64,000 bases of DNA. Origin: a bacterium. GTDB taxonomy: Bacteria; Pseudomonadota; Alphaproteobacteria; SP197. The notes beneath the pieces were generated by a model. It did no database searches and had not been told where the DNA came from. It saw nothing but the letters and a program-made list of their open reading frames with translations. Position numbers and translations under genes: made by a program. Where the stretch lies: assembly GCA_028821455.1 (NCBI GenBank), contig JAPPGE010000060.1, positions 62,001 through 126,000 of the forward strand. The letters are read 5' to 3'. Shown one piece after another: positions 1 through 64,000 of the stretch (position 1 is its first letter; the number at the start of each line of letters is the position of its first letter).

Positions 1-686
1 GCCGGTCCGTTGCCGCCACGCGCATGCCCGACCGCTTGCGCGAACGCGACGGCAACCTCGTCGACGTCCGTACCGTCAACTCGACGCCCCCAGGCACCAT
101 AGGCTTCGGCGCGTTCGGCGATTCCCCTTCCGGCAATCACCTCCTCGGCCGGCACCGAAATGGCGTAGTGGTTGTTTTCGACCAGTATGACAAGGGGGAG
201 CCGCCAAATGGCGGCCATGTTCATCGTTTCATGGAATTGCCCGGTGTTGGTGCCCCCGTCGCCCGTGATTCCAATGGCGATGCTGTCGGAGTTGTCCAGG
301 CGGCACGCATAGGCGTGACCGAGTGCAACCGGCAACGAGGATCCGACAATTCCCGTCACCGAGAACCTGTGTTCCATGTCAAACAGATGGACATGTCCGC
401 CCTTGCCCCGACTCAGGCCCGTCACCCGCTCGTAGATCTCGGCCATCATCTCTTCGAGGGGGACACCCTTTACTATCGCATGCTGGTGGCAGCGATGCGT
501 GCTCACCATCCAGTCGTCTGAGCGCAGGGCGCCCGCCATTCCTGCCGCCACCGCCTCCTGACCATCGGCCAGATGAAGCTCGCCGCGCAGTTCGCCGGTT
601 GGAATGCCCTGCGCGCAGGCTTCCTCGAACGCCCGCATGGTCACCATAAGGCGGTATCGGTCCAGCAAGGTGGGAGCATTGGACAT
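1..686 (-). CDS. Thiamine-pyrophosphate-dependent dehydrogenase E1 component alpha subunit (pyruvate/acetoin dehydrogenase type), 3' end off window
   Basis: Reverse-strand reading from ATG at 686 is open to the window edge: MSNAPTLLDRYRLMVTMRAFEEACAQGIPTGELRGELHLADGQEAVAAGMAGAL...GKGGHVHLFD...GDGGTNTGQFHETMNMAAIWRLPLVILVENNHYAIS (TPP-binding GDG...N region). Confidence 0.9.
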   Translation of the reverse strand, partial: MSNAPTLLDRYRLMVTMRAFEEACAQGIPTGELRGELHLADGQEAVAAGMAGALRSDDWMVSTHRCHQHAIVKGVPLEEMMAEIYERVTGLSRGKGGHVHLFDMEHRFSVTGIVGSSLPVALGHAYACRLDNSDSIAIGITGDGGTNTGQFHETMNMAAIWRLPLVILVENNHYAISVPAEEVIAGRGIAERAEAYGAWGRRVDGTDVDEVAVAFAQAVGHARGGNGP

Positions 687-871
687 GCCGGTCGCCCTCT
701 CCGGTCGGCATGCCGGTCCGGCGTCTTGAGTGTGTTCCGGCGGCAGCCCCGCCGTGTCACCCATCATCGGCTATCCTCCCCACGGAGTGACCGGACCATC
801 CTCACTGCGCGATTGCACATTGATCCCTTCCGAGTGTCGATCATCGTCATGGCTCTTCCGGATACCGGGTT

Positions 872-1945
872 TCAATCCCTGAGAAACCGCACCCACCTGG
901 GGTCAGGCTTGATGCCCACAAGGTCACCGGACCGGGCCACGCCATCCCCGCCAACCTCTCCTTGCACGCGAATCTCGTGAGGTCCGACGTCGACGCGCCA
1001 TATGACATGCGCCCCCAGAAAGCTTCTGTCGGTGACCTTGCCCACGATCCTGGCATCGTCGGGAGGTGTCAGACGGAGGGTTTCGGGTCGCATGCTGATC
1101 CAGCCGTTCCGCACGTCCGCAGGGATATCATCGACGAGCACCGAGACGTCGGTATCCGCTACACGCACGTGGTTTCGGTTCTCGTGATCACCGTCCACGA
1201 TCACCGGGAGGACGTTGGCATTGCCGACGAAGCTGGCCACGAAATAACAGTTCGGAGCGTGATAGACGTCCATCGGCGTCCCGCTTTGCCGGATCATTCC
1301 TTCATGCATGACAGCGATTCGATCGGACATCGCCATCGCTTCCTGCTGGTCGTGAGTCACGTAGAGGAAGGTGACGCCGGTCTCCCTGTGAATGCGCTTC
1401 AGTTCCGCCTGCATCTCCATGCGGACCTGAAGATCGAGAGCCGACAATGGCTCGTCCAGCAACAGGACGCGGGGCTGATTGACGAGCGCTCTGGCAAGGT
1501 TGACGCGTTGCGCCTGGCCGCCACTGAGTTCGTCCGAGCGCCTTCTTTCAAATCCTGCTAGGCGCACGACATCAAGCATGCCGGTCACCGTCTCGTGGAT
1601 CGAGTCTTCGGGCATCCGCCTTGACCGCAATCCGAAGGCGATGTTCTCGAAGACATCCAGGTGAGGCAGGAGCACCGGCTTCTGGAAGACCGTGTTGACA
1701 GGTCGATGGTAGGGAGGAAGCCGGGTGATGTCCTGACCGTCGAGCACCACGGTGCCATGGTCCGGCCAGTCGAACCCGGCGACGATACGAAGGAGTGTGG
1801 TCTTGCCACAACCGCTGGGGCCCAGGAGGGTGACGAACTCTCCCTCCCGGAATTCCAGGCTGACGCCGTCAAGGGCGACAACCTCCGAGAAGCGCTTGCG
1901 GACCTCCGTGACAAGGAGCCGCCCTCCCGAGTCTTGCTGCGTCAT
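872..1945 (-). CDS. ABC transporter ATP-binding protein, PotA family
   Basis: Walker A LLGPSGCGKTTLLRIVAGF, signature LSGGQAQRVNLARAL, Walker B RVLLLDEPLSALD; C-terminal TOBE-like region; operon with two permeases and SBP. Confidence 0.93.
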   Translation of the reverse strand: MTQQDSGGRLLVTEVRKRFSEVVALDGVSLEFREGEFVTLLGPSGCGKTTLLRIVAGFDWPDHGTVVLDGQDITRLPPYHRPVNTVFQKPVLLPHLDVFENIAFGLRSRRMPEDSIHETVTGMLDVVRLAGFERRRSDELSGGQAQRVNLARALVNQPRVLLLDEPLSALDLQVRMEMQAELKRIHRETGVTFLYVTHDQQEAMAMSDRIAVMHEGMIRQSGTPMDVYHAPNCYFVASFVGNANVLPVIVDGDHENRNHVRVADTDVSVLVDDIPADVRNGWISMRPETLRLTPPDDARIVGKVTDRSFLGAHVIWRVDVGPHEIRVQGEVGGDGVARSGDLVGIKPDPRWVRFLRD

Positions 1946-2778
1946 CCGGCATTCCTCCTGCGGCTACGTCCGGAGGATCTCGCGAAACGGTTGAAACGCG
2001 CGCCGACGAGGCCGAGGGCCCCGACCGCGGCAGTGATGCTGATCACCAGAAGAATCGTGGCCAGCGCGTTGACCGTTGGATCGCTGCCTCTTCTGAACTG
2101 TCCCCACAGCACGATGGGAATCGTACTGTCGGGGCCGATGGTAAACAGTGTGCGAACAAACTCATCCGTCGACAGCGCGAAGGCCAGGACCGCTCCGCCG
2201 ATAAGGATGGGGAAGGTAAGCGGCAGAACGATGTGCCTGAACTGACCCATCGGGGTCAGGCCAAGATCGGCGCCCACCTCCTCGTATTGCGGGTCCAGCC
2301 GGTCCAGTCCGGATCGAGCCACAATCAGAAAGTAGGGAAAGACCCACAGGAAATGGGCAACTGCCACCGTCCCGTGCGACAGGGGAACACCCACGGTATC
2401 GAAATAGGCGAGAAGAGCCAGACCGACGAACAGCGACGGCGTCGCCAGCGGCATGAAGAACAGGATGTTGCCCAGAGCGCCGAGCCTGCGGCTAGCCCGC
2501 CTGAGCCCGAGCGCCGTCATCGTTCCCAGGACCAGCGCAATGACCATGCTGATGGCTGCCAGAACGATCGTGTTCCGGAATGCGTCCATGTAGACGGTGT
2601 TGTTGAACATGCTCCGGTACCAGTGAAGTCCGATGTCCTCGAGCGGCGGTCCGAGCCTCGGTGGCCCCTGGAACGAGAACACGATGACGATCAGAACGGG
2701 TGCGAACAGGAACACGAAGACGACCGTGACAAACAGTCCCGCAAGGATGCGGTTTGCCAATGCCGGCTTTCTTCCCAT
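1942..2778 (-). CDS. ABC transporter permease, PotC/YdcV-like
   Basis: Hydrophobic multi-TM protein with EAA-like loop EEVGADLGLTPMGQFRHIVLPLTFP; overlaps downstream ATPase start. Confidence 0.9.
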   Translation of the reverse strand: MGRKPALANRILAGLFVTVVFVFLFAPVLIVIVFSFQGPPRLGPPLEDIGLHWYRSMFNNTVYMDAFRNTIVLAAISMVIALVLGTMTALGLRRASRRLGALGNILFFMPLATPSLFVGLALLAYFDTVGVPLSHGTVAVAHFLWVFPYFLIVARSGLDRLDPQYEEVGADLGLTPMGQFRHIVLPLTFPILIGGAVLAFALSTDEFVRTLFTIGPDSTIPIVLWGQFRRGSDPTVNALATILLVISITAAVGALGLVGARFNRFARSSGRSRRRNAG

Positions 2779-2802
2779 CGCCTCGCCTCCTCCTGTTATC
2801 GC

Positions 2803-3714
2803 CTAGAGACGTACCGAAACCCGATGGAGCCGGGTCGCGAACAAGAGCGATGTCAAGGCGAAGTACAGCAGCGAGAAGACGGCGAGGAGCACGAGTGACA
2901 TCGCGGCTCCCATCGGAAAGTTGCCCGCTTCCGCGAATTGCTGCTGCACGAGAACGCCAACCAGCGTGCCCTTCGTTCCACCAAGAAGCTGAGGCGTCGC
3001 GAAGTCGCTCGCAGCGAGACCAAGGGTGAACATGAAGGGAGCGAGCGAAGTCGAGGCCATCAGTGGGAGAATGACACGCCGCCAGCTCATGAGTCCGGTT
3101 GCTCCCAGATCCTCGGCGACTTCAAGCACCGTACGAGGGAGATTGCGCATTGCCGCGTAGATCGCCAGCGTGACGAAGGGCAGATAGATATGCACGAGGG
3201 CGATGACCACCAGCGTGCGCGTGAAGAGCAGTTGCGGGGGCTCGGTGACTCCCAGTGATTCGATGAAGACGGTGAACACTCCGCTCGAGGTGAACAGTGC
3301 CCGCCACGCATAGATCCTGGCGAGGTAGCTCACAAACAGGGCCACGACCAGCAACACGAACAGCGGCGTCTCGAGACGGCCTGCCCGGAACCTGAGGTAG
3401 AACGCCAGCGGCAGGGCGATCACGAGGCAGATGCCCGCCACGATGAATCCCGTGACGAGTGACCGAATGATCAGCAGTCCGACGAAGGGGTCCGTCAGGA
3501 CGGTCACGAAGTTGTCGAGAGTGAAGTCCCACGTGACCGTAAACAGCCCGCCCCGTGCAAAGGCATAGGCCCCGAAAAGCAGGAGCGGTGCAACGAACGT
3601 CAGCGCAAGGGCAATGACACCGGGTGCGAGGAGAACCCAGGTTCTCCCCGCACCATACTGTCCCCCGGGCAACGAGGGGGTGCCAACTATCCGCCTGCCT
3701 TCAGTTTCGCCCAT
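2803..3714 (-). CDS. ABC transporter permease, PotB-like
   Basis: Multi-TM protein with LEVAEDLGATGLMSWRRVILPLMAS EAA loop; operon position. Confidence 0.9.
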   Translation of the reverse strand: MGETEGRRIVGTPSLPGGQYGAGRTWVLLAPGVIALALTFVAPLLLFGAYAFARGGLFTVTWDFTLDNFVTVLTDPFVGLLIIRSLVTGFIVAGICLVIALPLAFYLRFRAGRLETPLFVLLVVALFVSYLARIYAWRALFTSSGVFTVFIESLGVTEPPQLLFTRTLVVIALVHIYLPFVTLAIYAAMRNLPRTVLEVAEDLGATGLMSWRRVILPLMASTSLAPFMFTLGLAASDFATPQLLGGTKGTLVGVLVQQQFAEAGNFPMGAAMSLVLLAVFSLLYFALTSLLFATRLHRVSVRL

Positions 3715-4844
3715 TCACTCAACCATTCCAGATAGCCCACAACCTCGTCGGTTGTTTCGTCCGGCGGCCATGGGGTCAGAGGGCTGCGCGCCAGTGCATT
3801 GTCAAGATCGCCGTAGTCGTAAAGACTGGCGGACTTCTCATCCATCAACGGCACGGCGTCCATGTTGACGACCGCCACCTGGATGTTGGAGCCGATCGCC
3901 GCCTGGACTTCGGGCTCAAGCACCTTGTTGATGAATGCCAGAGCGGTTGCCTTGTTGTCGGAGATCTCCGGAATTGCGAAGGCCTCGACCCAGCCGATTC
4001 CGCCTTCCTTCGGTTCGACGTTCGCTGCATTGGCCCCACGATCGTTGGCCCATGCCGAGACGGGCTCCCAACCGTTGTAGGTGCACCAGATGTCACCGGA
4101 CGCCATCAGTTCGGCCACATCTCCGAACGACATACCGACCGCGGGCACCTGATCACGCATCTTGCGCATGAAATTCATGACTTCGTTGAATTCCTGCCGA
4201 TTGTAGAGCGGCGTGCTCTCAATTCCGAGCGTCCGGCCCGCGATCACCATGCCGCCATCGGGGCCACCGCCCCAGCCGACATGGCCCCTGTATTCATCCT
4301 TCAGGAGATCGAACCATGATTGCGGCGGATCGATGCGTTCCGGCAGGTAGTTCGTCACGGAACGGCCCCATGTGAACGGGACAAGAATCCAGTCGCCGTT
4401 CTCATTCTTGAAAAACCGTTCGTCGGCAAAGGTCGGATTGATCTTGTGCGAGAGCGGGACGTCGTCCGGACTGATGGGAACCACCAGATCTTCTAGCCTG
4501 CGTGCGAGGCCATTGAAAGTTCCGATCAGATCCCAGGTGACACCTCCAGGACGCCGGAGCTTGGCAATGACGTCGGCATTGGCCGAAATGTACGACGAAC
4601 GCATCGTGACCCCGGCCTCTTCCATCCACGCGTCCATGGGCTCGAGGCCCAGCATGTCGTAACCCTCGTACCAGAAATAGTCGATGTCACCACCAATGGC
4701 TCCGTCTGAGAGGCTGGCCGAAGCGAGCGACGGGACAACACTCAATCCGACGGCTGCCTGGGCCGATGCGTGAAGGAGACGGCGGCGGGAAATGGGTGAA
4801 CCGAACGATGAAACTGTCCTGATGATACCTTTGTCATCTGACAT
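3687..4844 (-). CDS. Extracellular solute-binding protein, PotD-like, Tat-type signal
   Basis: N-terminus SPISRRRLLHASAQAAVGLSVVPSLASA (twin-arginine-like leader) followed by PotD-type SBP; start chosen at MSDDKGIIR. Confidence 0.88.
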   Translation of the reverse strand: MSDDKGIIRTVSSFGSPISRRRLLHASAQAAVGLSVVPSLASASLSDGAIGGDIDYFWYEGYDMLGLEPMDAWMEEAGVTMRSSYISANADVIAKLRRPGGVTWDLIGTFNGLARRLEDLVVPISPDDVPLSHKINPTFADERFFKNENGDWILVPFTWGRSVTNYLPERIDPPQSWFDLLKDEYRGHVGWGGGPDGGMVIAGRTLGIESTPLYNRQEFNEVMNFMRKMRDQVPAVGMSFGDVAELMASGDIWCTYNGWEPVSAWANDRGANAANVEPKEGGIGWVEAFAIPEISDNKATALAFINKVLEPEVQAAIGSNIQVAVVNMDAVPLMDEKSASLYDYGDLDNALARSPLTPWPPDETTDEVVGYLEWLSEWAKLKAGG

Positions 4845-4914
4845 GGCGATCCTCCCTGTTGTGTTGTGTCGGGAGAAAACGACCAAGCCGCGACCCGACA
4901 CGCGAGTGCAAAAT

Positions 4915-4928
4915 AATATGGTGATATT
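4915..4928. promoter_or_regulatory. Small palindrome AATAT-GGTG-ATATT in the divergent intergenic region (possible TetR operator)
   Basis: Perfect 5+5 bp inverted repeat inside a locally AT-rich stretch between divergent SBP (start 4844) and TetR gene (4943). Confidence 0.35.
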
Positions 4929-4942
4929 GTCTCCCTGTCGAT

Positions 4943-5671
4943 ATGTTGTCAATCAAGCAGGCCAGTCCCGCTCCATTCGAAGCGGGAAGACGGTGTGCCG
5001 ATCGGGGGAGAGACGTGTTGCCAACATCAGCGCAACGGGAGGGCGAATGGGACGATGGCCCCGGGCCCTCGGGCGCTCTGGCAAGGCAGCGCCGCTGGGC
5101 AATACTGAAAGCGGCAAGCCAGGTCATCAGCAGACGAGGTGTCCACCACACGCGACTCGTCGACATCGCGGACGAAGCCCGCGTGTCTGTCGGAATGATC
5201 CAGCACTATTTTCGGAGCCGCAACAATCTTGTCCGCGAGACCTTTCAATGGAAACTCGAGGAATCCCTTGCCTCCTACGGAACCGGTCTGCAGGACGACA
5301 GCACGGCCTGGCAACATGTCGAGAGCCTGTGCCGCATGCTGACAAGGGAACCCTTCGCGGCCATCAATTCCCTGTGGCTCGAGTTTTTCTCCCTGTGCAA
5401 CAGGGACCCGGAATTCGCCGCTCTGGGTTCGGAACTCTGGGAGCGCTGGTCAGAGCAGGTCCGGGCGGTCGTCGAAAAGGGCATCGATGACGGAGAATTC
5501 ACGACCGGTTCTTCGCCTGACGACGTGGCGGCCCGCTTCGTGTCCCTGGCTGACGGTCTTGGCATTCGCGTCCTCATCCACCACAAGGGCATGTCGATTG
5601 AACGGATGCATCAACTCCTTCTCGAAGGAGCCGCAAGGGAACTCGGCATAGCGCTGGAGCGGGCACCGTAG
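4943..5671 (+). CDS. TetR/AcrR-family transcriptional regulator (BetI-like)
   Basis: N-terminal HTH ILKAASQVISRRGVHHTRLVDIADEARVSVGMIQHYFRSRNNLV; divergent from the ABC operon. Confidence 0.85.
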   Translation: MLSIKQASPAPFEAGRRCADRGRDVLPTSAQREGEWDDGPGPSGALARQRRWAILKAASQVISRRGVHHTRLVDIADEARVSVGMIQHYFRSRNNLVRETFQWKLEESLASYGTGLQDDSTAWQHVESLCRMLTREPFAAINSLWLEFFSLCNRDPEFAALGSELWERWSEQVRAVVEKGIDDGEFTTGSSPDDVAARFVSLADGLGIRVLIHHKGMSIERMHQLLLEGAARELGIALERAP

Positions 5672-5778
5672 CCCGCCGGGGATTGCTGCGAGGCGCGGAG
5701 CCCAGCGTCGTGCGGCAAGGCCACATCCTTGTTGATCCGGTGAGCCCCGGGTGTCGAGTCGATTGGCGGGCGGGACGA

Positions 5779-8031
5779 TTACCCGCCGGGTTCGGCGCGG
5801 GGCAACGCGGGTGCCGGTATCACAAAGGGCTCCGGGTCGCGGAAGCGGTCGAGGACGTTGCCGAGGAGGCGGGCGACCGGATTGTCGTAGCCATTGACCG
5901 GCAGGGCCGAGCCGAAGGCGATGGACCCGGCGGAGAACACGGCCCCGCCTCCCGGGTGCTCGAAGAAGGTCATGTCGGCCCGCACCAGGGGATGGTCGTC
6001 GGCAATCACCGGCTGGTTGGAGGTGAGTTCCTCGAGCACCACCAGCATGCCGGCGGCATGCTCTTGCGAGCGGGCAACGACCAGGGCATGGGGCGGCGTG
6101 CCGAGCCGGGGGTCGGCGCGGTCGATCTCGAGACCGGCGGCGCCACCACCGACAAGTCCGGCATCACCGATGATCTCGTCGTCGATGCCGGCGAAGATGA
6201 AGCCGGCACGCGGATCATCGGCGGCCGGGGTGCGCCGGTACCAGGTAGAACGATCGAAGCCCTGGGCCGTGAAACCGATGCCGGCAAGCTGCTGCGGCGG
6301 ACGCCCGCTACGCCGCCACAGGCCACCATACTCTCCGGTGAGACTCATGAAGGATTCGCCGGCCCGCGACACCCAGGACCGGGTGCCACCCTCGGTTTTT
6401 CGGCACTCCAGGACCCCTGGAAGATCCTGCCGCAGCGCGATGCGCCAGTAGAACCCGTTGGCACCGGTGTAGATCAGCCGCCCGCCGCGGGCGAGCCAGG
6501 CCTCCAGGGCATCGAGCATGGCTGCAGTGTGGTACTCGGGGTGGCTGCCGGTGACGACAACGGAATAGCCTTCAAGCACGCCCAGCCCTTCGCCATCGAG
6601 CTCCTCGTCGGTGACGACGTCGAAGCCATCGCAGGCCTGGTCCAGCCAGGACGTGATGTGGGTATCGGCAACGAGGCCCCACACGCGCCCCTTCGGCCGG
6701 AAGTTGAGGATCGGTCGCAGGCGCGATGAGAGACTGACGCCACTGCCGTCGGAATGGGTGTCGTAGGTCGAAAGCCCGTACTCCGAATGGGCCTGCAGGA
6801 AACAGTCGTCGCGCGTCATGACGGTGGCGCGGAACTGCTTCATCTCGACGGTGTCGTTGCGGAAATGCCGGCCTGAATTGGCATAGGCCATGTAGGTGGC
6901 CGTGGGCATGAGGAAACAGACGTCCGATGTCCTCCGGCCGCGGGGCGGCACGACGGCGAAGGGAATGAAGTCCTCGGCGTCCCCGGCCGTGACATGAAGC
7001 GCGTGGATGGCGCTCGGCGTGCCTTCGGGCACCTGCCAGACGTGACTTGCCGGCCACCCGGCATCATGGACGTCGTCATCGTGAAAGTGGATCGCGGCGT
7101 AGTCTTCGGGCCGGTGGCGCCAGGACATCTCGCGACCGCTCCAGGCAGCACCGGTCACGGCGCGTTCGGGAAGGTGAACGAGTGTGCCGTGGTGGCCATG
7201 TCCGGACACGTCCTCGATGGTGAGCGTGCCGATGCCGCGCGAGAAGTCCCAGGCGGCCAGGATGGCATCACGGATCGCCGGTGCGGCCGGACGAGCCCCG
7301 GCGATGATGACCTCGTCGGTTGTGAAGGCGCGGCACGCTACCCGCGGCGCCTCGATCCGGCCGTTGAGGCAGCCGGCATGGTAGCCACGGCCGTCCCCGG
7401 CATCACGATGCCAGGCGGCCATCAGCCAGCGGGTCGTCCGCAGCACTGGCGAGAATGGAATTGCGACCTGGCGAAGCACAAGGCGGCCGGTGTCGAGCGC
7501 CTGCTGGAGAAGGCACAGCGTGCCCAATTCCGGATCAAGGGAGGCGGCAACGCGATACCAGGCGCCCGCCACCATGGCCTCACCCGTTGTGGCAGCGACG
7601 CTGGCGTGTCCGTTCCCGGCCACCAGGCCCGCGGCGCCGTCGTCGCCGACAACGAGGCTGGCGCCGGTGTGGTCACTCTCGGACCAGGTGCCGATGACGC
7701 CCTGGCGTCCCTTCTCCGGCGTGGTCGGCATGACCAGTGCCTGGAGCGTGAAGGCACGCGCAGGGACGAGGTGTGACGAGGCCGGAACGACGGCGTGCGA
7801 ACCGGCATGGATGACGTGGGCCCTGCCCTGGTGGAGGCCGCTCACCGGCGTCTCGACCGGGACGCTCCTGAACGGTGCGCCGACGGGATTGTCGTCCGCC
7901 GAGTGGAGACGGACGATGCCGGCGCGGTAGGTGGCGGGACCGTCGCAGCTCACATGGAAGCTGATACTCTCCCCGGGCCTCACCGACATCCTGTCCGCAT
8001 AGCCGTTGAGTGGCCGTAATCCTGGTTCCAT
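5779..8031 (-). CDS. N,N-dimethylformamidase large (beta) subunit-like protein, copy 1
   Basis: Colinear with the second copy at 25.3-27.5 kb; shared blocks include P-T-A-x-Y-x-A-Y-A-N, S-T-Y-D-x-H-x-D-G-S, RLRPxLNFRPK, VVTGSHPEYHTAAM, GGRLIYTGANGFYWR, C-terminal AVFSAGSIAF...NVLDRFRDPEPF. Confidence 0.85.
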   Translation of the reverse strand: MEPGLRPLNGYADRMSVRPGESISFHVSCDGPATYRAGIVRLHSADDNPVGAPFRSVPVETPVSGLHQGRAHVIHAGSHAVVPASSHLVPARAFTLQALVMPTTPEKGRQGVIGTWSESDHTGASLVVGDDGAAGLVAGNGHASVAATTGEAMVAGAWYRVAASLDPELGTLCLLQQALDTGRLVLRQVAIPFSPVLRTTRWLMAAWHRDAGDGRGYHAGCLNGRIEAPRVACRAFTTDEVIIAGARPAAPAIRDAILAAWDFSRGIGTLTIEDVSGHGHHGTLVHLPERAVTGAAWSGREMSWRHRPEDYAAIHFHDDDVHDAGWPASHVWQVPEGTPSAIHALHVTAGDAEDFIPFAVVPPRGRRTSDVCFLMPTATYMAYANSGRHFRNDTVEMKQFRATVMTRDDCFLQAHSEYGLSTYDTHSDGSGVSLSSRLRPILNFRPKGRVWGLVADTHITSWLDQACDGFDVVTDEELDGEGLGVLEGYSVVVTGSHPEYHTAAMLDALEAWLARGGRLIYTGANGFYWRIALRQDLPGVLECRKTEGGTRSWVSRAGESFMSLTGEYGGLWRRSGRPPQQLAGIGFTAQGFDRSTWYRRTPAADDPRAGFIFAGIDDEIIGDAGLVGGGAAGLEIDRADPRLGTPPHALVVARSQEHAAGMLVVLEELTSNQPVIADDHPLVRADMTFFEHPGGGAVFSAGSIAFGSALPVNGYDNPVARLLGNVLDRFRDPEPFVIPAPALPRAEPGG

Positions 8032-8108
8032 GCCACCTCCCTGGGGGACTTGAGGGGTCGGGGATGATTCCTACAATGGCACCGGAGCAGACCATGGGGA
8101 AAGAGATC

Positions 8109-9617
8109 ATGACGGTGACAGATACGTTCAGGGACCTGTCGGGCCAGGTGTACATGGATGGCCGCCTGCGCCGCAGCGAGTCGAGCGATGGGTTCGATGC
8201 CATCGACCCGGCAACCGAAGCGGTCAATGGCGAACTGGCCTTCGCCACGGTTCACGAGGTCGACGAGGCCGTCGCCATCGCCCGGCGCGCCCAGAAACAG
8301 TGGGACCGCATGAACGGCCTCAAGCGATCCGAGGAACTCCACGAGGTGGCGCGCCGGCTGCGGAAGAGCACGCCGCAACTCGCCGAGGCCCTGACCCGGG
8401 AAATGGGCAAGCCGTACAAGGAATCGGCGGATGAAGTGGAGTGGACCGCGACCGCCTTCGACTACTATGCGGAAGTCTCGCGCCACGAGGCAGGTCGCGT
8501 CGTCGGTCCGGTGGTCGACGGGGACTTTCATGTCGTCACCAAGTCGCCCCTGGGCGTGGTCGGCATCATCCTTCCCTTCAATTTCCCCTATGTGCTGTTC
8601 GGCTGGGAAGCCGGCGCCGCACTCGGCGCCGGCAATGCGGTCATCCTCAAGCCATCGGAACTGACGAGCTTTTCCTCGCTCATGATGATGGAGTGTTTCG
8701 ACCACCTGCCGACCGGTCTTGTGCAGTGCCTCACCGGGGCCGTCGAGACGGGCAAGGCCCTGGTCGGTCATGACGAGGTCGACGGGGTGGCCTTTACCGG
8801 GTCGATTCCCGCCGGACAGGCCGTCGCCCAGACCTGTGCCTCCTCCTTCAAGCGCTGTCTCATAGAAGCAAGCGGCAACGACCCCTTCCTGGTGATGCCG
8901 TCGGCCGACATGTCCATGGCCACCCAGGGCGCGGTGTTCGGCGCCTATCTCAATTGCGGACAGGTGTGCGCCGCCGCCGAGCGCTTCTATGTCCACGATT
9001 CCGTGCACGACCGCTTCGTCGACGAGGTCACGCGTCTGACGCGTCAGCTGCGCATTGGCAACGGTCTCGACAAGGTGGACATGGGACCGATGGCCGCCCA
9101 GCGCGAGCGTGACCGCTACGAAGGCATGCTCGCACGGGCCATCGACGAAGGTGCGACCGTGGTCACCGGTGGCGGCCGCCCGGAGGGTTTCAACCGCGGC
9201 TACTACTGCGATGCGACCATTCTCACCGAGTGCACGCCGGACATGGAGATCATGAACAACGAGAGCTTCGGCCCGGTGATGCCCATCTGTCGGGTCGGCA
9301 GTTTCGACGAGGCTCTCGAACACGCCAACAACTCGCGCTACGGGCTTGGCTCCTTCGTCTTCACCAACGATCTCTGCGAAACCATGCGGTCCATCAACGA
9401 GATCGAGGCGGGCATGACGTGGATCAACGCCACGGCCCTTCTCGACAACGATGCCGGACCCTTTGGCGGGCGCAAGATGTCGGGAACCGGCCGCCAGTTA
9501 GGCAGCGAGGGGATCGACCAGTTCCGCCACACCAAGCTCACCATGATCGATCACGAGAACAAGCCCGCGGACTTCTGGTGGTTCCCGTACAAGGACGAGG
9601 AGGCCTATCCCGGCTGA
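8109..9617 (+). CDS. NAD(P)-dependent aldehyde dehydrogenase
   Basis: ALDH blocks ILPFNFPYVLFGWEAGAALGAGNAVILKPSE, EASGNDPFLV (Glu), NCGQVCAAAERFYV (catalytic Cys), NNESFGPVMPI. Upstream in-frame start at 8094 also possible. Confidence 0.93.
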   Translation: MTVTDTFRDLSGQVYMDGRLRRSESSDGFDAIDPATEAVNGELAFATVHEVDEAVAIARRAQKQWDRMNGLKRSEELHEVARRLRKSTPQLAEALTREMGKPYKESADEVEWTATAFDYYAEVSRHEAGRVVGPVVDGDFHVVTKSPLGVVGIILPFNFPYVLFGWEAGAALGAGNAVILKPSELTSFSSLMMMECFDHLPTGLVQCLTGAVETGKALVGHDEVDGVAFTGSIPAGQAVAQTCASSFKRCLIEASGNDPFLVMPSADMSMATQGAVFGAYLNCGQVCAAAERFYVHDSVHDRFVDEVTRLTRQLRIGNGLDKVDMGPMAAQRERDRYEGMLARAIDEGATVVTGGGRPEGFNRGYYCDATILTECTPDMEIMNNESFGPVMPICRVGSFDEALEHANNSRYGLGSFVFTNDLCETMRSINEIEAGMTWINATALLDNDAGPFGGRKMSGTGRQLGSEGIDQFRHTKLTMIDHENKPADFWWFPYKDEEAYPG

Positions 9618-9803
9618 TCCCGCCAACAAAGAGCAAACGCGCAGCCGGGGCGGCCTTTCGCTTCTTCATCCAAGGCGTCTTGAAAACGGCGACACTCAAC
9701 GGGGACTGGACGGGAAAAGTCTGCGCCAACTGCCGAAACGCTCCGACCGGTTCCGTCAGGAGCGAGGAAACTGGTCGCGCCAGCGTCAGGTGCAGTCACC
9801 GCG

Positions 9804-10076
9804 TCACCCAATGGCGGCGATTGCTTTTGCCGCGAAATGGCATGCAATCCATCGACGATGCGCCACGAACTCCCGCACCGTCAGTCCGACATCGCGCGCG
9901 ATGCAGCGCAGCAGGACCGGGGACGCGTCACGCCCACCATGCACAGGCACCGTCGTCATCCGTCCGTCCGGGTGGCGAAAGCGCTTGTGAGAATCGCGCT
10001 GGCGAATCTCCATGAATTCGAGTTTCGCGAGTACGGCCATGACCTCTCGCGGCTTGAGGACGGGAACGGAAGGCAC
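9804..10076 (-). CDS. hicA: HicA-family (YcfA-like) toxin
   Basis: KPREVMAVLAKLEFMEIRQRDSHKRFRHPDGRMTTVPVHGGRDASPVLLRCIARDVGLTVREF: typical small dsRBD-like HicA with H in SHKRF. Confidence 0.85.
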   Translation of the reverse strand: MPSVPVLKPREVMAVLAKLEFMEIRQRDSHKRFRHPDGRMTTVPVHGGRDASPVLLRCIARDVGLTVREFVAHRRWIACHFAAKAIAAIG

Positions 10077-10082
10077 CCGTCT

Positions 10083-10292
10083 TCAAGACACCATGACGAT
10101 CTGCGTGCCAACGAATTCGCCCACCATCGGGGGAACCCCCTCCTCAAGGATCATGGCGATGACTTCCTTGAGATTGTCGTTGAGTTCCTCAAGGGACTCA
10201 CCCTGGCTGTGCGCTCCGGGGAAACCCGGAACGTAACCGACATAGAGGCCCGTGTCCGGACAACGTTCGACAACGGCGGTGTAGCTCTGCAC
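10083..10292 (-). CDS. hicB: HicB-family antitoxin
   Basis: (GTG start) VQSYTAVVERCPDTGLYVGYVPGFPGAHSQGESLEELNDNLKEVIAMILEEG: partial RNase H-like HicB fold; immediately upstream of hicA. A longer ORF to 10499 exists. Confidence 0.8.
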   Translation of the reverse strand: MQSYTAVVERCPDTGLYVGYVPGFPGAHSQGESLEELNDNLKEVIAMILEEGVPPMVGEFVGTQIVMVS

Positions 10293-10563
10293 TGCTGGAG
10301 GCCCGGTCAAGAAGTGCGAGACGCCATTCCAGCGGAGTTCGAACCCGATGACAGCATCCCTGTTTTCGGCACCCTTGCCGGGGAGGGGGGCCTCCTGTGC
10401 GGCGCCAGCTTTGTGGTGTCGGTAGAATTCTGACGGACCCGCACACAGCATCTCTCTCCAGACATGGATATGGGACGGTTGTATCCACCCACATGCCACC
10501 AGTCCGTTTGCTGACCGGCAGCTTCCGTTCGCCTGGCACTCGAAGGCTGAGCATCACATGAAT

Positions 10564-11721
10564 TCAGAGAGCACGGGGTACTGCGCATGACAACGCGTTT
10601 TCGGCGATCATGCGTTCCTCGTCTGTAGCGATGACGTGGGCTGATGGTTGGCCGTTCGTGATCGTGGACGCATGGCGGACGTTGGCATCCTCGTCCAGTT
10701 GAAGGGAAAGCCAGCCGAGTGCCTCGACCACTGCCGCCCTGACAGGCGCCGCGTTCTCGCCGATGCCGCCGGTGAAAACGAGGGCATCGAGGCCACGGGT
10801 CGCCGTGATCGCGGAACCGATTTCGAGAACGAGCCTGTCGATGAACATGGCGACGGCAAGGGCCGCCTTCTCATCGCCGCTGGCCAGCAGCGTGCGCATG
10901 TCGGGCGAGATTCCAGAGACACCGAGCAGTCCCGAATCACGGTTGAGCAGGCGGTCGACGGCGTCAGCATCACCGCCGTGGCGGGCAACGAGCCACAGCA
11001 CGGCGCCGGGATCGAGCCTGCCCGGACGACGGCCCATCACCAGACCGTCGAGAGGCGTGAACCCCATGGAGGTGAAGACCGAAACGCCGTCGACGAGGCC
11101 GGCAATGCTGCAACCGTTGCCGAGATGACAGATCACCGTGCGCCTCGGCATGGTCGTCCCGGTGGTGCGGGCGAAGCGGGCGACGACGGACTGATAGGAA
11201 AGGCCGTGAAAACCGAAGCGCCGCAGTCCCGCATCGGCGAATTCTCGTGGCAAGGCCATCAGCTGACGTACCTCGGGGATCGTGCGGTGAAAGGCAGTAT
11301 CGAATGATGCGACCTGCGGAATTCCGGGCAGCGCCGTCGCGAGTGCCCTGATTCCGGCGAGGTTGTGCGGCTGGTGCGAGGGCGCCAGGATCGACAGCGT
11401 CTCGATTTCCTCCATCACGTCTGCATCGATCAGCGTCGGTCCGGCAAAGCACGTGCCGCCATGCACCACGCGATGACCAGCCACGGCAATGTCTCCGCAT
11501 TCCGGAAGAATGACCGAGTCGAGGAGGAAGCCGATAACGGCACCGTGGCCGGCAAGGTCGCCGGGAAGAATCGCATCCGTCCTGCCTTCGAGCAGGAGCC
11601 GAGGCTCGAGGCCTTCGGCGATGTTCTCCACCTGGCCCCGGAACAAAGGGGTGAGATCATCCTCGAAAACACAGAAGCGGACCGACGAAGACCCGCAGTT
11701 GAGCGCCAGCACCTGCCTCAT
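10564..11721 (-). CDS. ackA: Acetate kinase
   Basis: LALNCGSSSVRFCVFE, VAGHRVVHGG, FDTAFHRTIPEV, FGFHGLSYQSV, VICHLGNGCSIAG, DGVSVFTSMGFTPLDGLVMGRRPGRLDPG, VFTGGIGENAAPVR. Confidence 0.95.
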   Translation of the reverse strand: MRQVLALNCGSSSVRFCVFEDDLTPLFRGQVENIAEGLEPRLLLEGRTDAILPGDLAGHGAVIGFLLDSVILPECGDIAVAGHRVVHGGTCFAGPTLIDADVMEEIETLSILAPSHQPHNLAGIRALATALPGIPQVASFDTAFHRTIPEVRQLMALPREFADAGLRRFGFHGLSYQSVVARFARTTGTTMPRRTVICHLGNGCSIAGLVDGVSVFTSMGFTPLDGLVMGRRPGRLDPGAVLWLVARHGGDADAVDRLLNRDSGLLGVSGISPDMRTLLASGDEKAALAVAMFIDRLVLEIGSAITATRGLDALVFTGGIGENAAPVRAAVVEALGWLSLQLDEDANVRHASTITNGQPSAHVIATDEERMIAENALSCAVPRAL

Positions 11722-11833
11722 GGTTGCTCCCGGGCGACACCGCCGTCATCTTGCGATTCTCTGCCGCAGCGGTCTACAAGGTGAGTGGCGCCCCGGGGCG
11801 CGTCTCCTTCTCCCAGGGAAAGGTTGGCCCACC

Positions 11834-13603
11834 ATGAAAATGACCACGGAAGAAGCCTTCGTGAAGGTGCTGCAAAGGCACGGTATCCGGCACTGCTTCG
11901 GGATCATCGGATCCGCGTTCATGCCGATCTCCGATCTCTTTCCCAAGGCCGGGATCACCTTCTGGGACGTGGCCCATGAGGCGAACGCGGGGTTCATGTG
12001 CGACGGCTACACCCGCGCCTGCGGCGAGATCGCCATGTGCATCGGCCAGAACGGACCGGGCATCACCAATCTCGTCACGCCCGTGAAGACGGCCTACTGG
12101 AACCATACGCCCATGCTCCTGGTCACTCCCCAGGCGGCCAACCGGACGATCGGCCAGGGCGGCTTTCAGGAAGTTCCGCAGATGGCTCTCTTCGAGGACA
12201 TGGTCTGCTACCAGGAAGAGGTCCGGGACGCGTCGCGCATCGCCGAGGTTCTCAACCGGGTGATCGAACAGGCGCTGCGGCGCTCGGCGCCGGCCCAGAT
12301 CAACGTGCCACGCGACATCTGGACCGCCGAGGTCGATATCGAGCTTCCCGACACGGTGGAACTTGAACGCCAGGGCGGCGGAGAGAAGTCCATCGCCGAG
12401 GCGGCGCGTCTCCTGTCGCAGGCGAGGTTCCCGGTGATTCTCTCCGGCGCCGGCGTCGTCATCGGCGATGCCATCGACGACTGCGTCCGCCTGGCCGAAC
12501 GCCTCTCGGCACCGGTCTGTTCGGGCTACCAGCACAACGACAGCTTTCCGGGATCCCATCCCCTTGCCGTCGGACCCCTTGGCTACAACGGGTCGCGGGC
12601 AGCGATGGAACTCATCGCCAGAGCCGATGTCGTTCTGGCTCTCGGAACGCGTCTCAATCCATTCTCCACCCTGCCGGCCTATGGCATCGACTACTGGCCG
12701 CGAGATGCGGCCGTCATCCAGGTCGACATGAACCCCGACCGCATCGGACTCACCAAGAAGGTCAGCGTGGGCATCTGCGGCGATGCCGGGATCGTGGCGC
12801 GCGGCATCCTCGACCATCTCTCGCCCGGCGCCGGTTCGAAGGGCCGCGACGAGAGGAAGGCGCTGATCCACCAGACCCGCTCGGCATGGCTGCAGGAACT
12901 CGCCAGCATGGACCATGAGGACGACGACCCGGGAACCTCGTGGAACGCTGATGCGCGGACACGCGAACCACAGAGAATGTCGGCACGCATGGCCTGGAGG
13001 GCGATCCAGGCAGGTCTGCCCGGGGATGCCATCATCTCCACAGATATCGGCAACAACTGCGCCGTCGGCAACGCCTATCCGACCTTTGAGGAGGGCAGGA
13101 AATACCTCTCCCCCGGCCTCTTCGGACCCTGCGGGTATGGTTTCCCGGCCATTCTCGGGGCCAAGATCGGCTGTCCCGACGTGCCGGTCGTCGGCTTTGC
13201 AGGCGACGGCGCCTTCGGCATCTCCATGAACGAAATGACGTCATGCGGCCGGGAGGGCTGGCCTGCCACCACCATGGTGATCTTCCGCAACTACCAGTGG
13301 GGCGCGGAAAAGCGCAACACGACACTGTGGTACGACAACAATTTCGTCGGCACGGAACTCAACCCGGGCCTGTCCTATGCCAGGGTGGCCGAGGGATGCG
13401 GTCTCAAGGGTGTCCAGGTGGCGACCATGGATGAGCTCGCGGATGCCATCAGGCAAGGTTGCGCCGCCCAGCGAGACGGCGTCACCACCTTCATCGAGGT
13501 GCTGCTCAACCAGGAACTGGGCGAGCCCTTCCGCCGCGATGCCATGAAGAAGCCGGTCGTGGTCGCCGGCATCGACGCCAACGACATGCTGGCGATGGGA
13601 TGA
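11834..13603 (+). CDS. xsc: Sulfoacetaldehyde acetyltransferase (TPP-dependent)
   Basis: KMTTEEAFVKVLQRHGIRHCFGIIGSAFMPISDLFPKAGITFWDVAHEANAGFMCDGYTRACG...IGQNGPGITN...GPLGYNGSRAAMELI...GFAGDGAFGISMNEMTSCGREG...YQWGAEKRNT; matches Xsc family layout. Confidence 0.9.
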   Translation: MKMTTEEAFVKVLQRHGIRHCFGIIGSAFMPISDLFPKAGITFWDVAHEANAGFMCDGYTRACGEIAMCIGQNGPGITNLVTPVKTAYWNHTPMLLVTPQAANRTIGQGGFQEVPQMALFEDMVCYQEEVRDASRIAEVLNRVIEQALRRSAPAQINVPRDIWTAEVDIELPDTVELERQGGGEKSIAEAARLLSQARFPVILSGAGVVIGDAIDDCVRLAERLSAPVCSGYQHNDSFPGSHPLAVGPLGYNGSRAAMELIARADVVLALGTRLNPFSTLPAYGIDYWPRDAAVIQVDMNPDRIGLTKKVSVGICGDAGIVARGILDHLSPGAGSKGRDERKALIHQTRSAWLQELASMDHEDDDPGTSWNADARTREPQRMSARMAWRAIQAGLPGDAIISTDIGNNCAVGNAYPTFEEGRKYLSPGLFGPCGYGFPAILGAKIGCPDVPVVGFAGDGAFGISMNEMTSCGREGWPATTMVIFRNYQWGAEKRNTTLWYDNNFVGTELNPGLSYARVAEGCGLKGVQVATMDELADAIRQGCAAQRDGVTTFIEVLLNQELGEPFRRDAMKKPVVVAGIDANDMLAMG

Positions 13604-13612
13604 CGGGCGTGT

Positions 13613-14593
13613 TCAGCCGGATGACGACCGGAGCGCCGGCGAGCGGGCCATGAGGCAGAGGAAGTCCTGGGCCAGCGTGGCCCCGGCGAGCGCCGTGATC
13701 TCCCCGACATCGTAGATCGGCGCCACCTCCACGAGATCGGCGCCGATCACCGAAAGTCCCGACAGTCCGCGCAGGACTTCACGGGCCTGGTGGGACGTCA
13801 GGCCACCGCAGACCGGTGTCCCCGTTCCCGGGGCAAAGGCTGGATCGAGACAATCGATGTCGAAGGTGAGATAGGCCTTCCTGTCGCCGACGATGCGGCG
13901 GACCTCCTCGATGACCGCATCGGTGCCGTGACGGTGAACGAACGGAGCATCGAAGATGTTGAATCCCATGGTGTCGGGATTAGGGGTTCTCAGCCCGATC
14001 TGCACCGATGTCTCAGGATCGACAAAGCCCTGGCGGGTGGCGTGCCAGAACATGGTGCCGTGATTGACGCCGTCCTCGTGCTCGTCGGGCCAGGTGTCGG
14101 AATGGGCGTCGAAATGAATAAGCGACAGCGGCCGGCCGTAGCGCTTGGCGTGGGCCCTCAACAAGGGCCACGTGATGAAGTGATCGCCTCCCAGCGACAG
14201 CACCATGACGTCCTGTTCCAGCATCCACGCAACATAGTTCTCGATGGTCTCCGGAATTGTGGCCGGCATGGAGAAGTCGAAAGGAAGATCTCCGTGATCG
14301 GCGATCCTCATTTCGGCCACGGGGTGAAAGTCCCAGCCGTAGACCCGTCTCTCGAATGCAAGACCTGTCGATGCGGCGCGAATGCCGCGAGGGCCGAAGC
14401 GGGTGCCCGGACGGTTGGTCGTCGCCGTGTCAAAGGGAACGCCAAGCACGGCGACATCGACGTCGCCGAGGTCCTTGCGGTAGGGCCTCCTCAGGAAACT
14501 CGTCACGCCGGCGTAGGTAATTTCCTCGGGGAAGGACTTCAGGTCATTTGCCGTGATCGCGTGGTCGCCCCTGAACATGTCTGACCCGGTCAT
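13613..14593 (-). CDS. Agmatinase / ureohydrolase-family amidinohydrolase
   Basis: LSLGGDHFITWPLL, LIHFDAHSDTWPDE, LTFDIDCLDPAFAPGTGTPVCGG binuclear Mn ligand motifs. Confidence 0.9.
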   Translation of the reverse strand: MTGSDMFRGDHAITANDLKSFPEEITYAGVTSFLRRPYRKDLGDVDVAVLGVPFDTATTNRPGTRFGPRGIRAASTGLAFERRVYGWDFHPVAEMRIADHGDLPFDFSMPATIPETIENYVAWMLEQDVMVLSLGGDHFITWPLLRAHAKRYGRPLSLIHFDAHSDTWPDEHEDGVNHGTMFWHATRQGFVDPETSVQIGLRTPNPDTMGFNIFDAPFVHRHGTDAVIEEVRRIVGDRKAYLTFDIDCLDPAFAPGTGTPVCGGLTSHQAREVLRGLSGLSVIGADLVEVAPIYDVGEITALAGATLAQDFLCLMARSPALRSSSG

Positions 14594-14797
14594 CGCTTCC
14601 ATCCCGCTTGATGCAGAGCACACTTACATCCGGGCGCCACGCCTGTCGAGACAGGACGGCATCCGGACATCAGCACAGGACCGGTGATGACATGGGGCAT
14701 CTCGCCGGTCGCTTGCACATCATTGCTGCGCGTGTGCTGCGCCCGGACGAGCCACCCGGCGACCAGAAGGACCGTACCGAGCGCTTTCCGGGAACCT

Positions 14798-15241
14798 TCA
14801 GCCGACGATGCCGCCATGGAAGATCATGCGGTAGACGGGCGTGCCGTCATGGGTGATGGTTTCGGTCCCGCTGAAGCGGGCAAGGGTGCCTTCGACACTG
14901 TTGACGTAGCAGTACGAACCGCGGGCGAGTTGCGCCGGGCCGCGCATCAGGTGATCGCGGTCGGGCTGTCCCAGCACTTCGCGCTGGAAACTGTAGATCT
15001 CGTCCAAGGGCCTCAGGTCCGAGACGATCTCGGCCATGTAGTTCTGCATCCAGACGGCCGCGCCGTCCCGCCACACGATCTCGTGGCCGCCGTAGGGGTT
15101 GGACCCTGCGTAGCGATCGCGGTACCGCCAGTTTCCGGAGTCGAAGACCATGTGCCAGGTTCCGTCCCCGACGTCGGTGCCGTCCGGGATCGCGTAGGTC
15201 TCGCGCCGGGCCATCACAAGGAAATCGATCAGGTCGTTCAT
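14798..15241 (-). CDS. DUF5680-like small protein
   Basis: MNDLIDFLVMARRETYAIPDG...GTWHMVFDSGNWRYRDRYAGSNPYGGHEIVWRDGAAVWMQNYMAEIV; recognised pattern from memory. Confidence 0.7.
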   Translation of the reverse strand: MNDLIDFLVMARRETYAIPDGTDVGDGTWHMVFDSGNWRYRDRYAGSNPYGGHEIVWRDGAAVWMQNYMAEIVSDLRPLDEIYSFQREVLGQPDRDHLMRGPAQLARGSYCYVNSVEGTLARFSGTETITHDGTPVYRMIFHGGIVG

Positions 15242-15295
15242 GGTCTGCCTTCCCATTGTTCCGCAACTCTCGGGCGCCCGGTCTGTCGGGCCGCA

Positions 15296-16189
15296 TCACG
15301 CGCCGGTCTCTTTTTCGCCATCAAGCCTTCGCATGTGGTCCGCCGCCTCGTCGCACGTACCCCACCACACGTCGTCGCAGGCCCGCATGCCCGCCAGCAG
15401 GCGCTCCAGCATGACAAGCCGGCCCGGCCGGCCCATCAGGTTGGGATGAAACGTCGTCTGAAAGAGACCGCCGAACCGGCGCAGACCGTCGAACTCCTCG
15501 CGCCAGATGGCCTCGGCCTGCGCGGCGCTCGTCAGGCTGCTGGCGCCCCCGCCGTGAAGCGAGGAACCGAACAGTGCCCAGTCGTCCAGCACCATGGAGA
15601 TCGGCAGTTCGACGAGGGTGCCGGCTCGGGTGTCCACCATGTGGGGGACGTCGCGCTCCATCAGGCTGGCATCGTAGGCCATGCCCATGGAGGCCATGAT
15701 CGACAGGGTCTGTTCGGTCACGCCCCAGCCAGGCGCGCTCCAGCCACTCGGTCGCCGCCCGGTGATGCGCTGCAGGATCTGCGTTGCGTGGTCGAAGAGG
15801 GCGCGTTCGTCGGCCTCGGTGAGACCGTAGACGTTCTCGTGCATGTAGCCATGGTGGGCGATCTCGTGCCCGTCGCCCATGATGGCCTCCATGACCGCCG
15901 GATGACGCTCGGCCACGTGGGCCGGAACGAAGAATGTCCCCGGGATTCCGAGGTCGCGGTGGAGCTCGAGGATGCGCGGCATCGCCGCCGTCAGCCCGTA
16001 GGCCGCCTCGGAAATCGCCGCGACGTGGTTCACCACGCTGCGATCCGAGGCCATCGGCCCCGCTTCGCCATCGACGTGCCAGGCGATGATCACCCCGCAG
16101 GCGGCCCCGCCGGGCCATGCGAAGTCCGGCAGCGTCCGAAAGGCGAGGTCGGGATAGGAGGGAGAACTGAGATCGATCATGTCGTGCAT
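15296..16189 (-). CDS. Polysaccharide deacetylase-family (NodB-like) protein
   Basis: GIPGTFFVPAHVAERHPAVMEAIMGDGHEIAHHGYMHENVY, GWSAPGW, FQTTFHPNLMGRPGR. Confidence 0.88.
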   Translation of the reverse strand: MHDMIDLSSPSYPDLAFRTLPDFAWPGGAACGVIIAWHVDGEAGPMASDRSVVNHVAAISEAAYGLTAAMPRILELHRDLGIPGTFFVPAHVAERHPAVMEAIMGDGHEIAHHGYMHENVYGLTEADERALFDHATQILQRITGRRPSGWSAPGWGVTEQTLSIMASMGMAYDASLMERDVPHMVDTRAGTLVELPISMVLDDWALFGSSLHGGGASSLTSAAQAEAIWREEFDGLRRFGGLFQTTFHPNLMGRPGRLVMLERLLAGMRACDDVWWGTCDEAADHMRRLDGEKETGA

Positions 16190-16633
16190 CCGTCAGGGAT
16201 GGGCCGGGAACGAACGGTCGTCGCACGGTCAAGAGCAGGATGCAACCCGGTTGCCACAGGCGGGCAGAGGATGCCGGTCGCTGGCGCCGAAGCGGATCTA
16301 CGGTTCGAGGAAACTGCCATTCACCACCTCGAGCGGTGTCACGATCCGATCGGTTCCGGCGCTCCGTGCGGGATCTGACTCCGGGGAAGGGTTCCCCGGG
16401 GCCAGTCCGAAATCAGGTCGTGCTCTCGTCGACCCAGACCTCCTTGTAAGGCCAGCCCGCGCCCAGCGAGAGAGTCGAACTGCCGTGACAGTTCCGGATG
16501 CCCCCGAACACGCCTTCGACGTATTTCGTGAAGAACGGCATGAAAAGGGCCTTTTGTACTCCACCTTTGATGAACCTCACGCCGCGCGCATCGTCTTTGC
16601 CCACGTGATCAACTTGGTGTTCCGGCAACTCGG

Positions 16634-16655
16634 TTGACCAAGTGCTTGACCAAGT
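16634..16655. repeat. Tandem 12-nt direct repeat (TTGACCAAGTGC / TTGACCAAGTCA) with upstream inverted half-site ACTTGGT; candidate TA operator
   Basis: TTGACCAAGT at 16634-16643 and 16646-16655; inverse half-site ACTTGGT at 16612-16618; ~90 bp upstream of the antitoxin start. Confidence 0.5.
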
Positions 16656-16744
16656 CAATTGTCATGCTAGTCTTCCGGATCGAACATCCACTGCACCTGA
16701 GGTGCCTGCCCTTGGATCCTACTTGGGCAAGGAGCATGAAGATC

Positions 16745-16987
16745 ATGACACGACGCGTGAAAATCGGCGAAGCGAAGACTCACCTTTCCGCGCTGTTGGC
16801 CAAGGTGGAAGCGGGAGAGGATCTGGTGATCTGCCGGGGCTCTACACCAATTGCCCATGTGACAAGGGTCACCGAGGAGAGCCAGCATGCCGCGCTCGTT
16901 GCAACCATGCGCCGGGAACGGGCGAAGCAGAAACCGGTTACCACCGCCGAGATTCTGTCCTGGCGCCATGAGGGACACGCTTACTGA
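16745..16987 (+). CDS. Phd/YefM-type antitoxin
   Basis: MTRRVKIGEAKTHLSALLAKVEAGEDLVICRGSTPIAHVTRV. Confidence 0.85.
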   Translation: MTRRVKIGEAKTHLSALLAKVEAGEDLVICRGSTPIAHVTRVTEESQHAALVATMRRERAKQKPVTTAEILSWRHEGHAY

Positions 16988-17388
16988 TGGCGTTCGTGCC
17001 CGACGCTTCGCTGGCAGCTCAATGGGTGCTGCCGGACGAGGAGTCTGCGTTGGCCGATCTTGCCCTTGATCGACTGGTGACGGAAACCGCAATGGTACCG
17101 GGATTGTTCTGGCACGAGATGCGCAACCTCCTGTTGTCGGCTGAGCGCCGGGGGCGGATCGAGACACGTCACGTCGACAAGTCCATGGCGCGGCTTCGCC
17201 GTCTTCGCATCCGCTGCACGGATGACACCGATGACCGTGATGTCATGGAACTGGCCCGCGCCTATCGCCTTACGGCCTACGATTCGAGCTATCTGGCTCT
17301 CGCGATCCGCGAAGCCTGTGCGCTCGCGAGCCTGGACCGGCGCCTGAACGAGGCAGCAGCGGCCGAAGGCGTAACGCCGTTCGCCTGA
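16987..17388 (+). CDS. vapC: PIN-domain toxin, VapC family
   Basis: VPDASLAAQWVLPDEES (acidic D), FWHEMRNLLLSAERRGR, YRLTAYDSSYLALAI; overlaps antitoxin stop. Confidence 0.87.
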   Translation: MAFVPDASLAAQWVLPDEESALADLALDRLVTETAMVPGLFWHEMRNLLLSAERRGRIETRHVDKSMARLRRLRIRCTDDTDDRDVMELARAYRLTAYDSSYLALAIREACALASLDRRLNEAAAAEGVTPFA

Positions 17389-17491
17389 ACCGGGACATGG
17401 GTCAATCTGACGCTCCGTTCAGGCGCCGGTGCACTGAGACACATCCCGGAAACCAATGACATCAGCCTGCGGAGGCTCCTGTCGCCGCATG

Positions 17492-17838
17492 CCTTCCGTC
17501 GATAGACTGCGGGCTGGCGCTGGTGACGAAGGAGTGGCAATGGCGGACTTGCCGGGAACCGCGCAGGTGGCGTTCTTCAGCGGGGGCGACGCGGGAGCCT
17601 CGTGCCTCGATTACCAGGCACGCGCCGGCTTGACCGACCGCCTGCTGCTCAAGAAGAACCAACTGACCGCCGGTGTGACCTGGCATGCGGCCATCTACGC
17701 ACCGACGTTCGCGGCCGGCTGGTCGATCATGGACATGCAACACTGCTCGGCCGAACTCGAACGCCGCCTCGCTGCGGTGGTCGACCATCCGATGAACATT
17801 CGCGTGACGGAATCGTTCCGCCTGGCGCACTCCGGGCC
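17492..17838 (+). pseudogene. Degenerate 5' fragment duplicated from the FAD-GcvT gene at 31.3 kb (upstream leader plus first ~115 codons)
   Basis: Reading frame MPSVDRLRAGAGDEGVAMADLPGTAQVAFFSGGDAGASCLDYQARAGLTDRLLLKKNQLTAGVTWHAA...SWSIMDMQHCSAEL vs [68 protein letters not shown]...SWSVMNMQRYSAEL; ends abruptly at RLAHS. Confidence 0.88.
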
Positions 17839-19188
17839 ATGACCAGGCTCTATCACGACGCGATGTACGATCCCGCGCGCCCGCTGGACAGCTACTGGGA
17901 GGCGAGCGCCGGTGAACCGGTGGCCGACTGCGATCCCGTCGAAGGCGACATCGAATGCGACGTCGCCGTTGTCGGAGGCGGTTTCACCGGCCTCTCGGCA
18001 GCTCTCCACCTCGCCCGCGACGATGAGGTCGCCGTCAGGGTGATCGAGGCCGTGGCACCCGGCTGGGGCGCTTCAGGCCGCAACGGCGGGCATTGCTGTT
18101 TCGGCGGCGCCGGTCTCGATCCCACCGAAATTGAGGACCGGTTCGGCGAGGAAACGGCCCGGCGGAACATCGCCGTCCAGCGCGAGGCGATTGACCTCGT
18201 CCACGATCTCGCGACCGCCAACGGACTCGATATCGACATGCAGGGCCAGGGCGAGCTCTGCGTCGGCCACAACGCCAAGGCGCTGGCCGGGCTGCGGGAC
18301 GAAGCCGCCATGTGGAAGCGCCTGGGTGGATTCGACTGCGAGATGCTGAGCGAGGGCGCCATGCGGGAGCGCATGTTCGATGCCCCCAATGTCGCGGGCG
18401 GCATGCTCTTTCCCTTCGGCTTCGGCCTCCATCCTTTGAAGTATGCCCGGGGCCTCGCCCGGCTTGCCCAGAGGCACGGCGTCAGGATTCATGGCGAGAG
18501 TCCGGTTCTGGGATGGCGGCGCGAGAACGGCCTGCACAGGCTGGAGACGCACCGCGGCTCGGTGGTGGCGCGCAAGGTTCTGATCGCAACCAACGGGTTC
18601 ACCCGCGACGGCCTCCATCCGGCCGTGGACGGCTGCCTGCTGCCAGCCATCTCCGAGATCGTCGCCACGCGGCCGCTGACCGACGACGAACTCGCGCGCC
18701 ACCGCTACCAGGCCGGCATGCCGCTCTATGACAAGAGGCCCTTGTTCGCCTATTTTCGCGTCCTGCCGGACAGGCGCATCCACATGGGCGGGGCCGGTGG
18801 CACGACCGGCAGCCCCGCATCGAAAGAGCGCTGGCGTTCCTTCCTGACCCGGCGCATCGCAGAGGTGTGGCCGGAATGGCGAGACGTGGAGGTCGAGTAT
18901 TGCTGGCGTGGATTCGTCTGCCTGTCGAAGGACAGGCTGACCCACGTCGGTGCGGTCCCGGACGATCCCGGTGTCTTCTACAGTCTGGCCTACCACGGCA
19001 ACGGAGTGGCCATGGCGACATGGTCCGGCCGGGCTGTGGCGGGCTTGATCTCGGGCCGCTCCAACCGTGCCCTGCCGGCGACCATGACCCAGCCGCTCAG
19101 ACCCTTTCCGTTTCCGGCCCTCCGCAAACTCGCGCTCTACCGCCGATACGGCGGAGGGATGCTGCGGAGCATGCTCGCACGCGGTTGA
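17839..19188 (+). CDS. FAD-dependent oxidoreductase, gamma-glutamylputrescine oxidase (PuuB)-like
   Basis: CDVAVVGGGFTGLSAALHLA (GxGxxG), GWGASGRNGGHC, HMGGAGGTTG, YHGNGVAMATWSGRAVAGLI. Confidence 0.85.
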   Translation: MTRLYHDAMYDPARPLDSYWEASAGEPVADCDPVEGDIECDVAVVGGGFTGLSAALHLARDDEVAVRVIEAVAPGWGASGRNGGHCCFGGAGLDPTEIEDRFGEETARRNIAVQREAIDLVHDLATANGLDIDMQGQGELCVGHNAKALAGLRDEAAMWKRLGGFDCEMLSEGAMRERMFDAPNVAGGMLFPFGFGLHPLKYARGLARLAQRHGVRIHGESPVLGWRRENGLHRLETHRGSVVARKVLIATNGFTRDGLHPAVDGCLLPAISEIVATRPLTDDELARHRYQAGMPLYDKRPLFAYFRVLPDRRIHMGGAGGTTGSPASKERWRSFLTRRIAEVWPEWRDVEVEYCWRGFVCLSKDRLTHVGAVPDDPGVFYSLAYHGNGVAMATWSGRAVAGLISGRSNRALPATMTQPLRPFPFPALRKLALYRRYGGGMLRSMLARG

Positions 19189-19276
19189 TCCCGTCCCGTT
19201 GCCGCTCCGCTTTCCATTCAACGGTCAGGCTGATAACACATGCCGCGTTCGCGTCGCTGCGGCAGGGGGGCGGATC

Positions 19277-20524
19277 ATGTTCAAGGGTTCGAGTGCGAAG
19301 GAGACGAATCTCAAGTTTTGCACGCCCGAACCGGAGATCGTCTTCTCGCTGGACGAGTACTGGACGCGGCTCCGGCGCACGCGCGAGGCCATGGAGACGG
19401 CGGGGATCGACCTTCTCTATCTGACGGCGCCCGAGAGCCGCTACTACATCAGCGGCTTCAATTCCGACTGGTACCAGGCCCAGAGTCCGGAAGATTGGCA
19501 TCCCTTGAGCGGGGTTGCGGTCAAGGCGGACACCGACAGGTTCATCACCTTCGAACGGGACGTCAACGAAGTGCTCGTCCGCCTGACGACGGTGGGCCAC
19601 GACGCCCGGATCCGCGCGGGCTCGGACGAGCGTCCCATGCACCGGTTCATTGTCGATCATCTGCGCGACGAAGGGTGGCTCAAGGGCACGGTAGGGCTCG
19701 AACTCTCCAACTATCGGCCCAGTCCCGCCGTGAGCCGGATGATCGAGGTCGCTCTCGAGGAGCAGGGATGCAAGGTGGTCGACGCCACCGATCTCCTGCG
19801 CAGGATCCGATCCGTGAAGTCGCCGCAGGAACTCGCCTATGTGCGGACGGCGGCGAAGATTGGCGATATCGGGATCCGCGCGGCGATCAACTCCATGCGG
19901 CCCGGCATGACCGAGCTCGATGTCTACGCCGAGATGGTCCATGCGATGGCCAAGGCAGGCGGCGAACATTCCGGAAAGACGCCGAGTGTCGCATCGGGCC
20001 AGAAGACGCTGTGCACCGACGCACCGACAACGCGGCGCAAGATCATGCCCGGCGAGATCGTCAACATCGATATCTGCGGTTGCTACAACCGTTACCACAC
20101 CAACTTCGCCCGCACCTTCTCCATGGGCCAGCCGCACCCCGAGGTCGCCCGGCGGGTCGCGGCCTCGGCCAGGGCCTTCGATGTTCTCGCGGAAGCGATC
20201 AGGCCCGGCGTTGCCGTCAACGAGGTCACCGGCTCCGTGAAGGCCTACTACCAGGAGGCAGGCATCTGGGAGGAACGCTGGTGGGTCGGCGGCTACGAGA
20301 TGGGCATCGCGTTCCAGCCCGACTGGGTGGGACCCTATGTCTACGACCCCGATGTCGATGCGGAGGGGCGGGAGTTTGTCCCCGGCACGGTCGTCAACTA
20401 CGAGAGCGACTTCTTTCTGCCCCAGTTGGCAGGCCTCTCCCTCGTCATCGACACGATGGCGTTCAGCGAGGCGAGCGCCGAACTCCTGCACGACGTGCCG
20501 CCGGACCTCATCGTGATCGAGTGA
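19277..20524 (+). CDS. M24 (creatinase/aminopeptidase P) family protein with apparently substituted metal-ligand positions
   Basis: Pita-bread-type layout: YISGF N-domain, TRRKIMPGEIVNIDICGCYNRYHTNFARTFSMG, GGYEMGIAF, GTVVNYESDF, LVIDTMAF. Confidence 0.82.
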   Translation: MFKGSSAKETNLKFCTPEPEIVFSLDEYWTRLRRTREAMETAGIDLLYLTAPESRYYISGFNSDWYQAQSPEDWHPLSGVAVKADTDRFITFERDVNEVLVRLTTVGHDARIRAGSDERPMHRFIVDHLRDEGWLKGTVGLELSNYRPSPAVSRMIEVALEEQGCKVVDATDLLRRIRSVKSPQELAYVRTAAKIGDIGIRAAINSMRPGMTELDVYAEMVHAMAKAGGEHSGKTPSVASGQKTLCTDAPTTRRKIMPGEIVNIDICGCYNRYHTNFARTFSMGQPHPEVARRVAASARAFDVLAEAIRPGVAVNEVTGSVKAYYQEAGIWEERWWVGGYEMGIAFQPDWVGPYVYDPDVDAEGREFVPGTVVNYESDFFLPQLAGLSLVIDTMAFSEASAELLHDVPPDLIVIE

Positions 20525-20560
20525 CGAGCGGTCGTCAGAGGCAGGACGATCGGAAGCCGC

Positions 20561-21727
20561 TCAGAGCACGCCTTCGGCCACCATCTTCTCGAACTGCTGG
20601 ATGCAGTGCTCCCAGTGGGGCGAAATGAGGGCACCCTCGTCCATCACGGGAGAGGCGAGACCCTCCTGCATGGCCTCGATCATGCCGATGTCTTCGGCGT
20701 TGATGCGCCGGTTGAGGTCCATCCAGCCCTCGACAGTCTCGGGCGTCGGATCGACGTAGTCCCAGACGTAGAGATCGAACCGTTCCCGGGTCCGGTCGGC
20801 CGCAAGCGGCACGGTCAGGATCGAGATCACCGAGTCTCCGTAGAACCCGAGCGCGAAGTTCGGAAACAGGACGAGGTAGAGTGCGCTGGAATCGAGCTGT
20901 TTGCGCGCGGCTGCGGCCCTTTGTTCCTCGAGGCTGACCGCCGCCTTCGAACCCTTGATTCTCGCGGCCGAGCCGACGACCCGGCCGTCACTGATCGCGA
21001 AGTGGGCCTCCAGCGGCTGGCCGGCGCAGGAATCCGAATGCACGCAAGGAACGTGGTAGGGCTCGATGAAGTTCTCGACGACGATCTTCCAGTTTCCCCG
21101 AACCTCGCCGAATTCGATCGTGCCGACATGCCTGAGATTCGCGAGATCGTAACCCTCGGCCCTGAAGTCCCAATCCGCCACCCTTTGCACGATGGGGGTG
21201 ACCTGCTCCTCGAACGACGCTGCCTGTCCGTCCAGATTGACCAGAAGCCAGTCGTGCCACTGGACTGCGCGCACCGGCTTCAACCCGAACGCGTTCCTGT
21301 CGAAACCGGGAGCAGACGACTTCTGGTAGCCGCCAAAATGAGGCGTCGCCCGGAGCGCTCCATCAAGACCGTAGGCCCAGCGGTGATAGGGGCAGACCAG
21401 GAGTTGGCGGTTTCTGCAGAACTCGTCCACGAGCTTGCGCCCGCGATGCCGGCAGGTGTTGTGAAATGCGTTGACCTCTCCGTTCCTGGCGCGCACGAGA
21501 ATCACCGGAATCCCCGCTACCGTCACCGGCATGACGTCGCCGGTCGCGGGGATGTCGTGAGCGTGACCGACGAACACCCACTGGCGCGGGAACAGGCGTT
21601 CGCATTCAAGCCGGAAGAACGCCTCGTCGTTGAAGGCCGACCGGGGCAGTCCGCGCGCGATGCCTTGCGCGGGCGTGAGCCGCGCGATTTCTTCGGGTCG
21701 CAGGACGCTGTCGTGTATCGCTGCCAT
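20561..21727 (-). CDS. Rieske [2Fe-2S] ring-hydroxylating oxygenase alpha subunit / quaternary-amine monooxygenase-like
   Basis: Rieske ligands CRHRGRKLVDEFCRNRQLLVCPYHRW; mononuclear Fe motif ENFIEPYHVPCVHSDSC. Confidence 0.88.
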   Translation of the reverse strand: MAAIHDSVLRPEEIARLTPAQGIARGLPRSAFNDEAFFRLECERLFPRQWVFVGHAHDIPATGDVMPVTVAGIPVILVRARNGEVNAFHNTCRHRGRKLVDEFCRNRQLLVCPYHRWAYGLDGALRATPHFGGYQKSSAPGFDRNAFGLKPVRAVQWHDWLLVNLDGQAASFEEQVTPIVQRVADWDFRAEGYDLANLRHVGTIEFGEVRGNWKIVVENFIEPYHVPCVHSDSCAGQPLEAHFAISDGRVVGSAARIKGSKAAVSLEEQRAAAARKQLDSSALYLVLFPNFALGFYGDSVISILTVPLAADRTRERFDLYVWDYVDPTPETVEGWMDLNRRINAEDIGMIEAMQEGLASPVMDEGALISPHWEHCIQQFEKMVAEGVL

Positions 21728-21781
21728 GGCTGGGACCTCGTGGATGGAATGCACTGACTTCCCGGGCGGCGCGAAAACCCG

Positions 21782-22651
21782 TCAGCTTCGGATGTGCGGG
21801 AGCTGTGCCTGGACGATCTCGCTGTCGGATGAACCGAGCCGGTCGGCGATCGTGAAGTGATCGAGGTCCGTCGCATCCATCACTTCCGTCGGATAGCCGA
21901 GGCTTCGCCATACGGTCTCCATGGCGTGGGCCTGTCGATGGTACTCGTCAGATTCGAGCGCGCCGACCGCGATGAGAAGCGGCGTCGCGACGGTATAGGA
22001 AAGGCGCACGGGGCTGTTGCGCGCAGCCTCGGCTTCGTCCATTCCGAGCACCTCGTTCAGGTAGCACAGACGTATGGGCTCGAGATCGAAGAGGCCACTG
22101 ATGGCGCAGCCGGTCTTGACGACGTCCCGCGGCAAGCCAGGAGCGAAACTGGTCCAGTCAGTGGCGAGCAGCATCGCCACCAGATGTCCGCCGGCGGAAT
22201 GGCCCGAGACTTGAATGCGCTCCCGGTCCGCGCCGAACGCCTCGGCGTTCTCCCATGTCCAGGCGACGGCCGCCCGGTTTTGCCGCACGATCTCGTCCAT
22301 GCCGTCGCCGGGCGCAAGCGCGTAGTTGATGACGATGGTGGTGACGTCGTGAGGCACGAAGCCTCTCGCCACGTAGCTGAAATCGGACTTGTCCAGCGAT
22401 TGCCAGTAGCCGCCGTGAATGAACAGGTTGATGGCGGCGTTCGTCCCGTCTGCGGGAAAGATGTCGAGCGTCTGCTTGGGATGTTCGCCGTAGGAGACGT
22501 CTAGTTTGCCCGAGAGCGATTCGCGGGTGCGCGCGCTGTCGTCTGCCCACTTTCTGAAGTAGGCCGCGTAGTCCGGAAAGCGTTCGCGGTTGTTGTACTG
22601 GGCGTCGAGCTCCTTCCTGTCGTAAGTCCCGAAAATGGCCCGTTTCTCCAT
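21782..22651 (-). CDS. Alpha/beta hydrolase, arylformamidase-like (HGGxW motif)
   Basis: NLFIHGGYWQSLDKSDFSYVA, nucleophile elbow GHSAGGHL. Confidence 0.83.
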   Translation of the reverse strand: MEKRAIFGTYDRKELDAQYNNRERFPDYAAYFRKWADDSARTRESLSGKLDVSYGEHPKQTLDIFPADGTNAAINLFIHGGYWQSLDKSDFSYVARGFVPHDVTTIVINYALAPGDGMDEIVRQNRAAVAWTWENAEAFGADRERIQVSGHSAGGHLVAMLLATDWTSFAPGLPRDVVKTGCAISGLFDLEPIRLCYLNEVLGMDEAEAARNSPVRLSYTVATPLLIAVGALESDEYHRQAHAMETVWRSLGYPTEVMDATDLDHFTIADRLGSSDSEIVQAQLPHIRS

Positions 22652-22876
22652 GTGCCCTCGATCTCCCTCTTGTCTCGAAGCCCCTCCACGGATTCTCGCA
22701 CCTCATTGCGCCGGACTCTAGTGACGCTTTGCATCAGACCGACGAGTCTTGTTTGTTGGTGTGACGGAGGACTGCACCCGCTGTTCCGCTCCGCGGTGTG
22801 ACCCGCCCATTACAGCCTGAGGGCTGGATTGGCTTACGACAGCCATGCGGGGAACCCATTGCTCGGAGGCCAGAAG

Positions 22877-24114
22877 ATGACGATAGCACGATCGGCCGGT
22901 GACGTCCTTGAAAATCATGCGACGCTGAAGCGTGAGTGTCTCGACAGGCTGCATCTCAACGCCTACGTGCCGATGCTGCAGACGGGCGAAAGGACGGCTT
23001 GGATCTTTCGCGAAGTCCGGGGCGATCCTGTTCCCTCCTCGGCCCCTGATGGCGCCGATGGGCGGTTCGTGACAAGTCTGGGGCGCTTTGTCCGGGATCA
23101 GGATGTTGAACATGTCAGCGTCAGGAAGGGTGAGCGCCAGGACGAGTAAACACAGAAGATTTTTCGCCCCTGATCAAGTGGCGAGGGTGTGCATTACATC
23201 GGCAAGGCCCGGGAGAAGACCGGTGTGCTGCGCGCACTAGGGCGCGCTGCTCCCGTCACAGGCAAGGCGTCTCCCGAACTGGTCTCCAGCACGGCGATTG
23301 TCGATGCCTGCGACATCCACCTCGTCGTCGCCGACTCGGTTCCCGCGTCACAGAGTTCTGTTCGTACTCCCCCTACAACCCCAAGTCGTACCTCTACGGT
23401 CACGAGTATCTGAATCGGCAACTGGACAAGCGATAGGCGGCCTTCGAGGCTCTCGACAACGGCGTCCTCACGTGCGCGATCCTGTGGCCATGCAGGTTGT
23501 CGCCGGGGAGATCAATGCTTCACGGATCGACGCGCTGTTCCGCAGGTGGCTGGCGCGGCTCCCATACCCCTTCTCCAGGGGAGTCCGGGCGAGGGGGACC
23601 TGTCGGTCCTTCAGGCGGAGTGTGCTCTCACTCAGGTGTTCGACCCTCCTCTGCACGGCCGGGGTGACGGCCTTCGATGCACCGAGCCAACCCGTGGTCG
23701 TTGACGAACGTCGGTCGTTCGCCCTGCGCTTCGGCGATCCACGGATCCAGGCAGTGCTCGCAGCCACCCTGCCTTACGGCTTTCTGCCCAATGGGCTTCA
23801 ACGACCGCCAGACGAGGGAGGCGGTGACACAGCTTCTCCTCACCGACGCCGATGGCTCACACCAAGCCATCTGTGACCTGCGACGCCCGCGCCTGAGAGA
23901 CCTGATCGAGCGGATACCGTCATCCGATCGCGATCGTCTGGCCCAGGCCGGACAGAGGGTCACCCTTGCCTGGTGCCGCACCCAACCGGCGCAAACTCAC
24001 CCCCACGCTGGCGGTCGTCTTCGACCACAGGGCGCGCCCAAACTCGGGCGCCTTGTCCGCTCTCTCGATGACGAGACCGGCAAACTCCGGGACGGACAGC
24101 CCCTCGCCGCTTGA
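22877..24114 (+). pseudogene. Multiply frameshifted remnant of a large, commonly repeated hypothetical/mobile-element-like ORF
   Basis: Pieces in successive frames: GDVLENHATLKRECLDRLHLNAYVPMLQTGERTAWIFREVRGDPVPSSA...FRKGERQDE(stop); GVHYIGKAREKTGVLRA; YSPYNPKSYLYGHEYLNRQLDKR; AFEALDNGVLTCA; ASRIDALFRRWLARLPYPFS; GFNDRQTREAVTQLLLTDADGSHQAICDLRRPRLRDLIERI. Order matches a family I recall as ~450-650 aa. Confidence 0.75.
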
Positions 24115-24198
24115 AGACGTTCAATCTGAGAGCTTGGTTCAACTGTGAGCCTTGGGCACGCTCAAGGAGTCTGTGCCGAGCGAATGCTCACCAAATGG

Positions 24199-25275
24199 CT
24201 ATATGACGACGAGGTGTTCGGACAGCCAGCTGAGCCAGCAAGGTTGACCCGTTTCAAGAGGATCACATCCCGCTTCGCTGTTCATGCGCGCCACGACGAC
24301 CGGATCGCCCTGCGCAAGGCGGCAGGCGAAGTAGGTGATCGGTCCGACATACGACACCTCTTCGATCTTGGCCTCGTGCCCGTTGTGTTCGGGTTCTGAG
24401 GCCAAAATCGAGATCATTTCGGGACGAATGACGGCGTTGATGCGGTCTCCCGATGACCGGGCGACCGGTGAATAGCCTCCCAGCTTCAACCCGCTCCGGG
24501 TCTCGATCTCCACCTTGTAATCGCGGCACGACGTCACGGTTGCCTCGAAACGCGTGGTCCGGCCAACAAAATCCGCAACAAAAGAACTCTCGGGGTGCTC
24601 ATACACCTCGCGCGGCTGGCCCATCTGAACAATGACCCCTTCCGACATCACGGCGATCCGGTCGGAGAGGATCAAGGCTTCCTCCTGGTCGTGGGTGACG
24701 AAGACTGCCGTGATCGAGAGTTTCTGTTGCAGGGCCCTGAGGTCGCGCTGCATGCGCTCGCGCAGCTTTCGGTCGAGGGCCGAGAGCGGTTCGTCCAGAA
24801 GCAGGATCGCGGGCTCGTAGACCAGGGCCCGCGCGAGCGCGACGCGCTGCTGCTGACCACCTGACAGCTGGCGGGGATACCGGTCAACCAGGTCGCCGAG
24901 GTCGACCAGATCGAGCACCCGTTCGACTCGTTCTTCAATTTCGCGCGTCGGGGCACCGCGGCACTCCAAGCCGAAGCCGACATTGCGTTCAACCGTCATG
25001 TGGGGCCACAGGCTGTAGCTCTGAAACACCATGCCCAGATTGCGTTTTTCGGTAGGCACGTCGTTCATGACCGAGCCACCGATCGTGATCGTGCCCCGAT
25101 CGGGATCGACGAAGCCTGCCATGACCCTCAGGAGTGTCGTCTTGCCACAGCCGCTTGGACCCAGAAGCGAGACCATTTCGCCTTCGTGGACGGTCAGCGA
25201 CAGGTCGTCGAGCGCCGTCACCTCACCGAAGCGCTTTGTGATGGAGTGCGCGACGAGTAGCTCGGTCATGGTCAT
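24199..25275 (-). CDS. ABC transporter ATP-binding protein, PotA family
   Basis: LLGPSGCGKTTLLRVMAGFVDPD, LSGGQQQRVALARALVYEPAILLLDEPLSALD. Confidence 0.93.
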   Translation of the reverse strand: MTMTELLVAHSITKRFGEVTALDDLSLTVHEGEMVSLLGPSGCGKTTLLRVMAGFVDPDRGTITIGGSVMNDVPTEKRNLGMVFQSYSLWPHMTVERNVGFGLECRGAPTREIEERVERVLDLVDLGDLVDRYPRQLSGGQQQRVALARALVYEPAILLLDEPLSALDRKLRERMQRDLRALQQKLSITAVFVTHDQEEALILSDRIAVMSEGVIVQMGQPREVYEHPESSFVADFVGRTTRFEATVTSCRDYKVEIETRSGLKLGGYSPVARSSGDRINAVIRPEMISILASEPEHNGHEAKIEEVSYVGPITYFACRLAQGDPVVVARMNSEAGCDPLETGQPCWLSWLSEHLVVI

Positions 25276-27527
25276 TCTTCCTCGTCCGGCATCTCGAAGG
25301 GGGCAGGATCAAGAAAGCGCTGGAGAACGTTGGCGGTCAGTCGCGAGACGTTGTTCCGGTAGTCGTTGTGGCACAGTGATCCGCACCAAGCGATCGAACC
25401 CGTCGAAAAGACCGCGCCGCCATTCGGTGTCTCGTAGAACACCAAGTCGGAGCGCACCATCGGATTGGCCGGATCGTCGGTCGTGGGATCGCTCACGCCG
25501 TGAAGATCGGTCGACGAGCGGGTGTAGGTCAGGGTGTGACCTTCCGACGACGCCAGGCACAGGGCGTGCGGCGGGGTGCCGAGGCCGTGATCGAACCGGT
25601 CGATCTCCCAGCCCGCGGCGCCGCCACCCTGGAGCCCGAAATCCCCGATCAGCTCGTTTTCGCCGATCCCCTCGAAGATGAAGGCGGCACGGGAGTCGAA
25701 GCTTGCCGCTTGCCGGCGGTAGTAGGATGAAAAATCAAAGCCCTGCGACACGAAGCCGTTGCCAGCAAGGAGATTGGGAGGGCGTCCAAGGCGGACCCAG
25801 TGTCCCCCGGCTTCTCCGTTGAAGGAGAGATGATACTCGCCCACGCCGTGATCCCAGGACCGCAGCCCGTCCTCGCCACGACGCATTTCCATCATGCCGG
25901 GCATGTCTGGATGGAAGGCGACACGCCAGAAAAAGCCGTTGCCACCCATGTACATCAGGCGCCCGCCGCGTTGCTGGTAGGCGTAGATCGCATCCCACAT
26001 CGCCGTCGAGAGGTATTCGGGGTGGCTGCCGGTGATAACGCACGCGTAGTCTGAGAGGAGGCCCACGCCTTCGTCGTGCAGGTCCTCGTCGGTCGCGACG
26101 TCGAACGCGAAGCCGCTCTCCTCAAGCCAGTCCACGAGGTGGAGATCGGCACTGTAACACTCCAGCCACGTGTGTTTCGGGCGGAAGTTGAGCACCGGAC
26201 GCAGCCTTGAGGTGTAACAGACCGGCGAGCCGTCGTTGTGCAGGTCGTAGGTCGAGTGTCCGATTTCGGGGTGGTCGATCATGTAATGTTCTTCGGCGCA
26301 CATGCGCGCGATGTGGTTCAGCAGCATCTCCGCGCCCTGGCTTTCGAAGTTGAAACGCCAGTTGGCATAGGCGAGATAGCTCGCTGTCGGGACCAGGAAG
26401 AGCAGTCGGGCCGTCGTCGTGTTGCGCGGCGGGCGCACGAAGAACGGCAGATAGTCTTCGGCGTCGCCTGAGACGAGCTTGGCCGCGTACCATCCGCTAG
26501 CGAGGTCATCCGGCACGGTGAACGAGAAGTCGCCATCCCATTCGCAGTCGCCGACAGCATCGTCGTTGAAATGGATGGCGGCGTACTGCTCAGGCGCAAA
26601 ACGCCAGTCCATGACGTCGCCCTCCCAGTTGTGGCCGCGCATCGCGCGCATGGGAAGGTTGACTGCCGTGCCGTGCAGGCGGTTTGGAGAAAGGTCGACG
26701 ACATCGTTCGAATTGATCGCGCGCGCGAAGTCCCAAAGCCCGACCACGGTATCGAGCAGGTGTCCCGGCACGTCGCCCGACCGCAGGGCTTCCATGTCGC
26801 TCCTCTCAAGCACGCGGTTGGCGATCGCCGGCCGCTCGATCCGTCCGTTGAAACCGCCGGTCGGCACGAAACCGGCGGCATCGTCGCAACGGCATGAAGC
26901 GCCGAACAGAAGTGGGGTCGCCGCGGTGGCCACCGGCGAGACGCGCATCGCCGCCTCGGCGAACTGGGTCTGGTCGCGGTAGCCATAGTTCTTCAGAAGT
27001 TCCTGGCGCAGCACGAGCCTGCCGTCTCGTGCGCTGAGCGTTGCCGACACGAAGTACCAGTGTCGCTGACGCAGGGGGGAGGGGATCGTCAGGCACTGGC
27101 ACTCTCCCGTTCCGTCACCCACCACCAGGGCAAGCCGTCCCTCGTCGTCGATGAACAGCCCGAATCCCGCCTCGCGTGCCTTGTCGTAGCGCGTGATGAG
27201 GCCCTGCCAGGGAATGTCGGTCAGTGTAGCGAAGACCATGGCCTGGACGGTGAAATCTTTCAGACCGTCGAGCACGGCCTCGTCCGGAACGCGCACATGG
27301 GATCCCGGGTGGATTGCTTGGAACCGCGCGTCATAGGTCCCCGTGACCGGTGTCTCGATCGGCCATTCCTTCATGCCCGGTGCTCCCGGCTGCGTGTCGC
27401 CGCAGATCACGCGCACGATCTCGGCGTGATATCGCTCCAGCGTCGGATCGCAACTCACCATGAAGTTGATCTCATCGCCGGGCTCCACGCTGATCTCGTC
27501 GCTGTAGCCAATAATCTTCTTGCTCAT
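25272..27527 (-). CDS. N,N-dimethylformamidase large-subunit-like protein, copy 2, embedded in a PotABCD-type operon
   Basis: Start MSKKIIGYSDEISVEPGDEINFMVSCD; P-T-A-S-Y-L-A-Y-A-N, HSTYDLHNDGSPV, RLRPVLNFRPKH, VITGSHPEYLSTAMWDAI, GGRLMYMGGNGFFWRVAF, AVFSTGSIAWCGSLCHNDYRNNVSRLTANVLQRFLDPAPF. Stop overlaps start of ATPase. Confidence 0.87.
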   Translation of the reverse strand: MSKKIIGYSDEISVEPGDEINFMVSCDPTLERYHAEIVRVICGDTQPGAPGMKEWPIETPVTGTYDARFQAIHPGSHVRVPDEAVLDGLKDFTVQAMVFATLTDIPWQGLITRYDKAREAGFGLFIDDEGRLALVVGDGTGECQCLTIPSPLRQRHWYFVSATLSARDGRLVLRQELLKNYGYRDQTQFAEAAMRVSPVATAATPLLFGASCRCDDAAGFVPTGGFNGRIERPAIANRVLERSDMEALRSGDVPGHLLDTVVGLWDFARAINSNDVVDLSPNRLHGTAVNLPMRAMRGHNWEGDVMDWRFAPEQYAAIHFNDDAVGDCEWDGDFSFTVPDDLASGWYAAKLVSGDAEDYLPFFVRPPRNTTTARLLFLVPTASYLAYANWRFNFESQGAEMLLNHIARMCAEEHYMIDHPEIGHSTYDLHNDGSPVCYTSRLRPVLNFRPKHTWLECYSADLHLVDWLEESGFAFDVATDEDLHDEGVGLLSDYACVITGSHPEYLSTAMWDAIYAYQQRGGRLMYMGGNGFFWRVAFHPDMPGMMEMRRGEDGLRSWDHGVGEYHLSFNGEAGGHWVRLGRPPNLLAGNGFVSQGFDFSSYYRRQAASFDSRAAFIFEGIGENELIGDFGLQGGGAAGWEIDRFDHGLGTPPHALCLASSEGHTLTYTRSSTDLHGVSDPTTDDPANPMVRSDLVFYETPNGGAVFSTGSIAWCGSLCHNDYRNNVSRLTANVLQRFLDPAPFEMPDEEE

Positions 27528-27547
27528 GTCTCGTTCTCCCGCCCGGT

Positions 27548-28357
27548 TCAGCGTCGCAAACCGAGGATTCGGTCCAGCCCGATCTGACGATCGACGACGA
27601 TGATGGCCAACAAGGCCAACAGGCTCATGATGGTCGAGATGGCGGCAATCGTTGGGTCCGGTCGGAACCGCATGTAGGTCAGAATTCGCACCGGCAGCGT
27701 CACCACATCGTGCCTTGACATGAAGAGCGAGACGACCGGCTCGTCGAAGGATATCAGGAACGCGAACATCAGGCTGGCAAGGATGCCCGGGATCAGGAGG
27801 GGCACCACAATGCGGCGCAGAACGCGTCCGTGGCCCGCGCCTGCGATGACCGCGGCCTCTTCCATGGCAGGGTCGAGATCGTCGTAGCTGGTAAAGCAGA
27901 TCTGGACGGCGAAGGGCAGCGACAGCACGAGGTGCGCACCGGCAATCACCAGCAGCGTGAGCCACATGGACTGGGTCACCCCCAGGCTTCCAGACAACAG
28001 CAGAAGCGCGGGGCCGTAGACGATTGTCGGCAAGATGATGGGAAAGAGCGCCAGCCCGGCCACAAACTGACGGGCGCGCCGGCGGACACGGCGCAGGCCC
28101 GTTGCCGCGACCACCGCGAGCCCCGTCGATACCAGGGCCGCGAAGGCGGCAAGCAACACGCTGATGACAAAGGACTCGGTAAACTCGTCCCGGGCAAGGA
28201 AGTTACCGTACCATTCGAGGCTGAAGCCCGAAGGCGGAAAACTCAGCATGGCTGTAGGCGAAACCGAAGCCAGTGCAACGACAAGGGTTGGCAGGAGCAG
28301 ATACAGGCTGATCACCGCGATGACGGCGAGATAGAACAGGCGTGCCAGGCGTCTCAT
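27548..28357 (-). CDS. ABC transporter permease, PotC-like
   Basis: Multi-TM protein; MEEAAVIAGAGHGRVLRRIVVPLLIP EAA loop. Confidence 0.9.
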   Translation of the reverse strand: MRRLARLFYLAVIAVISLYLLLPTLVVALASVSPTAMLSFPPSGFSLEWYGNFLARDEFTESFVISVLLAAFAALVSTGLAVVAATGLRRVRRRARQFVAGLALFPIILPTIVYGPALLLLSGSLGVTQSMWLTLLVIAGAHLVLSLPFAVQICFTSYDDLDPAMEEAAVIAGAGHGRVLRRIVVPLLIPGILASLMFAFLISFDEPVVSLFMSRHDVVTLPVRILTYMRFRPDPTIAAISTIMSLLALLAIIVVDRQIGLDRILGLRR

Positions 28358-28363
28358 CGCGGC

Positions 28364-29212
28364 CTACGAGGCGCGGTGGCGCATCACGCGCCGCGAGATG
28401 ATTGCCAGACTCACGAGCATGGCAATCGCCAGAAGCAGCAACGTTGCGGAGACGGCCGCTGCGAAGGGATAGTTGAGCGAGCGTGTCATCAGTTGGCGGA
28501 TTAGCGTGCCCAGAACCATCACGCGGCCGCCCCCAAGGAACTCGGGCGTGATGAAGCTGCTCATCGACAGTGTGAAGACAAGAATGGACCCGCTGATGAC
28601 GCCCGGCAGACTCAGCGGCCAGATGATGCGGGTGAAGATGCGTACCTTGCCGGCGCCGGCGATCGAGGCCGCGTCCTCGAGCACCCTGTCGATGGCCTGC
28701 AGGCTTACCGCGAGAACGATAATCTGGATGGGCAGCATGATCTGGACGAGTCCGACAATGACCCCGGTCTCGTTGAACATCAGCCTCAAAGGCTTTTCGA
28801 TCAGTCCAGCATCCAGGAGCATGTTGTTGAAGAGGCCCCGCGGCGTCAGGAAGACGAGCCATCCATAGGTTCTGACGACCAGGTTGGTGAACAGCGAGGC
28901 GACGGTCACGATCATCACTGCGCGACGCACAAAGCCCGTCTCCCGCGCAATGAACATGGCCAGGGGATAGCCAAGCACCAGGCACAGGACGGTGACGTAG
29001 GCGCTGATCCTCAGCGTGTCGGTAAGCACGCCGAGGGCATAGTCGTCACGAACGAGCCGAGCGTAGTTTTCCAGCGTGAACGTATCGTCGAAGATTCCGG
29101 GTTCGAGATAGAGCGCGACGCTGACGCTCAGGAAGAACCCGACCGGCATGACGAAGAACACGACAAAGATCGAACCGAGAAGGATAACGTAACCTGTCTT
29201 GACGCTCGGCAC
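28364..29212 (-). CDS. ABC transporter permease, PotB-like
   Basis: Multi-TM protein; LEDAASIAGAGKVRIFTRIIWPLSLPG EAA loop. Confidence 0.9.
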   Translation of the reverse strand: MPSVKTGYVILLGSIFVVFFVMPVGFFLSVSVALYLEPGIFDDTFTLENYARLVRDDYALGVLTDTLRISAYVTVLCLVLGYPLAMFIARETGFVRRAVMIVTVASLFTNLVVRTYGWLVFLTPRGLFNNMLLDAGLIEKPLRLMFNETGVIVGLVQIMLPIQIIVLAVSLQAIDRVLEDAASIAGAGKVRIFTRIIWPLSLPGVISGSILVFTLSMSSFITPEFLGGGRVMVLGTLIRQLMTRSLNYPFAAAVSATLLLLAIAMLVSLAIISRRVMRHRAS

Positions 29213-29255
29213 GTCCGGACTCGCTTTCGGAAGACGCGTCCGATGTCGACCGGGT

Positions 29256-30359
29256 TCAGCCCATGCCGACGATCGGAATGATCTCCTGGTTCCACCTCTG
29301 GATCAGCTCGTCGCGCCTCTTGTTGATGGCGTCCCAGTCCGGCCGAACCAGGGCGTTCATCTCCTCATCACCGAACGGCATCCACGGAACGAGTTCTTCG
29401 CTCAGGGAAACCCCGCTCACGGACGGCGCCGACGCGTACTCTTCGGCGAAGATGTTCTGGGCCGACGGCGCAAGTGCATGGTGAATGAACCGTTGCGCCA
29501 GCGACGCGTTGCGCGCGTTGGCGGGAATCGCGAGCATGTTGGGAACCGCCACCATGCCTTCCTTCGGCTTGGCGAGGCGAATGGTCTCCTGTCCTGCCAG
29601 GTACATGACGTAGGCTTCGCCGTGGTACATGGGCGAGAAGGCAATTTCGCCGCGTTCGAAGATCTGCCGCACGTCGTAGTCCGACGCCATCAGCGCGGCC
29701 TGTGGTGCCACCTCGACCATGGCGGCCCAGCCTGCATCGAAATCGTTCTCGTCCCCGGTGCGCAGTTTCGCAAAGGCGGACACGACGTAGAGCGCCCAGC
29801 TGTCAATTTCCGGCACGGCGTACATTCCGGCGTTGGCGGGGTCGGCGAAGGCTCCCCACGAATCGACCGACTCAATCTGCGCACTATCGTAGACGATGCT
29901 GATGCCGCCGAAGCTCGCGGCAACGGCCTGGCCGTTTCCGTAGATGGACGTGCCGTAAGCGTTCGCGAGATTGGGTATGTCGTCCGCCGACAGCGGCATG
30001 AACATGTTCCGCGCAAAGCCGGGAAGCGCGACATCAAGATCGATGTAGAGAACGTCGAACGGTGGTGCGTCCCGGTTGGCCAGAAGCTTGGCGAACTGGT
30101 CGGTGCTGCTGCCTGGGAGGATGCTGACATCGGCGCCTGTTTCAGCAACGAGCGGATCGATGACGGCACGCTGAACGGTATCGTCCCATACTCCGCCCCA
30201 GGAACCGACAACGAGCTCGCCTTCGGCCCGGGCGGGCATCGAGGACACCCAGGGCGCCACAGCGGCGCCGGCGAGTGCGCCCAAGGTCGAACGCCGGGTC
30301 AGCGCATGGAACATTCCTGATCCCTTGGTTGTCCTGATTGGTTTCCTGAACGCTGACAT
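29256..30359 (-). CDS. Extracellular solute-binding protein, PotD-like
   Basis: Leader HALTRRSTLGALAGAAVAPWVSSMPARAEGELVVGSWGGVWDDTVQRAVIDPL; in operon with permeases. Confidence 0.88.
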   Translation of the reverse strand: MSAFRKPIRTTKGSGMFHALTRRSTLGALAGAAVAPWVSSMPARAEGELVVGSWGGVWDDTVQRAVIDPLVAETGADVSILPGSSTDQFAKLLANRDAPPFDVLYIDLDVALPGFARNMFMPLSADDIPNLANAYGTSIYGNGQAVAASFGGISIVYDSAQIESVDSWGAFADPANAGMYAVPEIDSWALYVVSAFAKLRTGDENDFDAGWAAMVEVAPQAALMASDYDVRQIFERGEIAFSPMYHGEAYVMYLAGQETIRLAKPKEGMVAVPNMLAIPANARNASLAQRFIHHALAPSAQNIFAEEYASAPSVSGVSLSEELVPWMPFGDEEMNALVRPDWDAINKRRDELIQRWNQEIIPIVGMG

Positions 30360-30686
30360 GACGAAATCCTCCTCGAGTTGGTGTTGGAGACTGCGAAGGG
30401 GCTCCAGCTTCTTGGGCACCCGCACGGCCGTCAGGCTCAAACATGTTCGTGTCAATGGCAAGTGTACGTAATCGATTGACGACGGCAAAGCACCGGCGGT
30501 CCTGTGGTGACGAACTTCAGGGCTCAGCCGGTCGCACTGCTTCCGTTCAACAGTATGCTGGTCGCAGCGACAGGGACGACTGAATCGACGGAGCGTGGCC
30601 GTTGGCGTCAAGTGTGCCCGGACTACCTGGTGTGCTGACGACCAAGAGCACCGATTCCCGTCACGAGGCCAGTCCGCACGGCAAAC

Positions 30687-30791
30687 TCACGCGACAAACT
30701 TGCCCCGGTCGACCAGGATGCTCTGACCGGTGATGTTGCGCGTGAGCGGCGAGAGCAGGAAGAGGCAGAGGCCGGCAAGTGTCGTCTGGAA
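30687..30791 (-). pseudogene. 3'-terminal relic of a short-chain dehydrogenase/reductase gene
   Basis: Reverse-strand FQTTLAGLCLFLLSPLTRNITGQSILVDRGKFVA-stop; typical SDR C-terminus (NITGQSILVDGG). Confidence 0.6.
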
Positions 30792-31187
30792 CTATGAGAC
30801 CGCCAAGTCACGAGGTAGAGAGAATCTCGAGCCTCTTGCAGAACCGTCGACACGACAGGATTTCTGCGCTTTACCGGCTGATTTTTCGCTGGGACGTCTC
30901 GGCTTGGGGGTCATGGCCTGATTCAGTCGGGTATCGGGCATGGCCTCGTTCCGGACATCCCTGGAAGGCCACCTGATCCACGATAACCGGACAGTCTCGT
31001 CCGCTTGGCACTTCACGGCCATGGGAAAGGACGTCACATCGCCCGTCGGCACGTCGTCGCCCCAGCACTCGATCACCGCGAGCGCGCCGCTTTGCCTGAA
31101 CACCACCGCTGCCACTTGGGCATGCTCACGAAAGGCCTTCATGTTCGCGGTCGGCACTGCGGCTCCAATTCCGTCTGCATAGCGCAT
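30792..31187 (-). pseudogene. Truncated DUF1428-family gene (N-terminal part intact, aberrant C-terminus)
   Basis: MRYADGIGAAVPTANMKAFREHAQVAAVVFRQSGALAVIECWGDDVPTGDVTSFPMAVKCQADETVRLSWIRWPSRDVRNEAM then unrelated tail. Confidence 0.7.
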
Positions 31188-31357
31188 GTCCTGCTCCTTG
31201 CGGCGCGGCGGCGGCGATGCAGTTAATCGACATCACAGATCGCCAGACGCAACCATCTCGCAGGTGCTGGCCGCAGAAATCAGCCCACGGAGGCGCTTGT
31301 CGGTGCATGCCTTCCGTCGATAGACTGCTGGCCGGCGCCGGTGATGATGGAGTAGCC

Positions 31358-33811
31358 ATGGCGGACTTTCCTGGAACCGCACGGGTGGTGATCATCGGCG
31401 GCGGCGCCGTGGGAGCCTCGTGCCTCTATCACCTGGCACGCGCCGGCTGGACCGACTGCGTGCTGCTCGAGAAGAACGAACTGACCGCAGGATCGACCTG
31501 GCATGCCGCCGGCAATGTGCCGACCTTCTCGGCCAGCTGGTCGGTCATGAACATGCAGCGCTACTCGGCCGAGCTCTACCGCGGACTCGCCGAGGCTGTC
31601 GACTACCCGATGAACTATCACGTGACCGGGTCGATCCGCCTGGCGCATTCCGACAACCGCATGCTGGAGTTCGAGAGGGTGGTCGGCATGGGCCGCTACC
31701 AGGGCATGGATGTCAGGACCTGCACGACCGGTGAACTGAAGGAACTCTATCCCTATCTCGAGACCCACGATCTCGCCGGCGGCCTCTATGATCCCTACGA
31801 CGGCGACATCGATCCTGCCCAGCTGACCCAGGCCCTGGCCAAGGGCGCGCGCGACCTCGGCGCCACCGTCGTGCGGTTCTGCTCCGTCACCGGAGTGAGG
31901 CGGATGAGCGAATGGGTGGTGGAAACCGCGCAGGGCGACATCCGCTGCCAGTACGTGGTGAATGCCGCCGGCTACCGCGCCGGAGAGGTCGGCGCCATGT
32001 TCGGCCGCGAGGTGCCGGTCGTCGCCATGGCGCACCAGTACATGCTCACCGGGGACATTCCCGAACTGAAGGCCTACACGGAAAGGACCGGACGCAAGTT
32101 GCCCCTGTTGCGCGACGTCGACAGCAGCTACTACCTGCGCCAGGAGAAGTCTGGCCTCAATCTCGGCCCCTACGAGAGAAACTGCCGCGCCCACTGGATC
32201 AGCGACGACGATCCCATGCCGGAGGATTTCTCCTTCATGCTCTATCCCGAGGATCTCGAACGCCTCGCGTGGTACATCGAGGACGCCATGGCGAGGGTGC
32301 CGTTGCTCGCCGAGGGCGGTGTCAGCCGGACCATCAACGGACCGATCCCCTATGCGCCGGACGGCAATCCCCTGATCGGTCCGATGCCGGGCGTGCCGGA
32401 CGCCTTCGAGGCCTGCGTCTTCACCTTCGGCATTGCCCAGGCGGGCGGCGCCGGCAAGGTGCTTGCCGAATGGGTGACCGAGGGCGCCACCGAATGGGAC
32501 ATGTGGTCCTGCGATCCACGTCGATTCACCGACTACGCCGACCGCGATCACGCCATCGCCAAGGGCATCGAGGTCTACGGCCACGAGTATGCCATGCACT
32601 TCCCGCATCACGCCTGGCCCGCCGGACGCGACAAGCGCGTGTCGCCGGTCCACGACAGGATCCGGGCCATGGGGGGGCAGATGGGCGCCTATGGCGGATG
32701 GGAACGCGCCAACTGGTTTGCCCGTCCTGGAGACGACACCTCCGAGGAGGCGACGCAAACCTGGGAGCGCGATGGACCCTGGTTTCCGCGGATTCGCGAG
32801 GAATGCCTCGCCGTGCGCGACGCCGTGGGCGTTCTCGATCTTGCGGGGTTCTCCTGGTTCCACCTGAAGGGCGACGGAGCGCGGGACTGGCTGCGTGAGA
32901 TGATCACGGGCGGCGTGCCGCGGGTCGGCCGCCTGGGACTGGGCTATTTTGCCGACGATGCCGGGCGGATCATCACCGAACTCTCGATCATCCGTCTCGA
33001 TGAAAACGAGATGTACCTCATCAGTGCGGGCGCCGCGCAGTGGCACGACCGCGACTGGCTGGTGAAACACCTGCCGGCACAGTCTTGCCTGACGCTGGAG
33101 AATCAGACAGGACGGCGGTGCTGCCAGATCGTTTCCGGGCCTCATGCCCGCGCCCTCATCGGTGACCTCTGCGATGCCGATCTCACCCTGCCGTGGCTCA
33201 CCTGGCAGGAGACGACGATCGCCGGAGCCCGCGTCCTGCTGATCCGGGTGTCCTATGCGGGCGCGCTTGGCTGGGAGATCCACAGCAACGCCGCCGACAC
33301 ACCCGCTGTCTACGATGCGCTGCTTGAAGCGGGACAGCGCCACGGCCTCAGGCCCTTCGGCATGTTCGCTCTCAACAGCCTGCGCCTGGAAAAGGGCTAC
33401 CGTGCCTGGAAGGCGGATCTGTCGACGGACTACACCATCCTCGAGGGCGGCCTTGAGCGCTTCGTGAAGTGGGACAAGGACTCCTTCAGGGGCAAGCTGG
33501 CCCTGGAAAACCAGCGCCAGCAGGGAGTCGCAAAGCGTTTCGCCACCATGACCGTCGAAGCCGGCGCCTATGACGCACCCTACATGTCCACCATCTGGAA
33601 GGATGACGCCATGGTCGGAGAAACCACCTCCGGCGGCTGGGGGCACCGGATCGGGAAATCCATCGCGCTCGGCATAGTGCGGCGCGATTGCGCCGAACCC
33701 GGCACCCGCCTGGAGATCGAGATGTACGGCCGCCGCTACCCGGCCACCGTTCAGCCCGACCAGCCGCTCTTCGACCCCGAGAACCTGTCACTGAAGGATT
33801 CAGGATCATGA
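31358..33811 (+). CDS. FAD-dependent oxidoreductase fused to GcvT/aminomethyltransferase domain (dimethylglycine/sarcosine dehydrogenase family), copy 1
   Basis: RVVIIGGGAVGASCLYHLARAG...LTAGSTWHAAG N-terminus; C-terminal GcvT-like YAGALGWEIHSNA, NSLRLEKGYRAWKADLSTDYTILEGGLERFVKW. Confidence 0.92.
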   Translation: MADFPGTARVVIIGGGAVGASCLYHLARAGWTDCVLLEKNELTAGSTWHAAGNVPTFSASWSVMNMQRYSAELYRGLAEAVDYPMNYHVTGSIRLAHSDNRMLEFERVVGMGRYQGMDVRTCTTGELKELYPYLETHDLAGGLYDPYDGDIDPAQLTQALAKGARDLGATVVRFCSVTGVRRMSEWVVETAQGDIRCQYVVNAAGYRAGEVGAMFGREVPVVAMAHQYMLTGDIPELKAYTERTGRKLPLLRDVDSSYYLRQEKSGLNLGPYERNCRAHWISDDDPMPEDFSFMLYPEDLERLAWYIEDAMARVPLLAEGGVSRTINGPIPYAPDGNPLIGPMPGVPDAFEACVFTFGIAQAGGAGKVLAEWVTEGATEWDMWSCDPRRFTDYADRDHAIAKGIEVYGHEYAMHFPHHAWPAGRDKRVSPVHDRIRAMGGQMGAYGGWERANWFARPGDDTSEEATQTWERDGPWFPRIREECLAVRDAVGVLDLAGFSWFHLKGDGARDWLREMITGGVPRVGRLGLGYFADDAGRIITELSIIRLDENEMYLISAGAAQWHDRDWLVKHLPAQSCLTLENQTGRRCCQIVSGPHARALIGDLCDADLTLPWLTWQETTIAGARVLLIRVSYAGALGWEIHSNAADTPAVYDALLEAGQRHGLRPFGMFALNSLRLEKGYRAWKADLSTDYTILEGGLERFVKWDKDSFRGKLALENQRQQGVAKRFATMTVEAGAYDAPYMSTIWKDDAMVGETTSGGWGHRIGKSIALGIVRRDCAEPGTRLEIEMYGRRYPATVQPDQPLFDPENLSLKDSGS

Positions 33812-36258
33812 CGGATCTTCCAAGCAAGGCTCGCGCCGTCATCGTCGGTGGAGGTGTCTCCGGTTCATCGGTCGCCTACCACCTCGCCAAGCTCGGCTGG
33901 CAGGACGTTGTTCTCCTCGAGAGACAGCAACTGACCTCGGGCACCACGTGGCATGCCGCCGGGCTGGTCGGACAGCTGCGGTCGGGGCAGAACATGACGC
34001 GGCTGGCGAAGTACTCGGCGGACCTCTACACCAAGCTCGAGGAAGAGACCGGTGTCGCCACCGGCATGCGCCAGAACGGCTCCATCACCGTGGCTCTCAC
34101 CAGCGAGCGACTCGAGGAGATCACCCGCACGGCCTCGCTGGCCCGTGCCTTCGGCGTTGAGGTCAACGAGATCTCGCCTGGTGAAGCCGGGAACCTCTAT
34201 CCGTGGCTCAACGTCAGCGATGTCGTGGGCGCCGTCCATCTTCCCCTGGACGGTCAGTGCGATCCGGCCAACATCGCCCTTGCCCTGGCCTCCGGCGCCC
34301 GCCAGCGAGGCGTGACCATCGCCGAAGGCGTGAAGGTGACGGACGTCCACCGGGCAAACGGGCGGGTGACGGGCGTCTCCTGGGAGTCCGAAGGTGCCAG
34401 GGGGTCGATCGCCAGCGATGTCGTGGTGAACTGCGCCGGCATGTGGGCGCGCGATCTCGGCGCACTCTCCGGAGTCAACATCCCGCTTCACGCCTGCGAG
34501 CACTTCTACATCGTCACCGAACCGGTGGAAGGACTCGGACGGCTGCCGGTCCTCCGGGTGCCCGACGAGTGGGCCTACTACAAGGAGGATGCGGGCAAGA
34601 TGATGCTCGGCGCCTTCGAGCCGGATGCCAAGCCCTGGGGCATGGAGGGCATCCCGGAGGATTTCTGTTTCGATCAGCTGCCCGAGGACATCGCCCATTT
34701 TGAACCGGTTCTCGAGAAGGCGATCAACCGCATGCCTATGCTTGCCGAGGCCGGCATCCACACGTTCTTCAACGGACCTGAGAGTTTCACGCCGGACAAC
34801 AGCTACTACCTGGGCGAAACACCGGAACTGAGGGGCTACTTCGTCGCCTGCGGCTACAACTCCATCGGCATCGTGTCGTCGGGAGGTGCCGGCATGGCGC
34901 TGGCGCAGTGGATCGAGGACGGCGAACCACCCTTTGACCTGTGGGATGTCGACATCCGCCGGGTCCAGCCCTTCCAGAGGAACCGGACCTATCTCAGGGA
35001 CAGGGTGAGCGAGTCGCTCGGACTGCTCTATGCCGATCACTTCCCCTACCGCCAGCCGCAGACCGCCCGCGGCGTGCGCCGGTCGCCGATCCACGATCAT
35101 CTGAAGGCCCGCGGAGCCTGTTTCGGCGTCGTCGCCGGCTGGGAACGGGCCAACTGGTTCGCCCGCGACGGCATGGCGCCCGAGTACCGCTACACGTGGA
35201 AGCGCCAGAACTGGTTCGGCTGCGCTCGCGAGGAGCATCTCGCGGTGAGGACGGGTGTCGGTCTCTTCGACATGACCTCGTTCGGCAAGATCCGGGCCGA
35301 GGGTGCGGACGCCGCGGCGGTCCTGAACCGCATCTGTGCCAACGAGATCGATGTCGAGACTGGACGGCTCGTCTACACCCAGTTTCTCAACCACCACGGC
35401 GGGATCGAGTGCGACTGCACCGTCACAAGGCTCTCCGAAACCGCATTTCTGATCGTCACGCCCGGGGCAACCCTGATGCGGGACCTCGCATGGCTCAAAC
35501 GTCACACGCCGGACGACGCGCGCGTTGTCTACACCGACGTCACGGCCGCAGAATCGGTCCTCTGTCTCATGGGTCCGCAATCACGAGACGTGCTCAACGC
35601 CTGTTCCCCGGCGGATCTTTCAAACGATCATCATCCCTTCGGAACCATGCGGGAAATCGAGATCGGCTACGCCATCTGCCGCGCCCACCGGGTCAGCTAC
35701 GTCGGCGAACTCGGCTGGGAACTCTATGTCAGCACCGAGATGGCGGCCCATGTCTTCGAGACGCTCGAGGAAGCAGGCCGGCCCTTCGATCTGTGTCTGG
35801 CCGGCCTCCATGTCCTCGACAGCTGCCGCATCGAGAAGGCCTTCCGGCATTTCGGCCACGACATCACGGACGAGGATCACGTGCTCGAGGCGGGTCTCGG
35901 ATTTGCCGTGCGTGTGCAGAAACCCGACTTCATCGGCCGGGACGCCGTCCTCAGGAAGAAGGACGAGGGCCTGAAACGACGCATGGTGCAATTCATGCTC
36001 GAGGATCCCGAGCCCCTGCTCTACCACAACGAGCCGATCGTGCGGGACGGCCGCATCGTCAGCTACCTGACATCGGGCAACTACGGTCACCATCTCGGCG
36101 GCGCCATCGGCATGGGCTACGTTCCCCTTGAAACAGGTGAGACTGCCGACGGTCTCCTTGCGTCCTCATACGAAATCGAGGTCGCCGGGACGAGAACCAC
36201 CGCCCGCGCCTCCCTGAGACCCATGTACGACCCCAAGTCCGAGCGTGTGCGCATGTAG
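33808..36258 (+). CDS. FAD-GcvT dimethylglycine/sarcosine dehydrogenase-family protein, copy 2
   Basis: RAVIVGGGVSGSSVAYHLAKLGWQDVVLLERQQLTSGTTWHAAG; GELGWELYVSTEM, DSCRIEKAFRHFGHDITDEDHVLEAGLGFAV; ATGA overlap with copy 1. Confidence 0.92.
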   Translation: MTDLPSKARAVIVGGGVSGSSVAYHLAKLGWQDVVLLERQQLTSGTTWHAAGLVGQLRSGQNMTRLAKYSADLYTKLEEETGVATGMRQNGSITVALTSERLEEITRTASLARAFGVEVNEISPGEAGNLYPWLNVSDVVGAVHLPLDGQCDPANIALALASGARQRGVTIAEGVKVTDVHRANGRVTGVSWESEGARGSIASDVVVNCAGMWARDLGALSGVNIPLHACEHFYIVTEPVEGLGRLPVLRVPDEWAYYKEDAGKMMLGAFEPDAKPWGMEGIPEDFCFDQLPEDIAHFEPVLEKAINRMPMLAEAGIHTFFNGPESFTPDNSYYLGETPELRGYFVACGYNSIGIVSSGGAGMALAQWIEDGEPPFDLWDVDIRRVQPFQRNRTYLRDRVSESLGLLYADHFPYRQPQTARGVRRSPIHDHLKARGACFGVVAGWERANWFARDGMAPEYRYTWKRQNWFGCAREEHLAVRTGVGLFDMTSFGKIRAEGADAAAVLNRICANEIDVETGRLVYTQFLNHHGGIECDCTVTRLSETAFLIVTPGATLMRDLAWLKRHTPDDARVVYTDVTAAESVLCLMGPQSRDVLNACSPADLSNDHHPFGTMREIEIGYAICRAHRVSYVGELGWELYVSTEMAAHVFETLEEAGRPFDLCLAGLHVLDSCRIEKAFRHFGHDITDEDHVLEAGLGFAVRVQKPDFIGRDAVLRKKDEGLKRRMVQFMLEDPEPLLYHNEPIVRDGRIVSYLTSGNYGHHLGGAIGMGYVPLETGETADGLLASSYEIEVAGTRTTARASLRPMYDPKSERVRM

Positions 36259-36268
36259 GGACCAAGCC

Positions 36269-37852
36269 ATGACCGACCGCGATTCTGCCGACACCTCTCC
36301 CCGGCGCAGCCGCCGTGGCGGAGGACGTGCCGCCCGCAAGGCCGCGCGTGCCGCGCCCTTGCCCGACAACATGAGGCCGGTGAGACCCGGCCTCGAGGGG
36401 GGCACCTACAGGCCCCTCAGCGATACCGACATGGAGAAGATCAACAACACGGCCCTTGTTGCCCTCGAGGAAGTCGGCCTCAGTGACGCTCCTCCAAGCG
36501 GTGTCGAGATTCTCACGGGAGCCGGCGCCATCGCCGGCGACGATGGCCGCATCCGCTTCCCCCGTGCCCTTGTCGAGGACATGCTCGCCATCGCGGCGCG
36601 CGACTTCACGCTTCATGGCCAGGATCCGCTCCATGACCTGCGCCCGGGAGGGTACCGCGTGCATTTCGGCACTGCCGGCGCCGCCGTCTTCGTCTACGAT
36701 CCGGCGACGCGCGAGAACCGCGAACCGACCGTCCAGGACCTCTATGATTCGGCGCGCATCGTCGATTCCCTGGACAACATCCATTTCTTCCAGCGCACGC
36801 TGACACCGCGCGACACGGTCGATCCGCGCGACATGGACCTCAACACGCTCTACGCCTGCATCTCGGGCACCACCAAGCACATCGGCACGGCCTTCACCCT
36901 GGCGGACTACGCCGCCGAGGGACTCGACATGCTCCACATGATCGCCGGATCCGAGGAGACCTGGCGGCAGCGGCCATTCGTTTCAAACTCGAACTGCTTC
37001 GTCGTGCCGCCGATGAAGTTCGCCACCGAGAGCTGCCTGGTGATGGAGACCCTGATCCGGGGCGGCATGCCGATCCTGCTGCTCTCCGCGGGCCAGGCCG
37101 GCGCCACCGCGCCCGCACCCCTTGCCGGTGCGGTCGTGCAGGCGGTAGCCGAGTGCCTTGCCGGCCTCGTCTACGTCAACGCGCTCTCGCCCGGCCATCC
37201 GGCCATCTTCGGCACCTGGCCCTTCGTCTCCGATCTGCGCACCGGCGCCATGTCCGGCGGCTCGCCCGAACAGGGACTGCTCACCGCGGCCTGCGGACAG
37301 ATGGCACGCTACTATGATCTCCCGGGAGGGTCGGCCTGCGCGATGTCCGATTCCAAGGAGATGGACATGCAGGCCGGGTACGAACGGGGTCTCGCCAATG
37401 TCATGGCCGGGCTCTCCGGACTCAATCTCGTCTACGAGAGCGTCGGCATGCATTCGTCCCTGCTGTCGCACTGTCTCGAGGCCCTTTTCGTCGACAATGA
37501 CGTCATCGGCGCCTGCATGCGCTGCGTGCGCGGCATCGAGGTCAATGACGAGACCATGGCGCTCGACACGATGAAGGAGGTGTGCCTCGGGGGCCCCGGC
37601 CACTATCTGGGCGCCGACCAGACCCTGAGGCTGATGCAGACCGAGTACGTCTACCCGACGGTCGGCGACCGCTCGAGCCCGAAGGAATGGCTGGAGAACG
37701 ACCGTCCCGATCTCGTGTCGAAGGCGATCGGACGCAAGGACACACTGCTCGCCTCCTACTATCCGGCCCACATTCCGGAAGCGACCGATACCGCCATCCG
37801 CGAGCGCTACGCCATCTTCCTCCCACGCGAGAACATGCTGCCGGCAGCCTGA
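36269..37852 (+). CDS. Trimethylamine methyltransferase (MttB)-superfamily protein, non-pyrrolysine type
   Basis: ALVEDMLAIAARDFTLHGQDP, VHFGTAGAAVFVYDPATRENREPTVQDLYDSARIVDSLDNIHFF, LNTLYACISGTTKHIGTAF, IRGGMPILLLSAGQAGATAPAPLAGAVVQAVAE, LFVDNDVIGACMRCVRGIEV; uninterrupted ORF. Confidence 0.88.
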   Translation: MTDRDSADTSPRRSRRGGGRAARKAARAAPLPDNMRPVRPGLEGGTYRPLSDTDMEKINNTALVALEEVGLSDAPPSGVEILTGAGAIAGDDGRIRFPRALVEDMLAIAARDFTLHGQDPLHDLRPGGYRVHFGTAGAAVFVYDPATRENREPTVQDLYDSARIVDSLDNIHFFQRTLTPRDTVDPRDMDLNTLYACISGTTKHIGTAFTLADYAAEGLDMLHMIAGSEETWRQRPFVSNSNCFVVPPMKFATESCLVMETLIRGGMPILLLSAGQAGATAPAPLAGAVVQAVAECLAGLVYVNALSPGHPAIFGTWPFVSDLRTGAMSGGSPEQGLLTAACGQMARYYDLPGGSACAMSDSKEMDMQAGYERGLANVMAGLSGLNLVYESVGMHSSLLSHCLEALFVDNDVIGACMRCVRGIEVNDETMALDTMKEVCLGGPGHYLGADQTLRLMQTEYVYPTVGDRSSPKEWLENDRPDLVSKAIGRKDTLLASYYPAHIPEATDTAIRERYAIFLPRENMLPAA

Positions 37853-37984
37853 ATTCGGCAGTTTTTTCGTTGTGAAGAGGGCCTTTGCCCTGACCGCGAC
37901 CGACCGTATCAACAAGTCCGGTTGTCCTGGACCCGTGATCAACGTTTCCTCTTGCGGCGGGGCCGCCCGCACCTTGCGCCGGTG

Positions 37985-38761
37985 TCAGAACGTGGCGGTG
38001 ACGCCGCCGTCCACCACGAGGACCTGGCCGGTGATGTAGGCGGCGTCCGACGAAACGAGAAAGGCGGCAGGCCCGGCAAGATCTTCCGGACAGCCGGTCC
38101 GACCGAGCGGGATCTTGCGGTACTTCAGGTACACCGTCCTGAAGTACTCGGTATCGTGCTCGTGGCTGCCGTCGGGAAGACGGGCCATGCGGGTGTCGAT
38201 GAAGCCCGGGGCAATGGCGTTCACGGTCATTCCCCGGGGCGCCAGGTCGCAGGCAAGCGCACGGACCATGTTCACGATTCCTCCCTTGGCGCTGCTGTAG
38301 GGAAGGGAGTCGGGGGAGCCGAAAAGACCCATGATGCTCGCCGTCATGAGAATACGTCCGCCGCTTCGCTCCATGAGCGGCAGGGCGGCAAGCGTGCAGA
38401 CCAGCGCACCGTCGAGATTGGTTCGCGTCACCTTGCGGAAATGCTCGATCGTCAGGTCCCCGATCGGGCTGATATCGAGTATCGCGGCATTGTTGACGAG
38501 CACGTCGAGACGCCCGTGCTCCTCGTCGATGCTGGCGAGCGCACGCCGGCAGGCGGCCTGATCGGTGATGTCCAGGGTGACGGGAGTGGCGCGGGCCGTA
38601 TCGTCGGCCGGCAGCCGGTCGATGGCCCGTTGCGCCTCGCCGCCATCGATGTCGGCGAGGATGACGTGGCCGCCCTCCGCCAGCAGACGTGTCGCGATCG
38701 CAAGGCCGATGCCCCGCGCGGCGCCGGTGACGAGCGCCACCTGTTTCTCGAAACGTTTCAT
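37985..38761 (-). CDS. SDR-family NAD(P)-dependent oxidoreductase
   Basis: VALVTGAARGIGLAIATRLL, VNNAAI, YSSAKGGIVNMVRALA, ITGQVLVVDGGVTATF. Confidence 0.92.
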   Translation of the reverse strand: MKRFEKQVALVTGAARGIGLAIATRLLAEGGHVILADIDGGEAQRAIDRLPADDTARATPVTLDITDQAACRRALASIDEEHGRLDVLVNNAAILDISPIGDLTIEHFRKVTRTNLDGALVCTLAALPLMERSGGRILMTASIMGLFGSPDSLPYSSAKGGIVNMVRALACDLAPRGMTVNAIAPGFIDTRMARLPDGSHEHDTEYFRTVYLKYRKIPLGRTGCPEDLAGPAAFLVSSDAAYITGQVLVVDGGVTATF

Positions 38762-38762
38762 G

Positions 38763-39584
38763 TCACGTTCTTCCTTCACGAGATGTCTTCCCTGCGGGAC
38801 CGGCGTTCCGACGCCATGCCAGGGCCACCGCGACGGTCAGGAGAATCGAAAACCCGAGTATGAGGGTGACGAGGGCGTTGATCGTCGGGGTGAAGCCAAC
38901 CCGCATCATCGCATAGAGGCGCACCGGCAGGGTGGCGTCCGTTCCGCTGAGAAACAGGGTGATCATGGTCTCGTCGAAGGACAGGGCAAAGGCAAGAAGA
39001 CCGCCGGTCAGGAGCGGCATGCGCAGGTTCGGCAGTATGATGAAGCGAAAGGTCTGCATGCGGGTGGCGCCCAGGTCCAGGGCGGCCTCCACGAGGTTTC
39101 GGCTGAGGGCGTTCAGGCGTGTCAGCACGATGCGGTAGATGATGGCCGAAACGAAGAGAGTGTGGCCGACCGTGATCGTGAAAATTCCACGGCCAACTCC
39201 CGCCTCGCGGAAGTAGATGAGCAGCGAGAGGCCCGTGATGATGGGCGGCAGCAGGAAGGGCAGGAAGATCACGTATTCGAGCAATCGCGCCGAATGCCTG
39301 CCGGGCTGGGACCTGACGAGGATCGCTGCGGATGTCGCGAAGCAGGCCGCCGCCGCCACCGCGAGGCTGCCGACAAGGAGCGAGTTCCACAGAGCCTCGC
39401 CGAGTGCGTCGTTCTCGAAGAGCTTCGCGTACCAGGACAGGGAAAAGGAGTCCCAGTTCACCTTGCCGCGCCGCATTGAGAAGAAGGAAAGAAGAAAGAC
39501 AAGCAGGATCGGCAGATAGAGCGACACGTAGACCAGCACCGCGACCGCAGCGAGAGGAACGTCGATGATCCGGTTGCGCGTCAT
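38763..39584 (-). CDS. ABC transporter permease, PotC-like
   Basis: MTRNRIIDVPLAAVAVLVYVSLYLPILLVFLLSFF; EAALDLGATRMQTFRFIILPNLRMP. Confidence 0.9.
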   Translation of the reverse strand: MTRNRIIDVPLAAVAVLVYVSLYLPILLVFLLSFFSMRRGKVNWDSFSLSWYAKLFENDALGEALWNSLLVGSLAVAAAACFATSAAILVRSQPGRHSARLLEYVIFLPFLLPPIITGLSLLIYFREAGVGRGIFTITVGHTLFVSAIIYRIVLTRLNALSRNLVEAALDLGATRMQTFRFIILPNLRMPLLTGGLLAFALSFDETMITLFLSGTDATLPVRLYAMMRVGFTPTINALVTLILGFSILLTVAVALAWRRNAGPAGKTSREGRT

Positions 39585-40432
39585 GATTGCCAGCGCGGGT
39601 TCGAGAGACGGCGCGCGATGGAGATCACCACCAGCGCGACCACCATGAGCAGGACCGAAAGCGCGGCCCCCAGCGGCCAGTTGAAGGCGAGTCCGAATTG
39701 GCTGAACACCAGCCTTCCGAATGTGAACCCTTCGATCCCGCCCACAAGTTCCGGCGCCAGAAAGTCGCCGCTGGCGAGGACAAAGGTGAACATCGCCCCC
39801 ACAATGGCGCCCGGAAGGCTGAGCGGCAGGATGACCCAGCGGAATGTCTGGATCTCGCTGGCGCCAAGATCGGCCGCAGCCTGCAGGACCTGGGGAGCGA
39901 TGCGCTCCAGCGCCACACAGATCGGCAACACCATGAAGGGCAGGAGAACGATGCTCAGCGTGATCCGCACAGCCATCAGGTTGAAGAGCAGGGCGCTCAC
40001 CGGCTCGTCGGCCACACCGAGCGCAAGCAATGCGCTGTTCAGAAGACCGTTCGTCCCGAGCACACCGCGCATCGCGTAGATCTTGATGATGTAGCTCATC
40101 AGAAGCGGGATCGCGAGAGCAATGACGAGGACGTTCCGCCAGGCGGGCGGGCGTCGCCAGATGAAGTATGCCGTGGCGTAGCCGAGCACGAAGTTGAAGG
40201 CCGAGACTTCGAAGGCCAGCAACATCGTCCGCAGGAATGTGGTCCGATAGGAGGAGTTGGAGACAATGTTGACGAAATTGTCGAATGTCGGCTCGTAGAC
40301 GATGGCGTTGTCGACCACCGGCAGGAAGCCATAGGCGAGGAAACTCGAAAGCGGGACCAGGATGAAGAGGATGCAGATGGCCCAGAGCACGATTGCGCCC
40401 GGCACATACCCGGTCATGGGCTTTCCTGTCAC
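39581..40432 (-). CDS. ABC transporter permease, PotB-like
   Basis: Multi-TM protein; LQAAADLGASEIQTFRWVILPLSLPG EAA loop; start overlaps next gene. Confidence 0.9.
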   Translation of the reverse strand: MTGKPMTGYVPGAIVLWAICILFILVPLSSFLAYGFLPVVDNAIVYEPTFDNFVNIVSNSSYRTTFLRTMLLAFEVSAFNFVLGYATAYFIWRRPPAWRNVLVIALAIPLLMSYIIKIYAMRGVLGTNGLLNSALLALGVADEPVSALLFNLMAVRITLSIVLLPFMVLPICVALERIAPQVLQAAADLGASEIQTFRWVILPLSLPGAIVGAMFTFVLASGDFLAPELVGGIEGFTFGRLVFSQFGLAFNWPLGAALSVLLMVVALVVISIARRLSNPRWQS

Positions 40433-41553
40433 TCCTGTGCCCCCTTGACCAGCGCACAGGCGGCAGCGTCGAAACCGACTTCAAGGCGAGAACCGACTAC
40501 GGGGTGTCGGGCCGAGGGATTGCTGCGCGTCTTCATCGTCAGGACATGACGTGCCTCGGGGTGCTTCAGTTCGGTGATTGTCTCCGAGCCGACGAAGGAG
40601 ACCGAGACCACCTCGCACTCGATCCTGTTGCAGGTATCGTCGGCGGCTGGAACGAGAGCTTCGGGGCGCACGGCCAGCGCAAGCCCTTCGCGTACCTGCG
40701 GCGGAGGACCATCGACCCTCATCGTGCCGAAGGGAGTCGAGACCATTGTCGTGGCCTCCCCGGTGCTCTCGATGCGGCACGGCTCGAGAATGTTGCTCGC
40801 CCCGAAAAACGCGGCAACGAATCGGCTTTGCGGTCGATAGTAGAGATCCCTAGGCGTGCCGATCTGCTCGATGCGTCCGGACCGCATCACGCAGATGCGG
40901 TCAGACACGGTGATGGCTTCGGACTGATCGTGCGTAACGAAAACGAAGGTGATGCCGCTGCGGCGCTGCACGACTTTCAGGAACCTCTGCATCTGGCGCC
41001 GCAACGTCGCATCGAGCGCGGCGAGCGGCTCGTCGAGCAAGATAAGACGCGGTTCGCAGATCATGGCGCGCGCAAGCGCGGTCCTCTGCTGCTGTCCGCC
41101 GCTCAGTTGTGCCGGGTAGCGATCGCCTAGATCCTCAAGTTCGACGATCGCGAGTGCGTCCCTGACCCGCGCGTCCCGCGTCGTGCGGGCAACACCCCGC
41201 ACCCGCAAGCCGAACGCGACGTTTTCCCGCACCGTCATATGGGGGAAGAGCGCATAATCCTGGAAGACGGTGTTGAAGGGACGGCGGTTGATCGGCAGAT
41301 CGGCGATGTCACGTCCGTCGAACTCGATGCGTCCGGCCGTGGGTTGCTGAAACCCGGCAATCGTGCGCAGCAGCGTGGTCTTTCCCGACCCCGAGGGGCC
41401 GAGCACGGTCAGGAACTCGCCGTTCAGGACGTCCAGGTCGAGGGGGCGAATGGCCTCGAAGTCCTGGAAGCGGACACCCAGCCCGCGGATTCGCAGAAGT
41501 GGGGTCCTGTCGCCTGCCACCTCGTGCCTGCTGTCGGCGTCAGGGGCGACCAT
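40429..41553 (-). CDS. ABC transporter ATP-binding protein, PotA family
   Basis: LGPSGSGKTTLLRTIAGFQQPTAG, LSGGQQQRTALARAMICEPRLILLDEPLAALD; alternative start at 41583. Confidence 0.92.
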   Translation of the reverse strand: MVAPDADSRHEVAGDRTPLLRIRGLGVRFQDFEAIRPLDLDVLNGEFLTVLGPSGSGKTTLLRTIAGFQQPTAGRIEFDGRDIADLPINRRPFNTVFQDYALFPHMTVRENVAFGLRVRGVARTTRDARVRDALAIVELEDLGDRYPAQLSGGQQQRTALARAMICEPRLILLDEPLAALDATLRRQMQRFLKVVQRRSGITFVFVTHDQSEAITVSDRICVMRSGRIEQIGTPRDLYYRPQSRFVAAFFGASNILEPCRIESTGEATTMVSTPFGTMRVDGPPPQVREGLALAVRPEALVPAADDTCNRIECEVVSVSFVGSETITELKHPEARHVLTMKTRSNPSARHPVVGSRLEVGFDAAACALVKGAQE

Positions 41554-42733
41554 AGGCGCGCACGGCGTCCCAGTTGATCTCAACCCCGAGACCGGGCCTT
41601 GTGGGAGGCAGAATTTCGCCGTTCTTCAGAACGAGATCCTCCACGGCGAGTTCACGGCGGAGCTTTTCGATGCACAGCTGCGGGGGAAGATACTCGACAA
41701 AGGCGATCCCGGGGGTCGCGAAGGCGAGATGGGCGGTGGCGGACAGCGACACTCCCGTCTTCCAGCAGTGCGGAACCACCGGCAGGTTCCTTTCGGCCGC
41801 CATCTCGCATACCGCACGTGCCTCGCCCACACCACCAACGCGCCCGACGTCCGGCTGGACGACACCAATCCGGCCACGCTCGATCAGGTCTTCGAATTCC
41901 CAGCGGGTCGAGAGCCATTCCCCCGAGGCAATCCGGAAGGGCGCCAGAGCCGCCAGCCTGGCATGCTCGCCGAGAAAATCAGGCCAGAGCGGCGTCTCGA
42001 CAAAGTAGAGGTCGAACTCTTCCCAGTCGCGCAGGACCGACCATGCCGTCTCGGCATCACGCCACAGGTACTGGACGTCCACCATCAGCGTCATGTCCGG
42101 CCCGAGTGTCCGGCGCACCGCCGCCACGACCTCCGTGTGGCGATCGTAGCTCTCGTTCATGCCGTCGTGCGCATAGGGGCCGGCCATGGTGCATTCGGCC
42201 TTGACGGCCTTGAAACCGAGTTTCTTCGCGTTCTCGGCCGATTCGCAGAGCGCATCCCGGTAGGCCTCGAAGCTGCTGCCGGCCGGTTGCAGGGATGCAT
42301 AGGGAACAAGCGGGGTCGGACGAAGTTCACCGAGGAGCTTCCACAAAGGCTCACCCGCAATCTTTCCGGCGAGATCCTGGAGTGCCATCTCGACAGCACC
42401 AAGGGCGTGGATTACTGCGCCACGGCGTCCGTTCATCGCCGTCATCGTGTAGACGTGACTCCAGAGCGCCTCGATATCGCGAGGGTCCTTACCCTTCAGC
42501 AATTCTGTCATGCCGAGACCCATGGTGTGTGTGCCGGAAGCCTCGATGCAAGCACGCCCGATCCACGGATTGAGATCGCTCTCGCCGTAACCCTCGAGGC
42601 CCTCGTCAGTGCTGACGACGATGAGCAAGCTGTCCTGGGCCGAGGAAGTCAGACCCGGATCGACGTCGTCGGCGACCAGGACGTGACACGCGATGTCGGT
42701 AATCTTCACCAGCAGTACCCCCCTTGCCGACAT
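41540..42733 (-). CDS. Mandelate racemase/muconate lactonizing enzyme (enolase superfamily) protein
   Basis: Metal-ligand order VDVQ / FVETPL / ASGEW, then QPDVGRVGGVGEA and VPHCWKTG (Asp-His dyad of the MR subgroup). Confidence 0.88.
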   Translation of the reverse strand: MSARGVLLVKITDIACHVLVADDVDPGLTSSAQDSLLIVVSTDEGLEGYGESDLNPWIGRACIEASGTHTMGLGMTELLKGKDPRDIEALWSHVYTMTAMNGRRGAVIHALGAVEMALQDLAGKIAGEPLWKLLGELRPTPLVPYASLQPAGSSFEAYRDALCESAENAKKLGFKAVKAECTMAGPYAHDGMNESYDRHTEVVAAVRRTLGPDMTLMVDVQYLWRDAETAWSVLRDWEEFDLYFVETPLWPDFLGEHARLAALAPFRIASGEWLSTRWEFEDLIERGRIGVVQPDVGRVGGVGEARAVCEMAAERNLPVVPHCWKTGVSLSATAHLAFATPGIAFVEYLPPQLCIEKLRRELAVEDLVLKNGEILPPTRPGLGVEINWDAVRAYGRP

Positions 42734-42892
42734 GCAAGTCACACGGACGGCAACCGGAATTCCGGGTGCCGTGACAACCCTGGACAGGTTACGCGATTGC
42801 GGGCCCGCCGGCCGCAAGACTCGGATTAACAGGCCCGGGCGCTACGACAAGGTGACGGGCATCCCTCGCAGCATACCCGCCACCCCCTTCTG

Positions 42893-43897
42893 TTACTGCG
42901 CGGCCTTCACCTCGTTCCAGACACTTACCCGGCGGTCGAAATCCTCAACCGGGCGGAGCCACACCAGCTTGTCGGCGTAATCGAGTCCGGGACTTTCGTT
43001 GGTCGTGTTCCCGTATCCGTTCTTTGCGGTCATGGCCGGGCCCGTCTCGCCGTTGAGATAGTGATTGACCCACTGATGGGCGCACTCGGAATCCTGCACG
43101 CCCTTGGAGAGAGCCCACGTGTCGAGCCAGCCGATGCCACCCTCGTCCGGAATGGAGTACACCACGTCGTAGCCGCGATTGGCGAGTGCGACGGTCTGGA
43201 ACTCGCCCATCGAGAACATCAGCGTTGCTTCGCTGGAATCCCACATGTTCACGCCTTCCTCGAATCCGGCGTAGTAGCTGATGAGGTATTGCTTCTGCTC
43301 GATCAGCTTCATCTTGACGGATTCGAAGTCGGCATCACTGAGATTGAATGGATCCGCGAGTCCAAGAACGATTGCCGCGTTGGTCACGTTGTTGTTGGCA
43401 TCGTCGAGCGCGAGCACGTGTCCCGCGTTCTCGGGGCTCCACAGGGCTTCCCAGGAACTGACCCCGTCCGGAAACGCTTCCTTGTCGTAAATGAGACCGA
43501 GCGAACCCCAGGCGATCGGGACTCCGTAGGTTTCGCCTCCACTCATGACTTCCGCCACCGCGCTGAACGCGGGAAGCAGGTTCGAGGTGTTGGGAATCTG
43601 CGACATGTCGAAGGGAATGATCAGACCCTGGTCGAGGTAGCGCTCGACGATCGAGGTATCGATCGAGACAAGGTCGTAGTCGGCGCCATCACTTCCCACC
43701 ATCTTGGCGAACATTTCGTCCACCGACCCGGTGTAAGCCACGTTTACCTCGCAGCCCGTGGCCGCGGTGAAGGGCTCCACCCATTCCGGTTCTGAATAGC
43801 CTTCGAAGCTGAAGAGCCGGACTTCCTGTGCCGAAGCCTGTGTGCCCGCGGCCAGAATGAGCGCCGCCGCCAGTTTCCATTCAAGCGATCGAAACAT
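42893..43897 (-). CDS. Extracellular solute-binding protein, PotD-like
   Basis: Signal MFRSLEWKLAAALILAAGTQASAQEVRLFSFEGYSEPEWVEPFTAATGCEVNVAYTGSVDEMFAKM. Confidence 0.88.
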   Translation of the reverse strand: MFRSLEWKLAAALILAAGTQASAQEVRLFSFEGYSEPEWVEPFTAATGCEVNVAYTGSVDEMFAKMVGSDGADYDLVSIDTSIVERYLDQGLIIPFDMSQIPNTSNLLPAFSAVAEVMSGGETYGVPIAWGSLGLIYDKEAFPDGVSSWEALWSPENAGHVLALDDANNNVTNAAIVLGLADPFNLSDADFESVKMKLIEQKQYLISYYAGFEEGVNMWDSSEATLMFSMGEFQTVALANRGYDVVYSIPDEGGIGWLDTWALSKGVQDSECAHQWVNHYLNGETGPAMTAKNGYGNTTNESPGLDYADKLVWLRPVEDFDRRVSVWNEVKAAQ

Positions 43898-44612
43898 GGT
43901 TCATCTCCCAATTATCCGTTTCGTTTTGGTCCTCCGGCCGGTCTTGCGAAGACGACCACCAGCCGGCGATGTGTTCGCGCAGCACCGATGCCAGATCCGA
44001 GGGATCACCCACGGCCAGAAAACGGCGAAGTTGCTCGTGCTGCACGACGACGGCGTCGAGGTCCGGATGGCTGCGGATCTCGAGTCCGAAGATGATGAGA
44101 ACCTGGCGCGAGATGCCTTCCCAGATGCCAAGTCCCAGTGAGTGTCCTGCTACCGAAAGGGCGGCCCGGTGAAACTCGACATCGGCGCGCTGGACCTGCT
44201 CGACATGTCCATCGGCAGCGCCCTTGCGCATCACGTCCAGGGCCTTGTCGATCTCCGCGAAACGGGAGGGATCGGCGCGCAACCGGGGTATCGTCCCTGC
44301 AAGCAGCAACGTCTCTAGCGCGATGCGCACACTGCACACCTCCCGGATCTGGCGATCATCGAAGGCAGCGACCTTCCAGCCTCGACCCGGAGAGGAGTTC
44401 ACGATCCCCTGCAACCAGAGTTCGCGCATGGCCTCGCGGATCGGAACACGGCTCACGCCGAACTCCGCGGCGAGACTCTCCTCGACGAAACGGTGACCGG
44501 GCGGAAACGCCCCGATGGCGATCGCAACGATGAGCCGGTCGATGACCTCGTCGGTAACCAGGCGTCTGCGAATCGGCGTGATCGGAGCCAGCCCCTGACC
44601 TCCCGCTTGCAT
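43881..44612 (-). CDS. GntR-family (FadR/FCD) transcriptional regulator
   Basis: RRRLVTDEVIDRLIVAIAIGAFPPGHRFVEESLAAEFGVSRVPIREAMRELWLQGIVNSSPGRGWKV wHTH. Confidence 0.88.
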   Translation of the reverse strand: MQAGGQGLAPITPIRRRLVTDEVIDRLIVAIAIGAFPPGHRFVEESLAAEFGVSRVPIREAMRELWLQGIVNSSPGRGWKVAAFDDRQIREVCSVRIALETLLLAGTIPRLRADPSRFAEIDKALDVMRKGAADGHVEQVQRADVEFHRAALSVAGHSLGLGIWEGISRQVLIIFGLEIRSHPDLDAVVVQHEQLRRFLAVGDPSDLASVLREHIAGWWSSSQDRPEDQNETDNWEMNHVSIA

Positions 44613-44637
44613 ACTGTCATGCTATAAGACTGTATGC
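44609..44637. promoter_or_regulatory. Inverted repeat GCATAC-N17-GTATGC spanning the gntR start; candidate autoregulatory operator
   Basis: GCATAC 44609-44614, GTATGC 44632-44637, in the divergent region between gntR and the SMP-30 gene. Confidence 0.45.
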
Positions 44638-44683
44638 GACAGGTAAAGCAAGATGGACGACCTTCATAGGGAAGGGGTTGAGA

Positions 44684-45583
44684 ATGCCGTTCGGGATCAT
44701 CCGCCACGTTGCTGCCGCGGCCCATCTGGGAGAGGCGCCGCTGTGGCTTCCGACGTCCGGCGTGTTCCTGTGGCTCGATCTTTACGGCCGCGAGGTGCAC
44801 CGCTTCGACCCGCAAACCGGAAGCGACCGGGTGATCGCGAGCGGCTATGCCGAGAACCTCGCGTGCCTAGTGCGCCTGAACGACGGGTTCGTGCTGCTTG
44901 TGACGGCGACGCGATTCATGCGCCTCGACCCCTCAAGCGGTGGCACTACTCCTCTGCCGGCGCCGCTCCGGCCCGCCGCAGGCACCTGCTTCAATGACGG
45001 CAAGGTCGCGCCCGACGGGGCCCTCTGGCTCGGGATTTCGGATGTCGAGGAGGTCGAGCCGACCGGTTCGCTTCACCGCGTGAGCGCCTCTGGTGTCGAG
45101 TGCATTGACCGGGGCTTTGTCGTCGCGAACGGGCCGGCGTTCTCTCCGGATGGCAGGGGCGCGTACTTCGCCGATACCGTGAGCGGCCGCATCCTCCGCT
45201 ACGCTCTCGACACCGAAGGCCGGCCCGTCGGGCGCACACTGTTCGCGGCTGTCCCGGCCGACAGGGGCATGCCCGACGGCATGACCACTGACCGCGACGG
45301 ACGCCTCTACAGCGCCCATTGGCAGGGCAACTGCATCAGCGTCCATGACGCCGGCGGCACGACGGTGGAGACGATCGCGCTTCCGGCCGCCAACATCACA
45401 TCCTGTGCCTTCGGAGGCGACGACGGCTCGCTGCTCCTTGCGACCAGTGCGGCCCGGGACGATGACGGCGGTCCCAGGTCGCCGCACGGCGATGCGTTCG
45501 TGCTCCGTGACCAGTCCAGGGGAACGCCGGAACCTGAGTTCGATCCGGCCTGGCTCGGAAGGGAACGCCCTTCGGGGCCTTGA
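44684..45583 (+). CDS. SMP-30/gluconolactonase-family protein
   Basis: LGEAPLWLPTSGVFLWLDLYGREVHRFDP, FNDGKVAPDGALWLGI, ANGPAFSPDGRGAYFADT, PDGMTTDRDGRLYSAHWQG. Confidence 0.88.
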   Translation: MPFGIIRHVAAAAHLGEAPLWLPTSGVFLWLDLYGREVHRFDPQTGSDRVIASGYAENLACLVRLNDGFVLLVTATRFMRLDPSSGGTTPLPAPLRPAAGTCFNDGKVAPDGALWLGISDVEEVEPTGSLHRVSASGVECIDRGFVVANGPAFSPDGRGAYFADTVSGRILRYALDTEGRPVGRTLFAAVPADRGMPDGMTTDRDGRLYSAHWQGNCISVHDAGGTTVETIALPAANITSCAFGGDDGSLLLATSAARDDDGGPRSPHGDAFVLRDQSRGTPEPEFDPAWLGRERPSGP

Positions 45584-45615
45584 GTTCGCCTGCCTTGCGC
45601 AGCACCTGGCACCGG

Positions 45616-46683
45616 TCAACGATCACGATGCGTGTAGGCCCGGGTCAGGCGGTCCTTGAGGTCAGAGACGAAACCGGTCGTCAGGACGGCATCATGGGCT
45701 ATGGAATGCCAGAGTCCGACCTGGTTGACATAGGACCGCATCGTCATCAGGCCCTCCTCGAGCTGGTCCCACGTCAAGCCCATCGCCTCGGGGCGAATGT
45801 CGAGACCGATGCCCGAGATTGTATCGAGCATCTCCTCGGCTCGGTCACCGTGCAGCATCGAGCCGACGATGACGCCGAGGCACACGGGCTGGCCGTGGAG
45901 GAACTTTTTCCCTGTCAGTTTCTCCAGTGTGTAGAAGAGGAAGTGGTCGGTTCCCTCGATGTGGCGGGGGCACCACCCCGACCCGTGATAGCTCGTGCCC
46001 CATTTGAGGCCGTCGGCCAGTGCGTCGATGCCGCGGTCGTTCATGGCGCGGATGTTGTCGACGTTCTCGACGACCGTCCTGACCTTCGCCAGGGACTGCC
46101 TCGCCAGATTCCCGTCGAACCGCCACTTTTCCTCGATCTTCCCTTCCCTCTCGGCGTAGCGCCAGTCCAGAACCCCGGTGTGAAAACAGAGGATGTCGCC
46201 GATTCCCGACCAGTTCAGCGCCGGTGGGCAGCCGGCAAGAACGTCGTAGTCGATGTAGATGGCCTGCGGCACGGCCCAGCCGCGATAGACGACCCGCCCG
46301 TCGAGCCGGACTCCCGAGCGCTGGCCGTAGACGGCATTCACCGAAAGGGCCGTCGGCGCCTGGAAGAGCGGCAGGTTCAGGCGCCACGAGAAGTACTTCG
46401 CGACGTCCAGCGCCTGGCCTCCGCCAAGCCCGACGATGGCGCGCACTTCGCCGAGGCTCGCGGCCTCGCGGTCGAGGTCGGCCTGTTCGATCGACCCGCA
46501 GAAGTAGGGCCTGCAGTCGGCGCCGGCAAAATGACGGGAGAAGAGCGGCCAGAGGTCGTCCATCGTGACCACGAGGAAGGGTGGATTGACGAAATGGCGA
46601 AACTCGTCCAGCAAGCCGCGACCGAACACGGTCGGAAAGCCGTAGGCAAGATCCCGGGCGTGATCGTGAGGCAAATTGGTCAT
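45616..46683 (-). CDS. Iron-containing alcohol dehydrogenase / sn-glycerol-1-phosphate dehydrogenase-like (paralog B)
   Basis: VGLGGGQALDVAKYFSW, GDILCFHTGVLDW, HIEGTDHFLFYTLE, HGQPVCLGVIVGSM (D/H/H metal ligand pattern). Confidence 0.82.
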   Translation of the reverse strand: MTNLPHDHARDLAYGFPTVFGRGLLDEFRHFVNPPFLVVTMDDLWPLFSRHFAGADCRPYFCGSIEQADLDREAASLGEVRAIVGLGGGQALDVAKYFSWRLNLPLFQAPTALSVNAVYGQRSGVRLDGRVVYRGWAVPQAIYIDYDVLAGCPPALNWSGIGDILCFHTGVLDWRYAEREGKIEEKWRFDGNLARQSLAKVRTVVENVDNIRAMNDRGIDALADGLKWGTSYHGSGWCPRHIEGTDHFLFYTLEKLTGKKFLHGQPVCLGVIVGSMLHGDRAEEMLDTISGIGLDIRPEAMGLTWDQLEEGLMTMRSYVNQVGLWHSIAHDAVLTTGFVSDLKDRLTRAYTHRDR

Positions 46684-46779
46684 CTCCCGTGCCGGAGGTC
46701 AGAGGGTGCCGCGGCGTCTCCGCCAAAGAAGGACAAACAGCCGCCCCGTTCGCCGGCACCGTTCAAGGGTCTGTCCGTG

Positions 46780-47991
46780 TTACGGGTCTGCATCTCGGTT
46801 CCCCGACCAGCCCAGGATCGCCGCCTCACGGCTGCGCTTGACATCGCTCCAGCCCTGGCGGCAGCCATCGCCCCGTGTCCGGAAGCGGTCGGCTTCCTCC
46901 CGGATTGCGGCGGCCACCAGAGCGGCTTCCGTGTCGGTCAGATTGCAGGGGTCGAGATAGAGTTCCTGTCGCTCGACGAGATCGTCGCGCACCACGATGC
47001 TGGGGGTCCTCCCGGCAAGCCGGGCGGCCAGTTCCCAGGCATGGAAACCCGCGGTCCGGGGCGCGATGGTAATGCGGACCCGGGTAATCGGGTTGCCGGT
47101 CCAGTCGGCATGGCTGGCGATGCGGACGCCAGGCATGTCAGCGAGTTCGCGCATCCAGAAGGCGACGCGTGCCTCCTCGGTCTTCCGGGCGGCTTCATGA
47201 TCGCGTTTCTCCCACAGTTCGAGTGCCGCCATGGCGCCAACGACGCTCTCCTTGCCCGCTTTCATCGTCCGCCCGATTCCACGGTGCTGAAGATAGGTGG
47301 CGCGGATGAGATCGGAGCTTCCGGCCACGATTGCGCTGGTGACTCCCGACAGGAACTTGTGGCCGGAATGGATCACCGCGGCTGCACCGAGTTCGATGGG
47401 CCGGGTCAGGTCGTACTCGGCGGCCATGTCGACGATCACCGGCACGCGATGGTCGCGGCACAGGTCGATGAAGACATCCATGGGAAGTTCGTTTTCGCGC
47501 ACGGTATGGTGCGAAACGACGTACATGGCCGCCGCCGCCCCCCCTGCCAGAGCGTCGGCCAGGTGCCAGGTTTCGCAGGCTGCAGCGGTGCCTACGGGAA
47601 CGACCTCGGCTCCGGCAAGGCGGATCGCCTGATCGATCGGCGCTCCATAGTTCACCATGTGTCCCATGGGCAACAGGACACGCCGCTCGCCGGCCACGCA
47701 AGGCAGAGCCTCGATCCTTGCAAGGTCTGCGCCGGTGAGGCACGCGGCGACCGTTTGCGTCATGGCTGCCGCGGAGCACGAAGCGATGCACCCCGCCTCG
47801 GCCCCGGTCACGCGTGCGATGACGGCGCCTGCGCGTGACTGCAGTTCGTCCATGTCGACGAAGGACGTGAGGATCCGGTCGACGCACGCACGCACGTCCG
47901 GGCGAACCCTCGAAGCGCCGATGCGCGTCATCGTCCCGGAGACGTTGATGACCGGAGTGAGCTGCCATCGGGTGAAGGGGTCGTCTGTCAT
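46780..47991 (-). CDS. SelA-like / D-glucosaminate-6-phosphate ammonia-lyase-like PLP-dependent enzyme
   Basis: INVSGTMTRIGASRV, CIASCSAAAMTQTVAACLTG, VIVDMAAEYDL, AAVIHSGHKFLSGVTSAIVAG (PLP Lys). Confidence 0.8.
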   Translation of the reverse strand: MTDDPFTRWQLTPVINVSGTMTRIGASRVRPDVRACVDRILTSFVDMDELQSRAGAVIARVTGAEAGCIASCSAAAMTQTVAACLTGADLARIEALPCVAGERRVLLPMGHMVNYGAPIDQAIRLAGAEVVPVGTAAACETWHLADALAGGAAAAMYVVSHHTVRENELPMDVFIDLCRDHRVPVIVDMAAEYDLTRPIELGAAAVIHSGHKFLSGVTSAIVAGSSDLIRATYLQHRGIGRTMKAGKESVVGAMAALELWEKRDHEAARKTEEARVAFWMRELADMPGVRIASHADWTGNPITRVRITIAPRTAGFHAWELAARLAGRTPSIVVRDDLVERQELYLDPCNLTDTEAALVAAAIREEADRFRTRGDGCRQGWSDVKRSREAAILGWSGNRDADP

Positions 47992-49031
47992 GGAAGCCGT
48001 TCTCCGGTCGTGCTGTCGAATGCGTGCAGCCGGTCCGGCCGGAGTGCCAGTGACAACGTCTCGCCGGCACGGACCATACCGCGTATGTCGCCGCTGGTTC
48101 GAACGGTCAGGCGCGCACCACGGGCATTGCTGAGATGGACAAGCGCCTCGTGTCCGAGGTCCTCGATTCTGTTGACGCGTGCCTCGCCAATCGGGACCGC
48201 GCCTTCGGCCGACCCGATCAGGAGGTGCTCGGGCCGAATACCGAGCGTCGATCCACAGCCGCGATCGACCGTCGTTGAGGCGTCGCCGAGAAGGTCCTTC
48301 GCGTCATGGAGGTTCATGCGCGGACTGCCGATGAAACCCGCCACAAAGGTGTTCGCTGGCCGTTCGTAGAGTTCGGTGGGAACACCGACCTGCATGATCC
48401 GGCCCTGGTTCATCACCGCGATCCGATCACCCATCGTCATGGCCTCGACCTGATCATGAGTCACGTAGACCGTCGTGGTTGTCAGCTGGCGCTGCATCTC
48501 GGAGATTTCACCCCGCATCTGAACCCTGAGTTCCGCATCGAGATTGGACAGCGGCTCATCGAAGAGGAATGCATCCGGCCTGCGAATCATGGCGCGCCCC
48601 AGGGCAACACGCTGCGCCTGGCCACCCGAAAGCTGGCGAGGCTTCCGGGCGAGCAGCTCGCCGAGACCCAGCATGTCGGCGACGCGCTCGACCTCGCTCC
48701 TGACGGTGGCGGGATCGGTCTTCCTGATTCTCAGTCCGAAGGAAAGATTGTCGCGCACCGACATGTTCGGAAACAACGCGTAGGACTGGAACACCATCGA
48801 GATGTTGCGCTGGGCGGGAGAGAGATGGTTGACGCGTTCGCCGCCAATCATCAGGTCGCCCGACGAGATGGTCTCGAGACCTGCGATCATCCTGAGCGTG
48901 GTCGACTTGGCGCAGCCCGAGGGACCGACCAGTACCATGAACTCTCCCTCGCGGACGTGGAGGTCGAGGCCGGAGATGACCTTGACATCGCCGTAGCTCT
49001 TCGCGACGTCCAGAAATCGGATGTCTCTCAT
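47988..49031 (-). CDS. ABC transporter ATP-binding protein, UgpC/MalK family
   Basis: LVGPSGCAKSTTLRMIAGLETISSGDLMIGG, LSGGQAQRVALGRAMIRRPDAFLFDEPLSNLDAELRVQMR. Confidence 0.92.
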   Translation of the reverse strand: MRDIRFLDVAKSYGDVKVISGLDLHVREGEFMVLVGPSGCAKSTTLRMIAGLETISSGDLMIGGERVNHLSPAQRNISMVFQSYALFPNMSVRDNLSFGLRIRKTDPATVRSEVERVADMLGLGELLARKPRQLSGGQAQRVALGRAMIRRPDAFLFDEPLSNLDAELRVQMRGEISEMQRQLTTTTVYVTHDQVEAMTMGDRIAVMNQGRIMQVGVPTELYERPANTFVAGFIGSPRMNLHDAKDLLGDASTTVDRGCGSTLGIRPEHLLIGSAEGAVPIGEARVNRIEDLGHEALVHLSNARGARLTVRTSGDIRGMVRAGETLSLALRPDRLHAFDSTTGERLP

Positions 49032-49543
49032 CGGAATGCGTTCCAGTCCGGGGAAATCGAGACGATCGCATCAATCTCGACGGTGATGTTGCCGGGCAGG
49101 GATGCCATGCCAACGGCGGTGCGCGCATGCCTGCCCCGTTCGCCGAAGACATCGCAAAACAGGTTCGAGCAACCGTCGATGACCGCCGGGTGATCGACGA
49201 AATCGGGTCCGGCATTGACCATGCCGAAGACGCGTCGAATCTGCACGACGTGTTCAAGCGAGCCAAGGATTTCCCTTATCGCTGCGATCAGCACGAGCCC
49301 GGTTCTTTGCGCGTGGTGGAACGCCTCATGGACCGGAACGTCGAGCCCGACCTTGCCCGTCGCCAGCCTGCCGCATTCCAGGACCGGCCCCTGGCCCGAC
49401 AGATAGAGTGTTGTGCCTTCGATGGAGCCCAGATCGAAGTTCCCGACAGGCGCGGGGACCGGGGGGACGACATGGCCAAGTTCGGCGAGCCGCCGGTCCG
49501 CGATGCTCTCCGGTCCGGCCGTTCCGCGTCGTCGTGTGTTCAT
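49028..49543 (-). CDS. Rid-family (YjgF/YER057c/UK114) protein
   Basis: FDLGSIEGTTLYLSGQGPVLECGRLATGKVG...EAFHHAQRTGLVLIAAIREILGSLEHVVQIRRVFGMVNAGPDFVDHPAVIDGCSNLFCDVFGERGRHARTAVGMASLPGNITVEIDAIV. Confidence 0.87.
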   Translation of the reverse strand: MNTRRRGTAGPESIADRRLAELGHVVPPVPAPVGNFDLGSIEGTTLYLSGQGPVLECGRLATGKVGLDVPVHEAFHHAQRTGLVLIAAIREILGSLEHVVQIRRVFGMVNAGPDFVDHPAVIDGCSNLFCDVFGERGRHARTAVGMASLPGNITVEIDAIVSISPDWNAFR

Positions 49544-50583
49544 GCGACAAAGGCTCCCTCGATCCTGTTTCGGGCAGCGGTCAGGAACTCTTCCGTCACG
49601 TCGAAGTCGTTGGCGATACCGTAGGCGAGGCCTTCACGCTCGACGAAGGTTCTCAGTCCGCGCATGGCTTCGAAGACGTCGCGCCACGTCACGTTCATGG
49701 CGGCAGGGCGAATGTCGAGGCCGAGACGGATCACCGCGCCAAGCAGTTCGTCCACACGCTGATCGTGCATCATGGCGCCCAGCACGAGACCCAGACACAC
49801 TGCCTGGCCGTGCAGGAACGCTTTCCCCGTTCCCGCTTCGAGGGCATAGAAGATGTAGTGCTCGATGCCTTCGATGTGGCGCGGATTCCAGCCCGCACCG
49901 TGATAGGAGGCGCCGCCCCATCTCAGGCCGTCGACCAGAATCCGGATGCCACGCGGAGAAAGCATCCTGATTTCGTCAAGTTCGGCCAGTGCCGTCTCGG
50001 CCTTCGCCAACGAGATCGCGGCGAGACTATCATCGTAAGGCCATCGCGATTCGCATTTGCCCTGGGCCTCGGCGTGACGCCAGTCCATGACGCCGGTGAC
50101 GAAGCACAGGACGTCGCCGATGCCGCCGATGTTGAGCGCTCGGGGTGCGGACCTGATGATGTCCAGATCGATGTAGACGGTCTGCGGGACCGCCCACCCG
50201 ACATACCTGACGACGCTGTTCTCCCGGACTCCCGCACGATGTCCGAAGACGGCATCGACGGAAAGCGATGTCGGAAACTGGAAGAGCGGCAGGTTGCGAC
50301 GCCAGGCGACATACTTCGCAGCATCGATCGCCTGACCACCTCCCAGACCGACAACCGAGGCGACGTCCGCAAGCGCCTCGAGATCGGCTTCCAGCGCAGC
50401 ACGTTCCATGGAACGCACCATGTAGGGCATTGCATCGTCCGGCAGGGCGTCGCGAAAGAGGGGCCAGAGATCCTCCATCGTCACGACCAGCATGGGCGGA
50501 CACACGAAGTTCGCCGCTTCGCAAAGGAGGTTGCGTCCGAAGACTGTCGTGAACTGCGGGATATCGAATTCCTTGAACGGCAT
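49540..50583 (-). CDS. Iron-containing alcohol dehydrogenase / sn-glycerol-1-phosphate dehydrogenase-like (paralog A)
   Basis: VGLGGGQAIDAAKYVAWRRNLPLFQFPTSLSVDAVFGHRAGVRE, GDVLCFVTGVMDW, HIEGIEHYIFYALE, HGQAVCLGLVLGAM; colinear with paralog B. Confidence 0.82.
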   Translation of the reverse strand: MPFKEFDIPQFTTVFGRNLLCEAANFVCPPMLVVTMEDLWPLFRDALPDDAMPYMVRSMERAALEADLEALADVASVVGLGGGQAIDAAKYVAWRRNLPLFQFPTSLSVDAVFGHRAGVRENSVVRYVGWAVPQTVYIDLDIIRSAPRALNIGGIGDVLCFVTGVMDWRHAEAQGKCESRWPYDDSLAAISLAKAETALAELDEIRMLSPRGIRILVDGLRWGGASYHGAGWNPRHIEGIEHYIFYALEAGTGKAFLHGQAVCLGLVLGAMMHDQRVDELLGAVIRLGLDIRPAAMNVTWRDVFEAMRGLRTFVEREGLAYGIANDFDVTEEFLTAARNRIEGAFVA

Positions 50584-50586
50584 GGT

Positions 50587-51444
50587 TCAGCCCTTGACTG
50601 CGCCAAGGGACAGCCCCTTGACGATGTGTTTCTGCGCGGCGACGGCGAACAGCAGCATCGGCACGATGGCAACGATCGACGCGGCGGTCATCGCACCCCA
50701 GTCGAGCGCAGCATAGCCGCGAAAGCTCGTCACTCCGAGCGTGACCGTCTGCGCCCTGGAGAACGTCAGCCCCAGTGCGATGGCAAGTTCGTTCCAGATC
50801 CAGATGGCGTTCAGGACGGCCGTAGCGGCCATCCCGGGCAAGGTACAGGGCACGTAGATTCTCGTCAGGATCTGCCAGTTGGAAGCGCCTTCGATGCGCG
50901 CGGCCTCGTCAATGGCCGGATTGATCTCGCGGAAGAACGAACTCAGGAGCCAGATCGACAGCGGCAGGACATGCACCTGGTACATGAGGGCAAGGCCGAC
51001 ATGGGTGTCATAGAGTCCGGTCCACTGATAGAGCGAGAACATCGGAATGACGAAGAGAAATTCGGGAAGCATGTAGGCAAGGATCAGCCAGACGCCGACG
51101 AGGTTCCTGCCTCTGATCTTCATGCGGACGATGGCGTAGGCCGTCGGAATGGCGATGGCGAGCGACAGTGCCACGCCGATGGCCGTGATGATGACGGAGT
51201 TCAGGAACGTGTACTTGAACGTTTCATGGCCCCAGAGCTTGAGGTAGTTGGCGGTTGTCGGATCGAAGATCCATAGCGGAGGGCTGGCAAGGCCGTCGCG
51301 CCTGGTCTTGAGCGAGACCGTCAGCACCCAGTAAACCGGGAACAGACTGAACAGGACCATGGCGCCGGTGAAGACGTAGGCCCACGCCTTCGAGAGGCCT
51401 GTTCCCGGACCGCCGTGGAAATGCAGGGTCGTGCGCGCCGTCAT
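50587..51444 (-). CDS. Carbohydrate-type ABC transporter permease (UgpE/MalG-like)
   Basis: Multi-TM protein; EAARIEGASNWQILTRIYVPCTLPG EAA loop. Confidence 0.9.
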   Translation of the reverse strand: MTARTTLHFHGGPGTGLSKAWAYVFTGAMVLFSLFPVYWVLTVSLKTRRDGLASPPLWIFDPTTANYLKLWGHETFKYTFLNSVIITAIGVALSLAIAIPTAYAIVRMKIRGRNLVGVWLILAYMLPEFLFVIPMFSLYQWTGLYDTHVGLALMYQVHVLPLSIWLLSSFFREINPAIDEAARIEGASNWQILTRIYVPCTLPGMAATAVLNAIWIWNELAIALGLTFSRAQTVTLGVTSFRGYAALDWGAMTAASIVAIVPMLLFAVAAQKHIVKGLSLGAVKG

Positions 51445-52322
51445 GCGTCGCGTTCACCGCGGCGCTGCAGCGCCTGCAAGGTGAGGGAAATGACGAGAAT
51501 CAGGATCGAGAACAGGATCATCGTCGCCATCGCCTTGCCGATTTGTTGATAGCTGTAGGCGGTGCGGTAGACAAAGGTCTGCACGACTTCCGTTGCCAGG
51601 GCCGGTCCGCCACCGGTCGTGCCGAAGACGATGTCGAAGACCTTCAGGGTGTCGATGGCGCGGATGATGATGACGGTGATCAACAGCGAACGGAGCATCG
51701 GCAGCTTGATGGACCAGAAGATGGTGAATTCGCTCGCACCCTCGACGCGGGCAGCCTCGACCGGCTCCGCCGGCAGGCTTCGCAATCCGGCGAGCATGAT
51801 GATGAAGACGAAGGCGGTCTGCCACCAGACATCGACCGCGACGATGGACGCCATCGCCGTGTCGGCGGCGCCATAGAATGCCGAAGGACCGAGGCCGAAC
51901 GCGCCGATCAGATGGTTGATGATGCCGAGGAAGGGATCGAACATGACCTTCGACATCAGGGCGACAACGATGCCGGAAACCATGAGCGGCAACATGATGA
52001 CCGCGCGGATGAGGTCTGTCCGGATAGCCAGTTTGTCGACCTGCACCGCGAGGTAGAACCCCAGTGCGGTCTCGATGGCTGTTGCCCAGGCGGCGAACAC
52101 CACCGTGTTCTTGATGACGCTCCAAAACTCGGCGTCGGCGAGGAGGTTGGCGTAGTTCGCCCAGCCCACCAGTTCGAACTGGTTGCCCCAGTTCCAGTTG
52201 GTGAATGACACCGCCAGTCCGAACCCGACGGGGTAGACGGAGGTGAACGCGAGAACCAGGAGACAGGGCAGGACGAACCAGAAGGCCGAGGCGCTGCCAA
52301 GGAACCTGAGCGCAGACGTCAT
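51441..52322 (-). CDS. Carbohydrate-type ABC transporter permease (UgpA/MalF-like)
   Basis: Multi-TM protein; VEAARVEGASEFTIFWSIKLPMLRSLL EAA loop; start MTSALRFLGSA. Confidence 0.9.
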   Translation of the reverse strand: MTSALRFLGSASAFWFVLPCLLVLAFTSVYPVGFGLAVSFTNWNWGNQFELVGWANYANLLADAEFWSVIKNTVVFAAWATAIETALGFYLAVQVDKLAIRTDLIRAVIMLPLMVSGIVVALMSKVMFDPFLGIINHLIGAFGLGPSAFYGAADTAMASIVAVDVWWQTAFVFIIMLAGLRSLPAEPVEAARVEGASEFTIFWSIKLPMLRSLLITVIIIRAIDTLKVFDIVFGTTGGGPALATEVVQTFVYRTAYSYQQIGKAMATMILFSILILVISLTLQALQRRGERDA

Positions 52323-52407
52323 GGCGCTCTCCGGACCGGAAAGCAGGATGAACTCTCCGGAAAGATGCCCCGGATGGCAGCAAGTTGCCATCCGAGACGA
52401 GGCACGT

Positions 52408-53775
52408 TCAGTTGGCGAGCATTGTCTCGAAGTCGGCCTGAGCCGAGGCGCCGGCCTCGGCAGGGTCCGCACCGCCATAGATGTCCTGAATCACATCGAC
52501 GATGCGCAGTGCGAACTCGCTCCAGCCGGCACGCTGAACGACGGAAGTCTGCGAGTTCGGCATGGCCGCTGCCACGGCTTCGACATAGGACTGCGGGAAG
52601 CTCGCCGCGTACTCGGGATCCTGCCACGTCGACAGGCGCGGGGCGCCGCCGTGCAACTTGCCGATGGCGGTCGCGTTGTCGGTGTTCGACATGTACTGGA
52701 TGAAGAGCCAGCCAGCCTCTGGCGATGCGGCGTTTTGCGGAATTCCGAAACCCCATTGCCAGTGGGCCGTATAGGGCTCACCGTCGGCGTTATCGACAGG
52801 AATGACCGAGTAACCGATCTTGCCGGCGACAGGGCTGTCGTCCGGGTTCTCGAAGCCGGGCGCGAAGAGGCTCGCGTCAATGAAGAACGCCGCACCGCCC
52901 GCCATGAAGAACTGCGAGGCGTCGGGCCAGTCCATGGCCTGGATGTTGACGGGACCGGCTTTCATCAGCTCCGCATAGTTCGCGAGGCCCCGCACGATGT
53001 CGGGATCGTTCATCTTCGGCTTCGACCAGTCGCCATCGAACCAGACGTTTTGGGGAGCGGAGCGGTCCGCCGCGCCGACCGAGTTGTTGACGAAACCGGT
53101 GACGGTATCGATCAGCGTGTCCGAACGGATGCCACGCAGCACGGCGCCTGCGATGGCGCCCCCGCTTTCCTCCTTAACCTCGCGCGCCGCAGCGATCAGT
53201 TCTGCCATCGTCGTCGGCATCTGGCCGTCGAGATACTGGTTCACGTGATCCATGTTGGCGAACAGGATGTAGGTCTCGAACGATGCCGGGATACCGTGGT
53301 ACTCCCAGCGGCCGTCGATGTCGTACCTGGTTGCATCAAGGAAGCCTGCCGGGATGTCGTCCAGATTGTAGTCCGGAGCCGTGAGATCAGCGCTGTCGAT
53401 GAAGTCCTGCAAGGAATGGACGAGGTCATTGGTGTGCTGGGTGTAGGCCGTGGAGTCCATTGGCAGGAAGTAGACGTCCATCTGCGAGTTGCCACCCGAG
53501 CCGCGCAGCGCCACTTCCATGCGGTCGAAGTAGAGATCTTCGGCCATGGTCTGCAGGGTGACGTCGATTCCGGTGTCGGCCTCGAACTGGTCGAGCACCA
53601 CACGCACGCCGTCCGTGACAGGATGTTCCGGCATCATGACCGTGATCGACTCTCCCGAAAGCTGGTCCCACGAAAATTCGGCCGCAGCAATCGTGGTACT
53701 GACGGCAAGGGCCACCGACGATGCGGTGGCCAGCTTGGCCGCCCTGACAAGGGCTCCTCGCCGAGATGTGTTCAT
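52408..53775 (-). CDS. Extracellular solute-binding protein (family 1, UgpB/MalE-like)
   Basis: Leader MNTSRRGALVRAAKLATASSVALAVSTTIAAAE then SITVMMPEHPVTDGVRVVLDQFEADTGIDVTLQT; AFFIDASLFAPGFENPDDSPVAGKIGYSVIP. Confidence 0.9.
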   Translation of the reverse strand: MNTSRRGALVRAAKLATASSVALAVSTTIAAAEFSWDQLSGESITVMMPEHPVTDGVRVVLDQFEADTGIDVTLQTMAEDLYFDRMEVALRGSGGNSQMDVYFLPMDSTAYTQHTNDLVHSLQDFIDSADLTAPDYNLDDIPAGFLDATRYDIDGRWEYHGIPASFETYILFANMDHVNQYLDGQMPTTMAELIAAAREVKEESGGAIAGAVLRGIRSDTLIDTVTGFVNNSVGAADRSAPQNVWFDGDWSKPKMNDPDIVRGLANYAELMKAGPVNIQAMDWPDASQFFMAGGAAFFIDASLFAPGFENPDDSPVAGKIGYSVIPVDNADGEPYTAHWQWGFGIPQNAASPEAGWLFIQYMSNTDNATAIGKLHGGAPRLSTWQDPEYAASFPQSYVEAVAAAMPNSQTSVVQRAGWSEFALRIVDVIQDIYGGADPAEAGASAQADFETMLAN

Positions 53776-53814
53776 CGTTTCCTCCGTGTGTTCTGAAGGC
53801 CTGCTGACCAGGCA

Positions 53815-53856
53815 TTGGTCAACTGGAATTTCCGGAAACGGAAATCGGTTGACCAA
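53815..53856. promoter_or_regulatory. Nested palindrome TTGGTCAAC-N24-GTTGACCAA with inner ATTTCCG-N4-CGGAAAT; candidate GntR operator
   Basis: Exact 9+9 bp outer and 7+7 bp inner inverted repeats, 40 bp upstream of the SBP start and facing the divergent GntR gene. Confidence 0.65.
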
Positions 53857-53978
53857 TTGGCGCAGATGCACAACCATTTGTCAATTCCCGAGTTCGTCAC
53901 CATGTGACCATGAGGCTGCTCTCTCCGGAAAGCGTGGTGGTTCGCGTGACCGGACGACACATTTGAAAGGAACCGCCC

Positions 53979-54671
53979 GTGTCGATTGCCTTTGATGTGA
54001 CCGACCGCGTGTATCGGGAGATTCGCGATCTCCTGCGTTCGGGCGACATCCTGCCTGGCCAGAGACTGCCCAACGAGCGCAAGCTGGCCGAGATGAGGGG
54101 AGCCACCCGTACCCAGGTGCGCGACGCGCTTCTCATGCTCCAGAAGGAAGGGCTGGTCGAACGCAAGATCGGCAGCGGCACCTACCTTTCCGAGCGTGCG
54201 CCCCAGATCATCGAATTGGCAGACGCGGCGGTCCACATGTCGCCCGAGCGCTCCCACGGCTTCCATGAGACCCTGGAGGCACGGTTGCTCGTCGAACCGT
54301 CGGTTGCGGCACGTGCCGCCGAAGCGCCGACGCCGCAGTTCTGCGAGGATCTCGAGGCGGCGCTGGAACGCATCCTGGCGGCACCTACCTGGCTTCAGTT
54401 CAAGGAAGACATCTACGGGTTCTCACGCCTCTACTACGTTGAGGCGGGCAACGACTTCCTGTGCTGGACCTTTGATGAGATCGTGTCCGCCCGTCGTGCG
54501 AACAAGTTTGACGGCGGGAGTGACCAGGCACCGGTGGCCAACATTGTCCGCAAGCATTTCCACGACCGTCTGTCGAAGATTGCGGATGCCATCACGTCCG
54601 GGGACCCCCAACGGGCAAGAGCCGAAGTGGAAAGCTTCCTCGTCGCAATGGCCGCTTCATTGGCGCTCTGA
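53979..54671 (+). CDS. GntR-family (FadR/FCD) transcriptional regulator
   Basis: VTDRVYREIRDLLRSGDILPGQRLPNERKLAEMRGATRTQVRDALLMLQKEGLVERKIGSGTYL. Confidence 0.9.
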   Translation: MSIAFDVTDRVYREIRDLLRSGDILPGQRLPNERKLAEMRGATRTQVRDALLMLQKEGLVERKIGSGTYLSERAPQIIELADAAVHMSPERSHGFHETLEARLLVEPSVAARAAEAPTPQFCEDLEAALERILAAPTWLQFKEDIYGFSRLYYVEAGNDFLCWTFDEIVSARRANKFDGGSDQAPVANIVRKHFHDRLSKIADAITSGDPQRARAEVESFLVAMAASLAL

Positions 54672-54714
54672 CAGAACAGCGGCACAGGGAACAGAAGGGT
54701 CCCCGGCCTCCAAA

Positions 54715-55092
54715 TCAGGGATCCCGCGACAGGCCTTCGGCTTCCAGGCGATCAAGATAGGCCTGCCAGACACTCTCCTGGTTGCGTCCGAGTTCGTGGA
54801 GATAGTTCCAGGAGTAGATGCCGGTATCGTGCAGATCGTCGAACGAGATGCGTATGGCGTAGTTGCCGACGGGCTCCACCGACATGATGCCGACATGGCG
54901 GCGCCCGGGAACGGTCTTCTTCTGGCCCGCGCCGTGGCCCTGGACCTCGGCCGAGGGGCTTTCGACACGCAGCAGTTCGGCCGGCAGCGTGACGGAAGTT
55001 CCGTCATCGAAGTCGATCTCGAGAGACTTCTGCCGCGACTTCAGGCGAATCTCCAGGGGCCGATGGCGGCTGGGATGGGCCTCGCCCTTCAC
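54715..55092 (-). CDS. DUF971-domain protein
   Basis: [80 protein letters not shown]. Confidence 0.88.
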
Positions 55093-55280
55093 GATTCCTC
55101 CTCATCGAGAGGCCGCGCCTCGTCGACCAGCATGATCGGGATGCCGTCCCGGATGGGGTAGGCGAGGCCCGCTTCGGCACTCACCAGTTCCTGGCGTTCG
55201 CGATCCAGGGTGAGCGGTCCCTTGGTCAGCGGGCAGACCAGGATCTCGAGAAGCCGGGGATCGACGTCGGTTCCACTCAT
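55089..55280 (-). CDS. Trm112-family protein (UPF0434-like)
   Basis: [57 protein letters not shown]. Confidence 0.9.
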
Positions 55281-55594
55281 GGCGATTGCCTCTCGCAGAC
55301 ATGTCCCGTGATGTCCATATGGTCTCCCTTGCACCCACAAACCAGGCGGACCTTGAACCGACCCCACCGGATGCACTGTTTGCCTGTATCCGTCAGTCAG
55401 CAGTGGTCCGAAGATTACTACTCGACGCGTGCACCTTGCCGCAATGGCGAAAGGAGACACTGGCAACGCTCTGCCACATCGGGCCAAGAGGCGAACCTGA
55501 TGCCCTCGCGCGACAGGACAGCGTGAGAGACATTTCGCCGATGGCTGGCGGAGCAGCAGGATGGAATCCGAACTCCAGAATCGTCATTGGGGGG

Positions 55595-55681
55595 TCACTG
55601 CCGGACAGGGCTGTTGTCGTCTTCCCGGCTGGCAATCTCGAGCAGGGTGGTGAGGATGCGGCTTGATCGTGGCGCCGAACG
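55595..55681 (-). repeat. Dispersed repeat copy A: 3'-terminal gene fragment ...RILTTLLEIASREDDNSPVRQ-stop
   Basis: Shares TCACTGCCG(G/A)AC...CTCGAGCAGGGT(G/T)GTGAGGATG with copy B (my count: 9 mismatches in 64 nt). Confidence 0.7.
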
Positions 55682-55785
55682 CGGACACGACCGGTGCTCC
55701 TTGCCCGGCTCGGAAGACTGTTGCAGAGTCGACTTGTCTGGACCTTCCCCGGACACCAAAACCGCAGAGCGGGGGGCTTTCTCCC

Positions 55786-56154
55786 ATGGCCGTCCACGGT
55801 GTCGACCACATCAACATCAGCACCACCAATCTCGAGCGGTGCCGCGAGTTCTACTGTGGCGTGCTGGGTTTGGAGGAGGGCTGGCGGCCGTCGTTTGACA
55901 GCGCCGGCACCTGGCTTTACGCCGGCGGCGAGCCGATTGTTCATGTCAGCGTGACCGACACGCCTCGGGACGGCCTGAGCGCGGTCGATCACGTCGCCTT
56001 CGCCGTGAAAGGGTTCGAGGCGATGAAGGCCCGTCTCGGCGAGCAGGGGATCGCCTTCGAAACCTATGACGTGCCGGATACGCCGACAAAGCAGATCTTC
56101 ATCGAGGACCCTGACGGTGTCTCGGTCGAGCTCAATTTCCGCGACGGCACCTGA
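55786..56154 (+). CDS. VOC-family (glyoxalase/bleomycin-resistance-like) protein
   Basis: VDHINISTTNLERCREFYCGVLGLEEGWRP...VDHVAFAVKGFEAMKARLGEQGIAFETYDVPDTPTKQIFIEDPDGVSVELNF. Confidence 0.9.
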   Translation: MAVHGVDHINISTTNLERCREFYCGVLGLEEGWRPSFDSAGTWLYAGGEPIVHVSVTDTPRDGLSAVDHVAFAVKGFEAMKARLGEQGIAFETYDVPDTPTKQIFIEDPDGVSVELNFRDGT

Positions 56155-56409
56155 TCGGGTGACCGCGGATCATTCGCATTAGGGTAGGCTTGCGGCTTCG
56201 CGGGTGACTTTTCGTTATCCACCAATCTCTTGAGAAGACGAAGTTTTTTCCGCCTGACCGGCCAGCCCTCGACAACACGCCCTGCAAGGGTTTCGAGGTC
56301 GAGGGCTGGCCGGTTTCGGTGATCTCGGGGGCGAAGACATTGTCGAGGAGGCAAGGGTGCTGGCAGACTGCGGACAGCCCGCTCCACTGCCGGCAACGGG
56401 AGGTCCGTC

Positions 56410-57357
56410 ATGAGTCGCATCGTCAGGGTAGGAGCCGCGCAGATGGGTCCCGTGGCGCGCCACGAAAGCCGCGGCGCGGTCGTCGACCGCCTGATCGCAC
56501 TGATGCGGCAGGCCGGTGAGACGGCCTGCGATCTGGTGGTCTTTCCGGAACTCGCGCTGACATCCTTCTTTCCGCGCTGGCTCATCGAGGACGAGGAGGA
56601 GATCGACTCCTGGTTCGAGGACGAGATGCCGGGTACAGAAACCGGACGCCTCTTCGACGAAGCAGAGAGACTGGGCATCGCCTTCCACCTCGGCTATGCG
56701 GAGCGCACCCGGGAGAACGGCGGTATCCACCGCTACAACACGTCGATACTCGTCGACAGTTCGGGCGGGATCATCGGCAAGTACCGCAAGGTCCACCTGC
56801 CGGGGACGGCGGAACCGATCTCGGACAATCCCGGTCAGCATCTCGAGAAGCGCTACTTCGAGGTCGGCAATCTCGGGTTTCCGGTCTTTCCCGCCTTCGG
56901 CGGTCTGATCGGCATGTGCATCTGCAACGACCGGCGCTGGCCGGAGACCTACAGGGTCATGGGCCTCCAGGGCGCCGACATGATCGTGCTCGGCTACAAC
57001 ACGCCCGTGGGACTGGACGCAGAACCGCCCGAAGCCGCGGCGTTGGCGCCGTTCCACAACCACCTGGTGATGCAGGCGGGTGCCTATCAGAACGCCTGCT
57101 GGGTCGTCGGCGTGGCCAAGGCGGGGCACGAGGAGGGTTACGACATGATCGGACAGTCGGCGATCATCGCGCCCACGGGAGAGATCGTCGCCATGTGCCG
57201 CACCTTCGCGGACGAGCTCGTCGCCCATGACTGCGATCTCGATGCGGGGAAGCACAGCCGGGACACGGTCTTCAACTTCGCGGCCCACCGGCGCACGGAG
57301 CACTACGGCCTGATCGTCGAGCGCACCGGTGTCGGTCCGCGGATGGCGCCGCCGTGA
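56410..57357 (+). CDS. N-carbamoyl-D-amino-acid hydrolase-like carbon-nitrogen hydrolase
   Basis: VFPELALTSFFPRW (Glu), GKYRKVHLPG (Lys), GLIGMCICNDRRWPETYRVMGLQGADMIVLGYNTP (Cys); C-terminal VFNFAAHRRTEHYGLI as in D-carbamoylases. Confidence 0.9.
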   Translation: MSRIVRVGAAQMGPVARHESRGAVVDRLIALMRQAGETACDLVVFPELALTSFFPRWLIEDEEEIDSWFEDEMPGTETGRLFDEAERLGIAFHLGYAERTRENGGIHRYNTSILVDSSGGIIGKYRKVHLPGTAEPISDNPGQHLEKRYFEVGNLGFPVFPAFGGLIGMCICNDRRWPETYRVMGLQGADMIVLGYNTPVGLDAEPPEAAALAPFHNHLVMQAGAYQNACWVVGVAKAGHEEGYDMIGQSAIIAPTGEIVAMCRTFADELVAHDCDLDAGKHSRDTVFNFAAHRRTEHYGLIVERTGVGPRMAPP

Positions 57358-58640
57358 CGGTCTGCGACACGGTGATCGTCGGCGCTGGCCTGGCAGGCCT
57401 CGTGGCCGCCCGCCGGCTGATGGAAGGCAGGCAGTCCTTGGTGGTTCTGGAGGCCCGCGAGCGGACCGGGGGACGTGTCTTCGGCATGGAACGCGGCGGC
57501 CGCGCGATCCAGCTCGGCGGCCGCTGGACGGGACCGGGACAGGACCGAATCAAGGCGCTGGCCCGGGAACTCGGGATCGGGGTGCGGGTGTCCACGACCT
57601 TCCGCGGGGAGGACGTGCTGGACGACGGTCTCCAGGTGGCCGTCCGCCGCATCGACGGCCTCGCTGACGGCGTGCCGCTGGAGGCGCCGTGGCGTGCCGC
57701 GGAGGCCGCCTCCTGGGACCGCGAAACCCTGGCGACCTGGCTCGACCGAGAGGTGGGAGGGAGTGCGGCCAGAACCCTTGCCGGACTCCTGATCGGCTTC
57801 CTCCCCGATCCTGCGGAGTGCTCCCTGCTGCATGCCTTCACCTACCTGAAATCGAACGGCGGGCTGGCCTCAATCATGGGTCTCGACGGTCCGGCCCACG
57901 ACAGCGAACTCTTCGCGGGCGGCGCCCATGCCCTCACGGATCGCCTCGGCCGTGACCTCGGGGAGCACGTCCGCCTGAACTCGCCGGTCCATCGCCTGTG
58001 CCAGGACGCCAGCGGGGTGACGGCCCAATCGGCGAGCGGAGAGGTGAGAGCCCGCCACGCCGTCGTCGCCCTGCCGCCGGTGCTCGCCGGGCGGCTCGCC
58101 TATGATCCTCCCATGCCCGCGCAGCGGGACTACCTGACGCAGCGCATGCCTATACGGGGCAAGGTGGCGTTCGCGGCGCTCTATGCAAGGCCCTTCTGGC
58201 GCGAGGCGAGGGGCACGAGAGCCGCCTCGTCGGAAAACGTCGTCGCCTGGGACGAGGGAGACGAGGGGGATCTTGCCTGCATTGGTGGTCTCTCCTCCAT
58301 CGTCCGGTCCCGCGAGATTGCCGCCCTGCCGGCTGCGGAGCGCCGTGCCGCGGTTCTCGCCGACCTTGCCGCCCTGCTGGGGCCGCTCGCCCGGGAGGTC
58401 GTCTGCTTCCACGCCATCGACTGGGCGGCGGAGCCATGGAGCAGGGGATGCAACAGTTTCCTTGCCACCGGTTGCTGGACCGCCTACGGCCCGGCTCTGC
58501 GCCCGGCCATTGGCCGGATCCACTGGGCGGGAGCGGAGTACGCGGAACGCTTCATCGGCCAGATGGAGGGCGCAGTCAGCACGGCCGAGGGTGCGGCGAA
58601 GAGAATTCTCGACGAAAGTGGAGCGACGGCCGAAGGGTGA
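57354..58640 (+). CDS. Flavin-containing monoamine oxidase-family protein
   Basis: CDTVIVGAGLAGLVAARRLMEGRQSLVVLEARERTGGRVF; C-terminal IHWAGAEYAERFIGQMEGAVSTAEGAAKRIL; overlaps upstream stop. Confidence 0.9.
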   Translation: MTVCDTVIVGAGLAGLVAARRLMEGRQSLVVLEARERTGGRVFGMERGGRAIQLGGRWTGPGQDRIKALARELGIGVRVSTTFRGEDVLDDGLQVAVRRIDGLADGVPLEAPWRAAEAASWDRETLATWLDREVGGSAARTLAGLLIGFLPDPAECSLLHAFTYLKSNGGLASIMGLDGPAHDSELFAGGAHALTDRLGRDLGEHVRLNSPVHRLCQDASGVTAQSASGEVRARHAVVALPPVLAGRLAYDPPMPAQRDYLTQRMPIRGKVAFAALYARPFWREARGTRAASSENVVAWDEGDEGDLACIGGLSSIVRSREIAALPAAERRAAVLADLAALLGPLAREVVCFHAIDWAAEPWSRGCNSFLATGCWTAYGPALRPAIGRIHWAGAEYAERFIGQMEGAVSTAEGAAKRILDESGATAEG

Positions 58641-58930
58641 GGATGTTGGTGCACTCGAGAAAGCCCCCGGCTTCGAACAGGGCCCGTTTCTCCAAGGGAT
58701 TGAAGCGGCTGGCCATGAAGAGCGCCGTCACCAGCGTTTCGTCGTTCGCCTTGCCGATCGCATCCCAATCCGCCTCGATCTGCTTCTTGTGTAAAGAACT
58801 GCTCGACGTGGGCGATGAGGGTGGTGCGTTCGATCAGGCCGGTGACGGAAACGGGCTTCATGTCGTCGGCGAAGTCCGAGTAGTCGGCTTCGATCATGCG
58901 ACGGTCCGGCCGCGCGAGAACTACATGGTC
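58640..58930 (-). pseudogene. Frameshifted 3' remnant of a LON-substrate-binding-domain protein gene (repeat copy D at its 3' end)
   Basis: Two frames: ADYSDFADDMKPVSVTGLIERTTLIAHVEQFFTQ and QIEADWDAIGKANDETLVTALFMASRFNPLEKRALFEAGGFLECTNILT, typical C-terminal half of bacterial LON-domain proteins. Confidence 0.75.
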
Positions 58931-59219
58931 TTGGTGTCCAACCACTGTTCCCATTGCCGGCCATCATCGCGGGTGGCTCGTACTCAGATGTCCCGGGCCT
59001 CTCCCGACATCGGGTCGCTTGCGAGGTCAGCCTCCAACATCAACTCGTCCCCGAATTCACGCTGATGCTCCGCGCGGGGTGGCACCATCTCTGCCTCACA
59101 TCGGGTGTGTTGGGGCGGGTGAATGTTGCGAAGCGCTTGAGCACGGTTCGGCCATTCGGACGGCGCGGCCCTTCCGGAGAGCGGTCAGTCCCGAAGCGAG
59201 CGCAACGTGGCCGGCCGGA

Positions 59220-60269
59220 TCACCCCCCGGTTTCGAGGACACGCTCAATCCGGCCCAGATGAGCCTGCTTGACGGGCCCTTCCAGAAACGAGCCCTCGAT
59301 TGAGTTGCGGACCAAGGCGACCAAGTCATGCCGTCCGAGTTCCAGGGCCTCGGCGACAGCCACGTAGTTGTCCAGCAGATACCCGCCGAAATAGGACGGG
59401 TCGTCGGAGTTGACGGTAACCTTGAGTCCTGCGTCGAGCATGCGCTTCAGCGGGTGATGCCTCATGTCCGTGACACCGCACAGGCGGAGATTGGAGAGCG
59501 GACAGACCGTCAGCGTAATGCCCCGTTCCGCCAGACGCCGGACCAGCGCCGGATCCTCGAGTGCCCGGTTGCCGTGATCAATGCGATCGACTCCCAGCAC
59601 ATCCAACGTGTCGGCAACATAGACAGCCGGACCTTCCTCCCCGGCGTGAGCAACGAGCTTGAGCCCGGCTTCCCGGGCCGCGGCAAACAGGCGCAAGAAC
59701 TTGCCGGGCGGATTGCCCTTCTCGGTCGAATCGAGGCCGAGCCCAGCGATTCGCCCGTCTGCGATCCAGGGTTCGGCCTGACGGAATGTGGCGAAGCCGT
59801 CGTCCTCGGGCAGGTGGCGCAGAATACAGAGGATCAACAGCGAGGTGATTCCGAGTTGCTCGCGACCGTCGGCGAGCGCGGCCAGGATGCCGTCCGTAAC
59901 AGCCGCAATGGGGACGCCGCGCGCGGTATGCCCCTGCGGGTCGTAGAACACTTCGACGTGAACGGCGCCATCGGCAGCGGCGCGCTTCAGGTAGGCCATG
60001 GTGAGGTCGTAGAAATCCTCCTCCCCACACAACACGTTCATGCCCTGGTAATAGATGTCGAGGAAACTCCGGAGTTCCGTGAAGCGGTAGGCGGCCCGTA
60101 TTTCCTCCACCGAACGGAACGGGATGTCGACCCTGTTTTTTCGAGCAAGATGCATGAGCATCTCGGGCTCGAGCGAGCCCTCCAAGTGCAGGTGGAGTTC
60201 GGTCTTGGGTAGGTCGCGAAGGAATGCTCTCACGTTCTTGGTCGATCTTCTTTCGGCTGTTTCGTTCAT
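59220..60269 (-). CDS. Adenosine/adenine deaminase-family protein
   Basis: LPKTELHLHLEGSLEPEML, LVAHAGEEGPAVYV, RIDHGNRALED, TVCPLSNLRL, LKVTVNSDDPSYFGGYL. Confidence 0.93.
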   Translation of the reverse strand: MNETAERRSTKNVRAFLRDLPKTELHLHLEGSLEPEMLMHLARKNRVDIPFRSVEEIRAAYRFTELRSFLDIYYQGMNVLCGEEDFYDLTMAYLKRAAADGAVHVEVFYDPQGHTARGVPIAAVTDGILAALADGREQLGITSLLILCILRHLPEDDGFATFRQAEPWIADGRIAGLGLDSTEKGNPPGKFLRLFAAAREAGLKLVAHAGEEGPAVYVADTLDVLGVDRIDHGNRALEDPALVRRLAERGITLTVCPLSNLRLCGVTDMRHHPLKRMLDAGLKVTVNSDDPSYFGGYLLDNYVAVAEALELGRHDLVALVRNSIEGSFLEGPVKQAHLGRIERVLETGG

Positions 60270-60342
60270 CTGAGCCCCCCATCAGACAGGTGCTGCCTGG
60301 CTCCGGTTCGGCGGCCCATTCCAACTCCCGTTCCGGACCACT

Positions 60343-60460
60343 TCAATGGGGCGGGGCGAACGGCTCCGGATCGAGAATTCGCCGCACGCCATTCCCGGTG
60401 ATCTTGGCCACGTTGTTGCCATGGCCGCCGTGACACAGGCGGTTGCACCATGGCCAATCC
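60343..60460 (-). pseudogene. C-terminal relic of a third DMFase-large-subunit-like gene
   Basis: WCNRLCHGGHGNNVAKITGNGVRRILDPEPFAPPH-stop vs WCGSLCHNDYRNNVSRLTANVLQRFLDPAPFEMP (copy 2) and NGYDNPVARLLGNVLDRFRDPEPFVIP (copy 1). Confidence 0.72.
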
Positions 60461-60597
60461 CAACTGGACTGGTCCAATTCGAAATCTAGTGAATTGACGA
60501 ACTCTCCACAAATCTGGTCGTTCGGAGGCGAAGAGCGGAGCCGTCCGGTCTGATTGGCATGAAGATCGTCTCCGGGGCTGGCGGGCGGTATCCCAAA

Positions 60598-60706
60598 TTG
60601 CCATGATTCGATGAGGAGCTGGGCCTCTTTCAAGCCTTGGAAGACCTCCCCGTTGAGGAGTTCGTCTCGAAACTGCGTGTTGAAGCTCTTGATGTATTCG
60701 TCTTTT
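60598..60706 (-). mobile_element. Fragment of an IS3-family (orfB/DDE) transposase
   Basis: DEYIKSFNTQFRDELLNGEVFQGLKEAQLLIESW, matching the conserved ESFN...RDELLN...EAR..IE.W block of IS3 transposases. Confidence 0.7.
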
Positions 60707-61213
60707 GACTACATGGACACGCTGGCAACCCGATGGCGCGAATGAGTGCCGGACGCCGCAATTCGCTGGCATCTGACGCCTATGCGGCTACATGCGGGTT
60801 CAAGGCCCGAGATTCGGCTTCATCGATGTCTGCTTCGGCTCCTGCACCTTCTCCGATTGGGCTCGCGGGCTTGTCCGACGCCTCGCCCCGGGTCCCTGCG
60901 AGCTGTTCCTGTCCGTGCTCGCATCCAGTCTCGTCGCCATGCGCTTTCTCTTCAGCGGGCACCTGCTTCGTTGCGGAGACCCGCCAATCGGTCGCGGCCT
61001 CCGGCGTCGTGCAAAGTATCGTCGGTACACACGTTCGCACAGTGCGGCTCGGCTGAATTCGACACACGAGATCTCTGGAGGTCTCGAACAAGCCCTCAAC
61101 CAGCCATCGGCGTCTGGCCGAACGTTTGACGACAGACCGCAGTCAGCGTCAAGACTGTCTCCCGAGCGTGTCTGGCCTTTCGTTCACCGTGGCCCGTCAC
61201 TGGGAGCGTCATG

Positions 61214-61330
61214 TCACTGCCGAACGGGACTGTCGTCGCCTTCCCGGCTGCCGGTCTCGAGCAGGGTTGTGAGGATGCTGGCGCGCTCGAGAAAATTCCG
61301 GGCTTCGAGCAGAGCCTATTTCTCCTGACG
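61214..61330 (-). repeat. Dispersed repeat copy B: LON-domain-like 3'-end fragment with internal amber
   Basis: Reverse-strand QEK(stop)ALLEARNFLERASILTTLLETGSREGDDSPVRQ-stop; overlaps homology with copies A and D. Confidence 0.7.
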
Positions 61331-61456
61331 TGCACCCCGCGAGCCAAGCAGGCTTTGAATGAGCCTCGCAGGGTGCGCGGCTTACCGTGTTCCCAGGCAT
61401 CCATCGGTAAAGAACCCTGTTCGGACTGACACAGAATGAACGGGGTGGCCAACCCT

Positions 61457-61492
61457 GTAACCGGCAACAAATTGGATTGTGTTACCGGTTAC
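61457..61492. promoter_or_regulatory. Inverted repeat GTAACCGG-N20-CCGGTTAC upstream of a small basic ORF; also direct repeat CCGGCAACAA at 61461 and 61509
   Basis: Exact 8+8 bp palindrome ~45 bp 5' of the ORF at 61536. Confidence 0.45.
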
Positions 61493-61535
61493 GTCTATGA
61501 TAATGTGTCCGGCAACAAGCGACAGGGACACCGCA

Positions 61536-61886
61536 ATGGCATCTGCGAATGCAACTGTGAATGAACGGGTCTATCGGTCCCGCGAGCGTCGTCGACGGGC
61601 CGGCTTGAAGCGCGTGGAGGTTTATGTTCCCGCCAGTCAGGTCGACAAATTGAAGGCCTATGCTGCCCAGTTGCGCGAAGGTTCGGAGTCGGAGGCCGTG
61701 AAGAAAGCGCGAATGCTGATCGCGAAGGCGTACAAGAAGTACCGTGCAAAATGCCTCGACAACATTGACATCGAGGCCGAAAGGGCCGGGCTCGCCGATG
61801 CCGCCGTTATCGGGACCGCGCTCATGCACCGGGGAAACTCGGAAGCCTATAGCCTGGGGCGTAGGCTCGTCAGGTTGGCACGGTAA
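61536..61886 (+). CDS. Small basic protein, antitoxin-like (ribbon-helix-helix-like N-terminus)
   Basis: NERVYRSRERRRRAGLKRVEVYVPASQVDKLKAYAAQLREGSESEAVKKARMLIAKAYKKYR. Confidence 0.55.
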   Translation: MASANATVNERVYRSRERRRRAGLKRVEVYVPASQVDKLKAYAAQLREGSESEAVKKARMLIAKAYKKYRAKCLDNIDIEAERAGLADAAVIGTALMHRGNSEAYSLGRRLVRLAR

Positions 61887-62009
61887 TGCCCCTCGCCGCG
61901 ATTCAGTGCAGTCCGTTGCCAGGGTCCGTCGCCCGACGTCAGCCGAAGGAGACGCAGTGCGCACCGACCCCGGGCCGTGGCCCACATGCCGGGCGGGGCC
62001 AATGGGAGT

Positions 62010-62858
62010 TCATCCGGTGTCCACCTCGATCAGCAGTCGGCAATGGTCGCTCGGTCCCCATTCGTCGATTCCGTTGAGCGCACGGACCTTGACCCCCTTG
62101 TGAAAACCACGTGACGCGAAAGCGTAGTCGAGTTGTCGGTTGGCCTTCGCCGGGCATTTCTGTTGCCGGGTGTAGTATGTCGGGACGTTCTTCGTATCGT
62201 CGGGAACGCCCGGCTGAGGCGATGCCGATGGCCTGCCGTTCGGCGCCTGCGGCCCGAGAAGTTCCAGACCGAGCGCATCGAATCGGTCCCAGACAGTGCG
62301 CTCACGACTGAACCATGGTGTGCAGCTTGTCCTGGTGTAGCAGAGGTTCAGATCGCCCGCGGCGAGAATGCGGTGTCGGGATGGGTTTGTGTAGTCGATG
62401 AAGGTCGACAGGTCGGAGAGGATGCGGTGCGCCGAAACGTCGGCGTGAATCCCCGGGCGTTTTCCCGTGTACGGGTGTGCCCTCATCCACCGCGCGTACA
62501 TGGACACGGCCACGAACGCTTTCTCCGGCCGGCTCCTCGGCGTCACGCTCGCGGCGGCTATCGTCCCGATGCCGCTCGCGCCGATATCGCACTCGCCAAG
62601 GTCGCTGAACGGCGGAATCTGTCGGAACCACTTGACCTCGACCCGATCGGACAATTGCACAACCAGCGGCCAGCGGTCGAAGAAGTGCGGATCCCAGAAG
62701 ATGTCGTTCTCGTAGTGGAACGAATGCTCTGAATCTTCGGGTGGGTTCCCGGCCTCTTGCAACAGCGCAACATCCGCCTCTCCCCGGCGCGCCATCTCTG
62801 CCAGCTCACGCCACGGCTCTGTATTCTTGGCGATGTTCCAGCTTACGATTCGGATCAT
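62010..62858 (-). CDS. Endonuclease/exonuclease/phosphatase-family protein
   Basis: MIRIVSWNIAKN, ADVALLQEAG, HRILAAGDLNLCYT, RQLDYAFASRG, WGPSDHCRLLIEV. Confidence 0.85.
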   Translation of the reverse strand: MIRIVSWNIAKNTEPWRELAEMARRGEADVALLQEAGNPPEDSEHSFHYENDIFWDPHFFDRWPLVVQLSDRVEVKWFRQIPPFSDLGECDIGASGIGTIAAASVTPRSRPEKAFVAVSMYARWMRAHPYTGKRPGIHADVSAHRILSDLSTFIDYTNPSRHRILAAGDLNLCYTRTSCTPWFSRERTVWDRFDALGLELLGPQAPNGRPSASPQPGVPDDTKNVPTYYTRQQKCPAKANRQLDYAFASRGFHKGVKVRALNGIDEWGPSDHCRLLIEVDTG

Positions 62859-62929
62859 TCAGAAATCTCCCGTTCCCATGAACGGAAGCATGGGGGCTCT
62901 TCTGGCGTCACGCAGTCGGCTCGCCGAAC

Positions 62930-62990
62930 GCCGGTTGCCGCTCTCGAGGAGGGTGGCGGGGATGCGGTTTGAACGTGTCGCCGAGCACAG
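62930..62990 (-). repeat. Dispersed repeat copy C (most diverged): ...TCGGCGACACGTTCAAACCGCATCCCCGCCACCCTCCTCGAG
   Basis: Same core as copy A (TCGGCGCCACGATCAAGCCGCATCCTCACCACCCTGCTCGAG) on the reverse strand. Confidence 0.6.
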
Positions 62991-63084
62991 ACAATTTTGA
63001 AAGTCGCCGATCGCATACATCGCGCGCTTGAATGCGATCGACGACAAGTTTACATTGGTGGCGTTCGACGACATCCGGAACATC

Positions 63085-63375
63085 ATGAAAATCCGAACCC
63101 CCCTGGACATCGGTCTGGCCATCCGCGACGGACGGCGCAAGCTGAAGTTGAGCCAGGCCGAGCTCGCCCGCAAGGTGGGAGTCGGACGACAGTGGATCGT
63201 CACCATTGAGCACGGCAAGTCCCGTGCCGAGCTTGGTCTGGTTCTCCGCACCCTGTCCGCCCTGGATCTCCCGTTGACGATCGGTCCCGACAATCGCCGA
63301 CTTCCATTGGATGAGGATCCCGATCCGGTCGACATCGACGCGGTCGTGAATGCCGCCAGGGACGGCCGGAAGTGA
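63085..63375 (+). CDS. hipB: HipB-type XRE-family antitoxin
   Basis: LDIGLAIRDGRRKLKLSQAELARKVGVGRQWIVTIEHGKSRAELGLVLRTLSALDLPLTI; overlaps hipA start. Confidence 0.87.
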   Translation: MKIRTPLDIGLAIRDGRRKLKLSQAELARKVGVGRQWIVTIEHGKSRAELGLVLRTLSALDLPLTIGPDNRRLPLDEDPDPVDIDAVVNAARDGRK

Positions 63376-64000
63376 CGGAGCCTCTTGTCGTCATTGCCGA
63401 TCGCCGGATCATGGGCGAGATCCGGCGTGACCGGCGCGGCCGCCTCACATTCGTCTACGATGATCTCTGGCGATCCATGGACACCGCCTATCCGCTTTCT
63501 CTCTCGATGCCGATTGTTGCCGCCGAACATGAGCACGCGAGGATCGAACCCTGGCTATGGGGGCTGCTTCCCGACAACCAGTTCGTTCTGGCCCGCTGGG
63601 GACAGCGGTTTCATGTATCGCCCCGCAATGTATTTGCCTTGCTCGGCGCGGTTGGCGAGGACTGCCCGGGCGCCATCCAACTGGTGCGACCGAACAGGGT
63701 TGACGATGTCATGCGGGGCGACGGTGAGCAGATCGACTGGTTGACCGAAGGCGATGTTGCCGAACGCCTGCGTATCCTGAGAAACGATCAGGCGGCGTGG
63801 CGCATGCCGCGCGACACCGGCCAGTTCAGCCTCGCCGGCGCCCAGCCGAAGACAGCGCTCATTTTCGACGGTGAGCGCTGGGGTGTGCCTTACGGTTCGG
63901 TGCCGACCACCCACATCCTGAAACCGCCTCTGGACGGACTCGACGGTCATACCGCAAATGAACACCTCTGCCTGGCGCTGGCCCGGGCGCTCGGATTGCC
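63372..64000 (+). CDS. hipA: HipA-family serine/threonine kinase toxin (3' end off window)
   Basis: GTG start overlapping hipB stop; LTFVYDDLWRSMDTAYPLSLSMPI, WLWGLLPDN, FALLGAVGEDCPGAIQLV, FSLAGAQPKTALIFDGERWGVPYGSVPTTHILKPPLDGLDGHTANEHLCLALARALGLP. Confidence 0.9.
   Translation, partial: MTEPLVVIADRRIMGEIRRDRRGRLTFVYDDLWRSMDTAYPLSLSMPIVAAEHEHARIEPWLWGLLPDNQFVLARWGQRFHVSPRNVFALLGAVGEDCPGAIQLVRPNRVDDVMRGDGEQIDWLTEGDVAERLRILRNDQAAWRMPRDTGQFSLAGAQPKTALIFDGERWGVPYGSVPTTHILKPPLDGLDGHTANEHLCLALARALGL

Follow-up and report, generated by a model that had tools for sequence, protein, structure and literature searches.

A conserved operon joining a DgaE-type PLP enzyme and Rid to two dehydrogenases and an ABC importer, found in a few bacterial genomes that are apparently mostly sponge-associated

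In the DGL/DgaE system, a SelA-fold PLP enzyme, in which His163 acts as the proton donor and His162 as its partner, belongs to a catabolic operon combining uptake with deamination, the substrate being taken up by a PTS and phosphorylated (PMC9529869). The locus that we have analysed shares with this system the PLP enzyme family and the operon logic, but it differs in having ABC uptake, in changes at two arginine positions of the PLP enzyme, in including Rid and two dehydrogenases, and in lacking the aldolase, as well as the kinase and aldehyde dehydrogenase, of dga-type clusters. The glycerol-1-phosphate (G1P) dehydrogenases EgsA and AraM, together with GldA, resemble the two dehydrogenases in fold, in three metal ligands and in a GGG dinucleotide motif; however, the latter fall far under the family cut-offs, have another substrate-site stretch and form a separate paralogue pair. 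Clusters of putative function in rhizobia and their relatives (L013, L017-L021) contain sister PLP enzymes with the same Arg346 to Cys change and a Rid gene nearby, yet they have a dipeptide-type ABC transporter, often with an amidohydrolase and IclR, and no G1P dehydrogenase (G1PDH)-like enzymes. Operons on Ensifer, Shinella and Aminobacter plasmids (L035-L038) encode an SBP 43-44% identical to that described here, with many shared invariant residues, and have a divergent GntR gene, whereas their enzymes (GMC dehydrogenase, ROK kinase, SIS) are wholly other. Deaminating catabolism of the DgaE type is already known, and all parts of the present locus are of known protein kinds; for this combination of genes we found no description in the open-access literature, in agreement with the original prediction, in which the pathway was not recognised as a described one.

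An ORF check of the window, i.e. the whole stretch of 64,000 nucleotides analysed, located all eight ORFs at the expected place as one minus-strand operon in the order SBP, permease 1, permease 2, dehydrogenase A (DH-A), Rid, ATPase, PLP enzyme, dehydrogenase B (DH-B), with a divergent GntR gene, and the predicted family assignments held when compared with family HMMs (Table 1). Most junctions had been said to overlap by about 4 bp, and four of the seven (permease 1/permease 2, DH-A/Rid, Rid/ATPase and ATPase/PLP enzyme) do so by exactly that length; permease 2 and DH-A are spaced by 3 bp, and gaps of about 85 bp and 96 bp follow the SBP and PLP genes, respectively. The start chosen for permease 1 is the Met from which its orthologues align. 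The GntR protein, an orthologue of which is similarly divergent in L006-L010, is likely to regulate the operon. It is doubtful that the SMP-30/gluconolactonase gene, which is convergent with DH-B and, among the other loci, adjoins it only in L006 and L007, close relatives of the window, is part of the same system.

Table 1. Features of the operon and its flanks (positions in the window)
Feature	Position	Strand	Match or remark
SBP (SBP_bac_1, CUT1 type)	52408..53775	-	Pfam SBP_bac_1, 71 bits
ABC permease 1	51441..52322	-	BPD_transp_1; likely start 52322, ORF can open at 52478
ABC permease 2	50587..51444	-	BPD_transp_1; 4-bp overlap with permease 1
DH-A, G1PDH/glycerol-dehydrogenase fold	49540..50583	-	Pfam Fe-ADH_2, 58.7 bits
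Rid-family protein (YjgF_endoribonc)	49028..49543	-	Pfam PF14588, 74.6 bits (cut-off 35)
ABC ATPase, UgpC/MalK type	47988..49031	-	PRK11650, 435.6 bits (cut-off 432)
SelA-fold PLP enzyme, DgaE family (ammonia-lyase type)	46780..47991	-	TIGR01437, 283.8 bits (under curated cut-off, 385.3)
Gap between PLP gene and DH-B, 96 bp	46684..46779	-	SDR gene at same place in 5/7 relatives
DH-B, paralogue of DH-A	45616..46683	-	Pfam Fe-ADH_2, 50.4 bits
GntR-family regulator, divergent	53979..54671	+	Putative controller of operon
SMP-30/gluconolactonase-like gene, outside operon span	44678..45583	+	Pfam SGL, 194 bits

Conservation of the eight-gene set across genomes, which had been named as a check, was found for seven of the genes, all but Rid. 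Of the seven other MAG loci, six show these genes in identical order; the remaining one keeps those from SBP through PLP enzyme, and its contig yielded no DH-B. Rid itself has been lost or disrupted in three of the seven relatives and is therefore dispensable. As the gene order is kept in these loci and dN/dS values of 0.06-0.23 indicate purifying selection on all eight genes, the cluster is more than a chance association. In five of the relatives (L008-L012) an extra SDR gene of the glucose-1-dehydrogenase type lies between the PLP gene and DH-B, followed in L010 by a partial lactonase-like ORF; a search of the window's 96-bp gap revealed no recognisable SDR remnant. Among the genomes surveyed here the cluster appears confined to few bacteria, mostly of marine-sponge look; the MAG labels match named sponge hosts in four of the seven relatives, and the dehydrogenases are almost missing elsewhere (2/385 genomes of the class and 1/399 of the phylum, each count including the window's own genome). 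A DH-B copy in one further genome (G375) is carried on a contig of 4.5 kb, beside an insertion-element-like gene, and, as possible contamination, was left out as independent evidence of spread.

The PLP enzyme matched DGL (7lc0; E 5.8e-60) and scored 252.9 bits against the D-glucosaminate-6-P ammonia-lyase family NF047797, below its cut-off of 600. Active-site mapping placed His162, His163 and the Schiff-base Lys in all eight sponge-operon copies, and Arg301 and Arg332 of the DGL phosphate pocket are also kept, so that the proposed elimination enzyme of the DgaE type, predicted to release ammonia, is well matched by its residues. By contrast, 17/17 members of the enzyme's clade in alignment and tree have Cys in place of Arg346 of the DGL phosphate cluster, an Arg that is retained by DgaE proteins, by 8t7j and by the nearer outgroups L046-L048, while Arg226, the DGL carboxylate contact, is non-basic in 7/8 sponge-operon copies. 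These two changes, at positions whose roles are taken from a manual docking model, make an aminosugar-acid phosphate an improbable substrate. The expected pairing with Rid was also seen, a Rid gene lying within about 2 kb of the PLP gene in 9/9 sister-clade loci and in 0/9 of the outgroup loci examined. Across nine aligned Rids, Arg141 and Glu156 are invariant; they may be the counterparts of Arg105 and Glu120 in the imine-hydrolysing active site of Escherichia coli RidA. Rid is usually viewed as a general clean-up protein, and its link to one defined PLP-enzyme clade in several proteobacterial genera makes a dedicated partner reaction testable.

DH-A and DH-B are 52% identical, and by sequence both belong to the G1PDH/glycerol dehydrogenase family, whose metal- and NAD(P)-type features they share. 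The best NCBIfam match of each was NF002022 (glycerol-1-phosphate dehydrogenase), at 117.2 and 100.6 bits, respectively, versus a cut-off of 413. The metal ligands of DH-A (Asp157, His242 and His258) are aligned and invariant in both proteins. An AlphaFold2 model of DH-A (pLDDT 85.9), the only one of the pair submitted to Foldseek, was closest to 5fb3 (E 2.6e-17), with TM values of about 0.71 for 5fb3 and 4rfl. The substrate-site stretch of these dehydrogenases reads SVDAVFGHR or SVNAVYGQR, and a DGxxSP stretch common to three aligned G1PDH-type structures is absent from both. The position equivalent to GldA residue 121 is Asp in DH-A and Asn in DH-B, and is also Asn in 6csj, a glycerol dehydrogenase variant with gained D-lactate dehydrogenase activity; because of this difference the two are probably not redundant.

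The description of the importer as Ugp-type holds for the ATPase, which meets the UgpC cut-off, but not for the other components. The SBP has no NCBIfam match, and for this reason no UgpB assignment can be made, while the permeases score well below the UgpA and UgpE cut-offs (91.8 versus 335 and 56.3 versus 297 bits). The sequences are instead those of a predicted CUT1-type ABC importer. Profile matches of the SBP, the AlphaFold2 model of which is of low confidence (pLDDT 35), were to the polyol SBP 4rya and the trehalose/maltose SBPs 1eu8 and 5iai. Its relatives at 44% identity, of putative function, adjoin genes for a GMC dehydrogenase, a ROK kinase and a SIS (GlmS-isomerase-like) protein, which points to an amino sugar or aminopolyol as the ligand. 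Of the aminated or phosphorylated substrate originally predicted, the aminated alternative is consistent with these profiles and neighbours; a phosphorylated or glycerophosphodiester substrate is not supported, given the absence of a UgpB-like SBP, the lost phosphate-pocket Arg and the missing DGxxSP stretch. Plain glycerol-3-phosphate uptake was rejected on the first of these grounds.

That the operon serves uptake plus deaminating catabolism is, in our judgement, probable. Our working hypothesis, which we hold tentatively as a reading that may or may not prove correct, is that its substrate is an unphosphorylated amino-bearing polyol or sugar. The importer would bring in the aminopolyol or amino sugar, DH-A would oxidise the hydroxyl adjoining the amino carbon, and the PLP enzyme would eliminate the beta-hydroxyl as water to give an enamine/imine, the hydrolysis of which Rid would speed, yielding ammonia and a 2-oxo-3-deoxy product. 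DH-B may then act on this product, which is of the dicarbonyl type, and could draw on the NADH from the first step; in some lineages the SDR might add a further oxidation. This particular order of steps is doubtful, the class of function being much likelier. The absence from the operon of an aldolase, kinase or aldehyde dehydrogenase to dispose of the 2-oxo-3-deoxy product counts against our hypothesis, as does the loss or disruption of Rid in some relatives; one KDPG aldolase is encoded elsewhere in the same genome. More speculatively, and rather improbably as a whole, the route could be phosphorylation-free and redox-balanced, with DH-A forming an alpha-amino carbonyl, a carboxylate-independent PLP enzyme and Rid eliminating water and ammonia, and DH-B reducing the 2-oxo compound, as a specialisation of sponge-associated bacteria for an amino sugar alcohol derived from the host or holobiont. 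If our working hypothesis is right, the operon would give sponge-associated bacteria a means of acquiring nitrogen of which we found no prior description, and would offer two enzyme leads, a DgaE-type lyase with a changed phosphate pocket and a dehydrogenase paralogue pair differing at a substrate-specificity residue.

A somewhat unlikely alternative starts from an amino sugar, for instance glucosamine. An SDR or dehydrogenase would oxidise it to its lactone, a lactonase would open this to the 2-amino-2-deoxy-aldonate, and the PLP enzyme would deaminate the latter, in unphosphorylated form, by the chemistry of DgaE to a 2-keto-3-deoxy-aldonate. DgaE chemistry does act on 2-amino-3-hydroxy acids (PMC9529869), and the SDR of L008-L012, the partial ORF of L010, the intact lactonase that flanks DH-B in the window, a lactonase in a Klebsiella dga-type cluster and the genomic KDPG aldolase would all fit such a route. 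However, Arg226, the proposed alpha-carboxylate contact, is mostly replaced, the window operon has no SDR, the lactonase gene has its own divergent neighbour operon, and the two G1PDH-like dehydrogenases would have no obvious role.

Were the substrate instead a plain polyol, glycerol 1-phosphate or a glycerophosphodiester, taken up and oxidised with the PLP enzyme and Rid as clean-up passengers, the UgpC-type ATPase, the G1PDH-like fold of DH-A and the polyol binders among the SBP matches would be accounted for, but not the lack of a UgpB, the low G1PDH scores and absent DGxxSP stretch of the dehydrogenases, or the retention of the PLP gene, under purifying selection, in 7/7 other loci. We consider this reading improbable, and plain or phosphorylated glycerol an unlikely substrate. 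An N-acyl or D-amino-acid derivative, of the sort suspected in the sister clade, with the PLP enzyme deaminating a D-beta-hydroxy-amino acid and the dehydrogenases processing its side chain, is distinctly improbable: sister PLP enzymes do adjoin a dipeptide-type ABC transporter and Rid, several of their loci also having an amidohydrolase/deacetylase, but the window operon contains neither a deacetylase nor a peptide-type transporter, its importer being of the CUT1 carbohydrate type. A biosynthetic amino-sugar role was rejected, since the operon is headed by an importer and its SBP.

The eight ORFs of the predicted operon lie on the minus strand where they had been placed, with a GntR gene divergent from the SBP gene, and HMM searches uphold the family of each in outline. 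The description of most junctions as overlapping by ~4 bp holds at P1/P2, DH-A/Rid, Rid/ATPase and ATPase/PLP but not at the other three, where P2 and DH-A are 3 bp apart, SBP and P1 ~85 bp (taking 52322 as the likely P1 start) and PLP and DH-B 96 bp. A lactonase gene is convergent with DH-B and divergent from a GntR/FCD regulator gene on its far side, and may belong with that regulator's set. Each operon protein belongs to a known kind, and the combination, not recognised at first as a described pathway, was indeed not found described in the open-access papers searched.

Scanning genome contigs with the PLP protein yielded seven more loci with the operon (L006–L012), and translated comparison gave SBP-P1-P2-DH-A-(Rid)-ATPase-PLP-(SDR)-DH-B as the gene order of L006, L007, L008, L010, L011 and L012; L009 carries SBP through PLP and the SDR, DH-B not being found on that contig. 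Rid is absent from L008 (whose genome has just a distant Rid at another place) and L009, and broken in L011. Between the window and its relatives, dN/dS was 0.06–0.23 across all eight genes. The dehydrogenases are rare, with matches above the cut-off in 3/41 relatives, 3/16 genomes of the order, 2/385 of the class and 1/399 of the phylum (the window's own genome being included in these four counts), and in 2/298 from the family of genome G757; the larger groups were drawn evenly, and absence elsewhere is sampled rather than exhaustive. The labels RHO, APA and CAR of L009–L012 agree with the sponges Rhopaloeides odorabile, Aplysina aerophoba and Carteriospongia foliascens sampled in PMC8163846, and from these labels we infer that the four loci are tied to sponge hosts.

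In the PLP enzyme tree the eight operon copies cluster together with strong support (100/100), and this group joins a Rid-linked set with support of 89/94. In 9/9 loci of this sister set no more than ~2 kb separates Rid from the PLP gene; eight were identified by tblastn (L013, L017–L023), the ninth is the upstream pair of L012, and annotation agreed where examined. Rid was not found in outgroup loci L014–L016, L024 and L046–L048, L014 and L016 being weaker cases as they are short on one gene side, and the dga-type clusters L067 and L068 have no Rid annotated nearby. When residues were mapped using the roles in PMC9529869, His162, His163, Arg301 and Arg332 were present in every operon copy and the Schiff-base Lys was kept (Lys217 as printed, 213 by chain count). 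Arg346, part of the docked phosphate cluster (PMC9529869), is Cys in 17/17 clade members (operon and Rid-linked rhizobial-type copies) and retained in DgaE proteins, 8t7j and the nearer outgroups L046–L048. An amidohydrolase/deacetylase-type protein repeatedly adjoins SelA/DgaE-like genes (L013, L018, L021, L067, L068), in Rid-linked and DgaE groups alike, which suggests an N-acyl or ester step common to both.

DH-A and DH-B are 52% identical, with invariant metal ligands and GGG motif. The AF2 model of DH-A (mean pLDDT 85.9) most closely resembles the G1PDHs 5fb3 and 4rfl (TM ~0.71), and matches AraM 9h4x at TM 0.75 on the query. The glycerol dehydrogenase motif PTxASTD aligns with PTSLSVD in DH-A and PTALSVN in DH-B; the chain of 6csj, whose mutations we take to be D121N and F245S, has Asn at this Asp/Asn position. 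By its PDB description, 6csj is a doubly mutated polyol dehydrogenase that has acquired D-lactate dehydrogenase activity. On this alignment, the split is a lead, not proof, that the two dehydrogenases differ in substrate.

The SBP had no match in the NCBIfam profile search and its structure model was poor; its profile matches were the sorbitol-type binder 4rya, the trehalose/maltose binder 1eu8 and 5iai. Its closest plasmid relatives (43–45% identity) come from Ensifer, Shinella and Aminobacter, in operons that also encode a GMC dehydrogenase, a ROK kinase and a SIS protein, the latter nearest to GlmS isomerase domains in Ensifer, the one copy scanned. From these matches and this operon company, we read the SBP as belonging to a transporter family for amino sugars or aminopolyols, with a putative ligand of that kind.

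We favour a route in which an unphosphorylated amino-bearing polyol or sugar would be taken up and oxidized by DH-A, the PLP enzyme would eliminate water and free an enamine/imine for hydrolysis by Rid, and DH-B would act on the 2-oxo product. The original prediction, catabolism of an aminated or phosphorylated polyol or sugar acid, is partly supported: the operon is conserved and Rid is linked to the PLP clade. The dehydrogenases score far below the G1PDH equivalog cut-off (117 and 101 bits for A and B against 413). The leading alternative is a route through an amino sugar acid, using the SDR and lactonase. In its favour, the SDR gene follows the PLP gene in five loci (L008–L012), being missing there from the window, L006 and L007, and L010 has a partial lactonase-like ORF; against this route, Arg226, placed by docking near the carboxylate (PMC9529869), is non-basic in 7/8 operon copies. 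Deaminating catabolism is common to both readings. The dga-type clusters contain an aldolase, whereas the window operon does not; the window's genome has one KDPG aldolase, on a different contig.

In G375, a genome of another family, a 4545-base contig (C17) holds a DH-B copy adjoining an insertion-element-like gene; it also carries a lactonase gene and the first part of the GntR/FCD gene, and may reflect transfer or contamination. Other gene sets of the window and related loci are listed below; the carbon-nitrogen hydrolase and amine oxidase of the window are possibly another nitrogen-scavenging pair.

Other gene sets in the window and related loci
Locus	Position	Strand	Content
Window	42893-44612		GntR/FCD gene and 334-aa ORF; place matches second set of L006
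Window	56410-58640	+	Carbon-nitrogen hydrolase gene, then flavin amine oxidase gene
L006	14140-20050		Adjoins operon: GntR/FCD regulator, spermidine/putrescine-type SBP-like protein, permeases, SDR, enolase-superfamily protein nearest to sugar-acid dehydratases
L010	16171-21203		Downstream of operon: gene nearest to glucosylglycerate hydrolase, with carbohydrate ABC set
L012	5-1640		Upstream of operon: second Rid (44% identical) and SelA-like (45%) pair, the latter falling with peptide-transporter clade in the tree
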